Source: Mesorhizobium loti | Lineage (GTDB): Bacteria > Pseudomonadota > Alphaproteobacteria > Rhizobiales > Rhizobiaceae | Length of the DNA: 64,000 bases | NCBI RefSeq assembly: GCF_001510895.1 | Contig: NZ_LPWA01000090.1 | Coordinates: forward strand, 62,001-126,000 | Reading direction: 5' to 3' | Part shown: one piece after another, positions 1-64,000 of the stretch | Layout of the letters: every line of letters starts with the position of its first letter | Position numbering within the stretch: position 1 is the first letter of the stretch | Notes under the pieces: generated by a model | Databases searched by the model: none | What the model was told of the DNA's origin: nothing | Seen by the model: only the letters and a program-made list of their open reading frames with translations | Made by a program: the position numbers and the translations under genes

Positions 1-135
1 GACTATCCGATGGTCGCGCCAAATTACGCCGCCGCACGCTCGGCATTGGCCAAGACCATGGGCCTCGGCCGCAAACCGCAGGAGCCGGAATCGCCCACGC
101 CTGCGAAGCGGACCCGCAAGAACGGCACAACCTGA
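1..135 (+). CDS. MucR/Ros-family transcriptional regulator, C-terminal end (partial)
   Basis: The window opens inside this gene. The 44 residues before the stop at 133-135 begin DYPMVAPNYA and continue with a basic tail. The same stretch (DYPMVAPNYAAQRS, then GLGRKP) occurs at the C-terminus of the complete MucR-type regulator at 28035-28487, so the two are paralogues. MucR/Ros proteins are zinc-finger DNA-binding regulators of exopolysaccharide, motility and symbiosis genes in Rhizobiales. The zinc-finger part lies upstream of the window. Confidence 0.85.
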   Translation, partial: DYPMVAPNYAAARSALAKTMGLGRKPQEPESPTPAKRTRKNGTT

Positions 136-358
136 TTGGCAGCCGACGCTTGGCTTGGCGGGTCAAGCAGCGACCCAAGCCGAAGCCAAAGGGCGGGGAA
201 TTCCCGCCTTTTGCTTTGCTGTTTTTCCCGGGAAAAATCCTGAGATTTTTTAGTCGGTCCTGCGCCATTTATCGTGGGCTCTTGTCGAGCGGCCACCACT
301 ATCAGGTCTGAAGTTGCCTCACTCTACAAACTTCGCGTGCAGGGGTAGTGGACAGTGG

Positions 359-571
359 TCAGCCTGCCTTGCTCAGACTGCCGGCGGAAGACTTGCCGGT
401 GCGGCGGTCCTGCTCGATCTCATAGTTGATCTTCTGACCGTCAGCGAGGGTCCTGAGGCCCGCACGCTCGACAGCCGAAATGTGGACGAACACGTCCGGA
501 CCGCCGGCATCGGGCTGAATAAAGCCAAAACCCTTGGTGCTGTTGAACCACTTCACGGTTCCAGTCGCCAT
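359..571 (-). CDS. Cold-shock protein, CspA family
   Basis: A 70-residue single cold-shock domain: a small beta-barrel that binds single-stranded RNA or DNA and acts as an RNA chaperone. Both RNP motifs are visible, KGFGFI near residue 15 and VFVHIS near residue 30, after the usual start [10 protein letters not shown]. The start at 571 is chosen because it gives this canonical N-terminus and has AAGGAA about ten bases upstream; an upstream in-frame ATG would add an unrelated 16 residues. It is monocistronic and points away from hipA. Whether it is cold-induced cannot be told from sequence. Confidence 0.93.
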
Positions 572-790
572 ATATCGTATTCCTTCATAACACTTCAGAA
601 TGGCCTGACCAAAAGCCAAGCCGGTTTATATTGCGCCTGAAATAACGCAGCAAAATCGCCAAATCGCAAGGCCTTTGACCGCGAACCCAAAGAAGAACCA
701 GGGTTGAACTCTCCGGGGGGCGAAGGCGTGTGCGCACGCGTTGTCCGCTCGAAGCGCCGCTCTTGTCGGCGAGCACCCGATAGCGACCAT

Positions 791-819
791 AAAAAGGCCC
801 CGCCGCCCAAGGCGGGGCC
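791..819 (-). terminator. Rho-independent terminator
   Basis: Perfect 9-bp stem (796-804 pairing with 811-819, GGCCCCGCC arms) with a 6-base loop, followed on the minus strand by a T-run (791-795). It lies directly downstream of the short broken reading frame at 828-1047 and would end transcription coming from that gene or from hipBA. Confidence 0.8.
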
Positions 820-827
820 AACTCCCT

Positions 828-1047
828 TTATCCAACAGCCGCTGCCTCCTCGACATCGGCCGCAGCCCCTTGCGGCGATGCCGAGCTCGCGATTGTAGCC
901 TGCCACATCCGAAAGCGTGCAGGACCGAGCAAAGCTCTTGTCATTGTAAAGCGTCTGCAGGCGCGCTTCGTCGATCTTTGCGAGCTTGCCCTTGGCGATG
1001 GCGTCGCCGCCACCTTCTTGCCACGCGCTTTGCCAGAGGACGGCCAT
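828..1047 (-). pseudogene. Small unrecognised gene, apparently frameshifted
   Basis: From ATG 1047 the frame reads about 60 plausible residues (starting MAVLWQSAW, later DEARLQTLYNDKSFARS) and then runs on past the terminator. A neighbouring frame takes over near 860 and ends ADVEEAAAVG just before the terminator stem. The simplest reading is one small protein of about 73 residues broken by a frame change. I do not recognise the family. It may equally be the 3' remnant of a longer gene cut at about 1050, next to hipA. Confidence 0.4.
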
Positions 1048-1079
1048 TACATGGGCGCGAACGCTCAGCTAAATCCCTG

Positions 1080-2309
1080 CTATGCGAGTTCACTATAGAG
1101 CGGCACGGTCGGAGCGTGGGCCTCGATCGCCTCCACGACGGTATCGGCGAGGGGAAGGTGGCCCTTCTCGGCCTGCCACGCCTGTCGAAACCGCTCGACG
1201 GTTTCGGCGGCGGTGGCGATGACGAGCTTTTCGGGCAGGAGTGCCTTGGCCGCCAGGTGGCGCAATTCATCGGCATCGAGCTCGGCCATTTTCTTTGTCC
1301 GAGAATAGTTGAGCGCAGCCGTATCTTCGCCCTTCATGTAGGGAATGGTCGACACCAGGTCGTAAGCCGGCGAAAGCGCGGCCGAACGCCGGTCCGGATA
1401 AATCAGCGACCAGTTCTTGAGATGCATGTCGCCATTGCCGATCAACGCGCTGAACACCAGCCGCCGGATAAACTCGATGGCCCCAGCGTCTCCCGCCTCC
1501 GTGCCGATGACGCGGGCGATGTTTGCGTAGCTCGCGCGCTTGTACTTGTCGTCCGGAAAGACCCCGAAGACCTGCGCGAAATCCTCGGTGTGAACGGGGC
1601 CGTCGGCGGTGCGGTCGAAACGGCTGATCGCAAGCGCTTGCCCCTTCAACTCGCCGATGCCTTCTGGAATACCGGCGATCGCATCGAGATCGATCAGGTT
1701 GATGACGGGCACCTCCATACCGATCATCCCGGCGATCGTCATCATCGAGAACTCGTTTTCCGGAACGCCGGCGAACTGCTGGGAGGGGAGCTTGACGATC
1801 CAGGAGCCGCCGACGCCCTCGACGGGAATTGTGAGGCCGCCGCCCTTTCCGGCGTTCTCGAACGCGGAGAATTTCAGCTGCACGCCGGCGAGCGAAAAGC
1901 GCAAGGCGTTGGGCTTGGCATTCTCCGGCAGGGCCTGGTCGGCACCCGGCGGCAAGGCCTCGCCGGCGGCAGGATGGATCGACAACGCGCCTGGGAGATC
2001 GAGGCCCAACACCCAGAGGAGGAAAAATTCCCGCTGCTGGTTCACGCCTGCTCGCTCGGCGAGATAGCGCCGCATGCTTCCCTCGGGCAGCAGGTTCGAG
2101 AAAAACGGCGGCACAACGCGCTGCGTCGGGCGAATTTTGGTAATGAGGCCGCCCAGATCGTCCTTGAACGAAAGACTGAGGGTGGGCCGATCCGGGTTCT
2201 CGACGTAGGCTTCGTTGAAGGCAAAGATCGTCCGGTCTCCCTGCAGATGGGTCAGCGTACCGATCGGCTGGTTGTAGAACCGTACGTCGAGAACCGAGAC
2301 GTCAGGCAT
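1080..2309 (-). CDS. hipA: HipA-type serine/threonine kinase toxin
   Basis: A 409-residue HipA-family protein. Family members are kinases that inhibit growth (E. coli HipA phosphorylates glutamyl-tRNA synthetase) and are neutralised by HipB. Visible features are the N-terminal subdomain with FFSNLLPEG near residue 85, the catalytic loop GNGDMHLKN near residue 290, and the metal-binding stretch SPAYDLVST about 20 residues later. The start at 2309 is chosen because it overlaps the 3' end of hipB by 8 bp, typical translational coupling, and gives a standard N-terminus. The reading frame is intact. The target in this organism is unknown. Confidence 0.93.
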   Translation of the reverse strand: MPDVSVLDVRFYNQPIGTLTHLQGDRTIFAFNEAYVENPDRPTLSLSFKDDLGGLITKIRPTQRVVPPFFSNLLPEGSMRRYLAERAGVNQQREFFLLWVLGLDLPGALSIHPAAGEALPPGADQALPENAKPNALRFSLAGVQLKFSAFENAGKGGGLTIPVEGVGGSWIVKLPSQQFAGVPENEFSMMTIAGMIGMEVPVINLIDLDAIAGIPEGIGELKGQALAISRFDRTADGPVHTEDFAQVFGVFPDDKYKRASYANIARVIGTEAGDAGAIEFIRRLVFSALIGNGDMHLKNWSLIYPDRRSAALSPAYDLVSTIPYMKGEDTAALNYSRTKKMAELDADELRHLAAKALLPEKLVIATAAETVERFRQAWQAEKGHLPLADTVVEAIEAHAPTVPLYSELA

Positions 2310-2892
2310 CGTCGCCTCCGTCATCCAGCGAATAGGCCGGCCTCGGCTCGGGGGTAGCGCGATGGGCGATGGAATTGCGCAATCGCTGCAGGTTCTGCGC
2401 GATGTCACGGACGATGGGCGCCGCTTGGTCGCTGGCCTGGTAGCGCTCGAGACGGGCAATCAGTTCGCGCACCAGCTGCATCTCCTGATCCTCGAGGCTC
2501 ACTCGGCGTAGGAATCGCAGTGTCTCCTCGATGCGATCAAGGTCGGCCGAGCTTCCGTAGAGGTGCTTCATTTTCTTGACTAGGCGCTCGGCGCGGGCAA
2601 AGCGCTTGTCGTTCGGCTGACCGGCATGAATATGCATGTCCGGCGTCGCCTGGACCTTAATTAGGCCCAGTACGGCGGACACGAGCTTCTTCGGCACGAG
2701 CATGACCTCGAGATCGAGCGCGCGGGTCAAGTCGACGAAGCTCGACAACCCCGGCTCCATCTTGCCGCTCTCGATTTGGGAGATATGGCTTTGCGTCAGT
2801 CCGGCCCGCTCACTGAGAGCTCGTTGGCTGACGCCGGAGGCTTCTCGGATTTCGCGTGCTTGCGCGACCAGGTTTTCACTCTGATAGGCCAT
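2302..2892 (-). CDS. hipB: HipB-type antitoxin, XRE/Cro helix-turn-helix
   Basis: A 196-residue protein with an N-terminal Xre helix-turn-helix (SQRALSERAGLTQSHISQIE, residues about 20-42) and a long helical C-terminal extension of about 110 residues not present in the short E. coli HipB. It should bind and inhibit HipA and repress the hipBA operon. It precedes and overlaps hipA. An alternative start nine bases upstream (2901) is possible; 2892 is preferred because MAYQSEN looks like the native N-terminus. AT-rich DNA with repeated GATATA elements lies immediately upstream. Confidence 0.9.
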   Translation of the reverse strand: MAYQSENLVAQAREIREASGVSQRALSERAGLTQSHISQIESGKMEPGLSSFVDLTRALDLEVMLVPKKLVSAVLGLIKVQATPDMHIHAGQPNDKRFARAERLVKKMKHLYGSSADLDRIEETLRFLRRVSLEDQEMQLVRELIARLERYQASDQAAPIVRDIAQNLQRLRNSIAHRATPEPRPAYSLDDGGDDA

Positions 2893-3007
2893 GATATACA
2901 ATCCAGATCAAGAGATCAGCTGCGATCAGGATGCTATATCTAAACGGTGGCGCGCTGCTCGTCAACGTCTTGATATAGAAAACTGATAATAGTGACGTTA
3001 CGATATA
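2893..3007 (-). promoter_or_regulatory. Putative hipBA promoter/operator region with GATATA repeats
   Basis: Four copies of the hexamer GATATA or its complement TATATC occur at 2893, 2935, 2972 and 3002, in DNA far more AT-rich than its surroundings. Those at 2934-2940 (CTATATC) and 2972-2978 (GATATAG) form a 7-bp inverted pair. E. coli HipB is known to bind spaced inverted TATCC/GGATA sites, so these are reasonable candidates for HipB autoregulatory operators. Binding is inferred. Confidence 0.45.
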
Positions 3008-3295
3008 AAAATATGTATCTCGGGAGGGCGGCAGAAGTGGATCATCCTATCCCAAGCAGCCGCAATCACCACGCAGCCTCCTACCGACTGGACCACGTCA
3101 AAACTCTCCGAGAAGGCTCCAGGCCCCCACGGGCAACCACCGGCTGGATCAGCGAGGTAAGTGGGAAAAGGACGGTCATGCCTTGGCCTCCCAGGTGGCA
3201 AATCCCGGCGAGCGCGAGGACGACAGCCCACGCTGCAAGCGTAAAGACACCAGCGACGGTTCAGGGCCCGCCCAGACAGCGGCCACCTTTGCGGC

Positions 3296-3589
3296 TCAGC
3301 GAAATGATCGGTTTTCAGTGGCGTCGATATCGCTGGCAGCATCAATCTTGGTGACAATCCTGCGGTGAAAATATTTTATGTAATTACGCCTTATGCTTCC
3401 AATCGCCTCCCGGTCATTTTCCATAAGAGCCGTCAAGAGTTCCGCAATTTCGGAGCATAATAACCGGACGGCGTCGGCCCATATCGCTCTGGATACATCG
3501 TACCACGTCCTTGCCGCTTGGAAGTAAAGATTATGCCAAACTTCAATAAAAGCTGGGTTTAGTATTAAACTGACTGCGGAAGTCTTCAA
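3296..3589 (-). CDS. Hypothetical protein
   Basis: A 97-residue frame on the minus strand in AT-richer DNA. Its central part (WYDVSRAIWADAVRLLCSEI, residues 29-48) looks like amphipathic helix and the composition is protein-like, with few arginine-rich shadow stretches. I recognise no family, no clear ribosome-binding site and no operon partner, so this may be chance. The 3008-3295 stretch before it shows nothing I can support. Confidence 0.28.
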   Translation of the reverse strand: MKTSAVSLILNPAFIEVWHNLYFQAARTWYDVSRAIWADAVRLLCSEIAELLTALMENDREAIGSIRRNYIKYFHRRIVTKIDAASDIDATENRSFR

Positions 3590-4251
3590 GTTGTCGAGGG
3601 ATCCGGGTCATCTCAGAAACGGCAACACGCTCTGCGGCGATCCGCAATCTGACCCGGCTCAATATGTCGTGTTCCTCGAAAGATCGACGTTCGGGGTCTC
3701 CTCTCCGCTGCTTGGAATGGCCGTCTTTGGATCAAAAGAAGTCCCACACGACATCAATAGCAAAAGCCTCTGCGGCACTTTCAGCTATTCTACCGACTGA
3801 ACCCGCCCCAGTTCGTTGCCGCAGGTCTGGGCATTTCAAGCAGCAACACCTTTGCCGCTCGGCGATTTGCATCTTTTCCGGTCGAAGTCCGCACCTTTTG
3901 GCCAAGCGCCCTCTATCATTACCTCCTGTCCTGGCAAAAGGGCCGGCGGCTTTGCACACTGCTTCAGGAGGCAGTGAATGTGCTCGTAAAGTGCGCGCAC
4001 GACGCGCCGGAACGTCCTGAATTGTAAAGGGTGCAACATCCTGCCATTCGAGAAGTGCAGGCGGCTGAGACAGCGCGATTGCGACGACACAAAGAAAGCT
4101 GCCCAGCTTGGCTGCGCCCGCAAACAACCCGGACGATGCCAGGCTACAGCAAACTTCCGAAACCCACGGGCATTTACCAGAACAGATTTGCTATCTTGCG
4201 CTAATATTTGCTTTGAGAGATGCTGGCCTCAGCCGTGGGAGGGCTGGGGGT
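3590..4251. other. Intergenic, no supported gene
   Basis: Six-frame reading gives only short frames here. One minus-strand frame (from 4127) begins with a signal-peptide-like stretch (GSFLCVVAIALSQPPA) but degenerates into an arginine/cysteine-rich tail, so it is either a remnant or chance. A promoter for the lipoprotein gene at 4252 is expected in the AT-rich stretch 4170-4220, but no clear sigma70 boxes stand out. Confidence 0.4.
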
Positions 4252-4752
4252 ATGAAAATAAAGGTGTTGCCGGCACTTTGTGCCGCTGCCGCGCTATGCG
4301 GCTGTCAAACTAGCAATCAAGCAGACTATGTTCAGATCGGGTATGGGCCGAGTTTCGATGTCGCCCATGCACAATGCGAACTTCAGAAAAGGTCGGTGGA
4401 CCAAGGCTATATTGCGATTGGGTCGCCGGGGTTTGTTGCCGGTGCCGGGATTGGCAATGCTATCGGCAATGCGATCGCTGAAGATGATTTCATGAGGAAT
4501 TGTCTCATCATCAGCGGCTGGAAGCGTGCGCCGCATGGACAAGCCGGCGCGGCAGCAGCGTCGGTCGCTACCGGTGCACCGCCTACACCCTATGGGATCG
4601 CACGCGCGCCTGGCAGCTGGATCAACACCGCGTTGTTGGACTGGTCGGATGCGAACAACAAATGCGTTGCTGGTGACAAGGCGGCTTGCGCCACACGAGC
4701 GAAACTTGGAGCGAAGCTGAAATCAGCCGGCATTAATCCCTCCCCGGTTTAA
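4252..4752 (+). CDS. Putative lipoprotein
   Basis: A 166-residue exported protein. The N-terminus MKIKVLPALCAAAALCGC is a lipoprotein signal peptide with lipobox ALCGC (lipidated Cys18). The body has a glycine-rich hydrophobic patch (GAGIGNAIGNAIAED, residues 70-84) and later cysteines. The start at 4252 is preferred to an upstream in-frame ATG because it puts the signal peptide at the N-terminus and follows a purine-rich GGGAGGG stretch. It is first in a set of four co-directional genes ending in a secreted nuclease. Function unknown. Confidence 0.75.
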   Translation: MKIKVLPALCAAAALCGCQTSNQADYVQIGYGPSFDVAHAQCELQKRSVDQGYIAIGSPGFVAGAGIGNAIGNAIAEDDFMRNCLIISGWKRAPHGQAGAAAASVATGAPPTPYGIARAPGSWINTALLDWSDANNKCVAGDKAACATRAKLGAKLKSAGINPSPV

Positions 4753-4767
4753 GGCGGGAACGACGTT

Positions 4768-5151
4768 ATGCGAAGGGAGATCTCGGTGTGCGTCCTCATC
4801 GTGGCATCGAGCGTTAGCGGCTGCGCGGCCGACTATCTCAACAACTACGACACCGTGACGTTGGCGGCAGGCGACTCCACGCGCCAGAACCAACTTCTCC
4901 AGACGGTCGACCCGTTCAATCCCAACAGCAACAACACGAAGATCGAGGGCGACGGGCAGCGGATGACGGCTGTCGTTCAAAGATACCGCGGAACGCCGCA
5001 GCCGGCATCTGCCTTCCCAAACAACGGCGCCGATCTGGACTGCGCCGGGGGTAGGGGCAACAACCCCGTCGTCCAGGGACCTGTCTCGGTCGGCCAGTCC
5101 GATCCCAACCGCCTTGACCGTGATCATGATGGCGTGGGATGCGAGAGGTAG
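4768..5151 (+). CDS. Lipoprotein with C-terminal excalibur-like calcium-binding domain
   Basis: A 127-residue exported protein. Residues 1-19 form a lipoprotein signal (VSGC lipobox, Cys19). The C-terminal 40 residues carry a DLDC stretch and end with DRDHDGVGCER, the pattern of the excalibur domain, an extracellular calcium-binding module often fused to or encoded beside secreted nucleases. The thermonuclease homologue 0.2 kb downstream fits this context. It starts 15 bp after the previous lipoprotein gene and is probably co-transcribed with it. Confidence 0.75.
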   Translation: MRREISVCVLIVASSVSGCAADYLNNYDTVTLAAGDSTRQNQLLQTVDPFNPNSNNTKIEGDGQRMTAVVQRYRGTPQPASAFPNNGADLDCAGGRGNNPVVQGPVSVGQSDPNRLDRDHDGVGCER

Positions 5152-5159
5152 GTAGCAAA

Positions 5160-5369
5160 ATGAAATTCGGGATCCGCAGACCAAGTATCAAACGCAGCCT
5201 GGCGGCCAGAACATCCGTTAAGCGTATGGTTAAGCACAGTTTCGGCCTCAAAGCCCCGCGCGGTATGGGATGGGTTACCGACCCTAAGCGAGCCGCTTAC
5301 AATCGGGTCTACGACCGCACCACCGTCGGCTTCTGGAGCCTGCTCAAAAAGCTGTTTGGCGGCAGATGA
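5160..5369 (+). CDS. Small basic protein encoded with thermonuclease
   Basis: A 69-residue, strongly basic protein (start MKFGIRRPSIKRS, later GMGWVTDPKRAAYNRVYDRT). No signal peptide is evident. The start at 5160 is preferred to 5139 because it is preceded by GAGAGGTAGG. The stop overlaps the start of the nuclease gene by 4 bp (ATGA), so the two are probably translationally coupled. I do not recognise a function. Confidence 0.65.
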   Translation: MKFGIRRPSIKRSLAARTSVKRMVKHSFGLKAPRGMGWVTDPKRAAYNRVYDRTTVGFWSLLKKLFGGR

Positions 5370-6172
5370 AGCAGTTCGGCGCCAAGCGCTCTCGTGCCAG
5401 CCGTTGGCAAAGCGTGCCGCTCCGCCTCGTGCTGGTAACTGTGGCGGCGGCTTCCGCCCTGGTGACGCAGTTTGTTATGCATAACACCGGCTCGCTGCCA
5501 GAGATCAATCTGCAAAACCTGATCAAGCCGAAGCCAGTCGCGATTGGTGGGGTCGCCTCGGTCATCGATGGCGATACCATCGAGGTGCATGGTCAACGAA
5601 TACGTCTCAACGGGATCGACGCGCCGGAGAGCCGCCAGTACTGCGACGATGCGAAGGGGTTCGAATATCCCTGCGGCCGGCGTTCCGCCCAAGCCTTGGA
5701 TGAGTTCCTGGCTGCCTCCAGGCCGGTTCATTGCTCATTCGTTACGTGGGATCGCTACGGGCGCTTTGTCGGAGATTGCACCCGATCCGACGGCGCCAAC
5801 GTGGCGGCGTGGATGGTCGAGCATGGCCAAGCTCTCGATTGGCCGAAGTACAGTCGCGGCGAATATGCACGGCAACAATCGAAGGCCAGTGCTGCGAGGG
5901 TCGGTTTATGGGTGGGGTCTTTTCAAGCGCCGTGGGACTGGCGAGCGCAACATAGTGGCGACGGGCCAACGACTGCACCGCTTTCAGTTTTCGGGAGCGG
6001 AAATGCCGGCTGCAATATCAAGGGCAATATATCAGCTGAGGGCGAACGCATTTATCATATGCCGGGACAAAAATATTATAGCGTCACCCTGATTAGCCCG
6101 GCCAAGGGGGAAAGGTGGTTCTGCTCGGAAGCCGAGGCTGTCGCAGCCGGTTGGCGAAGGTCAAAGCGGTAG
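5366..6172 (+). CDS. Secreted or membrane-anchored staphylococcal-type thermonuclease (SNase)
   Basis: A 268-residue protein. One hydrophobic segment (residues 19-38) is a signal anchor, followed by an SNase domain (about 60-180) with the calcium and catalytic residues in DGDTIEV (68-74) and IRLNGIDAPE (79-88) and the second arginine in WDRYGRF (about 128-134). SNase enzymes hydrolyse DNA and RNA with calcium. A further C-terminal region of about 70 residues (CNIKGNIS, then KGERWFCSEAEA) is shared with rhizobial SNase-family proteins. It follows an excalibur-type lipoprotein, which suggests an envelope nuclease module. A role in nucleotide scavenging or DNA uptake is a guess. Confidence 0.88.
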   Translation: MKQFGAKRSRASRWQSVPLRLVLVTVAAASALVTQFVMHNTGSLPEINLQNLIKPKPVAIGGVASVIDGDTIEVHGQRIRLNGIDAPESRQYCDDAKGFEYPCGRRSAQALDEFLAASRPVHCSFVTWDRYGRFVGDCTRSDGANVAAWMVEHGQALDWPKYSRGEYARQQSKASAARVGLWVGSFQAPWDWRAQHSGDGPTTAPLSVFGSGNAGCNIKGNISAEGERIYHMPGQKYYSVTLISPAKGERWFCSEAEAVAAGWRRSKR

Positions 6173-6492
6173 AGTTTCTCTGCAGGACGGAAACCCCTCT
6201 TTGGGACGTCGAGCTCGGTTCCTGCGCGAAAACAATGCGACGGACCTCCGCACTCGGGCTCTTGAAGTAGGCCCCTTCAATCGCGTTTCGATCAGCCGAG
6301 AAAGCGGCCAAACGAAGCCATCTCTGAGGGCTCTGTTTGCCGGCTTGTTCGACGGGAACGCAACTCGTCGGGATCATAGTAACGATATTTCCAACTTGTG
6401 GGCCGCTTGTCCCGTTTCAGAAAATTTCCTGATGCAAGCCCAGCAATTAAATGGCAGGGTAAAATGGGAAAGTAAAAAGGCGGGGGCGCCGA
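6173..6492 (+). other. Intergenic, nothing recognised
   Basis: Only short frames. The last 60 bases are AT-rich and purine-rich and should contain the promoter and ribosome-binding site of the next gene. No repeats or terminator were found. Confidence 0.4.
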
Positions 6493-8082
6493 GTGAATTC
6501 AAGCATGAGCCAAAAGCTGGCCAGCTACGGCCAGTGGACATACCGTGGCGCTTGGGCGCTTGAAATTACAGCATCCATTATCGGATTGGCCACCGGCTTG
6601 GCTTTGGGTGTTCAAGCTTTCGAAGCTAGCCAATCAGCCACGGCAATGGACTTGGTTCTCGCGAGCGCTCCGTTCTTCATTGTCTCGATTGCCGAACTCA
6701 CCAAGATCCCGATCGCAACGCTTCTGTACAGCGCGTCCTGGTTCTGGAAGCCTGTGCTTTTGATCTTCCTGCTCCTGCTTGCTGGCATCACTTTCGAAAC
6801 TGTGCTGCTTGGCCTGGAGCGCGCCGGCACTCTTCGTGAACTGCAGTACGAGGAGATCGCTGACGAGATCGACACTCTCACCCGGGAAAACGCAAAGCTG
6901 GCAGCCTCGGACGAAGCGGCAAAACAGACGGATCAAGTTGCCAAAGCAAAGGCCGATCTTGAGGAGGTGGGCACGCTTGCCGACAACGCGCGAAAGGAAA
7001 TTCAATCACGCATCGGGGATGTCGACGCGGAACTACAGGCAACCACGGCACTGACGCCCGAGGCAGCAAAGGCAAGAGAACAGCTTAAGGATCAGGAGCA
7101 AAGGCGCACGGACCTAGTTGCCGAAAGAGACACAAGGGTCAAGCAAGCGGTCGAGGAATTTGAGCGGCAAAGAGACAGTTACGTCGAACGGATCAAAGAC
7201 GCCAGGGTAAGCGGCGACGCGGCTTCAGCGAAGCGCTGGGAAGACGAGATCGGAAAGCTCGCTAATCCCCGCACGAAGACGGAGTCAAAGTACGACCCGC
7301 AGATTCAGAGCCTTGATGAGCAGATCGCGGCTGCCCGCGCTGAGTTCGACCGGCTGAGGCTACAAAGCCCCAAGATGACCGATGAACAGAAGCAGATGCT
7401 GCAAAATCGGCGTGCGGATCTGGAGAAGTCACTGGACGAGATTTCGGCCGATTGGGAACGACGGCTTTCTCAAGCGCGAGAAGACCTTTCCGCGGCACAG
7501 ACCGCCGAAGCGGCCGAAGGAAAGGCGCTTGCAGCAAACCAGGCGAGACGCGACGGAATAGCAAAACAGCTCAACGAGCTTGAGAAGAGGCGAATTCCGC
7601 TGGCTCGGACTGACCAGATCCGGCGAATTGCAGCGCGGTGGTACAGCGAGAAGCCTGAACAGGTAAGCGAGGGCGAGGCAGGAAAGATAGCGGCCATTTG
7701 GTTTGGCTCGCTTGCGGTCATCGCCGGCCTTGCCGGACCGATCACCGCGATGGTGGCTCTCGGTTTGCAGCGCATCGCTGCACAGGCTGAATCTCGTTCC
7801 GAGAACCGGTTGTCGCGTCTGGTCAGGCGGCTGCTTCTAGGATGGCGCTGGCGCCGAGTGCGAACTGTCAAAGTCCCGGTCGAAGTGCCGGTGGACAGGG
7901 AGGTGGAAAAGCGCGTCGAGGTCCCCGTCGAAAAAGTGGTGAAGGAGATTCTCTATGTTCCTGTCCTCACCGACGATCCGGACGCGCTGCGCAAAGCACT
8001 GAACGAGGATTTGCCGGCCGAGGTCGTGGATCTCGTCAAGGTAGCAGCAAAGGGCGGTCGCAAACGTGCTGGTCCGGCATAA
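6493..8082 (+). CDS. Coiled-coil membrane protein, unknown function
   Basis: A 529-residue protein. Hydrophobic segments are near residues 22-42, 50-70 and 78-100; a long charged coiled coil with many Glu/Lys/Arg/Gln and Ala runs from about 110 to 375; another membrane segment lies at about 400-430. It ends in a basic stretch and a valine/proline/glutamate repeat (VPVEVPVDREVEKRVEVPVE, about 465-484). The reading starts at GTG 6493; an ATG 12 bases later (6505) is an alternative. The 3' end overlaps the next gene by 17 bp. The layout suggests an inner-membrane scaffold with a long extension and a partner in the PAN-domain protein. No family is recognised. Confidence 0.75.
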   Translation: MNSSMSQKLASYGQWTYRGAWALEITASIIGLATGLALGVQAFEASQSATAMDLVLASAPFFIVSIAELTKIPIATLLYSASWFWKPVLLIFLLLLAGITFETVLLGLERAGTLRELQYEEIADEIDTLTRENAKLAASDEAAKQTDQVAKAKADLEEVGTLADNARKEIQSRIGDVDAELQATTALTPEAAKAREQLKDQEQRRTDLVAERDTRVKQAVEEFERQRDSYVERIKDARVSGDAASAKRWEDEIGKLANPRTKTESKYDPQIQSLDEQIAAARAEFDRLRLQSPKMTDEQKQMLQNRRADLEKSLDEISADWERRLSQAREDLSAAQTAEAAEGKALAANQARRDGIAKQLNELEKRRIPLARTDQIRRIAARWYSEKPEQVSEGEAGKIAAIWFGSLAVIAGLAGPITAMVALGLQRIAAQAESRSENRLSRLVRRLLLGWRWRRVRTVKVPVEVPVDREVEKRVEVPVEKVVKEILYVPVLTDDPDALRKALNEDLPAEVVDLVKVAAKGGRKRAGPA

Positions 8083-9244
8083 CACTGCACTCCTCGAAAA
8101 GGCGGTCGACCTAGTCGTCAAGCAAGCGGCCATTCCCACTCTGGAGGCTGAAGCTGCAGCCTACGACAGGATGGCCCGCGCTAATGCCTTCCGCAGGATG
8201 ATGACGGGCGCAGCCGTGGCGGTTGCTGCGGTCGGCATTGGTTATGGAGCGGCACTGTTCTTCGGGCGTGAGATCAGACCGCCTGTCGCGCCTGATAAGC
8301 CGATCGAGAAGCGCACCGACAGACTCGATCCATCCGACACGACCACGCAGCCCAAGTCGGACCGGGCCAATCCCCCTAAGGAAGCGAAGCCGGTCGATCC
8401 TCCACCGGTACCGCTGCCCAGCAAGCCTGATAAGGTGACCGAGGATTTCAACAAGTTTCTTACGAAGGAGGTCGACTTCGGTGGTGCTCACTGGACGCTC
8501 ACATCGGGGCACTACTTCACCGAAGAGAACGATCCCACTTGGGATCGGGCTTGGTGCTATACGCGTCGGCTTGTGAACGGCGTCGATGTCAACACAGACC
8601 TTGTAAACCGGGTGACGCCAACGGCGACGCCCCAGGCGCCCATTGCGCCGCCAGCGACACTCGCATCGGTTGGGTTGAACGACGATTCCGCCAGGGAGCT
8701 TGCTTCGAAATGTGCGTGGCTCGATGGCAGGACTTTCAACGCCGCAGACTTCGAGCTCCCATCTGGACGAGCCGAAGCGGCCAAGAAACTCATCGCGCAA
8801 GATGGTTGGGACGCCATGGGCTTCGACCTTCCAGGAATGCCGCTCATGAACCTGTCATTCGATCAGTGCCAGACCAGATGCGAAGGTGACGAACAATGTC
8901 AGGCCATCACCTACGACAAGAAGCATTCCGCGTGCTTCCTGAAAAGCGACGCCTCGATCCTGGTCAGAGCTCCGGACGCCGCCATGGCAGCAAAACCCGC
9001 GGTCGCGAGCAAAGTCCAGTATTCCAGCCTCATCTTCTACAAGAATACGGTGGTCGTAGGCGATTCCTATTCGAACGAGCCCAGCAACTATGCCAATTGC
9101 GTGACCGCGTGCGCCGTGGACCAGAAATGTATGGGCTTCAATTTCGATGGTCCAAACAACATGTGTTCAATGCTGGACCAGGTGTCCTCGCTATCTGTCT
9201 TCAAGGGCGTGGCCTCGGGAACGAAGGCCGCAGGCAATCAATGA
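8066..9244 (+). CDS. Membrane-anchored protein with PAN/Apple-like domains
   Basis: A 392-residue protein with one transmembrane anchor at about 47-66, a proline-rich linker at about 70-125, and two C-terminal cysteine-rich repeats. One repeat is near residues 270-300 (FDQCQTRCEGDEQCQAITYD), the other near 340-375 (NCVTACAVDQKCMGFNFD). The C-x3-C-x5-C-x3-Y/F-D pattern is typical of PAN/Apple adhesion modules that bind protein or carbohydrate outside the cell. Translation starts at GTG 8066 inside the preceding gene, so the two are coupled. Partner and ligand are unknown. Confidence 0.72.
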   Translation: MLVRHNTALLEKAVDLVVKQAAIPTLEAEAAAYDRMARANAFRRMMTGAAVAVAAVGIGYGAALFFGREIRPPVAPDKPIEKRTDRLDPSDTTTQPKSDRANPPKEAKPVDPPPVPLPSKPDKVTEDFNKFLTKEVDFGGAHWTLTSGHYFTEENDPTWDRAWCYTRRLVNGVDVNTDLVNRVTPTATPQAPIAPPATLASVGLNDDSARELASKCAWLDGRTFNAADFELPSGRAEAAKKLIAQDGWDAMGFDLPGMPLMNLSFDQCQTRCEGDEQCQAITYDKKHSACFLKSDASILVRAPDAAMAAKPAVASKVQYSSLIFYKNTVVVGDSYSNEPSNYANCVTACAVDQKCMGFNFDGPNNMCSMLDQVSSLSVFKGVASGTKAAGNQ

Positions 9245-9584
9245 TCGGGCGCGTGACTAAGTTGTATGCGGCGCCATTGGCTGAGCTACTTCAGTGCTCG
9301 AAAAAACCGACCCGCTTTGGATGGGGGCGGAGAGTTTAGCTGTGATCGCACCTTGCAAGCTTGGGCCGGAAGCTGACTGGCGGCTTTTGGGTTCGTACCG
9401 AAGGATTGCATCTGTTCAATATACTGCAACCAACGTCATACATTTAATGCTTATGAAAGACAGGCAAGTGAACTTAACATTATTGCAACTAGGAAAATAT
9501 GACAACAATTCGCACGTCGTTTTTTTGATGAAAAAATGCACGGTAAGATATAGACGTCGATATTGCTAACTTTTTGCTGACGAA
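9245..9584 (+). other. AT-rich intergenic region
   Basis: Clearly lower GC than the flanks, especially 9400-9570, and presumably holds the promoter of the two-gene nuclease/ATPase set. No coding frame of substance, terminator or repeat is supported. Confidence 0.45.
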
Positions 9585-10708
9585 ATGACCAGAACGTTCC
9601 TTCACAATTTTGAACCACTGGCAGATAGTCCTGTCACGGGCCCGACCGTCGACTTCGACGTCTCGGAGATCGAGGACGCCGGGATTCGCGAAGTGTTGCA
9701 GACGCCAGGGGCTGCATATGGCGCGTGGTCCATCCTGGACGCGCTGTTGACGCCAACCGGCGCGGGCACACCCTTCATCTTCCGGGAACCGCTCGGACAG
9801 GCCCGCGAATTGAAGGTCGCGTTATCCGGCCTGTTCGGCCGCTTCGTGGCCCGCGCCTATCTCGAACGCTACTTCAACCTTTCGATCTTCGCGCATCTCG
9901 GCAGCCGCATCATCGACCTCGATCGCCGCCGACAGGTCAAAGTCACGCGCTTGTCCCGTGGCGACCTGCCCGACTGGATCGCCTGCGCGTCCGACCTGTC
10001 CTCCTTGACCGTGGCCGAGGCGAAGGGCTGCCATGACAATGGCGGCCCGGCCAAAGCATTGAACCGCGCCTGGCTCAGGCCGGACGAATAGATATCACCG
10101 CCGGAGGCAGCAAGGTCACAGTGAAGCGCATCGCCATCGCGACCCGCTGGGGGATGGCGGCGCCAAGTCCGACCGACGCCCACCTCTCGGTCCGCGATCC
10201 GGTCGATGAAGGCGAGCCGATCAAACCGAAGGAGAAAGACGCGCTCTTCATCGGGCTTCTCCGCCTACATATCGCCAATCTCATCAAATCGCTCGGGCAC
10301 GCCGAGCTCGCCAGCGCCCTCCGCGGCCTCACGCACCAGCCCTTCGCGCGAAGGCTCCAAGGGGACATCCAACGCGCCCGGACATTGCTGGATGCTGTGC
10401 CGGTAAGAGAAGTGGAAAAAGCCACGGCCATTGGTGGACTGGTCGGAGGGATCGTCACCCGTGCCGGGCCCGTCACCGACACGGACGTCGCGCCCGCCGA
10501 TCAGGAGGCGCTCGCTCGCCTCAACCTTCGGCCGGCCTTCGTCGGCATCGAGCGCGATCTCATCCGAGCCGTTATCGACGCGGAGCTGCAAACCGTTCGT
10601 ACCCGCCTGACGCAGATAGTAGGCGCGGATCAATTTGCGCGACCGGATCGCGCCGGCGGCTGGATCATCCCGCTTGGTGAGGAGCGCCGCATCATCGGCA
10701 GCACCTGA
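9585..10708 (+). pseudogene. PD-(D/E)XK-like nuclease-fold protein, frameshifted near 10073
   Basis: Two consecutive frames, 9585-10091 and about 10073-10708, join into one protein of about 374 residues if one base is restored after the TGG codon near 10072 (giving NRAWAQAGRIDIT). The span plus one base is exactly divisible by three. Around residues 129-148 the sequence LPDWIACASDLSSLTVAEAK has the spacing of a PD-(D/E)XK catalytic core (PD, then E-x-K after a hydrophobic strand), so a nuclease is plausible, though the match is by eye. The ATPase gene starts 61 bp downstream, and the pair resembles a two-component defence system. Either the nuclease is inactivated or the base is missing from the sequence. 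Confidence 0.55.
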
Positions 10709-10769
10709 ACCAGCGGCCACCGAACATAGGCATCAATGGGAAACAGCGGCACGATCAGGGGGCGAAACA

Positions 10770-13394
10770 ATGGATGCGCAGGAGAACGATCTCTCGAATG
10801 AGGCAGCAGCGCTCGCCGACATCCTCAAATGGTCAGCGGAGCTACCGGCTTGGCAGCGCGATGCGCTCCGGCGGCTGTGCGGCCAAACCAAGTTGGAAGC
10901 AGCCGACATCACAGCCCTCGTCGGCATCTGCAAAGGCGACGCCGCAGGCGTGCCGCTCGACGCGAGCCATGTCAGGGATCCCGCAGCCAGCCACGCCGTA
11001 GTCAGCCTCGGCGCCCTCTACGGCCTCTCGCATGTCAACGCGCTGGCGCCGGGCGAGCGCTTGTCCTTCGGCAAATCGGGCCTCACCGTCATTTACGGCG
11101 ACAACGGCGCCGGCAAATCCGGCTATGCCCGCGTCCTGAAGCAACTTTGCCGCGCGCGCTCACCGAAGGGCGACGCAATCCTTCCGAATATCTATGCGGC
11201 CTCATCGGGCACGCCGTCCGCCAGCGTCGACTTCTTCATGGGCGGACAGAAGCGAAGCACATCCTGGACCCAGGGCTCGGCACCTGATCCGATGCTGTCC
11301 GCCGTCAGTGTCTTCGACTCGCGCACCGCCAACGTCCATGTGGAGAACACCAACGATCTGGCCTATACGCCGCAGCCGCTCCGGATCCTCGCCGGCCTCG
11401 CGCAGGCATGCCAGGATGTGAAGACCAAACTGGCCGCCGAGATAAAGGTGCTCCAGGAGCAAACACCTGCGATCCTGTCGAAGCTCGAATGCAAGCCGGA
11501 CACGCCGGTCGGCAAGCTGATCACCGGCCTGTCGGGCAGGACCAAGCCGGAATCGGTCGAGAAGTTCGCCGGCCTGACGACAGAGGAAGAGGCCCGGCTC
11601 CAAACGCTCAACACTGACCTGGCCAGCGACCCTGCGCGCACGGTCCGCCAGCTCCAGGGTCAGGAAACCCGCATCAAATCGGCGATCGAGCAGCTCGAGC
11701 GGCTGATGGCCGCCACCACGGACGAGAGCCGGGCAGCATTACGCGATGCCCATACACACCTGGCAACCGCGCGCTCCGCCGCCGCGGCGGCCTCGGCCGA
11801 CCTGTTCGCCGATGAGCCGCTGCCGGACATCGGTTCAGACGTCTGGAAGGCTCTGTGGGAGGCGGCCCGGGATTATTCCCGCGCATCCGCCTATCCCGAC
11901 CGGCCGTTTCCCGTGACCGGGACTGGAACCCATTGCGTTCTTTGCCAGCAGCCGCTCAGCGACGAAGCCTCGAACCGGCTCAGCAGCTTCGAGGCTTTCG
12001 TGAAAGACGAGAGCAGGCGCCGTGAGCAGGAAGCCGCAGACGCCTATGACAAGAAGCTCGAAGAGGTCTCGTCGCAAGCCATCTCGATGAAGTATCTTGC
12101 CGCGATCGTCACGACGATCCGCGATGATATCGGCCAGGAGGAAGTCGCAAGCACCCTTCGTCGCGAAATCCTCTATCTGGCTTGGCGGCTGCGCGCCATT
12201 CTGCGTACCCACAATCTCGCGGTCCTGCCGGATCTTCCGCCCGCAGCCACCATCTCGCTCGATCTGCTGCGCACGACCCTCAGCGGCATCGCCACGCGCA
12301 TCGAGGGCCTGCAGTCGGAAGCCAGCTCCCCGCAACGTGTCGCGCTCATCGCCGAGCGCGACGGCCTTGCAGATCGCAAATGGCTCGGCGTGGTGAAAGC
12401 CGATGTGCTCGCCCAGATTGAGCGGCTCGAGGCTACCGAAGCGATCGAGAAAGCCAGCAAGGATACGGCGACCAACAAGATCACGACCCAGAGCGCGCGT
12501 ATCGCCCAAGCGCTGGTCACGAATCGCCTGCGTGCGAGCTTTGCGAAAGAGGTCGACAAGCTCGGCGTTGCCGGTCTCGCGATAGAACTCCAGCAAGCAA
12601 AGACCAGCGCCGGCGTCCCATTCTTCCAGGTCCGGCTCATGAACAAGCCGAGCGAGCCGGTCGGCAAGGTGCTGAGCGAAGGTGAGCATCGCTGCGTTGC
12701 GCTCGCTGCCTTTCTCGCCGAGCTGTCGACCATCGATGCGCAGTCGGCGATCGTGTTCGACGATCCCGTCTCCTCGCTCGACCATTTGCACCGCGACAAC
12801 GTCGCCGCGCGGCTGGCCGAGGCCGGGCGGACCCGCCAGGTGATCGTATTCACCCACGACATGGCGTTCCTGCTTCTCCTCGACGAAGCCTGTCGGCCGA
12901 CCAAGGACCGGGACGCGACGCCGGTGGCCTACCGCCTGATCAGCCGCGGCCCCGACAATGCGGGCTATTGCCATCAGGACCCACCCGCCAACGTCATGCC
13001 GCTCGACAAAGTGATCGACGGAATGAGGGCGCACCTCGCCAACGTCAAAATCCATCACGAACGCGGCGACCAGGCAAAATGGCTGCGCGAGGTGACGTCC
13101 TTCCAGGACCAGCTCCGCACGACCTGGGAGCGCGCCGTCGAGGAGGTTGTCGGATCGGTGCTCCGCCGCCTGTCGCGCAAGGTCGACACGACGGGCCTCA
13201 TCAAGCTCACCGTGCTGACCGACGCCGATTGCACCGCCATGCGTGAGGCGTTCGGACGTTGCTCGGCCCTGCTTCACAGCCAGCCTGGGGAAATCAATCC
13301 GCGCTTGCCCGCACCGTCGGCGGTCGAAAGCGAGATCGACGCGCTGGAGAATTGGATCGCCGATATTCGAACCCGGCAGGAGGCGGCCGCATGA
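10770..13394 (+). CDS. AAA_13/RloC-like ATPase with CxxC zinc-hook-like motif
   Basis: An 874-residue ABC/SMC-type ATPase. Walker A is GDNGAGKS (about 110-117) and is followed by GYARVLKQLCRAR, as in the PrrC/RloC anticodon-nuclease ATPase group. Coiled-coil arms flank a CVLC motif (Cys389, Cys392) like the Rad50/RloC zinc hook. The signature region LSEGEHRC precedes Walker B IVFDDPVSSLDH (about 659-670) and the H-loop FTHD. The start at 10770 has AGGGGG upstream; an in-frame ATG at 10635 lies inside the preceding gene. Such ATPases sense DNA damage or phage and switch on a nuclease. Whether the C-terminal 200 residues have RNase activity cannot be judged by eye. Confidence 0.8.
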   Translation: MDAQENDLSNEAAALADILKWSAELPAWQRDALRRLCGQTKLEAADITALVGICKGDAAGVPLDASHVRDPAASHAVVSLGALYGLSHVNALAPGERLSFGKSGLTVIYGDNGAGKSGYARVLKQLCRARSPKGDAILPNIYAASSGTPSASVDFFMGGQKRSTSWTQGSAPDPMLSAVSVFDSRTANVHVENTNDLAYTPQPLRILAGLAQACQDVKTKLAAEIKVLQEQTPAILSKLECKPDTPVGKLITGLSGRTKPESVEKFAGLTTEEEARLQTLNTDLASDPARTVRQLQGQETRIKSAIEQLERLMAATTDESRAALRDAHTHLATARSAAAAASADLFADEPLPDIGSDVWKALWEAARDYSRASAYPDRPFPVTGTGTHCVLCQQPLSDEASNRLSSFEAFVKDESRRREQEAADAYDKKLEEVSSQAISMKYLAAIVTTIRDDIGQEEVASTLRREILYLAWRLRAILRTHNLAVLPDLPPAATISLDLLRTTLSGIATRIEGLQSEASSPQRVALIAERDGLADRKWLGVVKADVLAQIERLEATEAIEKASKDTATNKITTQSARIAQALVTNRLRASFAKEVDKLGVAGLAIELQQAKTSAGVPFFQVRLMNKPSEPVGKVLSEGEHRCVALAAFLAELSTIDAQSAIVFDDPVSSLDHLHRDNVAARLAEAGRTRQVIVFTHDMAFLLLLDEACRPTKDRDATPVAYRLISRGPDNAGYCHQDPPANVMPLDKVIDGMRAHLANVKIHHERGDQAKWLREVTSFQDQLRTTWERAVEEVVGSVLRRLSRKVDTTGLIKLTVLTDADCTAMREAFGRCSALLHSQPGEINPRLPAPSAVESEIDALENWIADIRTRQEAAA

Positions 13395-13448
13395 TGATCA
13401 ATCTTCAGGCCACGCGGCGTCGCGCCAGAGGCGGCCCTTCATGGTGAA

Positions 13449-13788
13449 ATGGTCCGAGCTGAACGGGCGTCCGATGTCGTCCTGGCCGTCTGGCCCCGTT
13501 ATCGTCCCTTGTTCGAGCGTTGGTTCATGCAAGAACTTATGAACAAGGGCGAGCTGGCGCCGATTTGGCGTGAGCGCATGGTACCTGGGGACAATGACAC
13601 GGTCTTTGCCGACCACTATCCCAATCGCGAAGCTGCCATCGCGGCCGCCAACGCGCTCATCCAACCTTGCGGCAGGCGCTTTGCCGCGCCATCGCGACCG
13701 CTATGTCGAGATTCCATTCTCTCTTTACGACGGCGACCTTATGATCGGCTTGATAATCGGCTTGTTCGGAGAACTTCCCTACGAATGA
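13449..13788 (+). pseudogene. Hypothetical protein remnant, frame changes near 13670
   Basis: The first frame gives a plausible stretch (VWPRYRPLFERWFMQELMNK, then PGDNDTVFADHYPN). After about 13670 it becomes arginine-rich, while a second frame continues plausibly with RYVEIPFSLYDGDLM and ends at 13788. This suggests one small protein of about 110 residues with a frame break, downstream of the ATPase gene. The family is not recognised and the start is uncertain. Confidence 0.35.
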
Positions 13789-14113
13789 TGGGATTCAAAT
13801 GGCTAGAAGGTTCGGAACGATGCGGGATGCGGCATCTTGCGGCTTTGCCCCTCAAACGGCAGGCGGCTGAGCCCCCGATGATCCGACCGTCCGAGGTGAT
13901 ACACCGAGGTGCGCCGCCTACCGGGTGTCAGTACAACGATGTGGTCATCGTCCGGGCCAAAAATAGACGGTCGGATACCGTGCCCTATTCAAAGTCTTAG
14001 CCGAACGCCCGCTTCTGGCGGGCGGCCGCAGCAAGGGTATGACCAAGATGTGGCGCGAAGCGGTCGTTGACAAGCAGCCGCCGCGAGCACGGGCCAACAA
14101 CATGCCGTTTGAA
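13789..14113. other. Intergenic between convergent genes
   Basis: No supported gene. A short plus-strand stretch at 14020-14110 (GMTKMWREAVVD) looks like a scrap of coding sequence but has no start, and its frame runs into the 3' end of the convergent yhaN-like gene. No clear terminator hairpin with a T-run was seen. Confidence 0.35.
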
Positions 14114-17100
14114 TTACCCGAGCTCGTGGATGGCGATGCTAGGAATGACCGTCTTGGCGATGTCGCATAGGTGCTGATGATGGGTCAGATAGATTACCTG
14201 GCCCACACTGGCCATCTCACCGAACAGGCGGAAAACCTCCTCCGACCGGAGATGATCGAAGGTCTCCATGATGTCGTCGGCGATGAACGGAACAGCCGGC
14301 CTGAGCTTGGCAAACTCGTAATATCCGGCGAGCCGTAGAGCCAGGTAGAGCTGAAAACGCGCGCCTTTCGACAAAGCGTCTGCGACCTTCGATTGGCCAT
14401 CCCGCTGTGTCGCGATGAGGACCTCGCCGCCTTTTACCGGCTGGGTTGTCAAGCCTGTATACTGGCCCCGCGTGATCAGTGCGAAGGCGTCAGAGGCCTC
14501 GCTCATCATCCCAGAACGGTGACGTTCGCGATAGACCCGGAGCGCGCTCGCCGCCGACATCACACCAAGCTTCAACTCGATGTAACGGACAGCCTTATCC
14601 TCGATTTCGAGAAGGACGGTGCGGCGCTCGGCATCAATTCGGGCAACTGCGCTGTCGCCGCCGATCGCATCGAGCTTGTCGGTGGCCCGGGTTCTTCGGA
14701 CGAGTTGCTGTTGCAGTGAGTCATCGAGGTCGGCGAGGCGTCTTTCTATTTCCGCCTTTTCAATTGCGAGCCCATCGAGATCGAGGCCCTCCAGCAATGA
14801 CTGCGCCTGGATAAAGTCGTCCAAGGCTAGCTCGCTCGTCAAGCGTTCTTCAAGCTCGGCCACGGCACCCTGCAGGCCGTCTCGCTCGCGAAGCTGTTCA
14901 TCGCGCTCTACGACCTCCGGCAAAGTTTTCACCGCAAAGGCATCGAGCACATCCAGCTTTGTCGTCTCGTGTGCCGCGAACTCAGCGTTTAGTGCCTCTC
15001 GAACGTCCTGCAACTTCTGAACGTCAAGGACGAGATTTGCTCTCGCCTCGTGGGCGCGCTCGGCTTGCTCGAGACGCTCTGTCAGCCTGACGCTCACCTG
15101 TTCCGGCGCCACGTCGCTTGCATGCCCGCCGGCCAGCGAACCAAGGTGGGCAACCCCTTCAGCAAATGCAGTCCTGTCCGCCTCCATCTTGCGGATGCGG
15201 ATGCGCAAGGCCTCACGATCCTGCAGCGCCCTTGACAGCTCAGACAACTGATCGAGCACGCTGCCAAGCCCAGTCCCGGCAATGCCTTCTTCGAGCCAAG
15301 TGCCCTTCAGCGTTTCATTGACCTCGGCCTGCCATGCACCTTCTCGCCTCTCGGCAATTTCAACCGCGAGCCGCCTGGCGGCCAGCTCCTCTTCCTTCGC
15401 GGCGACGCTCCTCAGCGCTTCCGCTCGTTCCGCATCGACCTTTGCCTGCCTATCCAGAAAGCGGTCGGCGGCGACCACCAATGCCTCTAGAGCCTCACCA
15501 GCTTCCGGCTGGATTCCCACGCTTAGAAGAGCCGAGGCCAAACCGAGATTCACCCGCTCACCTTCGGCGGTTGCGCGTTCAATCCTTGCGCGTGCGAGCA
15601 GGATGTCATCCCAAGCGGCAAGCGCGTCAGCGCGCGCGGAAACGCGCTCCTCGAGAAGTCCGATCAGGAGGTCGAGCGACTGCGCCTGGCAATCCTCGAG
15701 CAAGGCACTGGCCATTCGCTTGATTTCAGCGAACGCCATTTCTGCGCGCTGGGCCACCCTGGCGAGTTGGAAGCTTACGCGCTCTATTGCCGCTTCGGTC
15801 TCGGCCGCCTTTTGTTTGATTGCGCGCAGATCAGCCAGTTCGCCCGCATGGGCCAATCGAGCCGCGCCGACATGATCGTCCTTGGCCAATGCTGCGACAA
15901 ACACATCTGCAGTTTCGGCCTTGAGGTCCGCCCGGTGATTTCGCCAGGCCTCGTCTCGCTCACATCGAATGGCTGCGGCTGTGTCATCGTCGGCAAGATC
16001 GGCCGAGGCGCGGGCAGCAGCCAGCCGTGACGAAGTAGCTACCCGGTTTTGTTCATACTCAGCCAGACGCTCGGAGAAGACAGCTTTGTCCCTTTGAAGG
16101 TCAGCGGCCAGTGTTTTCCACGCAGCCATTTGCGTCGGTGGTGGAACCGATATTTTCGAAAGAGCGTCCGCATCTCCCGACCACGGCTGGAGTCGCCTCA
16201 TCGCATCCGCCAGCTTTGTTTGCCGCTCGTCCTCGAACGCGCGCGCTTCTCTTATTTCGCGTGCGTGACTGCTGGCCTTCGCTTCCGACATGGCTGCCAT
16301 CAGCCTGGCTCTGGCGGGCTCGGGCACCGCCCTCTCCTCGCCAACGCGACCTCGTGCAGCGTTGAGCCCATCGAGGGCGGCAGCGGCTTCATCGCGGGCC
16401 ATCCGCAAGCTCGTCGTGATGCCGGAGCGTTGTTCGACCATGGTGCGAAGCGTACCGACCACAAAGGCCGGCAGGATGAGCCGGGACGGATCCTTTTCGG
16501 CCGATCTTCCGAGCGCGGCGAGACAGTTCGCCACCACCTGGTCGAGCATCTGGACTTCCATTTTGCGGGTCGGCAGATCCATGCCCGCGGACAGATAGCG
16601 CGCCTTGGGATCGGCGAGTCCTCGCACCCGTTCGGAGATCGCCAGGACAGCGTCGTCGACAACGATTGAGGCGGTCTTAGCCTTCGCGCGAACAATCTCG
16701 TCGGTATTTGCCTGGAGACGGGTTCTTAAGCGCGCGTCCTGATCGATCAATTCCGCGACGCTGCCACCCCAGGTTCTGGGAGGAGAGGGCATGTCCGGCA
16801 GATCAGCCAGTCTGCTCGCCTTGCGTTTGATTTCGGCCAGGAGCGGCGCGGCGCGTACATATCGGTCGATCGTGGCAAGCCGCGCCGATAACACCGAGCG
16901 TTCCGCGAGGCTGCGATCATAGTTATCCTGGGCTTCCACCCGTTCCGCCTCGAGCGCCTCGAAAGTCGAGGCCAGGGTGTCGATCGTCTCCTTCCGTGAC
17001 TTGAGTTCCGCGAACCGCTTCTTCAGCAGCGCGACCTCGGTGGTCTGGGCCTGTTTTCGGTGAAGCCCATCTGCCTCCGTCTCCAGTGCGGCCAACACAT

Positions 17101-17584
17101 CGCTGGCATGTCCCAGCCCGGCACTGGCCGTGAAGAGGAGCTTGCCGAGATCGCCACGCGATTCAAGGATCGCCTTGCCGCCCGCTTCCAGCGTCTCGTC
17201 ATCCAGCGAGAACATGCTGCTGTAGGCCTCGCGGGACAAGCCCGCGAGGTGCGCCAAGATGGCAATTTCGCTCAGCGGCCTGCCTTCGGCGTCGTGCAGT
17301 GAGTTGCTGCGACTCTTGGTGCGTGAAACGGCAAGCGTCTGCGCCTCGAATTCGAGCAGCCCGCCGATGCGCATGGAGCTATATTCGTGCAGGAAATTGT
17401 AGCGGCTGCGCTCTTCGATGCCAAAGAGCAGATCAAGGTAGGCAGACAGCGCGGTCGATTTTCCGGCCTCATTCAAGCCGAAAACGATATGCAGATCGGG
17501 CCCTGAAACCGGCTTCTCTCCGAAGTCGATCGCCCTATCTGTGAACTTGCCGTAGCGCGTGAGATCGAGGCGTCGCAATCTCAT
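14114..17584 (-). CDS. YhaN-like ATPase (SbcC/Rad50-type)
   Basis: An intact 1156-residue SMC-like ATPase. The N-terminal ABC half carries FGLNEAGKST (Walker A, about 35-44). Very long alternating coiled-coil arms (about 190-1000) follow, and the C-terminal half has LSKGARFQLYLALRLAGYYE and PFIADDIMETFDHLRS (Walker B and D-loop, about 1100-1120), then LTHHQHL. The N-terminus MRLRRLDLTRYGKF is typical of the YhaN (AAA_27) family. It forms the SbcC-like partner of the phosphoesterase encoded just upstream, with a 4-bp overlap. SbcCD-type pairs cleave DNA hairpins and protein-blocked ends. Housekeeping versus defence role cannot be decided here. Confidence 0.88.
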   Translation of the reverse strand: MRLRRLDLTRYGKFTDRAIDFGEKPVSGPDLHIVFGLNEAGKSTALSAYLDLLFGIEERSRYNFLHEYSSMRIGGLLEFEAQTLAVSRTKSRSNSLHDAEGRPLSEIAILAHLAGLSREAYSSMFSLDDETLEAGGKAILESRGDLGKLLFTASAGLGHASDVLAALETEADGLHRKQAQTTEVALLKKRFAELKSRKETIDTLASTFEALEAERVEAQDNYDRSLAERSVLSARLATIDRYVRAAPLLAEIKRKASRLADLPDMPSPPRTWGGSVAELIDQDARLRTRLQANTDEIVRAKAKTASIVVDDAVLAISERVRGLADPKARYLSAGMDLPTRKMEVQMLDQVVANCLAALGRSAEKDPSRLILPAFVVGTLRTMVEQRSGITTSLRMARDEAAAALDGLNAARGRVGEERAVPEPARARLMAAMSEAKASSHAREIREARAFEDERQTKLADAMRRLQPWSGDADALSKISVPPPTQMAAWKTLAADLQRDKAVFSERLAEYEQNRVATSSRLAAARASADLADDDTAAAIRCERDEAWRNHRADLKAETADVFVAALAKDDHVGAARLAHAGELADLRAIKQKAAETEAAIERVSFQLARVAQRAEMAFAEIKRMASALLEDCQAQSLDLLIGLLEERVSARADALAAWDDILLARARIERATAEGERVNLGLASALLSVGIQPEAGEALEALVVAADRFLDRQAKVDAERAEALRSVAAKEEELAARRLAVEIAERREGAWQAEVNETLKGTWLEEGIAGTGLGSVLDQLSELSRALQDREALRIRIRKMEADRTAFAEGVAHLGSLAGGHASDVAPEQVSVRLTERLEQAERAHEARANLVLDVQKLQDVREALNAEFAAHETTKLDVLDAFAVKTLPEVVERDEQLRERDGLQGAVAELEERLTSELALDDFIQAQSLLEGLDLDGLAIEKAEIERRLADLDDSLQQQLVRRTRATDKLDAIGGDSAVARIDAERRTVLLEIEDKAVRYIELKLGVMSAASALRVYRERHRSGMMSEASDAFALITRGQYTGLTTQPVKGGEVLIATQRDGQSKVADALSKGARFQLYLALRLAGYYEFAKLRPAVPFIADDIMETFDHLRSEEVFRLFGEMASVGQVIYLTHHQHLCDIAKTVIPSIAIHELG

Positions 17585-18840
17585 CGCATTCCACCAGCCT
17601 TGAGCTTGGCAGCGACCACGTCGACCCCGCGGGCAAGCACATCATCGAGAAACAGTTCGAGCCCCGCTTCGTCCTTACCGGCGAAGCCGCGCGCATCTGG
17701 CGGCAGGTCGGCGATCGTCTTCAACACGAATTCTCGAGCTTCGGACCGAAATGCTTCTGACCCCGCGTTGTCGCGCATGGACTGCGCAAGCTCCAGTGTG
17801 GGATCGGCACCGCCTTCCAAATCCCCGATGCCGGGAGTCGAAAGGGCGAGTTCCACCTTCTCCACCCAGCTATTGCCCACCTGCTCGGCAGCCTGTTCGG
17901 CTTCTGCGACCAGCAAATCCCGGTCGCGGATCAGCGACCATGACAGCGCTGAAGTGCCCATCAGGCCAAGGCGGGCAACAAGGTAGCGCGATCTGGTAAC
18001 CTCCCGGGATTGTTCCAGCCCCGCTCGGATGCGGACGATGGCCTCACTCCATTCCGACGCCCCAGTCAGATCGATGCTCACCCGCTCGAACTGCGCCACG
18101 CTCGTGAGCCTCTCCTCGATCTCGATAGAGCGGTCGTCGCGAATGCTCACCAGCGTCACCGACTTCTCGCCGGCCTCGTTGATATCCCTCCCCTGAGGGA
18201 TTCCCGGCATCACGAGCGTGCTCGCACCGGAATACACCTGGCGAACGTGAATGTGGCCAAGCGCCCAATAGTCAAAGCCGTGGCCGTGCAGGTCGGCGAC
18301 GCTGCAGGGTGCATAGACGTCATGCCCTGGCGAGCCGGCGAGGCTCGTATGCATAATGCCGATGTTTGCAGCTCCCTCCTGCGGACCTGCATATTTGGGC
18401 AGAAGGCTTTCTGGAGCTTTGGGACTGGCGAAACCGAGACCATGGAACGCGACATCCACCCCAGCGCCAGACTGGATCACGGATTGGGAGCGGCCGCCAA
18501 AAATGGTCACCGTGTCGGGCAACTCGAGCTGCTTCGTAATCCGCGACATGGCGTCGTGGTTGCCGCGGATCAGGTAGACCCTGACGCCAGCTTCATGGAG
18601 ACGCGTCATCTGGGATGCCAGAAAGCGCGCCGTCTTCATTGAGGTCTGGTCGCCATCGTAAAGATCGCCGGCGATCACAAGCGCATCGACACCCTCCGCC
18701 AAGCACAGATCCACAATCGCGGTGAATGCCTGGCGGCTGGCATCTCCGACCAGCTCGGCAAGCTCGGGACTGCGCAGCGCAAGCGAGCGCAGTGGCGAAT
18801 CGAGATGGATGTCGGCCGTATGGATAAATCGAAATGCCAT
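17581..18840 (-). CDS. YhaO-like metallophosphoesterase (SbcD/Mre11-type nuclease)
   Basis: A 419-residue calcineurin-like phosphoesterase. The metal-binding motifs are in order: FIHTADIHLDSP (5-16), AGDLYDGDQ (about 57-65), IRGNHDAMS (about 95-103), and the histidine pair ALGHIHVRQV about 200. It belongs to the YhaO/SbcD nuclease family. It overlaps the YhaN-like ATPase gene by 4 bp (ATGA), which fits a nuclease-ATPase complex for DNA end processing. The start at 18840 gives the family-standard N-terminus MAFRFIHTADIHLD. Confidence 0.9.
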   Translation of the reverse strand: MAFRFIHTADIHLDSPLRSLALRSPELAELVGDASRQAFTAIVDLCLAEGVDALVIAGDLYDGDQTSMKTARFLASQMTRLHEAGVRVYLIRGNHDAMSRITKQLELPDTVTIFGGRSQSVIQSGAGVDVAFHGLGFASPKAPESLLPKYAGPQEGAANIGIMHTSLAGSPGHDVYAPCSVADLHGHGFDYWALGHIHVRQVYSGASTLVMPGIPQGRDINEAGEKSVTLVSIRDDRSIEIEERLTSVAQFERVSIDLTGASEWSEAIVRIRAGLEQSREVTRSRYLVARLGLMGTSALSWSLIRDRDLLVAEAEQAAEQVGNSWVEKVELALSTPGIGDLEGGADPTLELAQSMRDNAGSEAFRSEAREFVLKTIADLPPDARGFAGKDEAGLELFLDDVLARGVDVVAAKLKAGGMR

Positions 18841-19012
18841 TTGGGGCGCTCTCCAGGGCCGAACCGAAGCTCAGGCCATTTCTGTCGAGTTCCAAGCCGC
18901 CCAAACCGTATGACTGCGACCAGGTCAAAGCCTCGGTAGCAAAGTCCGACAGCGTTGGGCAACGGGAGGCCGGCTAGATACGGTGGCCCACGATTCTCGG
19001 GAGGTCGTGCGC

Positions 19013-20049
19013 CTACCTGTTGATGGCCCCCTGGAATCTCTCAATCCTGGAGAAAATGTCGTCGAATGAAGGCGGGGTGTCATCGAACATCATCGGCGCC
19101 ATTGCCCGATAATCCGCTCTGAGATCGTTGATCCGCGCTTCGCTTGGCATCAGCGCAAAGTGCCTGGGCGCGCCGTACCGTAGTTGGCCCAGCCTGAGCG
19201 AAAGAACGTCGCCTTGTGCTTTGCCACGGTTGCCAGCAGCTCGAGATCAGCGGCGGCGGCCTTTCCCTCGACGGAGTCGAGCATCATGGCGAGGTCGTAG
19301 TAGTGGCGCGAGAAATATTTCGGGGTCGCCGACTCTGCCGGACGATGGGCTTCGGCGTGCAATGCGGTGGCTTTTTCCCAAAAGGTACGCCGTGCAGACA
19401 GGACCGTGACGGTCGTATCCGGGTCTTCGAAGAAATCGGGAAAATCCTCGGCCGCGTAGGGGCGAATGACTTTCTTCTCGGCGGGCCAAGGATCGCCGCG
19501 GGCGCCGAGCTCAAGCCTAACTCGCGGCGTAATGTACGCCATGCCTCGATACTCGGCCGTCGGAAGCGCGGCCGGGTAGTGGAAGTTCAGCGTCTGCGCG
19601 TCGGCTTCATCGATCACTAACGACCACTCGTCATGCTGCGGTTCGCCGAGCTCTTGGACGATCGCGGCACGAAGGGCGGGAAGCAGCCTGTCGGCGATAT
19701 GCTTCTCGACATCTCCCACCAGGTCGTCGATGAGTTGACCTGACTTTTTTCGGCTCACGCCCTCCTTTTCTGGATCGCGATCACCTGTGTAGCCGAGATC
19801 TGCCCTGTCGAAGGACAAATCGATGTCCTCGGAGAAACGACGGATAATGCCAAAGGCCTTGGACAGGGACGTTCCGCCTTTGAAGACCAGGCTGGCTGCG
19901 GCGTCCTCCGGAAGATCGAACAATCGTTTCAAGGTCCAGCAAACCCAGAAGTCCTTCTCGATGATCGTGTTGGCGACGCCGCGCCCGGCGCCGGTTTCGC
20001 CAAAGAGCGCCGCTCGATCACTTGCCGAAAGAAGGGCTACCTTATCCAT
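19013..20049 (-). pseudogene. abiEii: AbiEii-type nucleotidyltransferase toxin, frameshifted near its C-terminus
   Basis: Frame 1 gives 299 residues of an AbiEii/AbiGii toxin: motif I KGGTSLSKAF with the downstream acidic pair EDIDLSFD (about 58-80), then K/Y/D residues near KYFSRHYYDLAMML. It stops at 19150 after GTLR. In the next frame the expected tail continues (MPSEARINDLRADYRAM to a stop at 19013). Restoring one base near 19151 gives an exact 345-residue protein. AbiE toxins are nucleotidyltransferases that modify tRNA or use GTP and cause bacteriostasis. The active-site half is intact, so the truncated product might retain some activity. The gene overlaps abiEi by 8 bp. Confidence 0.85.
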
Positions 20050-20671
20050 TTGCGGCGTTCGACGCTGCGTTGCCGATCGAGATCAGCGTCGGACGCATCC
20101 AGGCGGGAGCCTGAACCACGTTGGAAGCGAGTAGTCTCTTGTCACTCGCCGAGAGCCGACGCGCGGCGAGCTGGGTCACGTCGGAGGCCCGCCCCGGCCC
20201 GACATGGCGAAGAGCTTGGACAACGGTTCCGGCAAGGCTGCCCGGCGCGATCAGATGCTTGGGGGAAGCGTGACGCAGATCGACCACGCGCTTGCCCAGC
20301 ACGACACGGCGAGAAGGCCCGTCCGTCAGATAAAGGCTCTTTGCGGGCACCTGCGTCGAGAGGCCGAGCGCATTGGCTGCGTGCGCGCCGGCGATCTGTG
20401 CTTTTGAACCAGTCTCCCGCGCGAGCGCACGCGCGACGTCGTCGGGGGCCGGCGAAAGCTGACCCAGCTTCGGATGCACCCTCGGATAGTCATAGAGGCC
20501 ACGCGCCAAGCGGCGCAACTTTCCGCTCTTGACCAAGCGTGAGAGGGCCTGATCGACAGCAGCACGCCCGGCCACGTCGAGGAAGTCGCTAGGCGTGAAA
20601 ACACCGCCACGCCCACCGGCGCGGGCGCGGTGCATGACTCGATCGGGAACTGATGTAATGGCCGTTTTCAT
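20042..20671 (-). CDS. abiEi: AbiEi-type antitoxin/transcriptional regulator
   Basis: A 209-residue antitoxin. The N-terminal winged-helix part contains FTPSDFLDVAGRAAVDQALS and LARGLYDYPR (about 25-65). The C-terminal half resembles the AbiEi_4/DUF6088-type antitoxin domain. It is a type IV antitoxin that lets the cell survive AbiEii and represses its own operon through inverted repeats. The start at 20671 leaves a single base between the codon and a perfect inverted repeat, so either the transcript is leaderless or the true start is the internal ATG at residue 13. Confidence 0.87.
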   Translation of the reverse strand: MKTAITSVPDRVMHRARAGGRGGVFTPSDFLDVAGRAAVDQALSRLVKSGKLRRLARGLYDYPRVHPKLGQLSPAPDDVARALARETGSKAQIAGAHAANALGLSTQVPAKSLYLTDGPSRRVVLGKRVVDLRHASPKHLIAPGSLAGTVVQALRHVGPGRASDVTQLAARRLSASDKRLLASNVVQAPAWMRPTLISIGNAASNAANG

Positions 20672-20672
20672 G

Positions 20673-20702
20673 TGTCAGAAAATAGTCTATCTTTTTCTGA
20701 CA
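20673..20702 (-). promoter_or_regulatory. Perfect inverted repeat, probable AbiEi operator
   Basis: TGTCAGAAAA at 20673-20682 is repeated exactly inverted at 20693-20702, with a 10-base spacer, ending one base before the abiEi start codon. AbiEi antitoxins are known to repress through inverted repeats at their promoter, so this is a strong operator candidate. Such a site would cover the transcription start. Confidence 0.72.
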
Positions 20703-20823
20703 TTCAAGATGCTCAGAATCGCAACTGCTCTAAGCTGTCGAGGCTTGCTAAGGTACGGATCGAGCCCCGGATCTTGACCGAAGTGCTGGTGCCTTCAATC
20801 CCGTTTGCGTAGCCGACGAGTCC

Positions 20824-22299
20824 CTACTTGCCTCTATCTGTCCCCTGGCACGGCTGTCTAGCTTTTAGATGGTTGGCTATTCGGTTAGCAAGCCACACGA
20901 GATAGGGACGTCGTGACCCTTGTTCCTTTTCATCGCGCTCATGCGAGGCCTTCCGCAGCAGCGCCACAGCGATCGCGTTCATATACTCGCCCTGCGTCTT
21001 CTCGTCCCCCAACCCAACCCGGCGGATCTGCCGCACCGTATCCCATAGCTCACTTAGAGGGCTTGTGGGTGTTCTAGGCGCCGGGACGGAGGACAAAGCA
21101 TCGGGCGCGTAGAGCGCGGTCATGGTCTCCTGCCAGTCCTTCTCGGCCGCCACCGCGTGAAAGGCCAAAGACACCTCTAGATGCGCAGGGTCTGATACCA
21201 GCGGAGCCGTAGTGACCGCGGCAAAATCGATGAGAATGGCCTGGCCCCCTAGCCTTACCCGAACGTTGTTGCCATGGAGATCGCCATGGGAGAGTGCAAC
21301 CATGTGGGAGGTGGCAGGCAAGGTATCCAGCATTTGGGCGATCGCATCTGGCGCTGCAACCGGACCGATCTTGGCCGCTTCCTTCGCGTAACCAAATAGC
21401 CTTCCATTGGCAGGTTTGTTGTAAAGAGCCCCACCCATGGATTGGCTGACAGGGCGTTGCACCATCATCCCATAGCCTCCGTGATGCGCCTGCCAACGCC
21501 AGCCGCGCAGTGCATCCTCAAACAGGGAATTTATAGCCGAGTGGCCTCGACCGGTCTCCACAACAGCCGAGAGCGGCTCCGATTGCTCGACAAAGTTGCC
21601 CACAATCAGTCCGTATTCAGCCCCCAGCACGCAGCGTGCCTCGTCGATGTTCGGCCGCGCGTAGAATGGGACAAAAAGTGTCGTGCATTCACGATAGTTC
21701 GTGAGTTCGCGTTCTATCTTGGTGCGTCGATCCAGTTTGGCAAAGAATGGCAAAGGGTAAGCACCGGCTCGCGAGTCGGCGAGCTCGGCGTGCGCCAGAA
21801 AGACGGTCGCGCTGCGGCCGCCCTCCAGACGTTTTAGATGGACGCGGGTGCAATCGAAAAAGGCGCGCCTCAGCAAGATGATCTGCTCGCTGTTGAGGGT
21901 TTGCGCCCCCTCAATGGCGACCAAATGTGAAAAGTCTGGGCCAGGTTCAAACCGCGCACAAGATTCGCAGAACTCGCGCAGGTGCTCGGCCGCATCGAGC
22001 TTTTCGGCGCGGAAGAATTGCGTTTTGACCGCAGTCTGCACCTCGCCAAGATTTTCAAGCGGGGCGATCACCCTCACCATCAAGCCATGTCGCAGGGCCT
22101 GGTCGATAAGGCGCTCTTTGGCGATGGAAAGGACAGGATCGCCCGCCGAAGCGCAGGAAATGACGAGGACGCGCGCATTAGCCAGCGCCTCAACGGCCGT
22201 TTCGGCGCTGCGCTTGTCAAGTTGCAACCACCGTTCAATGAGCTGGCGCTCGATCTCAGGCGTCGGGCCGTCGCCGACCCAAATGATCCTGTTTCGCAT
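20824..22299 (-). CDS. Kinase-fold (APH-like) protein at the end of the ubiquitin-like operon
   Basis: A 491-residue protein with two parts. Residues 1-110 look like an alpha/beta Rossmann-type domain (RIIWVGDG at the start, ARVLVISCASAGD, HGLMVRVIAP), perhaps receiver- or TIR-like. Residues about 130-460 show an aminoglycoside-phosphotransferase/kinase fold: a loop GGRSATVFLA (160-169), candidate ATP-binding Lys188 in FFAKLD, catalytic loop HGDLHGNN (338-345) and metal-binding Asp358 in LIDFA. The start at 22299 is chosen because it lies 8 bp after the Ubl gene stop. As last gene of the operon it is a candidate effector or regulator of the conjugation system. The exact family is uncertain. 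Confidence 0.7.
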   Translation of the reverse strand: MRNRIIWVGDGPTPEIERQLIERWLQLDKRSAETAVEALANARVLVISCASAGDPVLSIAKERLIDQALRHGLMVRVIAPLENLGEVQTAVKTQFFRAEKLDAAEHLREFCESCARFEPGPDFSHLVAIEGAQTLNSEQIILLRRAFFDCTRVHLKRLEGGRSATVFLAHAELADSRAGAYPLPFFAKLDRRTKIERELTNYRECTTLFVPFYARPNIDEARCVLGAEYGLIVGNFVEQSEPLSAVVETGRGHSAINSLFEDALRGWRWQAHHGGYGMMVQRPVSQSMGGALYNKPANGRLFGYAKEAAKIGPVAAPDAIAQMLDTLPATSHMVALSHGDLHGNNVRVRLGGQAILIDFAAVTTAPLVSDPAHLEVSLAFHAVAAEKDWQETMTALYAPDALSSVPAPRTPTSPLSELWDTVRQIRRVGLGDEKTQGEYMNAIAVALLRKASHERDEKEQGSRRPYLVWLANRIANHLKARQPCQGTDRGK

Positions 22300-22306
22300 T
22301 GCAGCT

Positions 22307-22543
22307 TCACCCGAACGACGTCTGCGGGCGACTGAAGACATGGGTAACGTCAGAGGAGAGTTCGATGCGCTCATCAGGCGCAAGCACGCGATCGGCCCCG
22401 CCACTCACCTCCAAAATTAGGTCATCTTCTGGCGACAGGTTCGCTAGCGTGCGGATCTGCAATTGCGAAAGATGGGCAACAGCGACCTCAAAAGCCTGCC
22501 CGTTGATCACGACGGTACGTTTCGGCCGCTCACTCACTCCCAT
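22307..22543 (-). CDS. Second ubiquitin-like protein (multiubiquitin-family Ubl)
   Basis: A 78-residue protein resembling a beta-grasp ubiquitin-like domain of the bacterial 'multiubiquitin' type: a strand with VVINGQAFEV, a central acidic segment PEDDLILEVSGGADRVL, and an ending VFSRPQTSFG. That ending mirrors the FFSRPPTNFGG of the other Ubl in this operon but stops after a single glycine, with no GG. It may therefore be pre-processed, a decoy, or a non-conjugated regulatory Ubl. It overlaps the DUF6527 gene by 10 bp, so it is translationally coupled. Confidence 0.72.
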   Translation of the reverse strand: MGVSERPKRTVVINGQAFEVAVAHLSQLQIRTLANLSPEDDLILEVSGGADRVLAPDERIELSSDVTHVFSRPQTSFG

Positions 22544-23076
22544 TCAAGACGCCCTTCGCTCGGCTGTTCCGCTCCCGCGCGATAGAGAACAAAATCCCTC
22601 TGGATCGCCTTGCCGTTGGCGACGAGAACACGACACGCCCACGCGACATCCCATGGATTTTCATCAAGCGCTTCTGCCACTTGCTCATAGTGTACAAAAA
22701 GACTCGAATGTTCTAGCAAATGGTCGAAAACGCGGTTCGCAAGGGCCTGATCCGCCGGATCTGGCCCCTCACGCCAATCGCACCACAGAATCTGGTCGCG
22801 CCAAACTATGAAATGCGCACGACACCCGCTATCGCGCCAGACCGATGGATATACAGTGAGGTTGCCGTGACGACGATCCAATCGCCATGCCTTGCCGGAC
22901 CGGCGGTCAAGATTGATCGTCAGCACATCGCCACACCCGTCCGGACAGGCCATAACCAACGCCCGCTCAACGCCGCGTCGATCGACGACGACATCTCCGG
23001 GTTTTTCTAAAAGACTCTGAGCTCGATTATGTCCCTCTGCTTCGCCGAGTAGCCTCAATTTGCGGGCGCGCGTCAT
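22534..23076 (-). CDS. DUF6527 family protein of the ubiquitin-like operon
   Basis: A 180-residue protein. Its core CPDGCGDVLTINL (about 44-56), then YPSVWRDSGCRAHFIV (about 76-91), matches the conserved pattern of DUF6527: a CxxxCG zinc-ribbon-like element, then P-S-x-W-x3-GC-x-(S/A)-H-F. DUF6527 proteins are regularly encoded beside bacterial ubiquitin-like, E1 and E2 genes; their role is not established and a substrate- or Ubl-binding zinc adaptor is possible. It overlaps the E1 gene by 4 bp and the second Ubl gene by 10 bp. Confidence 0.75.
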   Translation of the reverse strand: MTRARKLRLLGEAEGHNRAQSLLEKPGDVVVDRRGVERALVMACPDGCGDVLTINLDRRSGKAWRLDRRHGNLTVYPSVWRDSGCRAHFIVWRDQILWCDWREGPDPADQALANRVFDHLLEHSSLFVHYEQVAEALDENPWDVAWACRVLVANGKAIQRDFVLYRAGAEQPSEGRLEWE

Positions 23077-24401
23077 TCCGGTCGGCCAGGCAATGGAGCC
23101 CTATCACCCACCCCCAAGGTCGAATCTGGACCACAGAAGGGGCAGTCAGGGTTCGCCGTTACCGCCAGTGCATTCATGCGGCCGCGCACGGCATCATAGG
23201 CAAGATATCGCGGACGCGAGGGGATACCCGCGACTGCCGATAGAAACATAGTGATTGCCAATGAAGCGGTCGTGCCATTGAGGCTAATGACGGCCGGTTG
23301 TTCAACGCCGGCTCCATTCTCAAAATAGGGATCGGAGGTACGCTGCTCTTCCGTCATGAGTTCCTCGCGAATGCGATGCGCATTCAAATGGTTGGAGCAC
23401 CATAGGCAAGGCAAATTGGGTGCCAACATCTGCACATGGGAGCCGATCGTAGTTTGATCCCCCGAGGCGCCGATGGCAACGCCGAGGTCAATGGCTGGAA
23501 TGAGATACTGGTAAGCAAGCTGATTTATTGTGTGGCGGCTGGCGTGCGTGTCCGTGCAGCAAAAAATGAAATCGGTACGCGAAAGCCGTCGGGCAACCGA
23601 CCGCGTCGTGATGTCACCAGCAATGGCCACAACGTCCGCGTCAGAGCGGATATGCCGTATCATACATTCAGCTATTGCTACCTTTGCCTGCCCCACATCC
23701 GCTGGCGTTGCTCCAACCACCCGGTTCAGATTGCTGATTTCTATTTCGTCTGGGTCGATGAGCAAAAACCTTTGAATGCCCAGGTGAGCCAGTTGCTGGG
23801 CTACAATCGAGCCGGTGCCGCCAAGCCCGACAATGCCGACCTGCAAGGCAGCGATGCGTTGCTGACCGTCTTTCCCAAAGGCCCGAATCTGACGATCGAA
23901 ACGGTCGGTGTCGGGTTGCTGGGAATCTTCCGTTGCCGCGACAAGGTTTGCGCCAATTTCAAGCACGCGCACCGGCTGGGCCGAACCGAGTACGCGGCAG
24001 CGTGCCGGTGCATCCTTTGGAAAGAGGAGCGCCATGTGAGGCACACCCGGGCATCGCCAGCTTAGATATTCGGCGAGCTTGGCCTCTGTCGCATCATCTT
24101 CGAAGGAAAAGTCTGGATGCCCAACCGTCGGATGCGTGTGGACATAGACCAGCGAAAGCCCACTTTGTTTTGCTGCCTTTTCGATCGGCAGGCAGAATTT
24201 CGGATCCAGGCTGACCCGCACCGCCGACCGTTCCAGATAGTCCTGATCAGATGCAACAAAGGCTTTTTTGACGAGGATACGCGCCTGTGCGCCCTCCAAG
24301 ACAGGTTCGCATAGAAGGATTGCCGCGCTCTCCAGCGTTGCGTCATCAAGCGCTGCACGCAGGTCAGATAAAGCCGGTGCTGCGAAGGCAAGCGCAATCA
24401 T
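23073..24401 (-). CDS. Fused JAB/JAMM protease-E1 (ThiF-type) activating enzyme
   Basis: A 442-residue fusion. Residues 1-150 form a JAB/JAMM metalloprotease with VHTHP (His88, His90), Ser99 and Asp102 in the H-x-H...S-x2-D arrangement. Residues about 165-430 form a ThiF/E1 adenylyltransferase: RFDRQIRAFG, nucleotide loop GIVGLGGTGS (189-198), LIDPDEIEISNLNR, CCTDTHASR, and a CLWC...CPFC zinc site. The E1 part would adenylate the C-terminus of a Ubl; the JAB part would trim the Ubl tail or remove it from targets. Having both in one chain is typical of a subset of bacterial ubiquitin-like (Bil/Bub-type) operons. It overlaps both neighbours by 4 bp. Confidence 0.9.
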   Translation of the reverse strand: MIALAFAAPALSDLRAALDDATLESAAILLCEPVLEGAQARILVKKAFVASDQDYLERSAVRVSLDPKFCLPIEKAAKQSGLSLVYVHTHPTVGHPDFSFEDDATEAKLAEYLSWRCPGVPHMALLFPKDAPARCRVLGSAQPVRVLEIGANLVAATEDSQQPDTDRFDRQIRAFGKDGQQRIAALQVGIVGLGGTGSIVAQQLAHLGIQRFLLIDPDEIEISNLNRVVGATPADVGQAKVAIAECMIRHIRSDADVVAIAGDITTRSVARRLSRTDFIFCCTDTHASRHTINQLAYQYLIPAIDLGVAIGASGDQTTIGSHVQMLAPNLPCLWCSNHLNAHRIREELMTEEQRTSDPYFENGAGVEQPAVISLNGTTASLAITMFLSAVAGIPSRPRYLAYDAVRGRMNALAVTANPDCPFCGPDSTLGVGDRAPLPGRPE

Positions 24402-24793
24402 ACAACCTTCCCAAGCCTGTCGAGGATGATTGAAACATATGTGGCCAGTTTGTCACGCGCCGGATTCCATTGCTTCTGGGCATCCGTCACGTGCCATGAG
24501 AACCACAAGGCTTCGATTGGCGTCTCAGGAATCGTCTGCATCTGCGCTGCTTGGGGAATGGCACCGCCGGCCAGTCGCAGCTTGCCCTCGACCCAGAAGC
24601 AATCGGGACATGGGCCGGGATATCCAACCGGAATCACAAACCAGATCGTTGTCTCAGCAAGCGACCATCCGTCCGCGAGCGGGACATTCGGCAGCGTGAC
24701 GAGGATCGCTGTGGATGGCAGCTCTTGGTAGGCTGCCTCCGGAAATCGCTCCCTTACACGTTCGATCTCCTTGAGCGTGATCGGGGAAATCAA
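24398..24793 (-). CDS. E2/UBC-like protein
   Basis: A 131-residue protein like the bacterial E2 group usually annotated 'E2/UBC family protein': a central IPVGYPGPCPDCFWV (54-68), then RLAGGAIPQA, and a C-terminal W-x-S-W-H with NPARDKLATYVSIILDRL. Eukaryotic E2s place the catalytic cysteine just before the last helices, but here that position has WFSWH and no cysteine. The only cysteines are Cys62 and Cys65 in PCPDC. Either one of these is the acceptor or the protein is a non-catalytic E2 adaptor. It sits between the Ubl and the E1, overlapping each by 4 bp. Confidence 0.8.
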   Translation of the reverse strand: MISPITLKEIERVRERFPEAAYQELPSTAILVTLPNVPLADGWSLAETTIWFVIPVGYPGPCPDCFWVEGKLRLAGGAIPQAAQMQTIPETPIEALWFSWHVTDAQKQWNPARDKLATYVSIILDRLGKVV

Positions 24794-25050
24794 GCGCGGC
24801 CGCCGAAATTCGTCGGGGGGCGTGAAAAGAATTGCTTGGGGCCGCCATGCTTGTGGGAGAGGTCGACCGACTGGTCATCGGTGATGACCTGATCGGCGTC
24901 GTTCCCACGACCCTCGAGCACGAGATCCTGGCTAGGGTCGAAAGCCGGCACCAACGTTTTTATCGCAGCCTTGATCTGCGCGCCGGTCATAAATTCCTGG
25001 TCGGAATCGACTTTGGTGTCGCCGTAGCGAAATTCGTATTTGCCTGACAT
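24790..25050 (-). CDS. Ubiquitin-like protein with GG-containing tail (multiubiquitin family)
   Basis: An 86-residue beta-grasp Ubl and first gene of the operon. It ends FFSRPPTNFGGRA, with the diglycine at residues 83-84 and two further residues, so exposure of GG would need proteolysis, presumably by the JAB domain of the co-encoded E1 fusion. The acidic middle (DLVLEGRGNDADQVITDDQ) is typical of the family. The start at 25050 has GAGGGCTCC upstream; a longer in-frame extension to 25188 lacks family character. It overlaps the E2 gene by 4 bp. Confidence 0.8.
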   Translation of the reverse strand: MSGKYEFRYGDTKVDSDQEFMTGAQIKAAIKTLVPAFDPSQDLVLEGRGNDADQVITDDQSVDLSHKHGGPKQFFSRPPTNFGGRA

Positions 25051-25327
25051 GGAGCCCTCAAAACAGAATAGACTAGATGTAGGAAGCGAATCCGTAACGT
25101 GCAAGTTGTTTTGCGGGTGAGCCAAGGTAGCTGTACGGCCGAAGTAACGCAGATTTACAAAGTAGTGCAGGCCCGGAAGTCGTTGCACAGCGGGCCCTAG
25201 ACCACGCTAAAGTCCACATGTTGCGCTGATTGGCCAGCAATCGGGACCTCGGGGGCGCTAACCGAGCCGGCCACGGGTCAGCACGCCAGTGGCATCCTAA
25301 TGGCCACAACCCGACCACGCCCCCCGC

Positions 25328-26029
25328 TCACGGCACCTGGTCCTCAACTAAATCGTCCTCGCCCTCCCCGCCAACCAATCCTGCCAGAATATCGCCCGCG
25401 AGCAACTTCTCTTTCGACAGCAGCCCGGCATCTTCGAGCGCCTCGAAATCCGGCAGCTGGCGCAGCGTGTCGAGCCCGAACTGCGACAGGAAGTTTTTAG
25501 TCGTCACATAGGTGTAGGGCGCGCCCGGCTGCGGGCTGCGCGGCCCCGATGCGATGAGGTCCTGCGCGCGCAGCACGCCGATCAGGTCGCGCGACACCTC
25601 CTTGCCGAAGAACGATGATAGCTCGCCTCGCGTGATCGGCTGGAAATAGGCGATGCACATGAGGACAAGGGCCTCCGACTGCGACAGTTCTTTTGTCCCC
25701 TGCCCCGCGACTGTCCCGAAGGCGACGTTGATGGCATCGCCAAAAACTTTCTTGGTGCGGTGCTGCCAGCCACCGGCGACCGACACCAGCTCATAGGGAC
25801 GGCCGGCGAGCTCGGCGCGGATGTCGTCGATGACCAGGTCGAGATTGCAGCTTTTGCCGACGACGCGCGACAGCACCTCGCGGGGCACTGGCTCGCTGGC
25901 CGCAAAGATCACCGCTTCGACGCGTCCTATCCATTCGCGCCAGCGCAGTTCTGGCGGCAGGTGCTCGAGCTCGGTGTCCAGCAGCGCTGGCTGATCGTTT
26001 GGCTTGCGGCGGGCGGACGCTTCGCTCAT
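25328..26029 (-). CDS. ScpB-like segregation/condensation protein (accessory paralogue)
   Basis: A 233-residue protein with the two winged-helix domains of ScpB: RVEAVIFAASEPVPREVLSR (about 36-55) and LSQSEALVLMCIAYFQPITR, ending its core with YTYVTTKNFLSQFGLD. ScpB acts with ScpA and SMC in chromosome segregation. This copy, paired with DUF1403, is the accessory type seen on rhizobial symbiosis islands and plasmids, where its partner and role are unknown. Its start lies 2 bp after the DUF1403 stop, so the genes form an operon. Confidence 0.85.
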   Translation of the reverse strand: MSEASARRKPNDQPALLDTELEHLPPELRWREWIGRVEAVIFAASEPVPREVLSRVVGKSCNLDLVIDDIRAELAGRPYELVSVAGGWQHRTKKVFGDAINVAFGTVAGQGTKELSQSEALVLMCIAYFQPITRGELSSFFGKEVSRDLIGVLRAQDLIASGPRSPQPGAPYTYVTTKNFLSQFGLDTLRQLPDFEALEDAGLLSKEKLLAGDILAGLVGGEGEDDLVEDQVP

Positions 26030-26031
26030 CC

Positions 26032-26984
26032 CTAGAGCCCGAACAGCCGAAAGGTGGGACGGCCCGACAGCTCGCGTACGGCCTCGAGTTGCTGCAGCCG
26101 TTCGAACAGCCGTCGCGCGGCAAAGCGCGACAGGTTCTTTGTCACAAGCGATCCAGCGACAGCATCTTCATTCAGGAGCAAGAAAATCACGTCGCCGGCG
26201 CCTTTGGCGCGCAGTTTTGGCGCCACCGCCAGGAGTTTTTCGGCGCGGCGTGACAGCTCGGCGGCAAGCCGGCAGGCATCTGCTGCTGCATGAACCAGCG
26301 CAACGCAGACCGCGCGCTCAAAACCCTTTTCGCCGGGTCGGATGCGCCTGCCGCCGGCCTCGGCGCGGAAGGCCGGGCCAAAGGCTGGGCCAAAAACAGC
26401 GGCAGCGGCCGCGGCCAGCGCAGGGTTTGCGCCAGCACCAGGTCGGCGAGCCACCAGGCCAAAAGCTCGGAGTCGGCCCGCATGGCGACGACGTGCGCGG
26501 CGATTGCCGCCGCGGCGAACGGCGCCGGCAGCAACGCGCCCCCCACTTCTTTAATCTTCGTGCAGAGGTCGGCGAGAGCCTCATCGTCCCAGGCGAGCCC
26601 GAGCATCTCGACCATTTTTGCCAGCCGATCGGCGCTGACCGCCGGCGGCTGCAGCGCCAGCTGGCGCCAGGCCCCAAAAATGGCGCCGGTGGGACCGGGA
26701 TCGGCGTCGGCCGGGCAAAGCTGCCAGGCATCGCGCAAGCCGGCTTCGTCCTCGGCGCGGCCGGCGAGCCGCATCGAGGCGGCGGCACAGTTGAGCGCCA
26801 GCCGCTGGCGCCAGGCGCCGGCCCAAGCAGGTTGCGCGCGGGCAAGCGTGTCCAGCGAAGCCAGTGCGGCTCCCGCCTGGAAGGCGGCGGCCGCGTCACT
26901 GGGCGCGTCCCGGCCTAGCGCCCAGGCCGGAACGGTGGGCGGCGTGAGGACGGACGTAGCGATCGCTGGATCGAGGCGAATCAT
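26032..26984 (-). pseudogene. DUF1403 family protein, frameshifted
   Basis: From ATG 26984 the first frame covers about the N-terminal two thirds (RLDPAIATSVLTPPTVPAWA, later PLPLFLAQ). The conserved C-terminus, EKGFERAVCVALVHAAADA then APKLRAKGAGDVIFLLL, ending SGRPTFRLFGL, lies in a second frame that stops at 26032. One missing base near 26370-26400, a region of GGCC repeats, would restore 317 residues exactly. DUF1403 proteins are typical of rhizobial symbiotic plasmids and islands, next to scpB-like genes. Function unknown. Confidence 0.82.
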
Positions 26985-27473
26985 GATTTCGAGGGTAAAA
27001 TGGCGGTGCGCTTTGTGCCACGATTTTCGGCGCAAAACGCACAGCTTGTCGGGGTGACAAAACGAATGATAATGTTGCCTTATCAATCGCTTAATCCTTC
27101 ATTACCTTTATACTTTTTAGTTAGTCGGTTAACCATCTATCTCTTTAACAAGAGCATCCTTCAGCCACGCCAATGACGATCCCTTGAGACCATGTCACGA
27201 AACACGTCCGCTATCGGCGGCTGGTGGAGATTCGATGGGAGAGGCCGGTGGTGTGGCGGGATGAGTGAGGGGCCTAGGGTCGCAGACGCGAGAGCGGCCC
27301 GGCAGGCTGGCGGGGTAGGCCAGCAAACGCCGGGCCTAACCGGCGGGGCTCGGGGGCGAAACACAGCGCCGGCTGACGACAAATATACGCTCCGCCTAAA
27401 ATGATCGGCAGGCATCCATAAGGACGAAGCTGGGTAGCACAAAGGCAAGGTGTCGCCGGAAATACCAGAGCCG
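26985..27473. other. Intergenic upstream of the DUF1403-scpB operon
   Basis: 27060-27150 is strongly AT-rich and is the likely promoter area for the leftward DUF1403-scpB operon. The rest (27200-27470) is GC-rich with no convincing frame, repeat or RNA gene. Confidence 0.45.
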
Positions 27474-27683
27474 CTAATTGCCGCGGGGTCTGGCTCTCGA
27501 TCCCGGCGCGCTATCACACGGATTTGCGGCCAATCTGGCAATTCGCGAATCTCTTAGCCACAGAGATTTTGCTCTTCTTTCCAGCATGTCATTGCGGTCT
27601 ACATCAACGGCCGATCGGCCTTTCATCGCGGCGATCAAATAGTCCGCTCTGTTCGTTCGAAAGTCTTCTTTTTGGACAGACAT
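27474..27683 (-). CDS. Small hypothetical protein
   Basis: A 69-residue frame with a very good ribosome-binding site (GGGAGGAG, 5 bases before ATG 27683). The N-terminal 50 residues (MSVQKEDFRTNRADYLIAAM) look like a real, charged, helical protein; the last 15 are low-complexity and may reflect another frame change. No family recognised. It stands alone on the minus strand, downstream of the lar-mucR pair. Confidence 0.45.
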   Translation of the reverse strand: MSVQKEDFRTNRADYLIAAMKGRSAVDVDRNDMLERRAKSLWLRDSRIARLAANPCDSAPGSRARPRGN

Positions 27684-27855
27684 AGTCTCCTCCCGGTCCG
27701 TGGCTTTTTCCTCCCTTAGCCTGGACGGAGCTACTAGCTGCCGATGTGTTGCAGGAGTCTACAAATCGAGGATTGTATTAAAATGATACATTTTACTCGG
27801 ACGCCCAAGGATAAGGTTTCGAGGGGTGATCATGCCTGCGAGCAACGGCCCGCCC

Positions 27856-28038
27856 CTAGTCCCAATCCTGATCAGGTGTGGCGGGACGGCGATTCCAGCT
27901 TCTAATGGCGTTCAATTCGTCGACGCAAATCGGACCGGATGCGCCGCAGTCGTCGCACTGCACCACAATACGGCCCTCATCGGTCACTTCTGGCCTCACT
28001 TCAGAGCTCGTGCAAAACGGGCAAGGATCCGCAGTCAC
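27856..28038 (-). CDS. Lar-like restriction-alleviation family protein
   Basis: A 60-residue zinc-ribbon protein: PCPFCTS (5-11), a second knuckle CDDCGASGP (28-36), then ELNAIRSWNRR. This C-P-x-C...C-x2-CG...A-I-x-x-WN-R-R pattern defines the Lar/restriction-alleviation family of phages and mobile elements, which may protect incoming DNA from type I restriction. It overlaps the mucR stop by 4 bp and is therefore coupled to it. Confidence 0.8.
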   Translation of the reverse strand: MTADPCPFCTSSEVRPEVTDEGRIVVQCDDCGASGPICVDELNAIRSWNRRPATPDQDWD

Positions 28039-28487
28039 CGCACCGAACGCTTTTTGCCGTTGCTCTTCGCCGGCTTTGCCGCCGGCTTCCGGCCGAGCCC
28101 GCTAGACTTCGCCAGCACCGACCGCTGGGCGGCATAGTTCGGCGCCACCATCGGGTAATCCGCCTTCAATCCCCACTTCTCGCGATACTCGTTGGGGGTC
28201 AGGCCGTAGTGCACGCCGAGATGGCGCTTCAGCGATTTAAACTTCTTCCCGTCCTCGAGGCAGATGATGTAGTCGGGGAACACTGACCGCTTCGGATTGA
28301 CCGCGGGTGCCTGGGCTGGCTTCTCAAGCTCGGCCGGTTGTCCGATTTTCGACAGCGATGAATTCACGCTTTCGATCAACTCTGCAAGAGACGCAACCGG
28401 CACTGGGTTTTTGCTGACGAAGGCAGACACAATGTCCGCGGTGAGCTCGATCAACTGGCTTCGGCTGTTCTCAATCTTTTCCGGCAT
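28035..28487 (-). CDS. MucR/Ros-type zinc-finger transcriptional regulator
   Basis: A 150-residue regulator. The N-terminal helical part (LIELTADIVSAFVSKNPVP) is followed by a Ros/MucR zinc finger, ICLEDGKKFKSLKRHLGVHY (about 85-104), and GLTPNEYREKWGL. The second metal ligand is Asp in place of Cys (C-x2-D), as known for several Mesorhizobium Ros homologues. The start at 28487 has GGAG upstream. It regulates many genes by binding AT-rich DNA. Its C-terminus is nearly the same as that of the partial gene at 1-135. Confidence 0.92.
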   Translation of the reverse strand: MPEKIENSRSQLIELTADIVSAFVSKNPVPVASLAELIESVNSSLSKIGQPAELEKPAQAPAVNPKRSVFPDYIICLEDGKKFKSLKRHLGVHYGLTPNEYREKWGLKADYPMVAPNYAAQRSVLAKSSGLGRKPAAKPAKSNGKKRSVR

Positions 28488-28652
28488 GCAGTAACTCCGT
28501 AGATGAAACCTCTTAGCCGGTTTTCGACGCAGCGCAACAGTGCGAAGACCATACCTGAACGAAGCCATTCCTACACAACGATTGCTGCCCCGATGAGCGG
28601 AGTCGAGGCGACCGGAGACACGAGTGTACGCCAACGAACGGCCGCCTTGCGG

Positions 28653-28672
28653 CGGATTGTGTTGAAGAAGTC
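28653..28672 (+). repeat. Left terminal inverted repeat of the IS
   Basis: CGGATTGTGTTGAAGAAGTC, matching the complement of 30171-30190 with one mismatch (G/A at position 15). Confidence 0.85.
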
Positions 28673-28730
28673 GGCTGATGACAGCGTGTTCGTTGGTCGC
28701 CATTTGAGGATGTTCGGAGGCCAGGGCCTT

Positions 28731-30111
28731 TCACGCCGGTTTCGGCATCGGCACCGGGATCAGCTTGGCGAGTTTCCGGAGGTTCTGGGCGGCGGCTGCC
28801 AGGTGGAACTCGTCTCGGGCGCCATTCGGTCCCCGTAGTCGCAAGCGATCCAGCTTCAGGATGCGCTTGAGGTGGGCAAACAGCATCTCGACCTTCTTCC
28901 TCTCGCGACGCGAGGTGACATAGGCGTCGGTGGCGGCAATATCGCGGGCCATGTCCCGCGCACCCTCGTGGATAGAGCGCAAGATCTTGCGGGCTGGACC
29001 GTTCGGACAGCATCGAGGCTTGAGGGCGCAGGCGTCGCAGTCGAGCTTGCTGGCGCGGTAGCGCATGAAGCCCTCGTCGTCGACACCGTCGCGGGGTGAA
29101 GCGAACCGCCGACGATACTGCCTGAGCTCCTTGCCGCCTGGACAGGTGTAGAGATCGCGCTTGCGATCATAGCTGAACTCTGCCCGCTCGAAGGTCCCAT
29201 CGCGACGCTCCGACTTGTCGAAGACCGGGATATGCGGCTCGATCCCGCGCTCGTGCACCAACCAGCCCAACATCTCGGCCGAGCCGTACGCGCTGTCGGC
29301 GGCCAGGCGTTCCGGATAGAGGCCGAAGCGATCCTGGGCGCGATCGATCATGGTGCGTGCCGCGCCGACTTCCGCCTGGCGTATGGCGCGGCTTGCCTCG
29401 ACGTCCACGATGACGGCGTGATCCAGGTCGATCAGATAGTTGGTGGCGTAGGCGAAGAAGGCATGCCCCTTCATCGCTCCCGTCCACTGAGCCGCCGGGT
29501 CGGACCTCGATATGAACTTCGGCTTCACCTCGCTCGCTGCACCCCACGCGGCATCGTCCAACGTGTCGAGATACTCCTGTACCGAGCGGCGTGTTGCCGC
29601 CATCGTCTCCCAGTCGACCTGCTCCGATCCCTCGGCAGAGCGCTGCTTGTTCGCGTCCGCCTGATGAGGCTGGCATCGACGGCGAAGCCTCGTTGCCGAC
29701 GAGACCTTCTTCGATGCAACGGCGCACCGTCGTCTCGAAGAGTTCGCGCAGCAGATCACTGTCGCGAAAGCGGCCGTGTCGGTTCTTGGAGAAAGTGGAA
29801 TGGTCCGGGACATCACCCTCCAGGCCAAGCCGGCAAAACCAGCGATAGGCGAGATTCAGATGCACTTCCTCGCAGAGCCGGCGCTCGGAGCGGATGCCGA
29901 AGCAGTAGCCGACGATCAGCATCCGGATCATTAGCTCCGGATCGATCGAGGGTCGGCCGATCTCGCTGTAGAACGGCCGCAGATGCGAGCGCAGTTCGGA
30001 CAGGTCGACGAACCGATCAATCGAGCGAAGCAGATGGTCTGATGGCACATGACGTTCGATGCTGAACTCGTAGAACAGCGCTTCCTGCATCATGGTCCGC
30101 TCGCCCATCAT
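28731..30111 (-). pseudogene. IS1182-family DDE transposase with two frame breaks
   Basis: The N-terminal frame (from ATG 30111: EFSIERHVPSDHLLRSID, later VPDHSTFSKNRHGRF) carries the transposase DUF772-type region. It shifts near 29688 and again near 29660, where FAVDASLIR and then ADANKQRS should follow. The C-terminal frame contains the DDE core (VDVEASRAIRQAEVGAARTM, AADSAYGSAEML) and the cysteine-rich region CDACALKPRCCP. Adding one G at each break, both beside G pairs, gives an intact 460-residue transposase. As written it cannot be made without frameshifting. Confidence 0.88.
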
Positions 30112-30170
30112 CGACTCAATCTCCTTTTCCCAAGGAGATTGAATCAGTGCTTCAGAACGGCTTCAAGCCG

Positions 30171-30190
30171 GACTTTTTCAACACAATCCG
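30171..30190 (-). repeat. Right terminal inverted repeat of the IS
   Basis: Reverse complement of the left repeat with one mismatch; ends with CACAATCCG at 30190. Confidence 0.85.
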
Positions 30191-30505
30191 GCGCAAAGCT
30201 GCCGTCCATGACTGAGCCGGGAAGTCGCTACTAGCCGGCTCCGGCCGGCTTTTCCTTCCCTCATTGAATTGCCTGCTGACCGCTGACCCGAGCCGCAACG
30301 CGCCTAGGCGCGAGTATCTGAAATACGTTGGTTTCCATCAGTTAGAAAGCTGAACTCGGAAGTCGAGGACGTGGAGCAGTGGTTATCGAAATCGAAAGAC
30401 GCAAAGGCCGTCCGGCCATTCCATCACCACCCTAACGTTTTCATATCCGACCAGATAGTTCGCCAACCCATGCGACGTGCAAACTGATCCAGTGGCCTAT
30501 GCGCG
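30191..30505. other. Intergenic between IS and hxs operon, with a terminator
   Basis: A perfect 7-bp hairpin followed by TTTT lies at 30233-30253 (listed separately). No other gene or repeat is supported in this stretch. Confidence 0.4.
30233..30253 (+). terminator. Probable rho-independent terminator
   Basis: AGCCGGC (30233-30239), loop TCCG, GCCGGCT (30244-30250), then a short T-run. It would end plus-strand transcription, possibly from the gene whose 3' end abuts the IS on the right. Confidence 0.55.
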
Positions 30506-31060
30506 CTAGCGCGCTTCTATCCTCAGCGCAGTCAGCGTCTCCGGCGTGATCGTCCCGGTGACCTTCAGCGAGTAGTCCGCCTGCATGCGCAGCAGCCCCG
30601 CCCTCAATTCAGGATTCATCTCGCCGTCTATCTCGCCGCTGTAGTAGCCGAATGCGAGTAGGGCGAACTGGACCTCCTGGACGATCTCCTTGAACTTGTA
30701 GGCATTGCCCGGGAGCGTCTTGAGCGGCGCAGGCGTTGGGGCGATCGTGGGCGCTTGGTAAGTCGGCGCAGGTGTTGAAGGCGCGCTGTACAAGGGGGCT
30801 GGTTCGCTCGGCGTCGGCGGGACGTAAGAATAGCCGCCCGTCGACGACCTATGGCTGGAGTGCGAGCTATGGCTGCTATGACTGCTGTGGCTGCGATGTC
30901 CGGCCAGTGTGTACAGGTGGTCGAGCTTGAAGATATCGAAGAGAGACTTCGTCTTTCCAAGATCGCCGTCCAACGTTGGCTTTGTCGGCAGTGCCTGCGC
31001 ATTGGCTGGCAGGAAACCCGCCACGAGCAGCGACGGAATCGCGAAGAGCCGCTTCTTCAT
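30506..31060 (-). CDS. hxsA: HxsA: exported His-Xaa-Ser repeat protein, probable modification substrate
   Basis: A 184-residue protein. Residues 1-23 are a signal peptide (cleavage about ANAQA). Residues 55-72 are six consecutive His-Xaa-Ser triplets (HRS, four HSS, HRS). A proline-rich linker (80-115) follows, and the C-terminal part (about 120-180, GYYSGEIDGEMNPELRAGL) resembles a peptidoglycan-binding fold. The HXS array is the presumed site of post-translational modification by the two radical-SAM enzymes encoded upstream. It is last in the operon, overlapping hxsC by 4 bp. Confidence 0.9.
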   Translation of the reverse strand: MKKRLFAIPSLLVAGFLPANAQALPTKPTLDGDLGKTKSLFDIFKLDHLYTLAGHRSHSSHSSHSSHSSHRSSTGGYSYVPPTPSEPAPLYSAPSTPAPTYQAPTIAPTPAPLKTLPGNAYKFKEIVQEVQFALLAFGYYSGEIDGEMNPELRAGLLRMQADYSLKVTGTITPETLTALRIEAR

Positions 31061-32166
31061 TGGATAGCTCCCAAATTGCTGTATCCGTGGCTAGCTGGGT
31101 GCCACTCGAAAAATCCCCCGCACTCAGCCTTCAACTTGCATCCACCGCATTCGCCTCGGTAGGCGCGTTTCCAGTCGGAAATCGTGGCAGGCGCCAGGTG
31201 GCGATATCTTTCCGGGACAGTGCAGAGCGGAAAATTGTAGAGCCAGGCATCTATCCCCCGGCCTCTGACGAGATCGATGGAACGGCCGACGACGTCGAAG
31301 CCCTCCGAACTGTCGTAGAAGAGCGTCTTCCAATTCATGCGGCCGAAGCCGATGTTCTCCATCTGCATGATTGCCCATGTCCGGATGAACGGCAGCGTGG
31401 AGGCGATGAACCTCGCCAGTCGAGGCAGCCCATCTGCATTCGGACGCATTAGCACGGTGCGGAGTTCTACTTGGGAGCCCAGGCGGCACATGAGCGCCAG
31501 GTTCTCCAACAGCTGTTCGAGCGCGCCGGCCTTCCCGACGATCTTGTCATGAACGGCCGGATCGCGGGAATAGAGCGGGATACCCCAGACCACCCTTCCC
31601 CGATCAATACGTCTTATCGCCTCGCAATCATCCGGATCAAAATGCTGACCATTGGTCAGGACGTGGAACGATAGGTCAGCGCGAGCGTCCAGAACCCTCC
31701 CCAGGAACGCTAGCAGTTGGCCTTTGAAAAGCATCGGCTCTCCGCCGGAAATCCCGATCGTTGCCCCTTCCGGAGCAAGCAACGCGGCGGTCTCAAAATA
31801 CGGAAATAGGTCGACGTGGTGCTTCTTGGGCGGCTGGGAGCACATCAGGCAAACCTGATCGCACCGCTCCGTCACCAGGAAGGTGTTGTGCGGCGACGAA
31901 CTGCGGATGAGGCGGTCCGCGGTTCCACGCCGCGGGTTCACGAGCAGCACGTCTCCATCGACCTTGGACGGATCGATGCCAAGAATTCGTATCGGTCCGC
32001 CCGCGCCGACATAGTGGGCGCCTTCCGGGCCGACGCGCTCCAGCGCGGCGTCGAAAGGATTCAGTTGGTCAGTCCTTTGTTCGCGGGCATCGGCCTCAAA
32101 CGAGCGAAGCCGGACCACGAAAGGCTGGTCAGCGTTTGCCTCCACCTTGATGCGCAAGGGTATCAT
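31057..32166 (-). CDS. hxsC: HxsC: radical SAM maturase of the His-Xaa-Ser system
   Basis: A 369-residue radical SAM enzyme. The iron-sulfur motif CDQVCLMC (Cys102, 106, 109) sits unusually far in, after a 100-residue N-terminal domain, and is followed by the SAM-binding GISGGEPML. The C-terminus has extra cysteines (CGGCKLKAEC) suggesting an auxiliary cluster. The start at 32166 gives a 4-bp overlap with hxsB; an upstream extension would only copy the hxsB sequence in another frame. HxsB and HxsC occur together and are thought to modify HxsA; the chemistry is unknown. Confidence 0.9.
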   Translation of the reverse strand: MIPLRIKVEANADQPFVVRLRSFEADAREQRTDQLNPFDAALERVGPEGAHYVGAGGPIRILGIDPSKVDGDVLLVNPRRGTADRLIRSSSPHNTFLVTERCDQVCLMCSQPPKKHHVDLFPYFETAALLAPEGATIGISGGEPMLFKGQLLAFLGRVLDARADLSFHVLTNGQHFDPDDCEAIRRIDRGRVVWGIPLYSRDPAVHDKIVGKAGALEQLLENLALMCRLGSQVELRTVLMRPNADGLPRLARFIASTLPFIRTWAIMQMENIGFGRMNWKTLFYDSSEGFDVVGRSIDLVRGRGIDAWLYNFPLCTVPERYRHLAPATISDWKRAYRGECGGCKLKAECGGFFEWHPASHGYSNLGAIQ

Positions 32167-33572
32167 TGGTGCGTGGGCGCCATGTTGTCGTCCCAGCCGC
32201 CCACGCCGAGCCAGGCTGCCAGCGAGGCACGGGCAGGTTCGTCCTTGCGGTAAAGGACCTCGAATACCTTGTCGAACAGCGACAAATGCCGGCCGCAAAA
32301 CCATGTGTCCGGCCGCGGGACATCGATCCGGCCATACCGGGAGATGTCGTCGATCACGTCAGTGCCGCAGAACGCCTGGTAGGCGCAGTGAAGGCACTCC
32401 GGATCGAAGTGGTTGAATGCACCGGAATTGAGAACGTCGACCTTTGCCCGATCGATTCCTGTCCCGACATCGCCAATGCTGAGATCGATATGGCCGATCC
32501 TGGACAGCATCCGAGCTTCATCGGTCGGATAGAAGCGGCCGTCGTGATCTATGACGACATAGTCGGAGGCGAAGAAGTTCGGGTTCCGAATGTCGACGTG
32601 GCTGTCGGCATCGAAGCGGAGCGCTCGCTTCAAGCACTGGCTGAAGTAGTACTCTTCCATGAAGCGCCCGGTCCGATGGTTGCGGGCGATGAGACAGTCG
32701 ATGAATTCGGCATGGAGCCGATTCCAGCGCGCGAGGACATTGTCGCCTTGCTGGATCTTTCTGGCGAATCCCTGGTGGTTTATCGGGCGCAGATAGACGG
32801 ACCGGATTCCATAGCGCTCATAGTTGTCCAGCAGCGTGTTGAAATCCGGCGGGTTGGCCACATCAACCGTGGGAAGGGCCGAGATCTTCCCCTCCGGATA
32901 GCGGGAAACCGCTGCCTCGAGATTTCGAAAGAAGGCATCGGTGACTTCGCTGCCGTGGGTCCGCTGACTCTCATGCGTCGCCCGGTCTCCGTCAAGCGAC
33001 GTACTGATGAATGTGTCATCGGCATCCAGGAAGGCCCAGGCACGCTCGTCCAGTGCTTGCAGGTTCGTGCAGACGACGAATTGAGACCGGGGAAACTTTC
33101 CGCGGCAGAAGTCCCGAACGGCTTCCAGAAGATCGACCCGAAGCAAGGGCTCGCCACCCTGGAACTCGATCTTGATATCTGGACCGTCCAAGCGGTCGAG
33201 GAACGAAAGGACACCGGCGAGGGTCTCGTCCGACCAGTCGAATCCACGAGCTTTCTCGGCAGCCCGGGAGACCTGGCAATAACCGCAGATGAGATTGCAC
33301 CTCAGCGTCGGCACGAGGATGACGTAGTTCATTCTCGTCGGCCTCGCCTGCCGCCGCGCCCACTTATAGGCGAACGATGTCCACCGAAGGTCGAACTCCC
33401 GATCGAATCCGTGGTTCCCTTCGGTGAGGAACGATACGTCGACGGTAGTTAGGTTATCGGCGGCGTATCGATCCAAGAAGTCGTGGCTTGACTTGAAGAA
33501 TCCGCCTGCGTCGTCGCAGAACAATACCGAACCGTCCGACATCTCGCGGAACTTCAGCGGCCAGACGCTCAT
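32163..33572 (-). CDS. hxsB: HxsB: radical SAM maturase with SPASM-like C-terminus
   Basis: A 469-residue protein. The radical SAM core begins TLRCNLICGYC (Cys92, 96, 99), followed by FQGGEPLLR. A C-terminal cysteine set, CLHCAYQAFCGTD (about 388-400), then WFCGRHL (about 419-425), matches a SPASM/twitch-type auxiliary-cluster domain found in peptide-modifying enzymes. It overlaps hxsD and hxsC by 4 bp each. With HxsC it is expected to install a modification, possibly a crosslink, on the HXS repeat protein. Confidence 0.92.
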   Translation of the reverse strand: MSVWPLKFREMSDGSVLFCDDAGGFFKSSHDFLDRYAADNLTTVDVSFLTEGNHGFDREFDLRWTSFAYKWARRQARPTRMNYVILVPTLRCNLICGYCQVSRAAEKARGFDWSDETLAGVLSFLDRLDGPDIKIEFQGGEPLLRVDLLEAVRDFCRGKFPRSQFVVCTNLQALDERAWAFLDADDTFISTSLDGDRATHESQRTHGSEVTDAFFRNLEAAVSRYPEGKISALPTVDVANPPDFNTLLDNYERYGIRSVYLRPINHQGFARKIQQGDNVLARWNRLHAEFIDCLIARNHRTGRFMEEYYFSQCLKRALRFDADSHVDIRNPNFFASDYVVIDHDGRFYPTDEARMLSRIGHIDLSIGDVGTGIDRAKVDVLNSGAFNHFDPECLHCAYQAFCGTDVIDDISRYGRIDVPRPDTWFCGRHLSLFDKVFEVLYRKDEPARASLAAWLGVGGWDDNMAPTHQ

Positions 33573-33835
33573 CGGCTTGTGACCGCAGCGACGAGCGCTT
33601 GGCGCATGGTCAGAGTTTCGGCGTAGATTTTCTCACGGTAGATAGCGTGCAAAACATCTTTGCGAAACCGCTCTTCGGTGAGGTCGCTCGAACCGCGTAT
33701 TGATATCCCACCCTCGCGGCGGGCGAACCGGCACGCAGGGTAAAGTGCCTGAAGGCGAAGCATCGCCGAATTGACGTGCTTTTCAAATTGTGGCGAAACA
33801 TCCACCACGAACTCTAGTTCAACAGCTTTAGGCAA
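33569..33835 (-). CDS. hxsD: HxsD: small His-Xaa-Ser system protein
   Basis: An 88-residue protein (ELEFVVDVSPQFEKH, later RFRKDVLHAIYREKIYAETL), first in the hxsDBCA operon. Identification rests on position and size and on the beta-strand/alpha-helix pattern that recalls a peptide-recognition domain such as PqqD, though that is inference. Translation appears to start at TTG 33835; no ATG is available nearby. The 3' end overlaps hxsB by 4 bp. Confidence 0.75.
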   Translation of the reverse strand: MPKAVELEFVVDVSPQFEKHVNSAMLRLQALYPACRFARREGGISIRGSSDLTEERFRKDVLHAIYREKIYAETLTMRQALVAAVTSR

Positions 33836-34616
33836 TTTTGTCGTATCCCGCCCCGCACGATAATGCGCGGGTCGGAATAAACAATCAACGGCATATTTGA
33901 CAAAGAGCTGTCAGAAACGGCCTCACTTGCGACGTATTTCCTCACTCTCGGCTGCCAGCCCATACTTGCAGGGTCCTAGAATACCTATTTCAAGCGTTGG
34001 CGTTCCAAAAGAGGACGCCCCAGTGAGCTACCTGATGCTGTGCATCTCGACCGCGCTCACCGTGGTTCTGATGGCTGACGGCGTTGCGTTCGCCAGCAAG
34101 ATCATCGGCAACGGTTAATAGCATGAGGCGCAGGCGCGGCATGCCAGCCGCGCTTCCTGCACCTGAAGTCTATCCACTCTGTCCACGATAGTGTCCTGGC
34201 GGATGATCGACCTTTCCGGCATTTTAGTCGGGGAGCTTCGCCGACAGCTCGAGAAGAACAGGAAGAGCAGCACCATCATGATGCCGACGGCGGCGATGGT
34301 GCCGACGTTGTCGGCTACCATGATCAGCATGACCAGCATGATGCCTGCGCTGCTGTTGGTCGCGGCGGTGCCGCCGATCATGACCGGACGATCATCATCG
34401 TGATGGATCGATGCGTGGCGTCCCTGCTGGCTGTTCATCCTCTCGGCCCCCCCGCGAGACGGACCTCCGCCGTTAACGCCCGATCCTTGCCATCACCCGG
34501 TAAGCATAAAAGCTCAAAGCCCTGCGGCCTTCTTGCTTAGCCCCTACGATTCGTGAATATGACTGCTGGGGTTTGTGTAGGGGATTACCCAACTGCGTGA
34601 GCGGCTCGACCGACGT
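33836..34616. other. Region of small, uncertain frames
   Basis: Two weak candidates. A 31-residue plus-strand frame starts at GTG 34023 with GAGG upstream and one hydrophobic segment (ISTALTVVLMADGVAFA), stopping at 34118. A minus-strand frame at 34115-34438 has hydrophobic methionine-rich stretches (AGIMLVMLIMVADN). Neither has a recognisable family. The frequent ATC/ATG runs at 34260-34400 suggest low-complexity DNA. Confidence 0.25.
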
Positions 34617-34802
34617 GGAAAACGATTTGGGGACGGAGGAGCGCTGCGGCCCGGCATAGATGTCCTCTACGACCGGGTATTTCTTTTTCGGATCGAAGTT
34701 GGGTGGCAGATGAATGACGCCCCAGATGTTTGTCTTGCCGTCGCGGCCTTTGGCATGAAAGCTGAGCGGCGGAAGCCAGCCGTAGCCTATGAGTTCGGAG
34801 AT
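34617..34802 (-). pseudogene. Fragment of S9-family prolyl oligopeptidase/DPP IV
   Basis: About 62 residues read ISELIGYGW, then FHAKGRDGKTNIWGVIHLPP and FDPKKKYPVVEDIYAGPQ. This is the hinge between the beta-propeller and the hydrolase domain of S9 peptidases. Both ends are cut off and the catalytic triad is absent, so this is a relic. Confidence 0.7.
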
Positions 34803-34915
34803 ATCTGCTCGACAGTCTTGAGGCCAAGCTCGATTTCCTGAGGACCTTCGCGATTCTGATGCCGACGGTAAGGACGTTGTGTCTTCAACATGGACGCCAT
34901 GAACCCGATGATTCG

Positions 34916-34972
34916 CAACTCCTCGAAATAGCGGCAGATGGCGATGGATTCGGTGATGACGATCGAAGGCAT
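34916..34972 (-). pseudogene. Fragment of a glutathione S-transferase gene
   Basis: About 19 residues, SIVITESIAICRYFEEL, are typical of the GST N-terminal thioredoxin-like domain (the E-S turn contacting glutathione). The remainder of the gene is missing or scrambled on both sides. A relic only. Confidence 0.5.
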
Positions 34973-35449
34973 CGAGACACCGGCTGACGCGGTCGCCGAA
35001 GTCGGCCTTGCCAAGCGAGCCGGACGCTGACATCGATCAGACGAACAGGCACGGCTTTCTCGACACTTGCCATCCTGCTGGACGGCGCTCTGCTGAGGGC
35101 GGCGATCGGCGAGACCGCCATTGCGTTCGCAACCGTCGCGCGGACGATGGAAAAAACGGTTGTGGAATGCCGACTATCCTCTCAAGCCAATCGGCGAACG
35201 GATCATCTGGAGCTATCGCCTCAGCAAGGCGCTTGTCGCCGCCTGCGGCGCGGCGCTCGCCCTGTCTGGTGCCGTGCCCCGGTAGTGAATGACCAGCGGG
35301 ACAGCGAACCCGGTTTCGGTGACGATCTCCCGCAGGAAGGAGACACTTCCTTCTGACCAATAGGATCGGGGCGCGAAGTCACCTCGGGCGCGACGCAGGC
35401 GGGGAAGGCGCCGGCCCAGAGACGGTCCACCTTGGCGCCTAGACGTCAA
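34973..35449. other. Gene debris upstream of the hup promoter
   Basis: Several short plausible coding stretches in different frames (for example plus-strand ERIIWSYRLSKALVAAC near 35190-35250, ending at 35285) without starts or recognisable families. Together with the S9 and GST relics this marks a zone of repeated rearrangement just upstream of the hydrogenase operon. Confidence 0.4.
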
Positions 35450-35546
35450 TTGTGTCGGGTCCACAACGAATGTCGGAGGCCGGACATAGTTGGATCGGCT
35501 CGCCACCTTGTTTTGAAAGCCTTTTTTCTTTGGCACGATTAGTGCG
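35450..35546 (+). promoter_or_regulatory. Putative sigma54 (-24/-12) promoter and upstream activator-like site for hup operon
   Basis: TGGCACGATTAGTGC at 35531-35545 matches the RpoN consensus (TGGCACG-N4-TTGC) with correct GG-to-GC spacing and one mismatch. About 65 bp upstream, 35450-35466 is an inverted repeat TTGTG-N7-CACAA (TGT-N9-ACA), close to but one base short of the NifA site TGT-N10-ACA. In R. leguminosarum hupSL is transcribed by RpoN with NifA. A 12-codon frame (MQIRALTVALCL) with a good ribosome-binding site follows at 35602-35640, and hupS starts about 250 bp downstream. Confidence 0.6.
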
Positions 35547-35796
35547 TCGAATGATGCGCAGACGCCACGGCAGGAATCCGAAACAAGAAGTGGAAAGCGC
35601 AATGCAGATTCGCGCGTTAACGGTCGCCCTGTGCCTTTAGCGAATTCCACTGGTCGGCGATCGGCGAGTGCGCCCTGGTGCAAGCACTGCGCCACAAAGG
35701 AGATGGCCAAGAACGCCTCTATGCTTCTTCCAATAGACGTCTCTGAGAAGCCCGAAATCCATCCGCGTGATGCAGTGGAATTGCCTGAGCAGCAAC

Positions 35797-36899
35797 ATGG
35801 CAACTGCTGAGACCTTCTATGACGTCATTCGCCGCCAGGGGATCACACGGCGCAGTTTCACCAAGTTCTGCAGCCTGACGGCCGCGAGCCTGGGTTTGCC
35901 GGGAGCGGCGACAGCCGTGGCCGAGGCACTCGAGACGAAGGAGCGCGTGCCCGTTATCTGGATGCACGGGCTCGAATGCACCTGCTGTTCGGAGAGCTTC
36001 ATCCGCTCGGCCCACCCGCTGGTGAAGGACGTCGTCCTGTCGATGATCTCGCTCGACTACGACGACACGATCATGGCGGCGGCCGGCCATCAGGCGGAAG
36101 CCATCCTCGAAGAGACCAGGCAGAAGTACAAGGGCAAGTACATTCTCGCGGTGGAAGGCAATGCGCCGCTCAACGAGAACGGCATGTTCTGCATCGACGG
36201 CGGCCGACCTTTCGTCGAGAAGCTTAAATGGATGGCTGAGCACGCGACGGCGGTCATCGCCTGGGGCACTTGCGCCTCCTGGGGCTGCGTGCAGGCGGCC
36301 AAACCCAACCCGACCCAGGCGACGCCGATCGACAAGGTCATCCTTGACAAGCCGATCATCAAGCTCCCGGGCTGTCCGCCGATCGCCGAGGCGATGACGG
36401 GCGTCGTCACCTTCATCACCACCTTCGGCAAGCTGCCCGATCTCGACCGGCAGAGCCGGCCGAAGATGTTCTATTCGCAGCGCATCCACGATAAGTGCTA
36501 TCGCCGCCCGCATTTCGACGCCGGCCAGTTCGTCGAAGAATGGGATGACGAGGGCGCGCGCAAGGGCCACTGTCTCTATAAGATGGGCTGCAAGGGGCCC
36601 ACCACCTACAACGCGTGCTCCGCCGTGCGGTGGAACGGCGGGGTCTCCTTCCCGATCCAGTCGGGCCACGGCTGCATCGGCTGCTCGGAAGACGGTTTCT
36701 GGGACAATGGCAGCTTCTATGACCGGCTGACCAGCATCCATCGGTTCGGCATCGAGGCGAATGCCGACAAGGTCGGCATGGCCGCGGCCGGCATCGTGGG
36801 CGGCGCGATCGCCGCGCACGTGGCGGTGAGCGCCGTCAAGCGCGTGACCACAAAGCGCGAAAAGCCGACACTTGAACACACCGGGAATCAATCACCATA

Positions 36900-36900
<1 letters not shown>
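35797..36900 (+). CDS. hupS: Uptake [NiFe] hydrogenase small subunit
   Basis: A 367-residue electron-transfer subunit with three iron-sulfur clusters. The Tat signal RRSFTKF (residues about 18-24) exports the folded heterodimer. Cluster ligands are visible in ECTCCSESF (proximal cluster) and [32 protein letters not shown] and CIGCSE. A C-terminal membrane segment (about 325-345, [17 protein letters not shown]) anchors the complex. The start at 35797 gives the standard [15 protein letters not shown]; an upstream GTG (35767) is less likely. The stop overlaps the hupL start. Confidence 0.96.
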
Positions 36901-38690
<1,790 letters not shown>

Positions 38691-38702
38691 GGAGGCTGCT
38701 TC

Positions 38703-39386
38703 ATGACTATCCATAAAACTGCGCCCGGCGCCGAGGCCCATGGCGAACTGGCGCTCCATAGCCAGAGCGCCCCTGTTCATGAAGTCCCGATGCGCATCTG
38801 GCACTGGGTCAACGCCTTCGCCATCCTGGCGTTGGCACTGACAGGTTACCTCATCGGCTCGCCGCTGCCATCGGTGCCCGGCGAGGCGAGCGCGAACTTT
38901 GTGATGGGCTACATTCGCTTCGTCCACTTCGCCGCCGGGCAGATCCTCGCCGTGTTCCTGATCCTCAGGGTCTACTTGGCCTTCGTCGGCAATGCCCATG
39001 CGCGCCAGATCTTCTACGTGCCGTTTTGGAGCGGCCTTTTCTGGGGGCAGTGGCTGCAGGAGGTGCGCGGGTATAGCTACCTGGCGCGGCAGCCGAAGAA
39101 ATATGCCGGCCACAATCCGCTCGCCCAGCTCACCATGTTCGTGATGTTCACCCTGCCGCTTTTCTTCATGGTGATCACCGGCTTCGCGCTCTACAGCGAA
39201 GGCACCGGCCGCGACAGCTGGCAATACGCGCTCTTCGGCTGGGTGTCCTCTATCTGGCCGAACAGCCAGGACATCCACTCCTACCACCATCTGGGGATGT
39301 GGGTGATCCTCGTCTTTGTGATGGTGCACATCTATGTGGCCGCGCGCGAGCACATCATAAGCCGACGGGGATCATCTCGTCGATGA
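38703..39386 (+). CDS. hupC: HupC: hydrogenase b-type cytochrome subunit
   Basis: A 227-residue membrane cytochrome b that passes electrons from HupS to the quinone pool. Four transmembrane segments are visible (about 36-55, 65-90, 138-160, 195-215) with haem-ligand histidines in RIWHWVNA, FVHFAAGQ and SYHHLGMWVIL. The C-terminus is probably altered: after IISRR the frame ends RGSSRR, while the expected tail (GIISSMISRERPFKD) lies in the next frame, consistent with one missing base near 39363. The core is complete, so function may be kept. Confidence 0.92.
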   Translation: MTIHKTAPGAEAHGELALHSQSAPVHEVPMRIWHWVNAFAILALALTGYLIGSPLPSVPGEASANFVMGYIRFVHFAAGQILAVFLILRVYLAFVGNAHARQIFYVPFWSGLFWGQWLQEVRGYSYLARQPKKYAGHNPLAQLTMFVMFTLPLFFMVITGFALYSEGTGRDSWQYALFGWVSSIWPNSQDIHSYHHLGMWVILVFVMVHIYVAAREHIISRRGSSRR

Positions 39387-39418
39387 TCTCGCGCGAGCGG
39401 CCCTTCAAGGACAAGCAG

Positions 39419-40027
39419 TTGACCATCCCCTACCCCCTGGCACCCTCATCAGCGCCGCGCGTTCTCGTACTGGGCATCGGCAACATCCTGTGGGCCGACG
39501 AGGGTTTTGGCGTACGCGCGGTGGAACAGTTCCACAGGACTTACGAAGCGCCCGATAATGTCACCATTCTTGATGGCGGCACGCAAGGGCTCTACCTCGT
39601 CCAGTTCCTCAACGAGCACGATCGGGTGATCGTCTTCGACGCCATCGACTACGGTCTCGAGCCGGGCACGATGAAGTTGGTGCTGGACGAGGAAGTGCCC
39701 AAATTCACCGGCGCCAAGAAGATGAGCTTGCACCAGACCGGGTTCCAGGAAGTGCTGAGCGCCGCCGACCTCATGGGACACTATCCGGAGCGACTGGCTT
39801 TGATAGGCTGCCAGCCGCTTGATCTCGATGCGTGGGGTGGTCCACTGACGGCACCGATCAAGGCGGTCGTCCCCACGGCCGTCGAAATGGCCGCCCGGAT
39901 ACTGAGAAGCTGGGGTGTAGCCGTCGCGACGCGGCCGGATGGGGCGGTGGTCCGGCCGCTACTCGAAAACGACATCGATTGCGAACATTTCGAGCGGCGC
40001 GCCGGATCGGCCGCGTTCGATACTTGA
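39419..40027 (+). CDS. hupD: HupD: hydrogenase maturation endopeptidase
   Basis: A protein of about 202 residues of the HybD/HyaD family, which cleaves the HupL C-terminus once nickel is in place. The nickel-sensing residues appear intact: Glu in LWADEGFG, Asp in VFDAIDYG, and His in SLHQTGFQEVL. The start is uncertain: TTG 39419 gives MTIPYPLAP, similar to relatives, while ATG 39383 overlaps the present hupC stop and would add part of the displaced HupC tail. Confidence 0.9.
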   Translation: MTIPYPLAPSSAPRVLVLGIGNILWADEGFGVRAVEQFHRTYEAPDNVTILDGGTQGLYLVQFLNEHDRVIVFDAIDYGLEPGTMKLVLDEEVPKFTGAKKMSLHQTGFQEVLSAADLMGHYPERLALIGCQPLDLDAWGGPLTAPIKAVVPTAVEMAARILRSWGVAVATRPDGAVVRPLLENDIDCEHFERRAGSAAFDT

Positions 40028-40036
40028 GGAGATCCC

Positions 40037-40611
40037 GTGAATTATCGGACAATGGCGGTAGCGCTCGCCGCGATTAGGCTGCCGGGCATCGCCCACGCTC
40101 ATGTCGGCCTGCATGCCGATGGCGCGCTTGCGGGTCTCAACCACCCGTTCAACGGTTTTGACCATATCCTGGCGATGGTTGCGACCGCCTCCTGGACGTC
40201 GACCTTGGGACGGCAAGGCCCTGGATCGTGCCCTGCGCCTTCGTCGCGGTGATGGCTCTTGGCGGCCGCGTGGGGATCTATGGCATCGCTCTTCCGATGG
40301 TCGAGACCGCAATCGCGCTGACGGTGGCTGTGCTCGGAGTGTTGGTGGTCTTCGAGGCGAAGGTTCCTACTGTAGTGGCCGCGACCGTAGTCGGGATCTG
40401 CGCGCTCTTCCACGGCCATGCCCATGGTACCGAACAGTCGACGATGGCGCATGCGGGCGGCTATGTCGCAGGCTTCCCGGGCGCGACGATCGTCCTGCAG
40501 CTCATCGGCATCGGGCTGACCTCGCTCAGGTTCGGCAGAGCCGGGCACGCCGCGGCGAGGATCGCCGGCGCGGCTGTCACTCTGGTCGGAGCGGCTCTGC
40601 ATGCCGGATGA
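40037..40611 (+). pseudogene. hupE: HupE: nickel permease-like membrane protein, frameshifted
   Basis: Belongs to the HupE/UreJ family of nickel transporters. The first frame gives a signal peptide (cleavage about GIAHA) and the start of the conserved region, HVGLHADGALAGLNHPFNG. It shifts near 40215, and the second frame continues with WIVPCAFVAVMALGG, GHAHGTE and LRFGRAGHAAARIAG to 40611. One restored base gives exactly 191 residues. Several substitutions, such as ASWTSTLG and a GF-to-GFPG change, suggest additional drift. Confidence 0.85.
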
Positions 40612-40693
40612 ATCGCCTCACGGGGCTGAAGCCGCTCAGGAGCCTGCGCCCCGCGGCTCCCGATTGCGCCGGATTAGGATGGAGTAGAAAATC

Positions 40694-40990
40694 ATGTGCA
40701 TAGGGATTCCCATGCGTGTCGTCGCCACTGACCAGTTCGTTGCGCAATGCGAACGTCAAGGTGCGATAACCTCGATCTCACTCATGCTAGTCGGCCCGCA
40801 GCCGCCGGGCACCTATGTCCTCACCCATCTCAGCTCGGCGATCCGGGTACTCGACGCCGACGAGGCGCGCGTGATCGACCATGCGCTGTCCGGTTTGGCC
40901 GAAGCGGCAGAGGGAAGACCCTTCGAGACCCTTTTCGCCGATCTCATCTGCCGTGAACCGGAGCTGCCATCGCATCTGCGCGACCGGTGA
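40694..40990 (+). CDS. hupF: HupF: HypC-like hydrogenase chaperone
   Basis: A 98-residue paralogue of HypC with the hallmark N-terminus MCIGIPMRV, whose Cys2 binds the Fe(CN)2CO unit or the large subunit. It is a specialised chaperone that protects HupL during maturation, especially in the presence of oxygen. HupF is longer than HypC by about 20 C-terminal residues, as seen here. Frame intact. Confidence 0.92.
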   Translation: MCIGIPMRVVATDQFVAQCERQGAITSISLMLVGPQPPGTYVLTHLSSAIRVLDADEARVIDHALSGLAEAAEGRPFETLFADLICREPELPSHLRDR

Positions 40991-41128
40991 AAAGAAATTT
41001 CCAATCCGCAAAATTGAGTTTGCATCCAAAAGCCGGCGACACTCCCATCACCTTAATCCCACTTTCCTCAGTCTGGCACGCGGTTTGCTGGTCAACACTC
41101 CGAAACGTTCTGCATGCTGGAGAAGACA

Positions 41129-41221
41129 ATGCCATCTGCCCTGGTCCGCACCCCGAGCGAGCGGATGCGCCTGTCGTCGACGAGACAAAATATCGACGTT
41201 TTCCCGGCAAGGAGATCGGAG
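41129..41221 (+). pseudogene. hupG: HupG remnant (only the N-terminal codons)
   Basis: ATG 41129 (with GGAG upstream) reads MPSALVRTPSERM. Alternating frames then give ERADAPVVDET and NIDVFP, which together look like the N-terminus of HupG/HyaE, a thioredoxin-fold chaperone for the small subunit. Only about 30 of roughly 150 codons remain before the hupH start; the thioredoxin core is absent. This is an internal deletion plus frame damage, not a base-calling effect. Confidence 0.6.
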
Positions 41222-42069
41222 ATGAAGGCCGTTTTCTGGATGCTGCCGAGGGCGAGGATGCCGCGATGACGGTGGTGCCGATCGGGGCCGAACCGCCGTT
41301 GCGCGCCCGCAAGCTCGATTTCCTGGCCACCAGCAGCGCCGAGGAGATGATCGGCCGTTGTCGTGACACCGCGCTGCTCCTGCCGGAACTGGCCGACGCG
41401 CTCGCGCTTCAGCGGGCCGACGAGCCGGGGCGGCTGTTCGACATCACCGATTTCCCCGACGATGACAGGGAGCTGATTGCTCAGACCCTCGGCCAGGGTG
41501 AGGTCGCCGGCGTCGCGACCCTTTCAAACGGCATCACAGCGCAGATGCAGGAATCAGTCATGGCCGGCCTCTGGCGCATCCGATTTACCGACGCCGACGG
41601 CCGGCTCATTGCCGACTGTGTCGAGGTAGCAAGCATCCCGGCCGCCGTCCGGCAGGCATGTTCGGCGCTGCCGTCATCGATCAGCCACGGGCCGGCGCCG
41701 TGCGGCGCAATGAACGTTATGCCCCTGCTGACCGAGATCGGCGACCGGATCGGTCGTTATCGCGATGGCGATCCGGCATATGTCATAATCTTCTCGCTCT
41801 TCCCGATGAGCCCGCAAGACATGGCCTTCCTGCAAGAGACGTTGGGCGCAGGTCCGGTCCAGCTCACCTCACGCGGCTACGGAACCTGCCGTATCGTGGC
41901 GACCGGCGCGCGCAATGTCTGGTCGGTCAAGTTGTTCAACGCCACGGACACGCTCATTCTCGATACTTTGGAAATCTGCGGCATCCCTTCGGTCGCACTC
42001 GCAGCCGAGGAGGATTTCCGCGACTCCGCCGCGCGGTTGCGCGAAATTGCGGAGGCGTATTTCAAATGA
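41222..42069 (+). pseudogene. hupH: HupH: hydrogenase assembly protein (HyaF family), N-terminal frame break
   Basis: ATG 41222 with GGAGATCGGAG upstream begins MKAVFWM, then the frame fails near 41241; adding one G gives WMAAEGEDAAMTVV and an exact 282-residue HupH. The body (GAEPPLRARKLDFLATSSAE, later TLSNGITAQMQESVMAGLWR and SRGYGTCRI) is intact. A shorter product could start at the internal ATG 41266 and lose only about 15 residues, so function may survive. HupH/HyaF helps maturation of the small subunit. It overlaps hupI by 4 bp. Confidence 0.85.
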
Positions 42070-42281
42070 GCGCCTTCGAGAATCTCCGCAAGCACGAGAC
42101 CCTTTCCGACGACGGCCGAACGGAATGCGGCATCCGCTGGCGTCTATGCGATCGCGCTGACGGCGCTCCGGTCTCGCAGATCCCACCCGGTACGCCGTTC
42201 TTGGCGCTGCCGCGCGACTGGCGCAGTCCGAACTGCGATGCACTGCTATCTAAGTTTGTGAGGCTCGGCGATGGAGACTGA
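42066..42281 (+). CDS. hupI: HupI: rubredoxin-like protein lacking two iron-ligand cysteines
   Basis: A 71-residue hydrogenase-associated rubredoxin, which normally holds one iron in two C-x2-C knuckles and takes part in assembly of the small subunit under oxygen. Here the first knuckle is CGIR (Cys21, Arg24) and the second is SPNC (Ser54, Cys57), so only one ligand of each pair remains. Both changes are single-base substitutions, not indels. A cysteine at 28 could not replace the lost ligand at the standard spacing. The frame, length and 4-bp overlap with hupH are normal. Confidence 0.88.
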
Positions 42282-42795
42282 CGTCGCCGGCACAGCGCAA
42301 GTTAATCCGGCGCATGCACTTGGCTTGCGGATCGAGGCGCGCTATCGGCACGTTCAAGCTACGGCCATGGCGGATATACCGATCTGCAATCCAGCGCTCG
42401 GCATCGCAGCGACCGGCTTCCGGACCCATGGCGACCGCGCCTTCGGAATCGTGACCACGCCCTGGTTCATGAAGCTTGTGGCCGCGGATATGCCCGATGG
42501 AAGGCCTGCCGCGCCCGCCGCTGTCGGCACCACCGTTCGCATCGGCCTGCCTGCGGGCGAGGTAGACTTCATCGCCGGTGAACTCGATGCGGTCGGCCGC
42601 GTCGATTCCTGCTCGCTGTTTTCTCCCGTCTTCGAGTTCGCGACAATGGAAGCGGCACTTGAAATCGCCGAGGAGGCCATCTGCGTCTTCTTCGATCCCG
42701 GCGCGCTCGAACCGCCGCCGACGCCGCCCGACGCTGTCAACCGGCGTGATCTGCTGTGCGGTCGCTTCTTTAGGGGCGAGGAGGCTTCTGAATGA
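42271..42795 (+). CDS. hupJ: HupJ: [NiFe] hydrogenase assembly chaperone
   Basis: A 174-residue HupJ/HybE-type protein, an accessory factor for small-subunit maturation. Family features are the [14 protein letters not shown] segment, [11 protein letters not shown]-like strand (here [16 protein letters not shown]), and LFSPVFEFA followed by AALEIAEEA. It overlaps hupI by 11 bp and hupK by 4 bp. Frame intact. The C-terminus ([12 protein letters not shown]) is typical. Confidence 0.92.
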
Positions 42796-43904
42796 CGCCC
42801 TTCATCGGGACAGGCACGATCAGGATCGAGGTGACGGTGTCCCGCGCGCGCACCCGCTCAGTCGCTGTGAAGGCGAACCGCCCGCAGGGGCTGACGCGCA
42901 TGTTCCTCGACCGCCGCCCTGAGGAAGCGCCCGCGCTTGCGCAAAAGCTGTTCTCGCTTTGCGGCTTTGCGCAATCGGTGGCGGCCCGGCTTGCGGTCCT
43001 CGAGGCGGCGGATCTGACGATGAACGACGAGGATCGCATGGGCGCCTGCGCCGGATTGTTGGCGGAGCGGATCTTCGAAACTCTGCGGGCACTCATTGTC
43101 CATTGGCCGACCCCCCTGCCCGCGGCGGTTGCCGCGGCCGCCGGTGCGAATCTGCGCGGCGCGCTGACTGCCTCGAAGGCGATCGTCGAGGAGGTGAAGG
43201 CCGAAAGACTGGATCGGGCGCGCGTGGCGGTTACGGCAGAGCAGCTTTCCGTCGCGGCCACCGCGCTCGGAATCCCCGGTCAGGGCGATACGCTCATGGC
43301 GGGAACGGCCTTGGCGGCGATGCTGCGCGATGTCGAGAATGATCGTACCATCACCGGACGCAGTCCCGATCCGCTGACCATCAAGGACGACCCAGAAGTC
43401 GCGACGCGGCTCTGGGACGAGCCCGGCTATGCCAACTTGCCGTACCTTTTCGGCCGTGTGGCCGAGACCGGCGCCTACGCCCGTTTCGCGTCCGCCGGCT
43501 TCGCCGGGGCGTCGCATCTGGCGCAGCGCCTGCTGGCCCGGACCGGCGACGTCCACATCTCGCTCAGTCAGCTCACGGCACTTGCGTGGACGGGCGAGTT
43601 CGACTGGACTTTGCTGGCCTCAAGCGGGCCTACGCCGGGCGCGGGGGGCTACGGTGCGGTCGAATGCGCGCGCGGACGGCTCTATCATCAGGCCGAGATC
43701 GGAGACGACGGCAGACTTTCAGCCTATCGCATCATCGCCCCGACCGAATGGAATTTTCATCCAGCCGGCCCGTTCGTCGAGACGCTTCTATCGTCGCCGC
43801 TTCGGACCGATGAAGCTAGTGTCCGGTCGGTGTCCCGGCTCGCGGCCCTTTTCGATCCCTGCGTGGCCTTCGAGGTCGATGTTCGCGAGGCCGCCAATGC
43901 ATGA
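42792..43904 (+). CDS. hupK: HupK: hydrogenase accessory protein related to the large subunit
   Basis: A 370-residue scaffold-like protein, distantly related to HupL and thought to help assemble the Fe(CN)2CO cofactor. Visible regions are [16 protein letters not shown] (about 48-63), corresponding to the L1 area of HupL with one cysteine, and [10 protein letters not shown] (about 353-362), the L2-like remnant. Frame intact. It overlaps hupJ by 4 bp and hypA by 8 bp. Confidence 0.92.
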
Positions 43905-44238
43905 AATGTCGCTGATGGAGAGCGTGATCGAGATCGTGTGCGAGACCGCGCGGCAGAACGGCGCGACGCGGGTCAAGTCGGTCCGCCTCGATATAGGCGC
44001 CCTCAGCCACGTCGATCCGCACGCGCTGCTCTTCTGCCACGAGGCGGTGCGGCACGGCACGATCGCCGGGGCCGCGACGCTGGAGATCAATCGCATCGCC
44101 GGCGAAGGCTGGTGCCTCGATTGCGGCAAGACGGTGGCTCTGGAAGAGCGGTTCGGCGCCTGCCCGGACTGCGGGCGCAATCACGTCCAGATGACGGCAG
44201 GCGATGAACTAAAGATCAGAGACATGGAGGTGATCTAA
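43897..44238 (+). CDS. hypA: HypA: nickel-insertion zinc metallochaperone
   Basis: A 113-residue protein. The N-terminal MHEMS supplies the nickel ligand His2. The zinc knuckle pairs are CLDC and CPDC (about residues 73-76 and 88-91). With HypB it delivers nickel to the HupL precursor. It overlaps hupK by 8 bp and shares one base with the hypB start (TAATG). No FnrN/FixK-type anaerobox (TTGAT-N4-ATCAA) was seen in or just before it. Confidence 0.96.
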
Positions 44239-45152
44239 TGTGCACCGTATGCGGTTGCGGGAAGTCGGCCATCGAGGGCCACAAGCACGATGCGGGCCGT
44301 CATGGTCACGGCCATGACCATCCTCATCACCACGGTCATCACGACGATAGCCACGATCGCCATGGCGCGCACGAGCACGACCACCAGCACGCCGGGCACG
44401 ACCACCAGCATGCCGGGCACGGCGGCGTCCACTACGGCCACGGCATTGCCGGCGTGCATATTGCGGGGATGAGCCAGGAGCGGATCATCCAGGTGGAGCG
44501 GGATATCCTTTCCAAGAACGCCGCCTATGCAGCCGAGAACCGACGTTATTTCGAGCGCCAGGGCATCTTCGCCCTGAACTTCGTCTCCAGCCCCGGCTCG
44601 GGCAAGACCAGCCTGCTGGTCCGGACAATCAATGAGCTAAAGGATCGCCTGTCGATCTCTGTCATCGAAGGCGACCAGCAGACCTCGAACGATGCGGTCC
44701 GCATCCGCGAAACCGGCGTGCCCGCGATCCAGATCAATACCGGCAAGGGCTGCCACCTTGACGCCCACATGGTCGGCCATGCGGCCGATTATCTCGCGCC
44801 GGAACCGGGCTCGGCGCTCTTCATCGAGAATGTCGGCAATCTCGTCTGTCCCGCCGCCTTCGATCTCGGCGAGGCGCACAAGGTTGTGGTGCTCTCCGTC
44901 ACCGAGGGCGAAGACAAGCCGCTCAAATATCCCGACATGTTCGCCGCCGCAGCCCTGGTGATCCTCAACAAGGCCGACCTCCTGCCGCATCTCGACTTCA
45001 ACGTCGGGCTCTGCGTCGCAAATGCATTGCGGATCAATCCGCGCTTGCAGACGCTGACCCTTTCCGCTCACACCGGAGAGGGGACGGAAGCCTTCTATGC
45101 CTGGCTCGAAGCATCCGTCACCCACCGGGCTGCGCGGCCGAAAGTGGCATGA
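44238..45152 (+). CDS. hypB: HypB: nickel-binding GTPase with long histidine-rich region
   Basis: A 304-residue GTPase. The N-terminus MCTVCGCG is the high-affinity nickel motif. Residues about 15-70 are a histidine/aspartate/glycine-rich nickel store with over twenty His, including [14 protein letters not shown]. The G domain has P-loop [18 protein letters not shown], switch [10 protein letters not shown] and NKADLL. It drives GTP-dependent nickel insertion into HupL; the histidine stretch is thought to buffer nickel. Frame intact. Confidence 0.97.
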
Positions 45153-45155
45153 ACG

Positions 45156-47427
45156 ATGGCGCGAGAGCTGGCACGATCGATCGAACACGGGGTCCGGCGG
45201 CTGAGGCTGCGAGTGCGCGGTACCGTGCAGGGTGTCGGGTTCCGGCCGTTCGCTTACAGGCTCGCGCGGACCATGCGGCTTTCGGGCTTCGTACTGAACG
45301 ACAGTGCCGGCGTGCTGATCGAAATCGAGGGCTCCGATGCGGCCTGCTTTCCCGACGCGATCCGGGCGCAGGCGCCGCCGCGCGCCCGTATCGACTCGAT
45401 CGACGTGCTCGAACTCGCGCCGGCCGGCGGTGAGCGGTTCCAGATCCTCGAGAGCCTGAACGGCAGGAGCGCGACACGGATCGGTGCGGATTGCGCGACC
45501 TGCGCCGAATGCCGTCGGGAACTGACCGATCCCGCGAGCCGCTTCTTCGGCTATCCCTTCGTCAACTGCACCCATTGCGGCCCGCGATTTACCATCACCC
45601 GCGCGCTTCCTTATGACCGGGCGCAGACCGCGATGGCCTCGTTCGCGATGTGCCAGGCCTGCGCTGCCGACTATGGTGACCCGGAAAACCGCCGCTTCCA
45701 TGCCGAGCCCGTCGCCTGTCCCGATTGTGGTCCGAGGCTCAGCCATCCGATCGGCGAGGTGGCCGCCCGGCTCGCGAGTGGCGCGATCGTAGCGCTCAAG
45801 GGGATCGGCGGCTTCCATCTATTCTGCGCGCCCGCAATGACCCTGCGGTCGGCCTCCTCAGGCTACGCAAGGCACGTGAGCAGAAGCCGCTCGCCGTGAT
45901 GGTTGGTAACATCAAGGCAGCCCGGGGACTCGCAAAGTTGACCGAAGCCGAGGAGGCACTTATGATCTCGGCGGCAAGCCCGATCGTAGTCGTCGAGGCC
46001 CGTGCCGGCGAAGTCTCCAATCTCGTATCACCCGGGCTCGGCCGCATCGGCCTGATGCTCGCCCATACCCCGCTGCATCATCTGCTGTTCGATGCACTGG
46101 CGAAGCGTTTGCAGTGTCTTCCCGTTCTGGTCGCGACCAGTGCCAATCCCGGCGGAGAGCCGCTGGTCGCCGACAATGCCGATGCCGAGCGCCGCCTCGC
46201 AGCGATCGCCGATCTTATCGTCACCCATGATCGCGACATCGCCGTGCGGGCCGACGACTCCGTCATGCAAGTGATCGCCGGCGCCCCTGCCTTCATCCGA
46301 CGCGCGCGCGGCTTCGTGCCGGAGCCCGTCGATCTCGCCGAGGACGGTCCCTCGGTGATCGCGACAGGCGCTGATCTGAAGAACACGGTCTGTGTCACGC
46401 GCGGACGAGAGGCCTTTCTGTCGCAGCATGTCGGCGGCCTCGACAATGCCGAGGCAATCCGCTTCCAGCGCGAGGCGATCAGCCATCTGTGCTCGATCCT
46501 TGACGTGCAGCCGCAATTCGCCGCATGCGACCTGCATCCGGATTTCCGCTCGAGGCGGATGGCGGAAGATCTGAATTTGCCCATCGTGCCGGTCCAGCAT
46601 CATCTCGCCCACGTCGCGGCGGTGGCGGCGGAGCATCGCCTTAAGGGGCGGGTTGTCGGTCTGGCACTAGACGGCCACGGCTTCGGCGCCGACGGCACGA
46701 GCTGGGGCGGCGAAATGCTCGTCATGGACGGCCATCACTGGCAGCGCACGGGAGCGCTCGCGCCGCTTCCGCTGCCTGGCGGTGACCGTGCGGCTCGGGA
46801 GCTTGGCGCATGGGTGTTGCCGCGCTTCAGGCGGCGGGATGTATCTATCTCGCACCACAACTCTGGCCGCGCCATCGCGGCGTCGTGCGCCTCACGACGA
46901 TGTTCGAGCGCGGCATGCAGCCACCCCGGACAACCAGCCTGGGCAGGCTCTTCGATGCCGCCGCGGCGATAGCGGGCGTTCGTCTCGTCCAAAGTTACGA
47001 GGGGCAGGCGGCAATGGAGCTCGAAGCTCAGGTCCGGACACCACTCCGGCTCGTCGACGGGTATGCCGTCCGGAGCGGGGTACTCGATTTCCGGCCTCTC
47101 ATCCTGCACCTCGCCCGGCAAGGTCTTTGCGAGAGAGATTCCGCCGACCTGTTTCACGGCACGCTGATCGCGGGCCTTGCGGAATGGGCTGTGGAAGGAG
47201 CGCGAAGCCTCGATACCCGACAGATCGCGCTGGGCGGCGGATGCATGACGAACCGCGTCCTTGCGGCCGGACTCATGCAAGCGCTCCGCTCGCGCGGGCT
47301 CAATGCCTATTTGCCGCGCTTGGCGCCGGCCAATGACGGCGGCATCGCGCTCGGCCAGGCGGCTTTTGCACGGCAGGTCATCGCGAACGAACACCCGTCA
47401 ATGGAGGAGAACCAGACATGTGCCTAG
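45156..47427 (+). pseudogene. hypF: HypF: carbamoyltransferase for CN ligand synthesis, two frame breaks
   Basis: HypF makes the cyanide ligands of the NiFe site from carbamoyl phosphate, with HypE. Domains in order: acylphosphatase-like (GTVQGVGFRPFAYRLA), two zinc fingers (CATCAECRREL to CTHCGPRFT; CQACAADYGD to CPDCGP), a YrdC-like domain and a Kae1-like carbamoyltransferase (VQHHLAHVAAVA, GDRAARE, LGGGCMTNRVL). The frame changes near 45827 (expected GGFHL-C-ARND) and near 46802 (expected ARE-PWRMG). One restored base at each gives an exact 757-residue protein. As written, synthesis of active hydrogenase would fail unless another hypF exists. Confidence 0.92.
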
Positions 47428-47645
47428 CCATCCCGGTCCAAGTCAAGGAAGTGCTGCCCGACAACATGGCGAAAGTGATGATCGACGGGGTGTCGAAGCT
47501 CGTTTCGATGGCGCTCATCGACGATGTTAAGGTCGGCGATTACGTCGTCCTTCATGTCGGCTATGCGCTGGCGAAGATCGATCCGGCGGAGGCGCAGAGG
47601 ACGCTGGCTCTGATCCGCGAAGCTGCGATGGGAGATGCGGCATGA
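47418..47645 (+). CDS. hypC: HypC: hydrogenase maturation chaperone
   Basis: A 75-residue protein beginning MCLAIPVQV; Cys2 carries the Fe(CN)2CO intermediate with HypD and passes it to the HupL precursor. It overlaps hypF by 10 bp and hypD by 4 bp. The C-terminus ([15 protein letters not shown]) is standard. Frame intact. Confidence 0.96.
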
Positions 47646-48799
47646 AATATATCGACGAATATCGCGACGGCAGACTTGCCAGGGACATCGCCCGGCAGAT
47701 CGGCGCTATCGCCGATCCTGCCCGCTCCTATCATCTAATGGAATTCTGCGGCGGCCATACGCATGCGATCTCTCGTTACGGCCTCGAAGATCTGCTGCCC
47801 GCCAACGTGCGGATGATCCACGGGCCCGGCTGTCCCGTCTGCGTGCTGCCTGTCGGCCGCATAGACGCGGCGATCGCGCTCGCCATGCGGCCCGAAATCA
47901 CGCTCTGCATATATGGCGACCTGATGCGCGTGCCCGGTTCGAACGGATCGAGCCTCCTAAAGGCCAAGGCGGCCGGCGCTGACATCCGCATGGTTTATTC
48001 GACGCTCGATGCGCTGAAGGTCGCCGAGGCCGAGCCGGACCGCTTAGTGGTGTTCTTCGCTATCGGGTTCGAGACCACAACGCCACCGACCGCGCTGGCG
48101 CTTAAGGGGGCGATTGCAAAAGGGCTCGGCAATTTCTCGATCTTCTGCAACCACGTGGTAACGCCGGCGGCAATCCAGAACATCCTCAAAAGCCCCGACG
48201 TGAGCAAGCTCGGCACTATCAAGATCGACGGCTTCATCGGCCCGTCCCATGTCTCGACCGTCATCGGCACCCAGCCATACGAATTCTTCGCCGAGGAATT
48301 CCGCAAGCCGATGGTGGTGGCGGGCTTCGAGCCGCTCGACGTCCTCCAGGCGATCCTGATGTTGGTCCGACAGCTCAATGCCGGCAGGCACGAGGTGGAG
48401 AACCAGTACATCCGCGCCGTGACCGCGCTCGGCAACGAGAAGGCCCAGGCGGAGGTCGCTGATGTCTTCGAACTGCGCGAGAGCTTCGAATGGCGGGGGC
48501 TCGGCGAAGTGCCCCATGGCGCGCTGCGGCTAAGGCCGCACTATGCGGCCTACGATGCCGAGAGGCGCTTCTCGATGGTGACGCCGGCCGCCAAAGACAA
48601 TCCAGCCTGCGAATGCGGCGCGATCCTGCGCGGAGTCAAGAAGCCGGCCGACTGCAACCTGTTCGGCACGGTCTGTACGCCCGACACGCCGATGGGGTCC
48701 TGCATGGTGTCGTCGGAAGGCGCGTGCGCTGCCCGCTGGACCTATGGCCGCTTTCGCGAAGAGCCGCGGCAAGTGGATCCAGGCAGGGCGGTGGCATGA
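47642..48799 (+). CDS. hypD: HypD: Fe(CN)2CO cofactor scaffold, [4Fe-4S] protein
   Basis: A 385-residue iron-sulfur protein on which the iron-dicyano-carbonyl unit is built. Conserved elements are intact: [15 protein letters not shown] (about 36-50), [10 protein letters not shown] (about 62-71), [21 protein letters not shown], and the C-terminal cluster cysteines in [10 protein letters not shown] and CNLFGTVC. It overlaps hypC and hypE by 4 bp each. Confidence 0.97.
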
Positions 48800-49848
48800 G
48801 CCTGATGATCAAGGCCAGCAGCCGCAAGCTCGACCTCGCCAACGGCCGTGTCGATCTCTCGCATGGCGCGGGCGGCCGCGCCATGCGCCAGCTGATCGAG
48901 GGCATCTTCCATAAGGCCTTCGACAACGATTGGCTGCGCGCCGGAAACGATCAATCGGCGTTCGTCGTGCCCAGTGGGCGGATGGTGATGACGACCGACG
49001 GCTACGTCGTCTCACCGCTTTTCTTTCCCGGTGGCAATATCGGTACGCTCGCCGTCAACGGCACGATCAACGACATCGCCATGGCGGGCGCAGTGCCGCT
49101 CTATCTCTCCGCCAGCTTCATCATCGAGGAGGGTTTTCCGCTGACGGATCTCGAGCAGATTGCCGACAGCATGGGCGCCGCCTCGCGCGACGCGGGCGTA
49201 CCAATCATCACCGGCGACACTAAGGTGGTCGAGCGCGGCAAGGCCGACGGCGTCTTCATCTCGACCGCCGGCGTCGGCATGGTTCCGGCCGGGCTCGATT
49301 TGCGGTCGGACGCTGCCCGGCCCCGCGACGCGGTGGTGATATCCGGCTCAATCGGCGACCATGGCGTCGCGGTGATGTCGAAGCGCGACAACCTCGAATT
49401 TGACACGGCGATCGTCTCGGATAGCGCCGCGCTGCACAGGCTTGTGGCCGACATGGTCGCGGCGGGAGGTGCCCATATCCGGCTGATGCGCGATCCTACG
49501 CGCGGCGGTATCGCGGCGATGCTCAACGAGATCGCCAGCCACTCGAAGGTGGGCTTCCACATCGACGAGGAGGCGATTCCGCTGAAGCCGGAAGTCGCCG
49601 CCGCTTGCGAGTTCCTCGGCCTCGATCCGCTCAACGTCGCCAACGAGGGCAAGCTCGTTGCGGTCGTGGCGCCCGAGGCCGCCGACGCAGTGCTGGAGGC
49701 GATGCGGGCCCACCCGCTGGGCCTCGAAGCGGCGCTGATCGGCTATGCCGTGGCGGATGACAATTGCTTGGTACAGATGGCGACGTCGTTCGGGGGCGCT
49801 CGGATCGTCGACTGGCTGTCTGGCGAACAGCTGCCCCGGATCTGCTGA
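48796..49848 (+). CDS. hypE: HypE: thiocarboxamide dehydratase for CN ligand
   Basis: A 350-residue PurM/SelD-fold enzyme that converts the carbamoyl group received from HypF into the thiocyanate donor of CN. The C-terminus ends PRIC with the modified cysteine last, as required. The ATP-binding region LSHGAGGRAM and VNGTINDIAMAGA, ITGDTKVVERG and RDPTRGGIA are all present. The start at 48796 overlaps hypD by 4 bp; longer in-frame readings to 48490 lie inside hypD. Confidence 0.97.
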   Translation: MSLMIKASSRKLDLANGRVDLSHGAGGRAMRQLIEGIFHKAFDNDWLRAGNDQSAFVVPSGRMVMTTDGYVVSPLFFPGGNIGTLAVNGTINDIAMAGAVPLYLSASFIIEEGFPLTDLEQIADSMGAASRDAGVPIITGDTKVVERGKADGVFISTAGVGMVPAGLDLRSDAARPRDAVVISGSIGDHGVAVMSKRDNLEFDTAIVSDSAALHRLVADMVAAGGAHIRLMRDPTRGGIAAMLNEIASHSKVGFHIDEEAIPLKPEVAAACEFLGLDPLNVANEGKLVAVVAPEAADAVLEAMRAHPLGLEAALIGYAVADDNCLVQMATSFGGARIVDWLSGEQLPRIC

Positions 49849-49857
49849 CGGTGGCCG

Positions 49858-49920
49858 TTGCGGATCTCTTCTGTCACAGTTTCAATTCGCTTTGCCAGCG
49901 CCCGCATGTCGAGCAAGCGT
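49858..49920 (+). pseudogene. hypX: HypX/HoxX remnant (first codons only)
   Basis: Ten bases after hypE a stretch reads, with one base restored, (TTG)RILFCHSFNSLCQRPHVE. This closely resembles the start of HypX/HoxX (consensus MRILLL-HSFNSL-QRL-VEL), the formyl-transferase-like protein that makes the CO ligand in aerobic H2 oxidisers and follows hypE in R. leguminosarum. The frame stops at about 49933, inside the end of the convergent nifA fragment. About 20 of more than 550 codons remain. Confidence 0.6.
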
Positions 49921-49930
49921 CAGCGCAGGT

Positions 49931-50834
49931 TTAGAACTTCTTCACCTCGATGCCATGTTTGCGCGGAGCGTAACCGACCTGCCGCGGCGTGAGGGCGGAT
50001 ACGAGCCGCCTTGGCCTGAATCCAGCCGGCCCGCTCCATCGCCTCGACCAGCCTCTCGCGTTCCGTCAGACGCGAGCCCATTGCAGGGCAAGCAGGACTA
50101 TACGGGTCGCAAGCCTTTGCGGGCGTCACCTCGCCTTCGGATACGCCGATCCTCCTGGATGAGAGCGGCGATGCAGCCGGCGTCGTGCTCCCGCGGGGCA
50201 GTTGATCGATGGCGTCTCTCGGTGGGAGAAAGCTGGCCCCGTTCGGGAGACGCGACCAAAGACGCATATCAATGTCAAAATCCGATGGAATGATTATCCT
50301 CGAACGCGCAAGTGTTGCCGTCCTTCGCACGCAATTTTCGAGTTCACGGACATTACCCGGAAAACAGCATTGGGAGAGCAGCTCAAGCGCCGACGGCGCG
50401 AACGCGAGGTTGCGGCGGTTCTCCTTGTCGAATTGGTCGAGGAAAACGTTGGCGAGTAGTGGAATATCATCCGGTCGCTTTCTCAATGGCGGCAACATGA
50501 TTGGTACGACATTGATACGGTAATAAAGGTCGGCTCTGAACTCGCCATTCGCGACAGCCGTCTCGAGGTCCCGGTTCGCGGCGCATATGAGCCGAACGTC
50601 GACCCGCAGCGTCTTAGTACCGCCGACCCGCTGCAGTTCGCCCTCCTGCAAGACACGCAACAGCTTGGCCTGGAATGCCGGCGAAATCTCGCCGATTTCA
50701 TCAAGCAAAAGAGTTCCGCCATTCGCCAATTCGAAACGCCCCGCGCGCTGCGAGATGGCGCCGGTGACGGAACCCTTTTCGTGCCCAAACAACTCAGATT
50801 CCAGGACGGTTTCGGACAGGGCGGCACAGTTCAA
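49931..50834 (-). pseudogene. nifA: nifA 3' fragment (sigma54 activator), lacking N-terminus
   Basis: Covers most of the AAA+ central domain from [19 protein letters not shown] onward (Walker B-type LLDEIGEI, then [18 protein letters not shown]), an interdomain linker with ACDPYSPAC cysteines, and the Fis-type C-terminus ([17 protein letters not shown]). The GAF domain and Walker A are missing, and the sigma54-contact loop reads GSVTGA instead of GAFTGA. The end is also frameshifted: the native tail ([16 protein letters not shown], stop at 49931) is in another frame. The linker cysteines point to NifA, not HoxA. Non-functional. Confidence 0.8.
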
Positions 50835-50891
50835 CCGGGCTAGCGGCCGGATGTGCGCTACCTTCCTTCCTAGGATTTGGGAGGGTTTCGC

Positions 50892-51361
50892 ATGGTCAAC
50901 AACGATTCCGATGAAAATGCCAAACGACTAAAGGCGATCTGGGATCAAGATCGCATACCCGTCGTGTTGCGACGCGGCGGCAAAGGACAATGCCTTCGAG
51001 CCCGGTTGCCCTTCGCATCGGAAAACAGGGCGTGGCTGCGAAACCGGAGACGCACACGCCCTGTGTGGGTCGGAGGGGAAAATCAAAATATTGGGAATTG
51101 CCGAAGGCTTGGTTTAACGACTTCGTCAACCGGGCGCTAAAGAAGTATAAGATGGTCTACATAATTCAACCGTATCGGGAGCAAGAGATATGCGCCAGGG
51201 CATGCATGGAGGCAGAAGGCCACGAGTGCCAGTGTTCTTGCATGGGTGCAAATCATGGCTCCGGCTTTCATGGCAGCTGGTTTGAGGTTTCGGAAACCTT
51301 CGCTGTTCGTAGCCGTGAGCCCGAATTGGCATGTCGGTTGATGGTGTCCAAAGGGCCTTAA
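50892..51361 (+). pseudogene. Conserved hypothetical protein, one frame break
   Basis: ATG 50892 begins [20 protein letters not shown] and RIPVVLRRGGKGQ. Near 51060-51080 the frame fails, and a second frame continues KSKYWELPKAWFNDFVNRAL, CQCSCMGANHGSG and WFEVSETFAVRS to 51361. One added base gives exactly 156 residues. The cysteine/histidine cluster (CARACMEAEGHECQCSC) suggests metal binding. No functional family is known to me. The gene is convergent with the membrane protein gene at 51358 (4-bp overlap). Confidence 0.6.
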
Positions 51362-51933
51362 CGACCAGCATCTTCGGAAGGGTCTTTGAGAATCGCCAAA
51401 CGATAAACTGCCAGAGCGGCGGCAATCATTAGGAGGACAGAATAAACTAGCAGAAAGCAACCGATAAAAGAGCCCGTCAAACTGGCGTAGAGGAAGACCG
51501 TTTTAACGGACGGCATATAGACTTCCAACGCTCGCGTAAGATCGTAAAGCCATGTCCCTTGATATAAAAAGGCCCAAGAAAGGCATACGACTTGGACAAA
51601 AATGTAATGGAAGAAAACTGCATTTACGGCCTCCAAATAACTCACCCCGTGCGGGGCGGACACCTGTCGTAACGCGCCCTTTATTCGGCCACCGACTATA
51701 CTAAAAATTATTGCATATGTTCCGAGACTGAATCCCAGAAGACTGGGGATCAGTGTTTCCGCTTTCTCGATCCACTTCGGCTCGACCCACAGGGAGTAGC
51801 TCAAGCCGGTGATTAGGATCGCGAGCCCAAAAAAGGGTGATGCCAGCATCCCCCGGACGCCACCGTAGGCGCGCCGATAGCGATTCAGCCACTTTAGCAG
51901 AGTGCCCCATGGCTTGAACCATTTACCAATCAT
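51358..51933 (-). CDS. Four-helix membrane protein encoded with DUF4747 gene
   Basis: A 191-residue integral membrane protein with hydrophobic segments near 32-50, 62-82, 100-125 and 148-182, and an amphipathic basic N-terminus. It starts 2 bp after the stop of the DUF4747 gene, so the two are an operon. The DNA is visibly more AT-rich than the hup region, a sign of separate acquisition. A membrane-disrupting or sensing effector role is possible because many anti-phage modules pair a cytosolic sensor with a small membrane protein, but nothing in the sequence proves it. Confidence 0.7.
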   Translation of the reverse strand: MIGKWFKPWGTLLKWLNRYRRAYGGVRGMLASPFFGLAILITGLSYSLWVEPKWIEKAETLIPSLLGFSLGTYAIIFSIVGGRIKGALRQVSAPHGVSYLEAVNAVFFHYIFVQVVCLSWAFLYQGTWLYDLTRALEVYMPSVKTVFLYASLTGSFIGCFLLVYSVLLMIAAALAVYRLAILKDPSEDAGR

Positions 51934-51935
51934 CG

Positions 51936-52805
51936 CTAATTGGCCGTATTTTTACGGGCAGGGATCAGCCCGATGAACGCACTACGCTCGCTTTGTTCTT
52001 CCGGATCATAGCGATCGTGCAATTCTTTGGGAAAATTCTCACTATTCAGACGCACGGCACCTTTTTCGTCCCGGCCGATCACCTCCACCGTTCCATTTTC
52101 GAGTGCCACCTTGCTGATTTTCTTGATGTCGTCATCGGGCTTTATCGTCCCATTTCCTTCCGATTTGTAGGAGACCGAGAACTCCCTACTGCCGGTGCTC
52201 TCTAAATGCTTTTCAATATTTGCTTCAAAATCATCATTGAATATGTCCGTGTTAGGCTTTACAATCGTAATATTTATCTCTTTTATTCTTTTTATTGCAA
52301 ACATTGATTCGAGTGACGACTTATCTTGAACAATCGTTATTTTCGCTTCGCCGAATTCGTTGGCGATTTCCGATTGAATGGCGAGCCCATTGAAAAAGCG
52401 GAGAGCCGATCCGGCCGTGAGCACCTTTCCCTTTGAATACGTTTGAAAATAAATCCGATGCTCCTGAACATCGAAATACAAATAGAAAGCAGCCGCATTT
52501 GGGAATAAATTGTGCGGTATATTTATTTCAGAGATGTCCTCATCTGTTGCCTCCGCCATGTCTTCTGCATTGAACCAATTACCATCGCCATCAAATTTGA
52601 CAAACGTGGTAATTGCTCCCGTGATTACATTGTTGGCCGCACCAGAGCGATCCAAGCTAGATATCATCCCATGCCGATCTCCATGAACTTGAGAAATCAG
52701 TCGCTTGGAGTAAATCGATTGGATCCAGCGCATATAGATCTGAGGTGAATGCGGATGTAACCGAACATTCAATGCTGATGCGGAAACCTTGATTTTGCGC
52801 GCCAC
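51936..52805 (-). CDS. DUF4747 family protein
   Basis: A 289-residue protein. The start NVRLHPHSPQIYMRW, then WFNAEDMAEATDEDISEINI, FYLYFDVQEHRIYFQTYS and ALRFFNGL follow the DUF4747 pattern. It starts at GTG 52805, chosen because AAAGGAGGGGG stands 5-9 bases before it; a longer ATG reading lacks this. DUF4747 proteins are sparsely distributed, usually in accessory regions, and uncharacterised. Coupled to the membrane protein gene 2 bp downstream. Low GC. Confidence 0.75.
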   Translation of the reverse strand: MARKIKVSASALNVRLHPHSPQIYMRWIQSIYSKRLISQVHGDRHGMISSLDRSGAANNVITGAITTFVKFDGDGNWFNAEDMAEATDEDISEINIPHNLFPNAAAFYLYFDVQEHRIYFQTYSKGKVLTAGSALRFFNGLAIQSEIANEFGEAKITIVQDKSSLESMFAIKRIKEINITIVKPNTDIFNDDFEANIEKHLESTGSREFSVSYKSEGNGTIKPDDDIKKISKVALENGTVEVIGRDEKGAVRLNSENFPKELHDRYDPEEQSERSAFIGLIPARKNTAN

Positions 52806-53224
52806 CAATACCCCCTCCTTTAACCCGGCTGGCGAAGCTACATGTATGAGGGGCCTTTCTCCAATACCCAAAACACAAAAAAATCCGCAGGGTGAGCGGC
52901 GGGCTTCTGGTCGGCGTCGAGGATCGGGCAGCTAGGGTTCCAGATCACCACCTCGTCGGCAGGATCGGGCTGGCCCGGAACCTAGGCGGCCCAACCCGCT
53001 TATCAAGGCGACACAGGATTTGCAGGCCGAGCCGCCCAGCAAGGCCAGTGTTGCCAGCTAGCCTGCCTTCTCAAGTGGATGCTCACCGTAGATCGCGCGC
53101 AACCAGCGCTGCCGGGCGATGGTCTTCGGATCACGCTCGTTGGCAAGGATGGATTGGGGCGAGCCTGAAGCGCTTCACCGGCCGTCTCAAAGAGCATTGC
53201 TAAAGGTCCAAAACCGTCAGCCAA
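52806..53224. other. Intergenic, no supported gene
   Basis: Frames on both strands are arginine/proline-rich and look like chance. The first 80 bases are the likely promoter area of the DUF4747 operon. Confidence 0.4.
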
Positions 53225-54046
53225 TCAGCCTTCTCGTCGGTCTGTTTCCAAAAGGGTCGACTTAGGTGTCACGACTCGGAGCTTGGCTGCTTCATAGTCG
53301 AACGAAACGCGGTTTCGTCCACGTTGCTTTGCGTCAAGAAGGCATCGCCCAGCTGTGCGAAGGACATCTTGAGGATCTGCGTTGCGAGAAACTTCCGCAC
53401 CCCCGATGCTGACGGTCACCTTCACGTCATCGGATGGCCCTTTGATCCAGGGAAGTCCTGAGACATGCCGACGGATGTTTTCCGCAATCGTCATTGCCTG
53501 CTCTTTATGCAGGCCTCTCAGCAGGACCCCGAACTCTTCGCCACCAAGGCGGCCAATCGGGTCGCCTGGGCGCGTCAGGTAGATGAGCGCTTTGGCAATC
53601 TGCACCAAGGTCTCGTCACCCCTGGCATGTCCGTGCTTGTCATTGAACAAGGAGAAGTGATCCGGATCGATCAGAAGAAGGGTGTCGCACTCTCCATCAT
53701 CTCGCTTCCTGTCCATCCTTGCCATGAATTCACCGCGGCTAAGAAGCCCGGTCATCGGGTCGTGGCTGGTCACGAAGGTCAGCCGATCGTGCGTATCTCT
53801 GAGCGCCTGGTACGACTTTTCCAGCTTGTCACATGTGTCCTGGATCGTTTCCGACTGGGCGAAAATGTAGGCGCCGACGGGCATTCCGATCAGAATAGGG
53901 ATGAAAGTGCATTCCACCCAGCTCAGCCAGTCGATCGGCATCTGCAAGGCGATTCTTGCCGTAAACGACAGGGCGAAGGTCGCGACGATTGCAATGATCG
54001 TCACGACTACCGACTTGCCCACAATACGTTTGGTGCGCGGCGTCAT
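53225..54046 (-). CDS. Membrane-bound diguanylate cyclase (GGDEF)
   Basis: A 273-residue protein. Two transmembrane segments (about 10-32 and 42-65) are followed by a short coiled linker and a GGDEF domain (about 95-250): HDPMTGLLSRGEF, IDPDHFSLFNDKHGHARGD and the active site GRLGGEEFGVLL. GGEEF is a functional variant. It makes cyclic di-GMP from GTP. One common metal-site Asp lies in LIDPDHF, where the usual FF is HF. No RxxD inhibitory site is obvious. Monocistronic. Confidence 0.92.
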   Translation of the reverse strand: MTPRTKRIVGKSVVVTIIAIVATFALSFTARIALQMPIDWLSWVECTFIPILIGMPVGAYIFAQSETIQDTCDKLEKSYQALRDTHDRLTFVTSHDPMTGLLSRGEFMARMDRKRDDGECDTLLLIDPDHFSLFNDKHGHARGDETLVQIAKALIYLTRPGDPIGRLGGEEFGVLLRGLHKEQAMTIAENIRRHVSGLPWIKGPSDDVKVTVSIGGAEVSRNADPQDVLRTAGRCLLDAKQRGRNRVSFDYEAAKLRVVTPKSTLLETDRREG

Positions 54047-54279
54047 ATTGTTTCTTTTAACAAATGAGTGTTGCTTATTTAAACAATATCGCTGAAAGAG
54101 TTCTTACCCTGTCAATTAAGATTATTCTGAAATGAAGGGCGCGAAGCGAACCTGCCGTGATTCTAGAGGATTGGGACAGCACGATGAATTTTAACAACGA
54201 TTAAAATTCGCGGTATTCGACTGTGCCGGTGTTAGCTTTCAGACGCTATTCCACACTGCATGGACGGTGACAGTTGAAT
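54047..54279. other. AT-rich promoter region between divergent genes
   Basis: AT-rich DNA between the leftward diguanylate cyclase gene and a small rightward frame; no defined boxes could be assigned. Confidence 0.4.
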
Positions 54280-54489
54280 ATGCGTGGCCTAGGCTGGATT
54301 AGAGACATACGATTGACAGAAGCTCAGCAGATACGAGATCGGATCGCCTCGCTAGAATGCGAATTGATCAACGCTGCGGCTTCCAGGGGCAAGTCCAATC
54401 TGCAAAACATTGGCCACCAGCTTCGTTTGCAGAAGGCTAGGTTGGAACGCCTCGAACGGTGCATAGCCGGGATGCCGAAACGGCTCTGA
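54280..54489 (+). CDS. Small hypothetical protein
   Basis: A 69-residue charged, helical frame (RLTEAQQIRDRIASLECELI and HQLRLQKARLERLERC), perhaps a short coiled coil. The start could be ATG 54280 or TTG 54274. No family recognised and no operon partner. Confidence 0.4.
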   Translation: MRGLGWIRDIRLTEAQQIRDRIASLECELINAAASRGKSNLQNIGHQLRLQKARLERLERCIAGMPKRL

Positions 54490-55190
54490 GAACAGGCCGA
54501 TTTCTTCTGGAGCCAGAAGGAAGTGCCTTGAGGCCCCTCAGCGCCTTCTCGAAAGCTCGTGGACGGCGAGGATCGCACGCTCATAGACCAGCCGGTTCCC
54601 CCCAGAGCACACCGTGAAGATGTCCGGGCCGAGTTGACCGAAAAGTTGCGGACGCAGGGAACCTCTAATCAGAGCGGCCCTTGAGAGTGCTGACGCTCTG
54701 AAGTCGCGGATCGCCTAATTTCAACTCTGGCTTGGCTCGCATTTTAATTTTGGCAGCTGTGTAACAAGCTGCGTAACAAGCGAAGAAAAAAGAGCAATGT
54801 TTTCAATTGCATAAGGCGAGAATCGAAAGACGCTCTCTCTGCCAGTCCCGAAATGATGAGGGTTCACTCGGATACGCTGCCTCAATGGATCGACGGTACC
54901 GGACCTCTGGCTCGATCCGCCTGCGCCATTTAAGATACGGGAACCGAACCTATCCACAGAAATATTTTGTTGGTATTTCTGTTGGTAGCAGCTGCGGTTG
55001 GCCTACCCCTAAGCATCTGAAAGAAAAATAGGATTTTCTTTACCTGGATTCCGCCTCTGGGCACCATCCCCTCTTCTCCCGACATTCCCTTCCGCCGAAG
55101 CCTCTACGCTCGCGCCTCCATAAATTGCTGAAATCGCTTATTTTTTTGGCGCGCTCGGCGCACCGAGGCGTGTTGCCCCGATTCCCCGGC
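54490..55190. other. Intergenic junction region
   Basis: No supported gene. 54720-54840 and 54950-55050 are AT-rich. The truncated binding-protein gene begins at 55191, so this stretch probably contains the border between accessory DNA and chromosome-like DNA. No integrase gene, tRNA gene or direct repeat could be identified. Confidence 0.4.
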
Positions 55191-56684
55191 TTATGGGGTC
55201 AATTTTGCACGCCGATTCACCCACAGCGTTGCCCATGGAAGGTCCTTGTTCATCACCTTGCAGACATCCTGCCAGGCGGCATCGAGTTTCGATGCATCGG
55301 TTTCACCGAGCGCCTTGTCGAAAGCCGCGCTCAGGTCGCCAAAGTCGATGCGCATGGTGTTGAAGCCGGCGGGCGGAATCTGCGACTTGTTCAGGCCCGG
55401 ATTGATGCCGGCCGGGTTCGGACCATTCTGCAGGCCGGCATAGACCATGGGAAATGCGTTCCAGTCCGGCGTGCCTTCCTTGTAGACGATGCCATTGTAG
55501 GTCGGCGTGTCGACGACGCGCGGCACGACGTTAATGCCGACCTGGGACAGCATGGACTGGATGGCCGCCATGACATTGGCAGCCTGCGGCGAGCCGTAAT
55601 AGGTCAGCAAGGTGATGGGCTTGTCGCCGTTGATCTTGTCCCAGCCCGCCTCTGTGAGCAATGCCTTGGCCTTGGCTGGATCGTAGGCGTAGGCTTCTAG
55701 CCCTTCGGGGACCAGTTGCGTCGCGACATAGCCGCAGTTGGCTGGTTTGGCTGCGCCGCCGTAGAGGCTCTCGATGATGGCGTTGCGGTCGATGGCGTAC
55801 ATGATCGCCTGGCGAACCTTGAGGTCCTTGAACAGGTCGACCTTCTGGTTGAGGCCGATATAGCTGACCACGTAGGAGCCGCCCTCGATCACCTTGAAGC
55901 TGGCATCGGTCTTGAACGATGCCGCATCGTCAGGCTCGACATAGGTGAACTGGATCTCACCAGCGCGCAGCGCCGCGACCGCCGCGGCCGGGCTCTCGAA
56001 ATAGCGGTTAATCAGCACATCGACCTTCGGCTTGCCGCCACGATAGTCATCATCCGCGGCCAGTTCGACATATTGGTCGGTGACGTATTTCTTGAACTTG
56101 AACGGACCGGTGCCGACCGGCTTGGTCGACCACCAGGTGCTGGTTGCGAGCGACTCCGGCGGCATTGCGGCAAGAGCATGCTCCGGCAGGATCAGAACCT
56201 GCGAAAGAATGGATAAGAAGGAAGCCGTTGGGCTTCGACAGTTTGATGATCACGGTGCTGTCGTCGGGCGCCTCGACCGACGCGATATCGCCGAGGCGTG
56301 CCGCGAACAGGCTGCCGGAAGTTTTGTTCTTGGCAAGCTCGATGGTGAATTTCACGTCCTTCGACGTGAACGGCTTGCGTCGTGCCAGCTCTCCTTGACC
56401 AGGTTGAACGTATAGGTCAGCTGGTCGGCGCTCACCGTGTAGTTCTTGGCCAGGTCGCCTTCGAGTTGGGTCAGCCCTGCATTCCAGATGACCAGCGGTT
56501 CAAAATAGGTGCTGAGCCAGGTGAAGCCACCAGTCGCGACCAGCGGGTTGAAGTTCTTGGGGAAACCGCCGGGACCGACGTCGAAACCACCCGCAATGGT
56601 CTTTGGACTTTGTGCCTGCACGATGGTCGGCATGCCGGTGCCGAGCAGCAGCGCGGCAGCAATGGCTATCGTCTTGATGCGCAT
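55191..56684 (-). pseudogene. Family 5 (peptide/nickel-type) ABC substrate-binding protein, broken and truncated
   Basis: ATG 56684 with GGGAGG upstream starts a periplasmic binding protein with a signal peptide (AIAAALLLGTGMPTIVQA). The frame breaks near 56379 (expected WHDGKPFTSKDVKF; one G missing) and near 56212 (one extra base; expected FLLSILSQVLILPEHALA). The rest, from WSTKPVGTGPFKFKKY through FKDLKVRQAIMYAIDRNAI to LPWATLWVNRR, is in one frame. It stops at 55191, about 25 residues before the usual family end, so the 3' end is also lost. No permease or ATPase genes follow. The GntR regulator is upstream. Confidence 0.85.
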
Positions 56685-56705
56685 GGTTTCCTCCCTTGGC
56701 ATTTT

Positions 56706-57419
56706 TCAGGTTGTGCGGTTTTTGGCGATAACTTGCTGGATGCCTCTGTAGTGATCGTCTAGCCGGCTACGTGCCCGGTCGACATCCTTGGCGGCGACCG
56801 CCTCGACGATTTCATGATGATTGCGCCAAGTGGCAAGCAGCGTCGGATTGTCGAGATTGGTGAAGTCCGAGGCCTTGTTGAACGCCACCCAGAAGATGTC
56901 GATCAGTGCGCTAAGCACGTGGTTGTTCTGGCAGCGGAACAGCATCTGATGGAATTGCTGGTCCTCTTCGGCAAAGCTCTCGTTGCGCTCGGCCCGCTGG
57001 CGCATGCTTTCGGTCAGCCGGCGAAGCTCGTCGATGTCTTCGGCGCTGATCATCTCGATGGTCTTGGCGATCAGTCCGGTCTCGAGCACGCGGCGTATCT
57101 CGCGCAGTTCCTCGACATCGCGCAGCGAGTCCTGCAGGCCATAAGCCAGATTGTCGAGCAGCGGCTTGAAGGAGAATTCCTTGACGAACACGCCGATACC
57201 ACGGCGCGTCTCCAGGATGCCGATCGATTCCAGCGCCTTGATCGCCTCGCGGACCGAATTGCGGCCAACGCCGAGCTGTTGTGCCAGGAACATCTCCGGG
57301 GGCAACGGGTCGCCCGCTTTCAGCCTGTTCGCCTCGATATAGTTCCGCAGGCTCTCCTGCACGGTCACATGCAAAAGCGGTGGTCGGCTGAGCGGTTCGA
57401 TCGACTTCAATTCCGGCAT
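56706..57419 (-). CDS. GntR/FadR-type transcriptional regulator (FCD domain)
   Basis: A 237-residue regulator. The N-terminal winged helix-turn-helix (PPEMFLAQQLGVGRNSVREAI, then LESIGILETRRGIGVFV) is followed by an all-helical FCD ligand-binding domain with metal-type residues (ESFAEEDQQFHQML, NHHEIVEAVAAKD). FadR-type FCD proteins respond to acids or sugars of the pathway they sit beside. It is divergent from the catabolic operon at 57511 and upstream of the ABC binding-protein gene, so it probably controls both. The start at 57419 has GGGAAAC upstream. Confidence 0.92.
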   Translation of the reverse strand: MPELKSIEPLSRPPLLHVTVQESLRNYIEANRLKAGDPLPPEMFLAQQLGVGRNSVREAIKALESIGILETRRGIGVFVKEFSFKPLLDNLAYGLQDSLRDVEELREIRRVLETGLIAKTIEMISAEDIDELRRLTESMRQRAERNESFAEEDQQFHQMLFRCQNNHVLSALIDIFWVAFNKASDFTNLDNPTLLATWRNHHEIVEAVAAKDVDRARSRLDDHYRGIQQVIAKNRTT

Positions 57420-57510
57420 TTTGTTTCCCTGCTCCCACTGCTGTCCGACGCCAAATAACCACATCGCGTGAGAGGGATATCCTGCAAGATGCAGGAGGAC
57501 ATATCAGGAC

Positions 57511-58482
57511 ATGAAGATCGTTTTGGCCGGCACGAGCCATTGGCACGCCGACATGCATCTCGATGCGGCGCGCGATGCCGGCGCTGAAATCATCGGCGTG
57601 TGGGATGAGGACGAGGCGCATGCAATGGGCTTTGCGGCCCGCAACTCGCTCAAGGCGATTGCTGCATTCGAAGACGTCCTTGCAACACCTGCCGATCTGA
57701 TCTTGCTGATGGGACATCCTTCGAACGTGCCGGCCAGGGCGCGCAGGATGATCGAAGCGGACATCCCGCTTATCCTCGAGAAGCCGGCAGCGACCAGCAC
57801 GGCGCCGCTGATCCAACTGAGAGACCTGGCGCATCGACGAAAAGCTTTCGTTGGCGTGCCTTTGCCCAACCGCTTTGGCCCGGCGGTGACCGCCTTTGAA
57901 AGACTGCGAAGGGAAGGCCGCGCCGGCCAAGTCGCGCACGGCCATTTCCGCGTCGTCAACGGGCCTCCGGAGCGCTACGCCGCCGACGGCGTTGGCTGGG
58001 TGGTGGATCCCGCGATCGGCGGTGGCGGCGCATTGCGCAACCTGGGCATCCACGGTGTCGATGCGGCGCTGAGTCTCGCCAGTGGCGAGCTCCATCTCAA
58101 AGCCGTATCGATGGGCAACCGCATCCACAGGTCTCCGGTTGAGGACTACGCGCTGCTGGTGCTCGAGGACGATGCCGGCGCGGTGTTCACCGTGGAGGCG
58201 GGCTATACCTTCGCTTCAATGCGGCCCGGCGGAGATTTCGAATGGCGCATCGTCGGCGCCAACGCCACGCTCATCGACCGTGGCGACAAGGCGACCTGCG
58301 CGACGCTCGACGACGCTGCGGTTGTGGACCTGCCGGTCGAGCTGCCGGCTACTCGCTACCGCCTCAGCATGCGCGACACATTCGAACGGTTGCGGCGAAA
58401 CGCTGCGCCGGCAATCTCCATGGATGACTATGTTGCGGCGATGTCGCTGATCGACGCCGCGTATCAGAAGGCAGGACGATGA
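57511..58482 (+). CDS. Gfo/Idh/MocA family oxidoreductase (first of two)
   Basis: A 323-residue NAD(P)-dependent sugar or polyol dehydrogenase-like protein. The Rossmann N-terminus (KIVLAGTSHWHADMH) departs from the usual GxGxxG, which may alter nucleotide binding. EKPAATS (about 91-97) is the conserved EKP motif, and GGGALRNLGIHGVD holds the catalytic-type H-x-x-D. First gene of an operon with a second MocA-type enzyme, a fumarylacetoacetase-fold enzyme and a DapA-type lyase. The substrate is unknown. Confidence 0.87.
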   Translation: MKIVLAGTSHWHADMHLDAARDAGAEIIGVWDEDEAHAMGFAARNSLKAIAAFEDVLATPADLILLMGHPSNVPARARRMIEADIPLILEKPAATSTAPLIQLRDLAHRRKAFVGVPLPNRFGPAVTAFERLRREGRAGQVAHGHFRVVNGPPERYAADGVGWVVDPAIGGGGALRNLGIHGVDAALSLASGELHLKAVSMGNRIHRSPVEDYALLVLEDDAGAVFTVEAGYTFASMRPGGDFEWRIVGANATLIDRGDKATCATLDDAAVVDLPVELPATRYRLSMRDTFERLRRNAAPAISMDDYVAAMSLIDAAYQKAGR

Positions 58483-59474
58483 TTGGAGTAGGCATTATCG
58501 GCGCGGGCGATTTTGGCGCCGCGCATGCACGCGCAATCAGAGAGGTCGACGGCATACGCCTCGTCGCAGCCTGCCGTGGAGACGCGACGGCGCTGGCCGC
58601 CTTCACGGCCGAATATGGCGGCAAGGGCTACGCCGACTGGCGCGAACTTCTCGAAGACAGCCGCGTTGATGCCGTCGTCATCGCTGCCCCGCACGCGCTG
58701 CATGCCGAAATGGCGATCGGCGCGGCCAGGGCCGGCAAGCACATTCTGCTCGAAAAGCCGATGGCACGAACTGCAGCCGAATGCGATGCGATCAATGCGG
58801 CGGTGGCGCAGAGCGGCGTCAAGCTGATGGTCGCTCACCTCCTGCATTTCTCGAAACCTTGCATGGCAGCGAAGAAGGTCATCGAGGCAGGCAAGATCGG
58901 ACGGCCGCTGATCGCGTCGAGCTGGATGATCAAGCTCTGGATGGAGCATAACCGGCGCGACTGGCACCTGCGCAACGCTACCGGTGGCGGCATGCTGATG
59001 ACGGCTGGCATTCACGCGCTCGACCGTCTCGTCTGGCTGATGGATGACGAAGTCATCTCGGTGAGCGCCATGCTCGGCGCAAAATTCCATCAACAGGAAG
59101 CGGATGACACGTCGATGCTGGCGCTGCGTTTCAAATATGGCGGCCTGGGCCAAGTGCAGAGTGTCGGCTATCGCAACGGCGCGGTCGGCTTTGCGATGGA
59201 TCTCGTCTGCGAACGCGGCACGCTGCAGATCGACATGGATCGCGGCACCAAGATTGGTCGGGATACGGTGTGGGCCGACCTGCCGGATTCATTCGAGCCC
59301 GCCTGGATGCACAATGCGGTGAAACGCGAATGGGCTGCGTTGCGCGACGCCATCGTCGACGACAAGCCGGTACCGGTGACGGGCGCCTATGGGCGCAACC
59401 TCATCGGCATCATCGAGGCAGCCTACGCCTCGGACAAATCCCGCCGCGAGGAAACGATCGCCGATGCCGGCTGA
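58479..59474 (+). CDS. Gfo/Idh/MocA family oxidoreductase (second of two)
   Basis: A 331-residue protein with a normal dinucleotide-binding N-terminus GVGIIGAGDFGAAHA (3-17), EKPMART (about 90-96) and GGGMLMTAGIHALDRLVWLM (about 169-188), the catalytic-type H-x-x-D. It overlaps the first oxidoreductase gene by 4 bp and the next gene by 11 bp. Two paralogous dehydrogenases in series suggest consecutive oxidations, or a two-step inversion, of a sugar or inositol-like compound. Confidence 0.9.
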   Translation: MIGVGIIGAGDFGAAHARAIREVDGIRLVAACRGDATALAAFTAEYGGKGYADWRELLEDSRVDAVVIAAPHALHAEMAIGAARAGKHILLEKPMARTAAECDAINAAVAQSGVKLMVAHLLHFSKPCMAAKKVIEAGKIGRPLIASSWMIKLWMEHNRRDWHLRNATGGGMLMTAGIHALDRLVWLMDDEVISVSAMLGAKFHQQEADDTSMLALRFKYGGLGQVQSVGYRNGAVGFAMDLVCERGTLQIDMDRGTKIGRDTVWADLPDSFEPAWMHNAVKREWAALRDAIVDDKPVPVTGAYGRNLIGIIEAAYASDKSRREETIADAG

Positions 59475-60213
59475 TATAGATGCAATTGCCGAGGCCATCG
59501 CCGAGGCCCATAGGAATCCGCGCCAACGCATACCGGCGTCGCGTTTCGTCGACCTGACGCGCGGCGATGCGATGGCCGTTCAAGGCGCGGTGTTGAAGCG
59601 GCTCCGTGAGCGCGTGCCCGTTGCCAAGGTGGCCATGCCGCCCGATGGCATCGCGACGGGTGCGCCGATCCCCGCCGGAATGGTCATCGACGATGGCGGA
59701 ACGATCGAGCTTGGCGAACGCGATCTCGCCGGGCTTGAGATCGAAGTGGCTGTCAGGCTCGGCGCCGACTTAACGCCCGAGATCGCCAAAGCTGGCCGCC
59801 CGGCCGCGTTGCAGACCATCCAGCATTTCGTCCTCGGCATCGAGCTCATCGGCTCCCGCATCGACGACCGGACCAAAGCCGGCCCTTTCGGCCCGCTGGC
59901 CGACAATATGGTCACCGGGGGTTATGTCATCGGCAAGCAGGTACTGGCGCACGCGCCGAAGGTCGATGGCATGGCGATCACGCTTTCCAGCGACGGGGCG
60001 ATCAGCCAGCGCGAGACCGCCAAATACCCGTTTGGCGACGCCATTTCTCCCATCATCGCTTTCGCCGAAATGGCCGACGATCATTTCGGCGGCTTCAAAA
60101 AAGGCATGGTGATCACCACCGGATCGTTGTCGCCGTTGCTGATCGTTCCAAAGAGGGGTCACATCGAGATCAGTCTTGGAGACTTTACGCCGCTTTCCTT
60201 CATGCTGAGCTAG
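59464..60213 (+). CDS. 2-keto-4-pentenoate hydratase/fumarylacetoacetase-fold enzyme
   Basis: A 249-residue protein of the MhpD/FAH superfamily: LAGLEIEVAVRLGADL (about 88-103; acidic metal ligands), IELIGSRIDD, LADNMVTGGYVIG, and a C-terminal ITTGSLSPLL. Such enzymes hydrate or decarboxylate 2-oxo acids with a divalent metal. The start at 59464 overlaps the preceding gene by 11 bp. It probably acts on a 2-keto acid derived from the sugar oxidised by the upstream dehydrogenases. Confidence 0.87.
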   Translation: MPADIDAIAEAIAEAHRNPRQRIPASRFVDLTRGDAMAVQGAVLKRLRERVPVAKVAMPPDGIATGAPIPAGMVIDDGGTIELGERDLAGLEIEVAVRLGADLTPEIAKAGRPAALQTIQHFVLGIELIGSRIDDRTKAGPFGPLADNMVTGGYVIGKQVLAHAPKVDGMAITLSSDGAISQRETAKYPFGDAISPIIAFAEMADDHFGGFKKGMVITTGSLSPLLIVPKRGHIEISLGDFTPLSFMLS

Positions 60214-60219
60214 TCGACA

Positions 60220-61158
60220 ATGAGCGATCATCTCTCCGCCCTCCCCGAACACGCGCCTCGCGGCATCTGGGGCGCCGTGATGCTGGCCGTGGGTCCGGAT
60301 GGCAATATCGACTGGAGCGCCACGCAAGAAACCGTCGCCCGGCTCTGCGCATCCGGCGTTCACCGCGTCTATTCCAACGGCACGGCATGTGAATTCCATT
60401 GCCAGACCGAAGTCGAATTCGACCGGCTGAGCGAGATGGTGGCGGCAGTCGCCGGCGCCGCGAGAATCCCATTCCAGATCGGCATCAGCCAGTCCAACGC
60501 GCGAGCCGCACGCGAGCGGCTGAAGCGCGTTGCGGGATTGGGGCCCTCGGGAGTGCAATTCACCTTGCCGGACTGGTGGCCACCAAGCGACGAGGAAGTG
60601 CTGCGTTTCGTCTCGGGTTTGGCCGAGGCAGCGCCGAGCACACCCCTGGTGCTCTACAACCCGCCCCACGCCAAGCGGCGGCTGACCCTGGAAAATGTCG
60701 CCGCACTGGGCACCGCGGTACCCTCGCTTGTCGGGGCAAAACTCCCCGGCGGCGACGCCAGCTGGTACGCCGACATGCGGCGCAAACTGTCGGGCTTTTC
60801 GGTGTTCGTGCCAGGCCACACGCTGGCGACCGGTTACGCGAACGGTGCGCATGGCAGCTATTCGAACATCGCCTGCCTTAGCCCGAACGGAGCGCTGCAG
60901 TGGTGGGCGCAGATACGAGCCGGTGAGCAAGCGGCCGTCGAGATGCAAGCACGCATACAGGCCTTTCTCGCGGACCACGTCCTGCCATTTCGGGCACGCT
61001 ATGCCGTCAGCGACGCCGCCCTCGACAAGGCGATGGCGGCAGCCGGCAGCTGGAGCTCGATCAGCGCCCGGCTATTGTGGCCCTATTCCTCGGTGCCCGA
61101 CGAGGACATCCCACCGCTGGCGACAGCCGCACGCGCCGCCTTCCCCGGATGGTTTTAG
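60220..61158 (+). CDS. DapA-family lyase/synthase (dihydrodipicolinate synthase-like aldolase)
   Basis: A 312-residue TIM-barrel class I aldolase-type enzyme. The Schiff-base lysine is in LVGAKLPGGD (about 170-179), and the tyrosine in VLYNPPHAKR (about 145-154). YSNGTACEFHCQTEVE corresponds to the GTTGE region, but the canonical TGE is replaced by ACEF, so this is not a true DapA and more likely a keto-acid aldolase. Last in the operon; it starts 6 bp after the previous gene. Confidence 0.88.
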   Translation: MSDHLSALPEHAPRGIWGAVMLAVGPDGNIDWSATQETVARLCASGVHRVYSNGTACEFHCQTEVEFDRLSEMVAAVAGAARIPFQIGISQSNARAARERLKRVAGLGPSGVQFTLPDWWPPSDEEVLRFVSGLAEAAPSTPLVLYNPPHAKRRLTLENVAALGTAVPSLVGAKLPGGDASWYADMRRKLSGFSVFVPGHTLATGYANGAHGSYSNIACLSPNGALQWWAQIRAGEQAAVEMQARIQAFLADHVLPFRARYAVSDAALDKAMAAAGSWSSISARLLWPYSSVPDEDIPPLATAARAAFPGWF

Positions 61159-61245
61159 CCGTGCTGGCGCCCGCTTTCATTGCCGACCGCAGCACCCGAT
61201 GACGCCCCTTTGTCGAGGAGGCGCTATCCCATTGAAGGGAGCGCG

Positions 61246-61342
61246 AGAGCAGTTCAGCGTTCCACGGAATCGCTGAACTGCTCTAACCATTGTTTCACGC
61301 AATTCCGAACGGAAAACCGCTACACACTTTTCCTGGAATTGC
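61246..61342. repeat. RIME-like rhizobial intergenic palindromic element
   Basis: Two adjacent inverted repeats. AGAGCAGTTCAGCG (61246-61259) pairs perfectly with 61271-61284, and GCAATTCC (61299-61306) pairs with GGAATTGC (61335-61342). The second part, with GGAAAACCGCTACACACTTT between the arms, matches my memory of the abundant intergenic mosaic elements of Rhizobium/Mesorhizobium chromosomes. It follows the catabolic operon and could also act in transcript termination. Confidence 0.72.
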
Positions 61343-61385
61343 TCTAGGCGCCTCGTAGACAAGCGGCGGCAGACGGGCCGGGACA

Positions 61386-61718
61386 TCACCTAAATCTGCC
61401 GAGAAATTGCCTGACGTGCATGTCTACCAAGCTGCTGACGCGCCAGCGGTATAATTGAGTGGCCACTCTTTGGCGCCCCACAATCGTCTCTGCATGCTCT
61501 GTTGCGAGTTTGAGTAGCGTTTCTGCGATTTCCTGAGCCGACCAGCCTTTGACAAGGGAGGCCTTCACCAAAGCCTCAAACGCGGGCTCAAGGGCAACCT
61601 CGCAGTTGATGGGGCGGTCGGGGCTACCTTCAGAAAGCAGGGGCGGTTCGACTGGTGGTACCGGAGCCATGCACCCAGAAAGCACAAACGTGGAAATCGT
61701 TCCGCCGGTCATTGGCAC
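61386..61718 (-). CDS. Putative lipoprotein
   Basis: A 110-residue small exported protein. The N-terminus TISTFVLSGCMAPVPP carries a lipobox LSGC (Cys16). The rest is helical with conserved-looking PAFEALVKASLVKGWSAQEI and a basic end. No function known. The first ATG is 61718 and the next 61712; neither has a strong ribosome-binding site. Monocistronic. The 268 bases between it and the next gene hold no supported feature. Confidence 0.6.
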   Translation of the reverse strand: MPMTGGTISTFVLSGCMAPVPPVEPPLLSEGSPDRPINCEVALEPAFEALVKASLVKGWSAQEIAETLLKLATEHAETIVGRQRVATQLYRWRVSSLVDMHVRQFLGRFR

Positions 61719-61986
61719 TCATAGCTTCCTCGGCCCTACGGCGGCTTCATCGGGGTCGCAAGTCGACGATCCGCTTTCGGATGGGTTCGCCAGAAAGCAA
61801 CTGTTCCGTCTACGGTCCGATTTCGTCATTCGAGCCGCTCGTGACCTCCGTGATCTCGCCGGCCCGAGCCTCTCTGTTCGTCGGTAATGAAGACGGTCGG
61901 CGCGATCAACTACGTCGCACCGAAGGCGTCTCGGTCTTCTCGTGCCCGCCGGAGGTAAGATGCCGAGCGGGGCACGCCTCATCCCT

Positions 61987-62967
61987 TTATATGCTCGGCT
62001 GCGGGGCTGGCCCCGCCGGCCTTCCGCCGAAAGACGACAGTGCCTTTTCCTTGAGTTCGCGGAACTGGCGCGACGCCGCGGAGAGCCTGCGGTCCCATTC
62101 CGGGTCCGGCACCTGCCCTTCGATCGTCTTGAAATAGACCTGCATCAGCGAGGCGATGGCGAAGGGCTCCACGAAAGCGGCCTTCAGCGCCCAGGCGAAG
62201 ACGATGGCCAGCACGAAGCTCCAGCCGCTCAACTGGCCCGGCATGAGGTAGACGACCGCGCCGGCCGGCGCCAGCATGAGCAGGAAGATGACAAAGGTGA
62301 CGCCCCACAGGATCAGCGCCAGCCACACCGCATTCTTGATCATCTTGGTGCCGTTCTGAGCGTAGAGCACGACGCCTTGCCGGGCGGTCTCGAAGGGCGA
62401 GGACGAGTCGATGCGGATGTAGTAGCCGAGGATGATCTCGTCGACATAGGTCAGCGAGATGCGGATCACCGTATTGGCGAAGCGCACCAGCCCGTCCAGC
62501 CCGGGCAGGAATGCGGCGATGCCGCCGAGCAGACCGGTGACGGCACGGATCGCGCCCTTCACCAATTGGTCAACGACGAAGAGGATGTTGGCCTCCGCGA
62601 AGCGCTGCGCGACGACCGCTTTCGCATAAGCGATCTGGTTCTGCCCGCCGGGCACGTCGCGGCTGTCGATCAGGTGCACCATCACGGCGATGTGGCCTGC
62701 CTTCAGCACGTAGAGGATATATTCGCGGATCCAGTAAACCGCGATGGAAACCAGTGCGAAGCCAACGATGCCGCCGTAAAAGGCCGTGCCTTCCGGCCCG
62801 CCGTCGGCGAAGATGTGGCCGACACCCCAGCCGATGCCGGCGCCGGTGCCCGTCGCCGCGACATAGGCCAGCGTCATGGCGAAATAGACGATCATGCGGA
62901 AAAGGATGAACGGCCATGTCCTGAACATGATCGCCACGGATCTGCCAACCGAGAAATCCCACATCAT
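61987..62967 (-). CDS. Polytopic membrane protein, unknown function
   Basis: A 326-residue membrane protein with about five or six hydrophobic segments (for example near 20-45, 60-85, 150-170, 218-245 and 255-280) and a C-terminal soluble tail ending in a proline-rich stretch. The start at 62967 has AAGGTAGG upstream and overlaps the stop of the preceding small gene by 4 bp (ATGA). The motif IRIDSSSPFETARQGVVLYA lies in the largest loop. I do not recognise the family. Confidence 0.75.
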   Translation of the reverse strand: MMWDFSVGRSVAIMFRTWPFILFRMIVYFAMTLAYVAATGTGAGIGWGVGHIFADGGPEGTAFYGGIVGFALVSIAVYWIREYILYVLKAGHIAVMVHLIDSRDVPGGQNQIAYAKAVVAQRFAEANILFVVDQLVKGAIRAVTGLLGGIAAFLPGLDGLVRFANTVIRISLTYVDEIILGYYIRIDSSSPFETARQGVVLYAQNGTKMIKNAVWLALILWGVTFVIFLLMLAPAGAVVYLMPGQLSGWSFVLAIVFAWALKAAFVEPFAIASLMQVYFKTIEGQVPDPEWDRRLSAASRQFRELKEKALSSFGGRPAGPAPQPSI

Positions 62968-63123
62968 CCTACCTTCTGCCAAAGAGACGAAACAACAGGA
63001 TCGCCAGCGGCGATTTGCGGCACCGGAGCGCTGCATGGCCCCTCCGAGGCGCCCGCTGCGGCGACGACAGCGATAACCAGGCAGGACCAGTAGGAGCGGC
63101 AGGCTGATTCTCGAAAGTGACAT
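62964..63123 (-). pseudogene. Small secreted peptide gene, frame break in signal peptide
   Basis: ATG 63123 gives MSLSRISLPLLLV. After about 63085 a neighbouring frame continues CLVIAVVAAAGASEGPCSAP and ends DPVVSSLWQKVG at 62964. Joined, this is a secreted peptide of about 52 residues whose start (MSxxRIxLPLLxVL) and GPxSAPV block repeat those of the gene at 63797, so the two are tandem relatives. The break needs one base removed, unlike most others here. Confidence 0.5.
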
Positions 63124-63171
63124 TCGAATTTCTCCGTCCGAGGTGCGGCCTGGGCCGCGAGGAATCGCACC

Positions 63172-63797
63172 TTACTCCGGGGCGCAGGTGGTGGTGTCAT
63201 TGGGGAAGAGGCTTTCGAACGTGTGCCGAATCTCGGCCTCGGTCTCCGGCGGCGTGGAATCCCTGGAGCAGACGATCGGTCCATTGCCACCATGGGCGTG
63301 GGCGTTGCAGCAAACGTTTTTAACCGCTGCGGGCGCAGGGCCCGCTCCACCTTGGTCGGCCTGAGTGGGAAATCCTTCCTTCGGTTCACAGAACGCGCCG
63401 TATTTGTTCTTCTCCCTGAGGACCACATAGCCAGGCGGGCACGAGCGCTCGCCCTCGCTTCCGACGTCGACGTCCTTTTTCTTCTTCTTGCCGTTGTGAC
63501 CCGCCTGCGCGCAGGGCATGCGGGACTTGGTCAACCCTGCCGCGCCTCCCGGAAGGAGGGCGGCTCGCCTTCGGTTCCGCCCCCCTCGTTGCCGCCCTGC
63601 TGCCCGTCGGTCCGCCTGTGCTTCTTAAGGGTGCCGCAGATCAACTGGCCGTCGCTGAACGTGCAGCCGAAGGCGGCGGCTCGGATCACCGGGGCGCTAT
63701 ACGGCCCGTCGGCGGCGACCGCTTCAGCGGCGGAGGTGACGACGGCGATCCCAAGCAGGACCGCCAGGAGCGGCAGAACGATTCTCAGGGGTGACAT
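63172..63797 (-). pseudogene. Cysteine-rich secreted protein, probably one gene in two frames
   Basis: ATG 63797, with GGAG upstream, reads a signal peptide (MSPLRIVLPLLAVLLGIAVV), then AAFGCTFSDGQLICGTLKK and a Gly/Glu-rich linker, stopping at 63531. The adjoining frame continues with KKKKKDVDVGSEGERSCPPG, KNVCCNAHAHGG and a cysteine-containing end TTTCAPE at 63172. One added base near 63535 makes exactly 208 residues, similar in layout to small Cys-rich secreted proteins of mesorhizobia. Alternatively there are two genes coupled through a TTGA overlap. Function unknown. Confidence 0.55.
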
Positions 63798-64000
63798 TTG
63801 GAATTCTCCGTTCAGCGATTCCGCCAGGCCGCGAAGGGATCGCTGCGCGACGGCTGAATAAGGGAAATCGACTTGGGGGACGGGGCGGCGCTGCGAACGC
63901 CGCTCGCGATGGTCATTGCCGGTGCCGCTCTTGCCGACACCATTTTCTACAGGCCGCACTCGTTGCGAGACGATACGAACGCGCTGCCTGTCAGGGGGCG
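63798..64000. other. Right end of window, no supported gene
   Basis: Upstream region of the cysteine-rich secreted protein gene; no frame with recognisable content. Confidence 0.35.

Follow-up and report, generated by a model that had tools for sequence, protein, structure and literature searches.

A complete hxsDBCA cluster in Mesorhizobium loti whose HxsA signal peptide probably doubles as a maturase leader

The window, a stretch of 64,000 nucleotides of Mesorhizobium loti DNA, carries a new member of the already known Hxs type, and the conservation of its HxsA suggests that the signal peptide of this substrate probably doubles as the leader for the maturases. The four-gene system probably alters the repeated His-x-Ser units of a wall-directed protein by chemical modification. 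The Hxs (His-Xaa-Ser) systems were reportedly described by Haft and Basu in 2011. PMC9062424 cites Haft and Basu 2011 for that description, and no account of an Hxs product or function was found in the open-licence papers searched. The hxsD-hxsB-hxsC-hxsA set is complete and intact on the minus strand (33835–30506), with a 4-bp overlap at each of its three junctions, in agreement with an earlier note on this DNA. The hxsC start was placed at the ATG at 32166 rather than at 32304, the first start in the mechanical ORF list, because it gives the 4-bp overlap and agrees with the annotated starts in relatives. No sigma-70-like site was found in 30100–34500, and five terminator-like sites were observed there as compared with 3.8 expected. 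The genes are as follows.

33569–33835, minus strand: hxsD, 88 residues, TTG start, small partner protein
32163–33572, minus strand: hxsB, 469 residues, radical SAM/SPASM maturase
31057–32166, minus strand: hxsC, 369 residues, second radical SAM maturase
30506–31060, minus strand: hxsA, 184 residues, putative exported substrate

HxsA passes TIGR03979 (159.7 bits; cut-off, 121.65) and lacks cysteine. Its array has the order HRS HSS HSS HSS HSS HRS at residues 55–72, as had been read previously, and the signal-peptide-like N terminus and PG_binding_1 end are consistent with the proposed exported, peptidoglycan-binding-like protein. Unit number ranges from 3 to 8 among 103 distinct arrays, second arrays included. 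Because the arrays were located by an H-x-S search, the invariance of His and Ser within them is partly by construction. Of the 103 distinct array DNA sequences, 101 mix AGY and TCN codons at the serine position, which argues for selection for serine and not for recent copying of a DNA repeat. The features of HxsA are the following.

30992–31060, minus strand: putative signal peptide, residues 1–23, cut after AQA as judged by eye, proposed also as leader
30899–30919, minus strand: H-x-Y-T-L-A-G element, residues 48–54, directly before the array, from conservation
30845–30898, minus strand: HXS array of six units, residues 55–72, from the sequence
30524–30685, minus strand: PG_binding_1, residues 126–179, domain match with E 2e-12

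The case for a leader rests on the signal peptide being about as conserved as the wall-binding domain, unlike the N termini of five neighboring families. In 48 of the 95 HxsA, a subset chosen at <80% identity, pairwise identity averages 0.55 over residues 1–22, 0.66 over residues 5–18, and 0.55 over the wall-binding domain. Five other exported or membrane-anchored families from the same loci, each with 5 to 13 non-redundant members, reach 0.24–0.35 over their first 22 residues as compared with 0.40–0.57 over the rest. The identity of residues 5–18 (0.656) compares with 0.133 (S.D. 0.003) in 50 within-sequence shuffles; start codons were picked by rule, which has little effect on this value. 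In four matched locus sets (one of them, c8, filtered at <95%) the HxsA signal peptide is well above the partner N termini in conservation; it is below the wall-binding domain in three (0.51/0.66, 0.58/0.66, and 0.75/0.83), and in the fourth the values are 0.87 and 0.86. Most of the beta- and gammaproteobacterial HxsA seen do not clearly have this signal-peptide sequence, and the leader claim is therefore limited to the alphaproteobacterial clade.

The expectation of two distinct radical SAM enzymes is borne out, both with complete cluster ligands. HxsB passes NCBIfam TIGR03978 (383.6 bits; cut-off, 370) and HxsC passes TIGR03977 (304.9 bits; cut-off, 267.9). In alignments of 11 sequences each, including that of the window, the radical SAM cysteines Cys92, Cys96, and Cys99 and the auxiliary-cluster cysteines Cys393, Cys396, Cys402, and Cys426 of HxsB are invariant, as are Cys102, Cys106, and Cys109 (radical SAM) and Cys315, Cys340, Cys343, and Cys349 (auxiliary cluster) of HxsC.

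33348–33572, minus strand: HxsB residues 1–75, RRE-like, strand-strand-strand-helix-helix-helix, from DSSP of the model and the 5why_B alignment
33276–33299, minus strand: HxsB CxxxCxxC, residues 92–99, from motif and alignment
32295–32396, minus strand: HxsB SPASM-type cysteines Cys393, Cys396, Cys402, and Cys426, from alignment
31840–31863, minus strand: HxsC CxxxCxxC, residues 102–109, from motif and alignment

HxsB models as a predicted RRE-like domain followed by radical SAM and SPASM domains (pLDDT 90.3), with strands at residues 7–10, 16–19, and 25–28 and helices at 30–37, 43–51, and 62–74 assigned by DSSP; the name RRE is given on the β3-α3 topology of such domains. Residues 4–442 of the model superimpose on 5why_B (Z 27.7, rmsd 3.6, 385 aligned); 5wgg and 5why are CteB, an RRE-bearing sactipeptide maturase. 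Against maturase models HxsB scores 74 bits for PapB, 45 for YhhB (cut-off, 445), and 37.1 for FxsB (cut-off, 370), a ranking that places thioether (ranthipeptide/sactipeptide-type) above cyclophane maturases at scores all far under the cut-offs; the cut-off is reached for neither of the two three-residue cyclophane maturase models, YhhB and FxsB, so that HxsB is not counted among those enzymes, and the ranking speaks against the cyclophane reading given below.

HxsD has diverged beyond the reach of its NCBIfam model. It scores 16.2 bits against TIGR03976, far below the cut-off of 50, and that model is matched by only 3 of 35 alphaproteobacterial HxsD even at E ≤ 1. In a profile-profile comparison with seven other HxsD it gave a probability of 89% and E 2.3e-6 over 43 C-terminal columns, and the gene position is the same in relatives; on profile and position, not on curated score, it is homologous to the HxsD family. 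Its model (pLDDT 91.1) has the order β-α-β-β-α and not β3-α3, and HxsD was accordingly rejected as an RRE. No match was found in the PDB at E ≤ 0.001, or by sequence among solved structures at E ≤ 1, and the best VIA match, the FMRP N-terminal domain (Z 7.6), is within background.

In the model that we favor, HxsA would be synthesized in the cytoplasm, and its conserved N-terminal signal peptide would also be the leader, held by HxsB through its RRE-like domain with the help of HxsD. HxsB and HxsC would act on the H-x-S units by radical SAM chemistry, most likely by hydrogen abstraction at the serine Cβ and bonding to the imidazole of the histidine that precedes it by two residues, to give a three-residue cyclophane per unit. 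Modified HxsA would then leave by the ordinary Sec route and signal peptidase would cut off the leader, and a dedicated protease and transporter would be needless because signal peptidase and Sec do both jobs. The PG_binding_1 domain would fix the protein at peptidoglycan, where the arrays, probably additive in role because the unit number varies, may form a periplasmic metal- or redox-buffering rod rather than one fixed cofactor. The genes, their intact catalytic ligands, the signal-peptide-like N terminus and its conservation, the wall-binding-type domain, the predicted folds, and the partners found in relatives are what the sequences show; the leader role, the reaction, the order of events, and the function are what we infer, and the model as a whole, from signal-peptide leader and His-x-Ser cyclophanes to Sec export, wall anchoring, and additive buffering, is held tentatively, at slightly under an even chance; cell-wall chemistry of the RiPP type is in itself plausible. 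PMC11002830 reports radical SAM links C2(His)-Cβ(Ala, i+2) for HaaB, C2(His)-Cβ(Arg, i+2) for YhhB, and C4(Phe)-Cβ(Ser, i+2) for MscB, so that a His-x-Ser cyclophane would join ends that are already known. The idea of the signal peptide as leader makes Hxs directly testable, with a predicted change of about −2 Da per unit, amounting to no more than about −12 Da over the six units. If true, it would enlarge the small set of RiPPs exported by the general pathway and provide, on the cell wall, a genetically encoded series of modified histidines.

Bufferins, as described in PMC12452194, are copper-binding periplasmic RiPPs whose precursors carry a Sec signal peptide, and preliminary evidence points to a part for that peptide in the recognition sequence. 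A more specific reading, which we regard as rather doubtful, is that Hxs is the radical SAM counterpart of bufferins, with protein-sized products led by a signal peptide, Sec and signal peptidase in place of exporter and protease, lineage-specific modules, and a wall-anchored row of His-x-Ser cyclophanes, their number tuned as in a buffer. The modules in such a reading would be a di-haem oxidase, an exported ClpP-like protein, and a phosphorylation triad. Among identifiable clusters (many stayed unnamed) no recurring hxs neighbor is a metal-homeostasis family, and a metal role is therefore without support from context.

The comparison of loci rests on 106 hxs loci, of which 93 have the window's type of HxsA. 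Twelve loci were left out as repeats (L084–L088, L090, and L093–L098), although at least one repeat (L067 of L039) and several near-identical strains remain among the 106. Genes in other loci came from a simple caller, by which some may be missed or mis-started, and cluster names (ClpP-like, PP2C, and others) come from visual inspection or record annotation except where a scan was made. hxs is a sporadic accessory module, with HxsB passing the cut-off in 21 of the 146 genomes examined from the same genus. The lineage-specific partners that follow hxsA in relatives are a MauG-like di-haem enzyme, an exported protein (ClpP-like by eye, ≤25 bp from hxsA in 13 of the 93 loci), and a VWA-phosphatase-kinase-SH3 group. 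The first two of these speak for a periplasmic setting of Hxs. None of the three was seen at the window locus; most locus stretches are shorter than 26 kb and a number of them stop close to the cluster, which makes absences of partners lower-bound statements.

Several other explanations were weighed against this model. HxsB and HxsC might instead oxidize serines, in a formylglycine-like and anSME-like manner, or alter single residues without a cross-link to histidine. The enzyme anSME oxidizes Ser or Cys of exported sulfatases, and anSME is the top match of HxsB both in structure (4k38_B, Z 28.1, tied with 5why_B at 27.7) and by profile, where 4k36 (E 2.3e-13) leads the solved chains narrowly over 5wgg and 9gm3. 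The 4k38_B alignment, however, spans only residues 80–457 and misses the N-terminal domain that 5why_B covers, and serine oxidation leaves the pairing of a histidine with every serine at i+2 unexplained; we consider this reading unlikely. About equally unlikely, in our estimate, is a HxsA that carries a redox cofactor formed from residues of its own and finished by a periplasmic di-haem enzyme, as in MauG/TTQ, with the window cluster reduced or differently finished. Some Hxs systems are already on record with a MauG-like partner (TIGR03981), a family whose NCBIfam short name, "SAM_quin_mod," fits such a cofactor, and at 19 of the 93 loci a two-gene unit of TIGR03982 and the MauG-like TIGR03981 comes after hxsA in the same orientation (names from one scanned representative over the cut-off, L107, and otherwise by clustering). 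Yet the MauG-like gene was not seen in the other 74 loci, some of whose stretches end soon after hxsA; the best TIGR03981 match in the window's own genome (93% complete) reaches 79.1 bits against a cut-off of 340, with none adjacent to hxsA; and a variable number of units is ill-suited to one fixed cofactor.

Two further roles were weighed from genomic context. That Hxs is a mobile module for defense or competition, with a modified wall protein that guards against phages or rivals, would fit with the presence of hxs on conjugative plasmids and on a Leptospira phage and with the AbiE and bacterial ubiquitin-like operon of the window. CBASS E1-E2 adjoin hxs in 5 of 23 window-type Mesorhizobium/Aminobacter loci and none of the 16 control stretches has them, although a CBASS-type Cap2 at E ≤ 1e-30 was found in no more than 5 of the 146 genomes from the same genus, one of which has it at hxs. 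These controls are random positions, however, and not matched accessory DNA, independence among the five loci is incomplete (one arrangement is common to L033 and L061), and shared islands alone could explain the neighborhood. PADLOC families matched numbered 121 for 149 hxs neighbors (of 199 candidates, taken nearest first, with those touching stretch ends kept) and 35 for 138 controls (150 drawn from 252, with 12 left out, 11 that touch a stretch end and one that does not); CBASS heads the pooled matches near hxs, and Wadjet-type families (JetA, JetC, and JetD) turn up among the controls. Outside the PADLOC scan, no defense family recurs among the nameable clusters of other lineages. A general enrichment of defense genes near hxs was not borne out, the CBASS neighborhood being one of some mesorhizobial loci, and we judge a defense role to be improbable. 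A role in assembling the hydrogenase or in handling nickel, to which the adjoining hup/hyp operon might point, is close to refuted. The gene for the hydrogenase small subunit begins at 35797 on the other strand, some 2 kb away from hxsD, and the earlier note had put weight on this operon. HupL was seen near hxs in only 1 of the 106 loci, that of the window, and in a single one of the 21 genomes from the same genus (of 146) that have HupL, so that the weight is not supported and the link was rejected as not conserved. Five of these 21 genomes also have hxsB over the cut-off (G000, G006, G007, G117, and G133); the two are together in G000 only, 3.6 Mb apart in G117, and on different contigs in G006, G007 (both near contig ends), and G133.

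The favored model, with a signal-peptide leader and His-x-Ser cyclophanes, can be set beside several known systems. HxsB has a near whole-length predicted fold match to the CteB-type maturases (5wgg/5why), N-terminal domain included; the PDB title refers to thioether bonds in sactipeptides, whereas HxsA of the window has no cysteine. Bufferins, in which the Sec signal peptide may take part in recognition and the product is periplasmic, resemble HxsA in export logic only, since they use an MNIO enzyme and cysteine chemistry (PMC12452194) and the cysteine-free HxsA falls outside their precursors. The triceptide maturases HaaB, YhhB, and MscB share the pattern of an aromatic residue at i and an acceptor at i+2 (PMC11002830), and Hxs differs from them in its exported wall-binding substrate, its second radical SAM enzyme, and its low YhhB and FxsB scores. 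From the Hxs systems themselves (TIGR03976–TIGR03979) the window cluster differs by its diverged HxsD, below the NCBIfam cut-off, and in that no MauG-like or TIGR03982 partner was seen at the locus, and it likewise has D, B, C, and A together, with an HXS array and a PG_binding_1 end.

The hxs genes of the window form a single run of open reading frames.

33835-33569, minus strand: hxsD
33572-32163, minus strand: hxsB
32166-31057, minus strand: hxsC
31060-30506, minus strand: hxsA

They are joined by three 4-bp overlaps. HxsB, HxsC, and HxsA belong to their Hxs equivalog families in NCBIfam (383.6, 304.9, and 159.7 bits against cut-offs of 370, 267.9, and 121.65, respectively), and the radical SAM and auxiliary cysteines of HxsB and HxsC are all in place, which bears out the intact cluster described in the earlier note. 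HxsD scores below its NCBIfam cut-off (16.2 versus 50 bits), its relation to other HxsD proteins extending over 43 columns at the C-terminal end. The cluster is a true, intact, minimal Hxs system, of a kind that is already known. The available parts of published papers list hxs genes in Pseudomonas aeruginosa (PMC8446631), describe a variable site of Vibrio parahaemolyticus that contains a His-Xaa-Ser system (PMC6537148), and present HxsB and HxsC as annotated clusters in a similarity network, with the motif credited to Haft and Basu (PMC9062424). A term search of PMC12710340 did not return the word Hxs, the available parts of PMC9055067 and PMC6405878 contain nothing on it, and no description of an Hxs product was found in the open-licence literature searched.

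The six-unit array of HxsA is (HRS)(HSS)4(HRS) at residues 55–72, as first noted, and is followed by a Pfam PG_binding_1 domain (residues 126–179). The third-position serines of the six units are encoded, in order, by AGC, AGT, AGC, TCG, AGC, and TCG. Because both serine codon classes are mixed in 101 of 103 distinct array sequences, the array looks to have been maintained through selection on the protein rather than by recent copying. Eleven sphingomonad HxsA proteins (L128, L130, L138, L142, L143, L145, L146, L149, L159, L162, and L163) have two arrays, the second beginning with HYS and finishing with HRS, and the HxsA of locus L206 likewise has two. A second hxs class in Mesorhizobium (L063–L067) has a short HxsA with a C-terminal array, after which comes only GYSYC or a similar sequence.

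A divergent hup/hyp operon lies upstream of hxs, and other features lie on the downstream side.

28731-30111: DDE transposase gene, apparently split over two frames
22307-25050: bacterial ubiquitin-like operon with a pair of Multi_ubiq proteins (one of them under the Pfam cut-off), DUF6527, a ThiF-type E1 whose JAB part is slightly under cut-off, and Prok-E2_E
20824-22299: TCAD9/APH-like protein, adjoining the ubiquitin-like operon
19150-20635: toxin–antitoxin pair AbiEii/AbiEi (E values of 3.7e-90 and 7.8e-66 in PADLOC)

The earlier note pointed to the neighboring hydrogenase operon. HupL is found in 21 of the 146 same-genus genomes. In five of these hxsB exceeds its cut-off as well, but the two genes are seen together in the genome of the window alone; a conserved hydrogenase context was therefore rejected.

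HxsB exceeds its cut-off in 21 of the 146 same-genus genomes and falls into two classes, one at 605–617 bits (five genomes) and that of the window at ~376–406 bits; the weaker matches in all 146 genomes and in all 14 controls are presumably other radical SAM enzymes. HxsA is over cut-off in 13 of 398 genomes sampled across the phylum. HxsB matches at E ≤ 1e-5 occur in 435 plasmid records, 393 of which cover at least 80% of the HxsB length (318 Klebsiella, 32 Rhizobium, 26 Agrobacterium, plus others); of the 435, 333 are typed as conjugative. From this patchy occurrence and the carriage by plasmids and phage, hxs is an accessory module that frequently travels on mobile DNA. The single Klebsiella record viewed, L036, has hxsDBCA on a conjugative plasmid, where an IS1 element adjoins it and resistance genes are nearby; in L043, which is from a Leptospira phage, an hxsA, hxsD, hxsB, hxsC cluster is annotated. 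Decayed-looking copies in relatives, with hxsB or hxsA split (L058, L061, L062, and L207), suggest repeated loss.

Neighbors were compared across 106 hxs loci (at least one repeat, L067, was kept), 93 of them with the window's type of HxsA. A two-gene unit lies 3′ of hxsA in 19 loci, on the same strand every time; in the scanned representative, L107, its genes score 87 bits against TIGR03982 (cut-off 40) and 395 bits against the MauG-like TIGR03981 (cut-off 340), both labelled Hxs-associated in NCBIfam, and L123 has a longer second MauG-like protein (245 bits). In 13 Rhizobium loci, hxsA is followed within 25 bp by an exported protein that has no Pfam match and was judged by eye to be ClpP-like. 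A triad of VWA, PP2C, and kinase genes follows hxsA co-directionally within ~50 bp in eight rhizobial loci (L040, L042, L119, L122, L127, L134, L140, and L160) and is inverted near it in four more (L034, L109, L124, and L125); an SH3_3 protein accompanies the triad in 11 of these 12 loci, and L108, L113, and L131 have the SH3_3 protein but lack the triad. A ~200-residue family is divergent upstream of hxs in 12 sphingomonad loci, 11 of them with a two-array HxsA, and a ~390-residue exported protein is immediately 5′ of hxsD in 13 rhizobial loci. Scanned representatives of the partners outside the TIGR03982/MauG-like unit (from the triad, VWA and kinase; SH3 also included) matched no NCBIfam model naming Hxs. 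The hxs locus of the window, in the minimal D-B-C-A form, shows none of these recurring partners. CBASS genes (patatin, DncV-like synthase, E1-E2, and JAB) adjoin hxs in differing arrangements in Mesorhizobium and Aminobacter (L031, L032, L033, L052, and L061); the contig of L052 ends early, and of these genes it shows just E1-E2 and JAB.

Among 48 HxsA sequences of <80% identity, the mean pairwise identity of the signal peptide (residues 1–22) equals that of the wall-binding domain (both 0.55), and that of the hydrophobic core (residues 5–18) is 0.66. Five further families from these loci, exported or anchored in the membrane and with 5 to 13 non-redundant sequences apiece, have identities of 0.24–0.35 over the first 22 residues and 0.40–0.57 over the remainder. 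Across four sets of matched loci, the identity of the HxsA signal peptide is 0.51–0.87, far above that of the partners' N termini; in three of the sets it is below that of the wall-binding domain. Shuffling of the core residues gave an identity of 0.133 (sd 0.003) versus 0.656 observed. An ordinary signal peptide requires hydrophobicity, not sequence; the conservation seen in HxsA is the pattern expected of a recognition sequence. Most of the beta- and gammaproteobacterial HxsA proteins seen do not clearly share this signal-peptide sequence, so the proposal that the signal peptide doubles as leader is limited to the alphaproteobacterial clade. A second conserved element, H-x-Y-T-L-A-G, immediately precedes the array. 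Together with the map of partners, the signal-peptide result makes Hxs more readily testable than before.

In the proposed mechanism, the leader of HxsA would be recognized by HxsB, and probably by HxsD too, HxsB and HxsC would modify the H-x-S units before HxsA leaves the cytoplasm, and the modified HxsA would then be exported via Sec, cleaved by signal peptidase, and anchored at the wall. The AlphaFold2 model of HxsB (39 sequences, pLDDT 90.3) has a β3-α3 N terminus as in RRE domains, followed by radical SAM and SPASM parts. The HxsD model (35 sequences, pLDDT 91.1) has a β-α-β-β-α fold, for which comparison with solved structures found no clear relative. Because this fold differs from β3-α3, the models place the RRE-like part in HxsB and make HxsD a different kind of protein.

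The best structural matches of the HxsB model, effectively tied, are anSME (Z 28.1, 345 aligned residues, rmsd 3.2) and 5why_B, which we take to be the sactipeptide maturase CteB (Z 27.7, 385 aligned residues starting at residue 4, rmsd 3.6); ChlB is next (Z 26.8). The main rival to a cyclophane is serine oxidation of the anSME kind, which would give the same mass shift, and the HMM scores of HxsB lean to thioether maturases, away from cyclophane ones. According to the available part of PMC11002830, known enzymes link C2 of His to Cβ of Ala or Arg, and another links C4 of Phe to Cβ of Ser, in each case at i+2. Since His and Ser are each known as ends of i+2 links, formation of a His-x-Ser cyclophane is, by analogy, the simplest guess for the Hxs reaction. 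For RiPPs with Sec signal peptides there is a precedent in the bufferins, which have a periplasmic copper-binding role (available part of PMC12452194).
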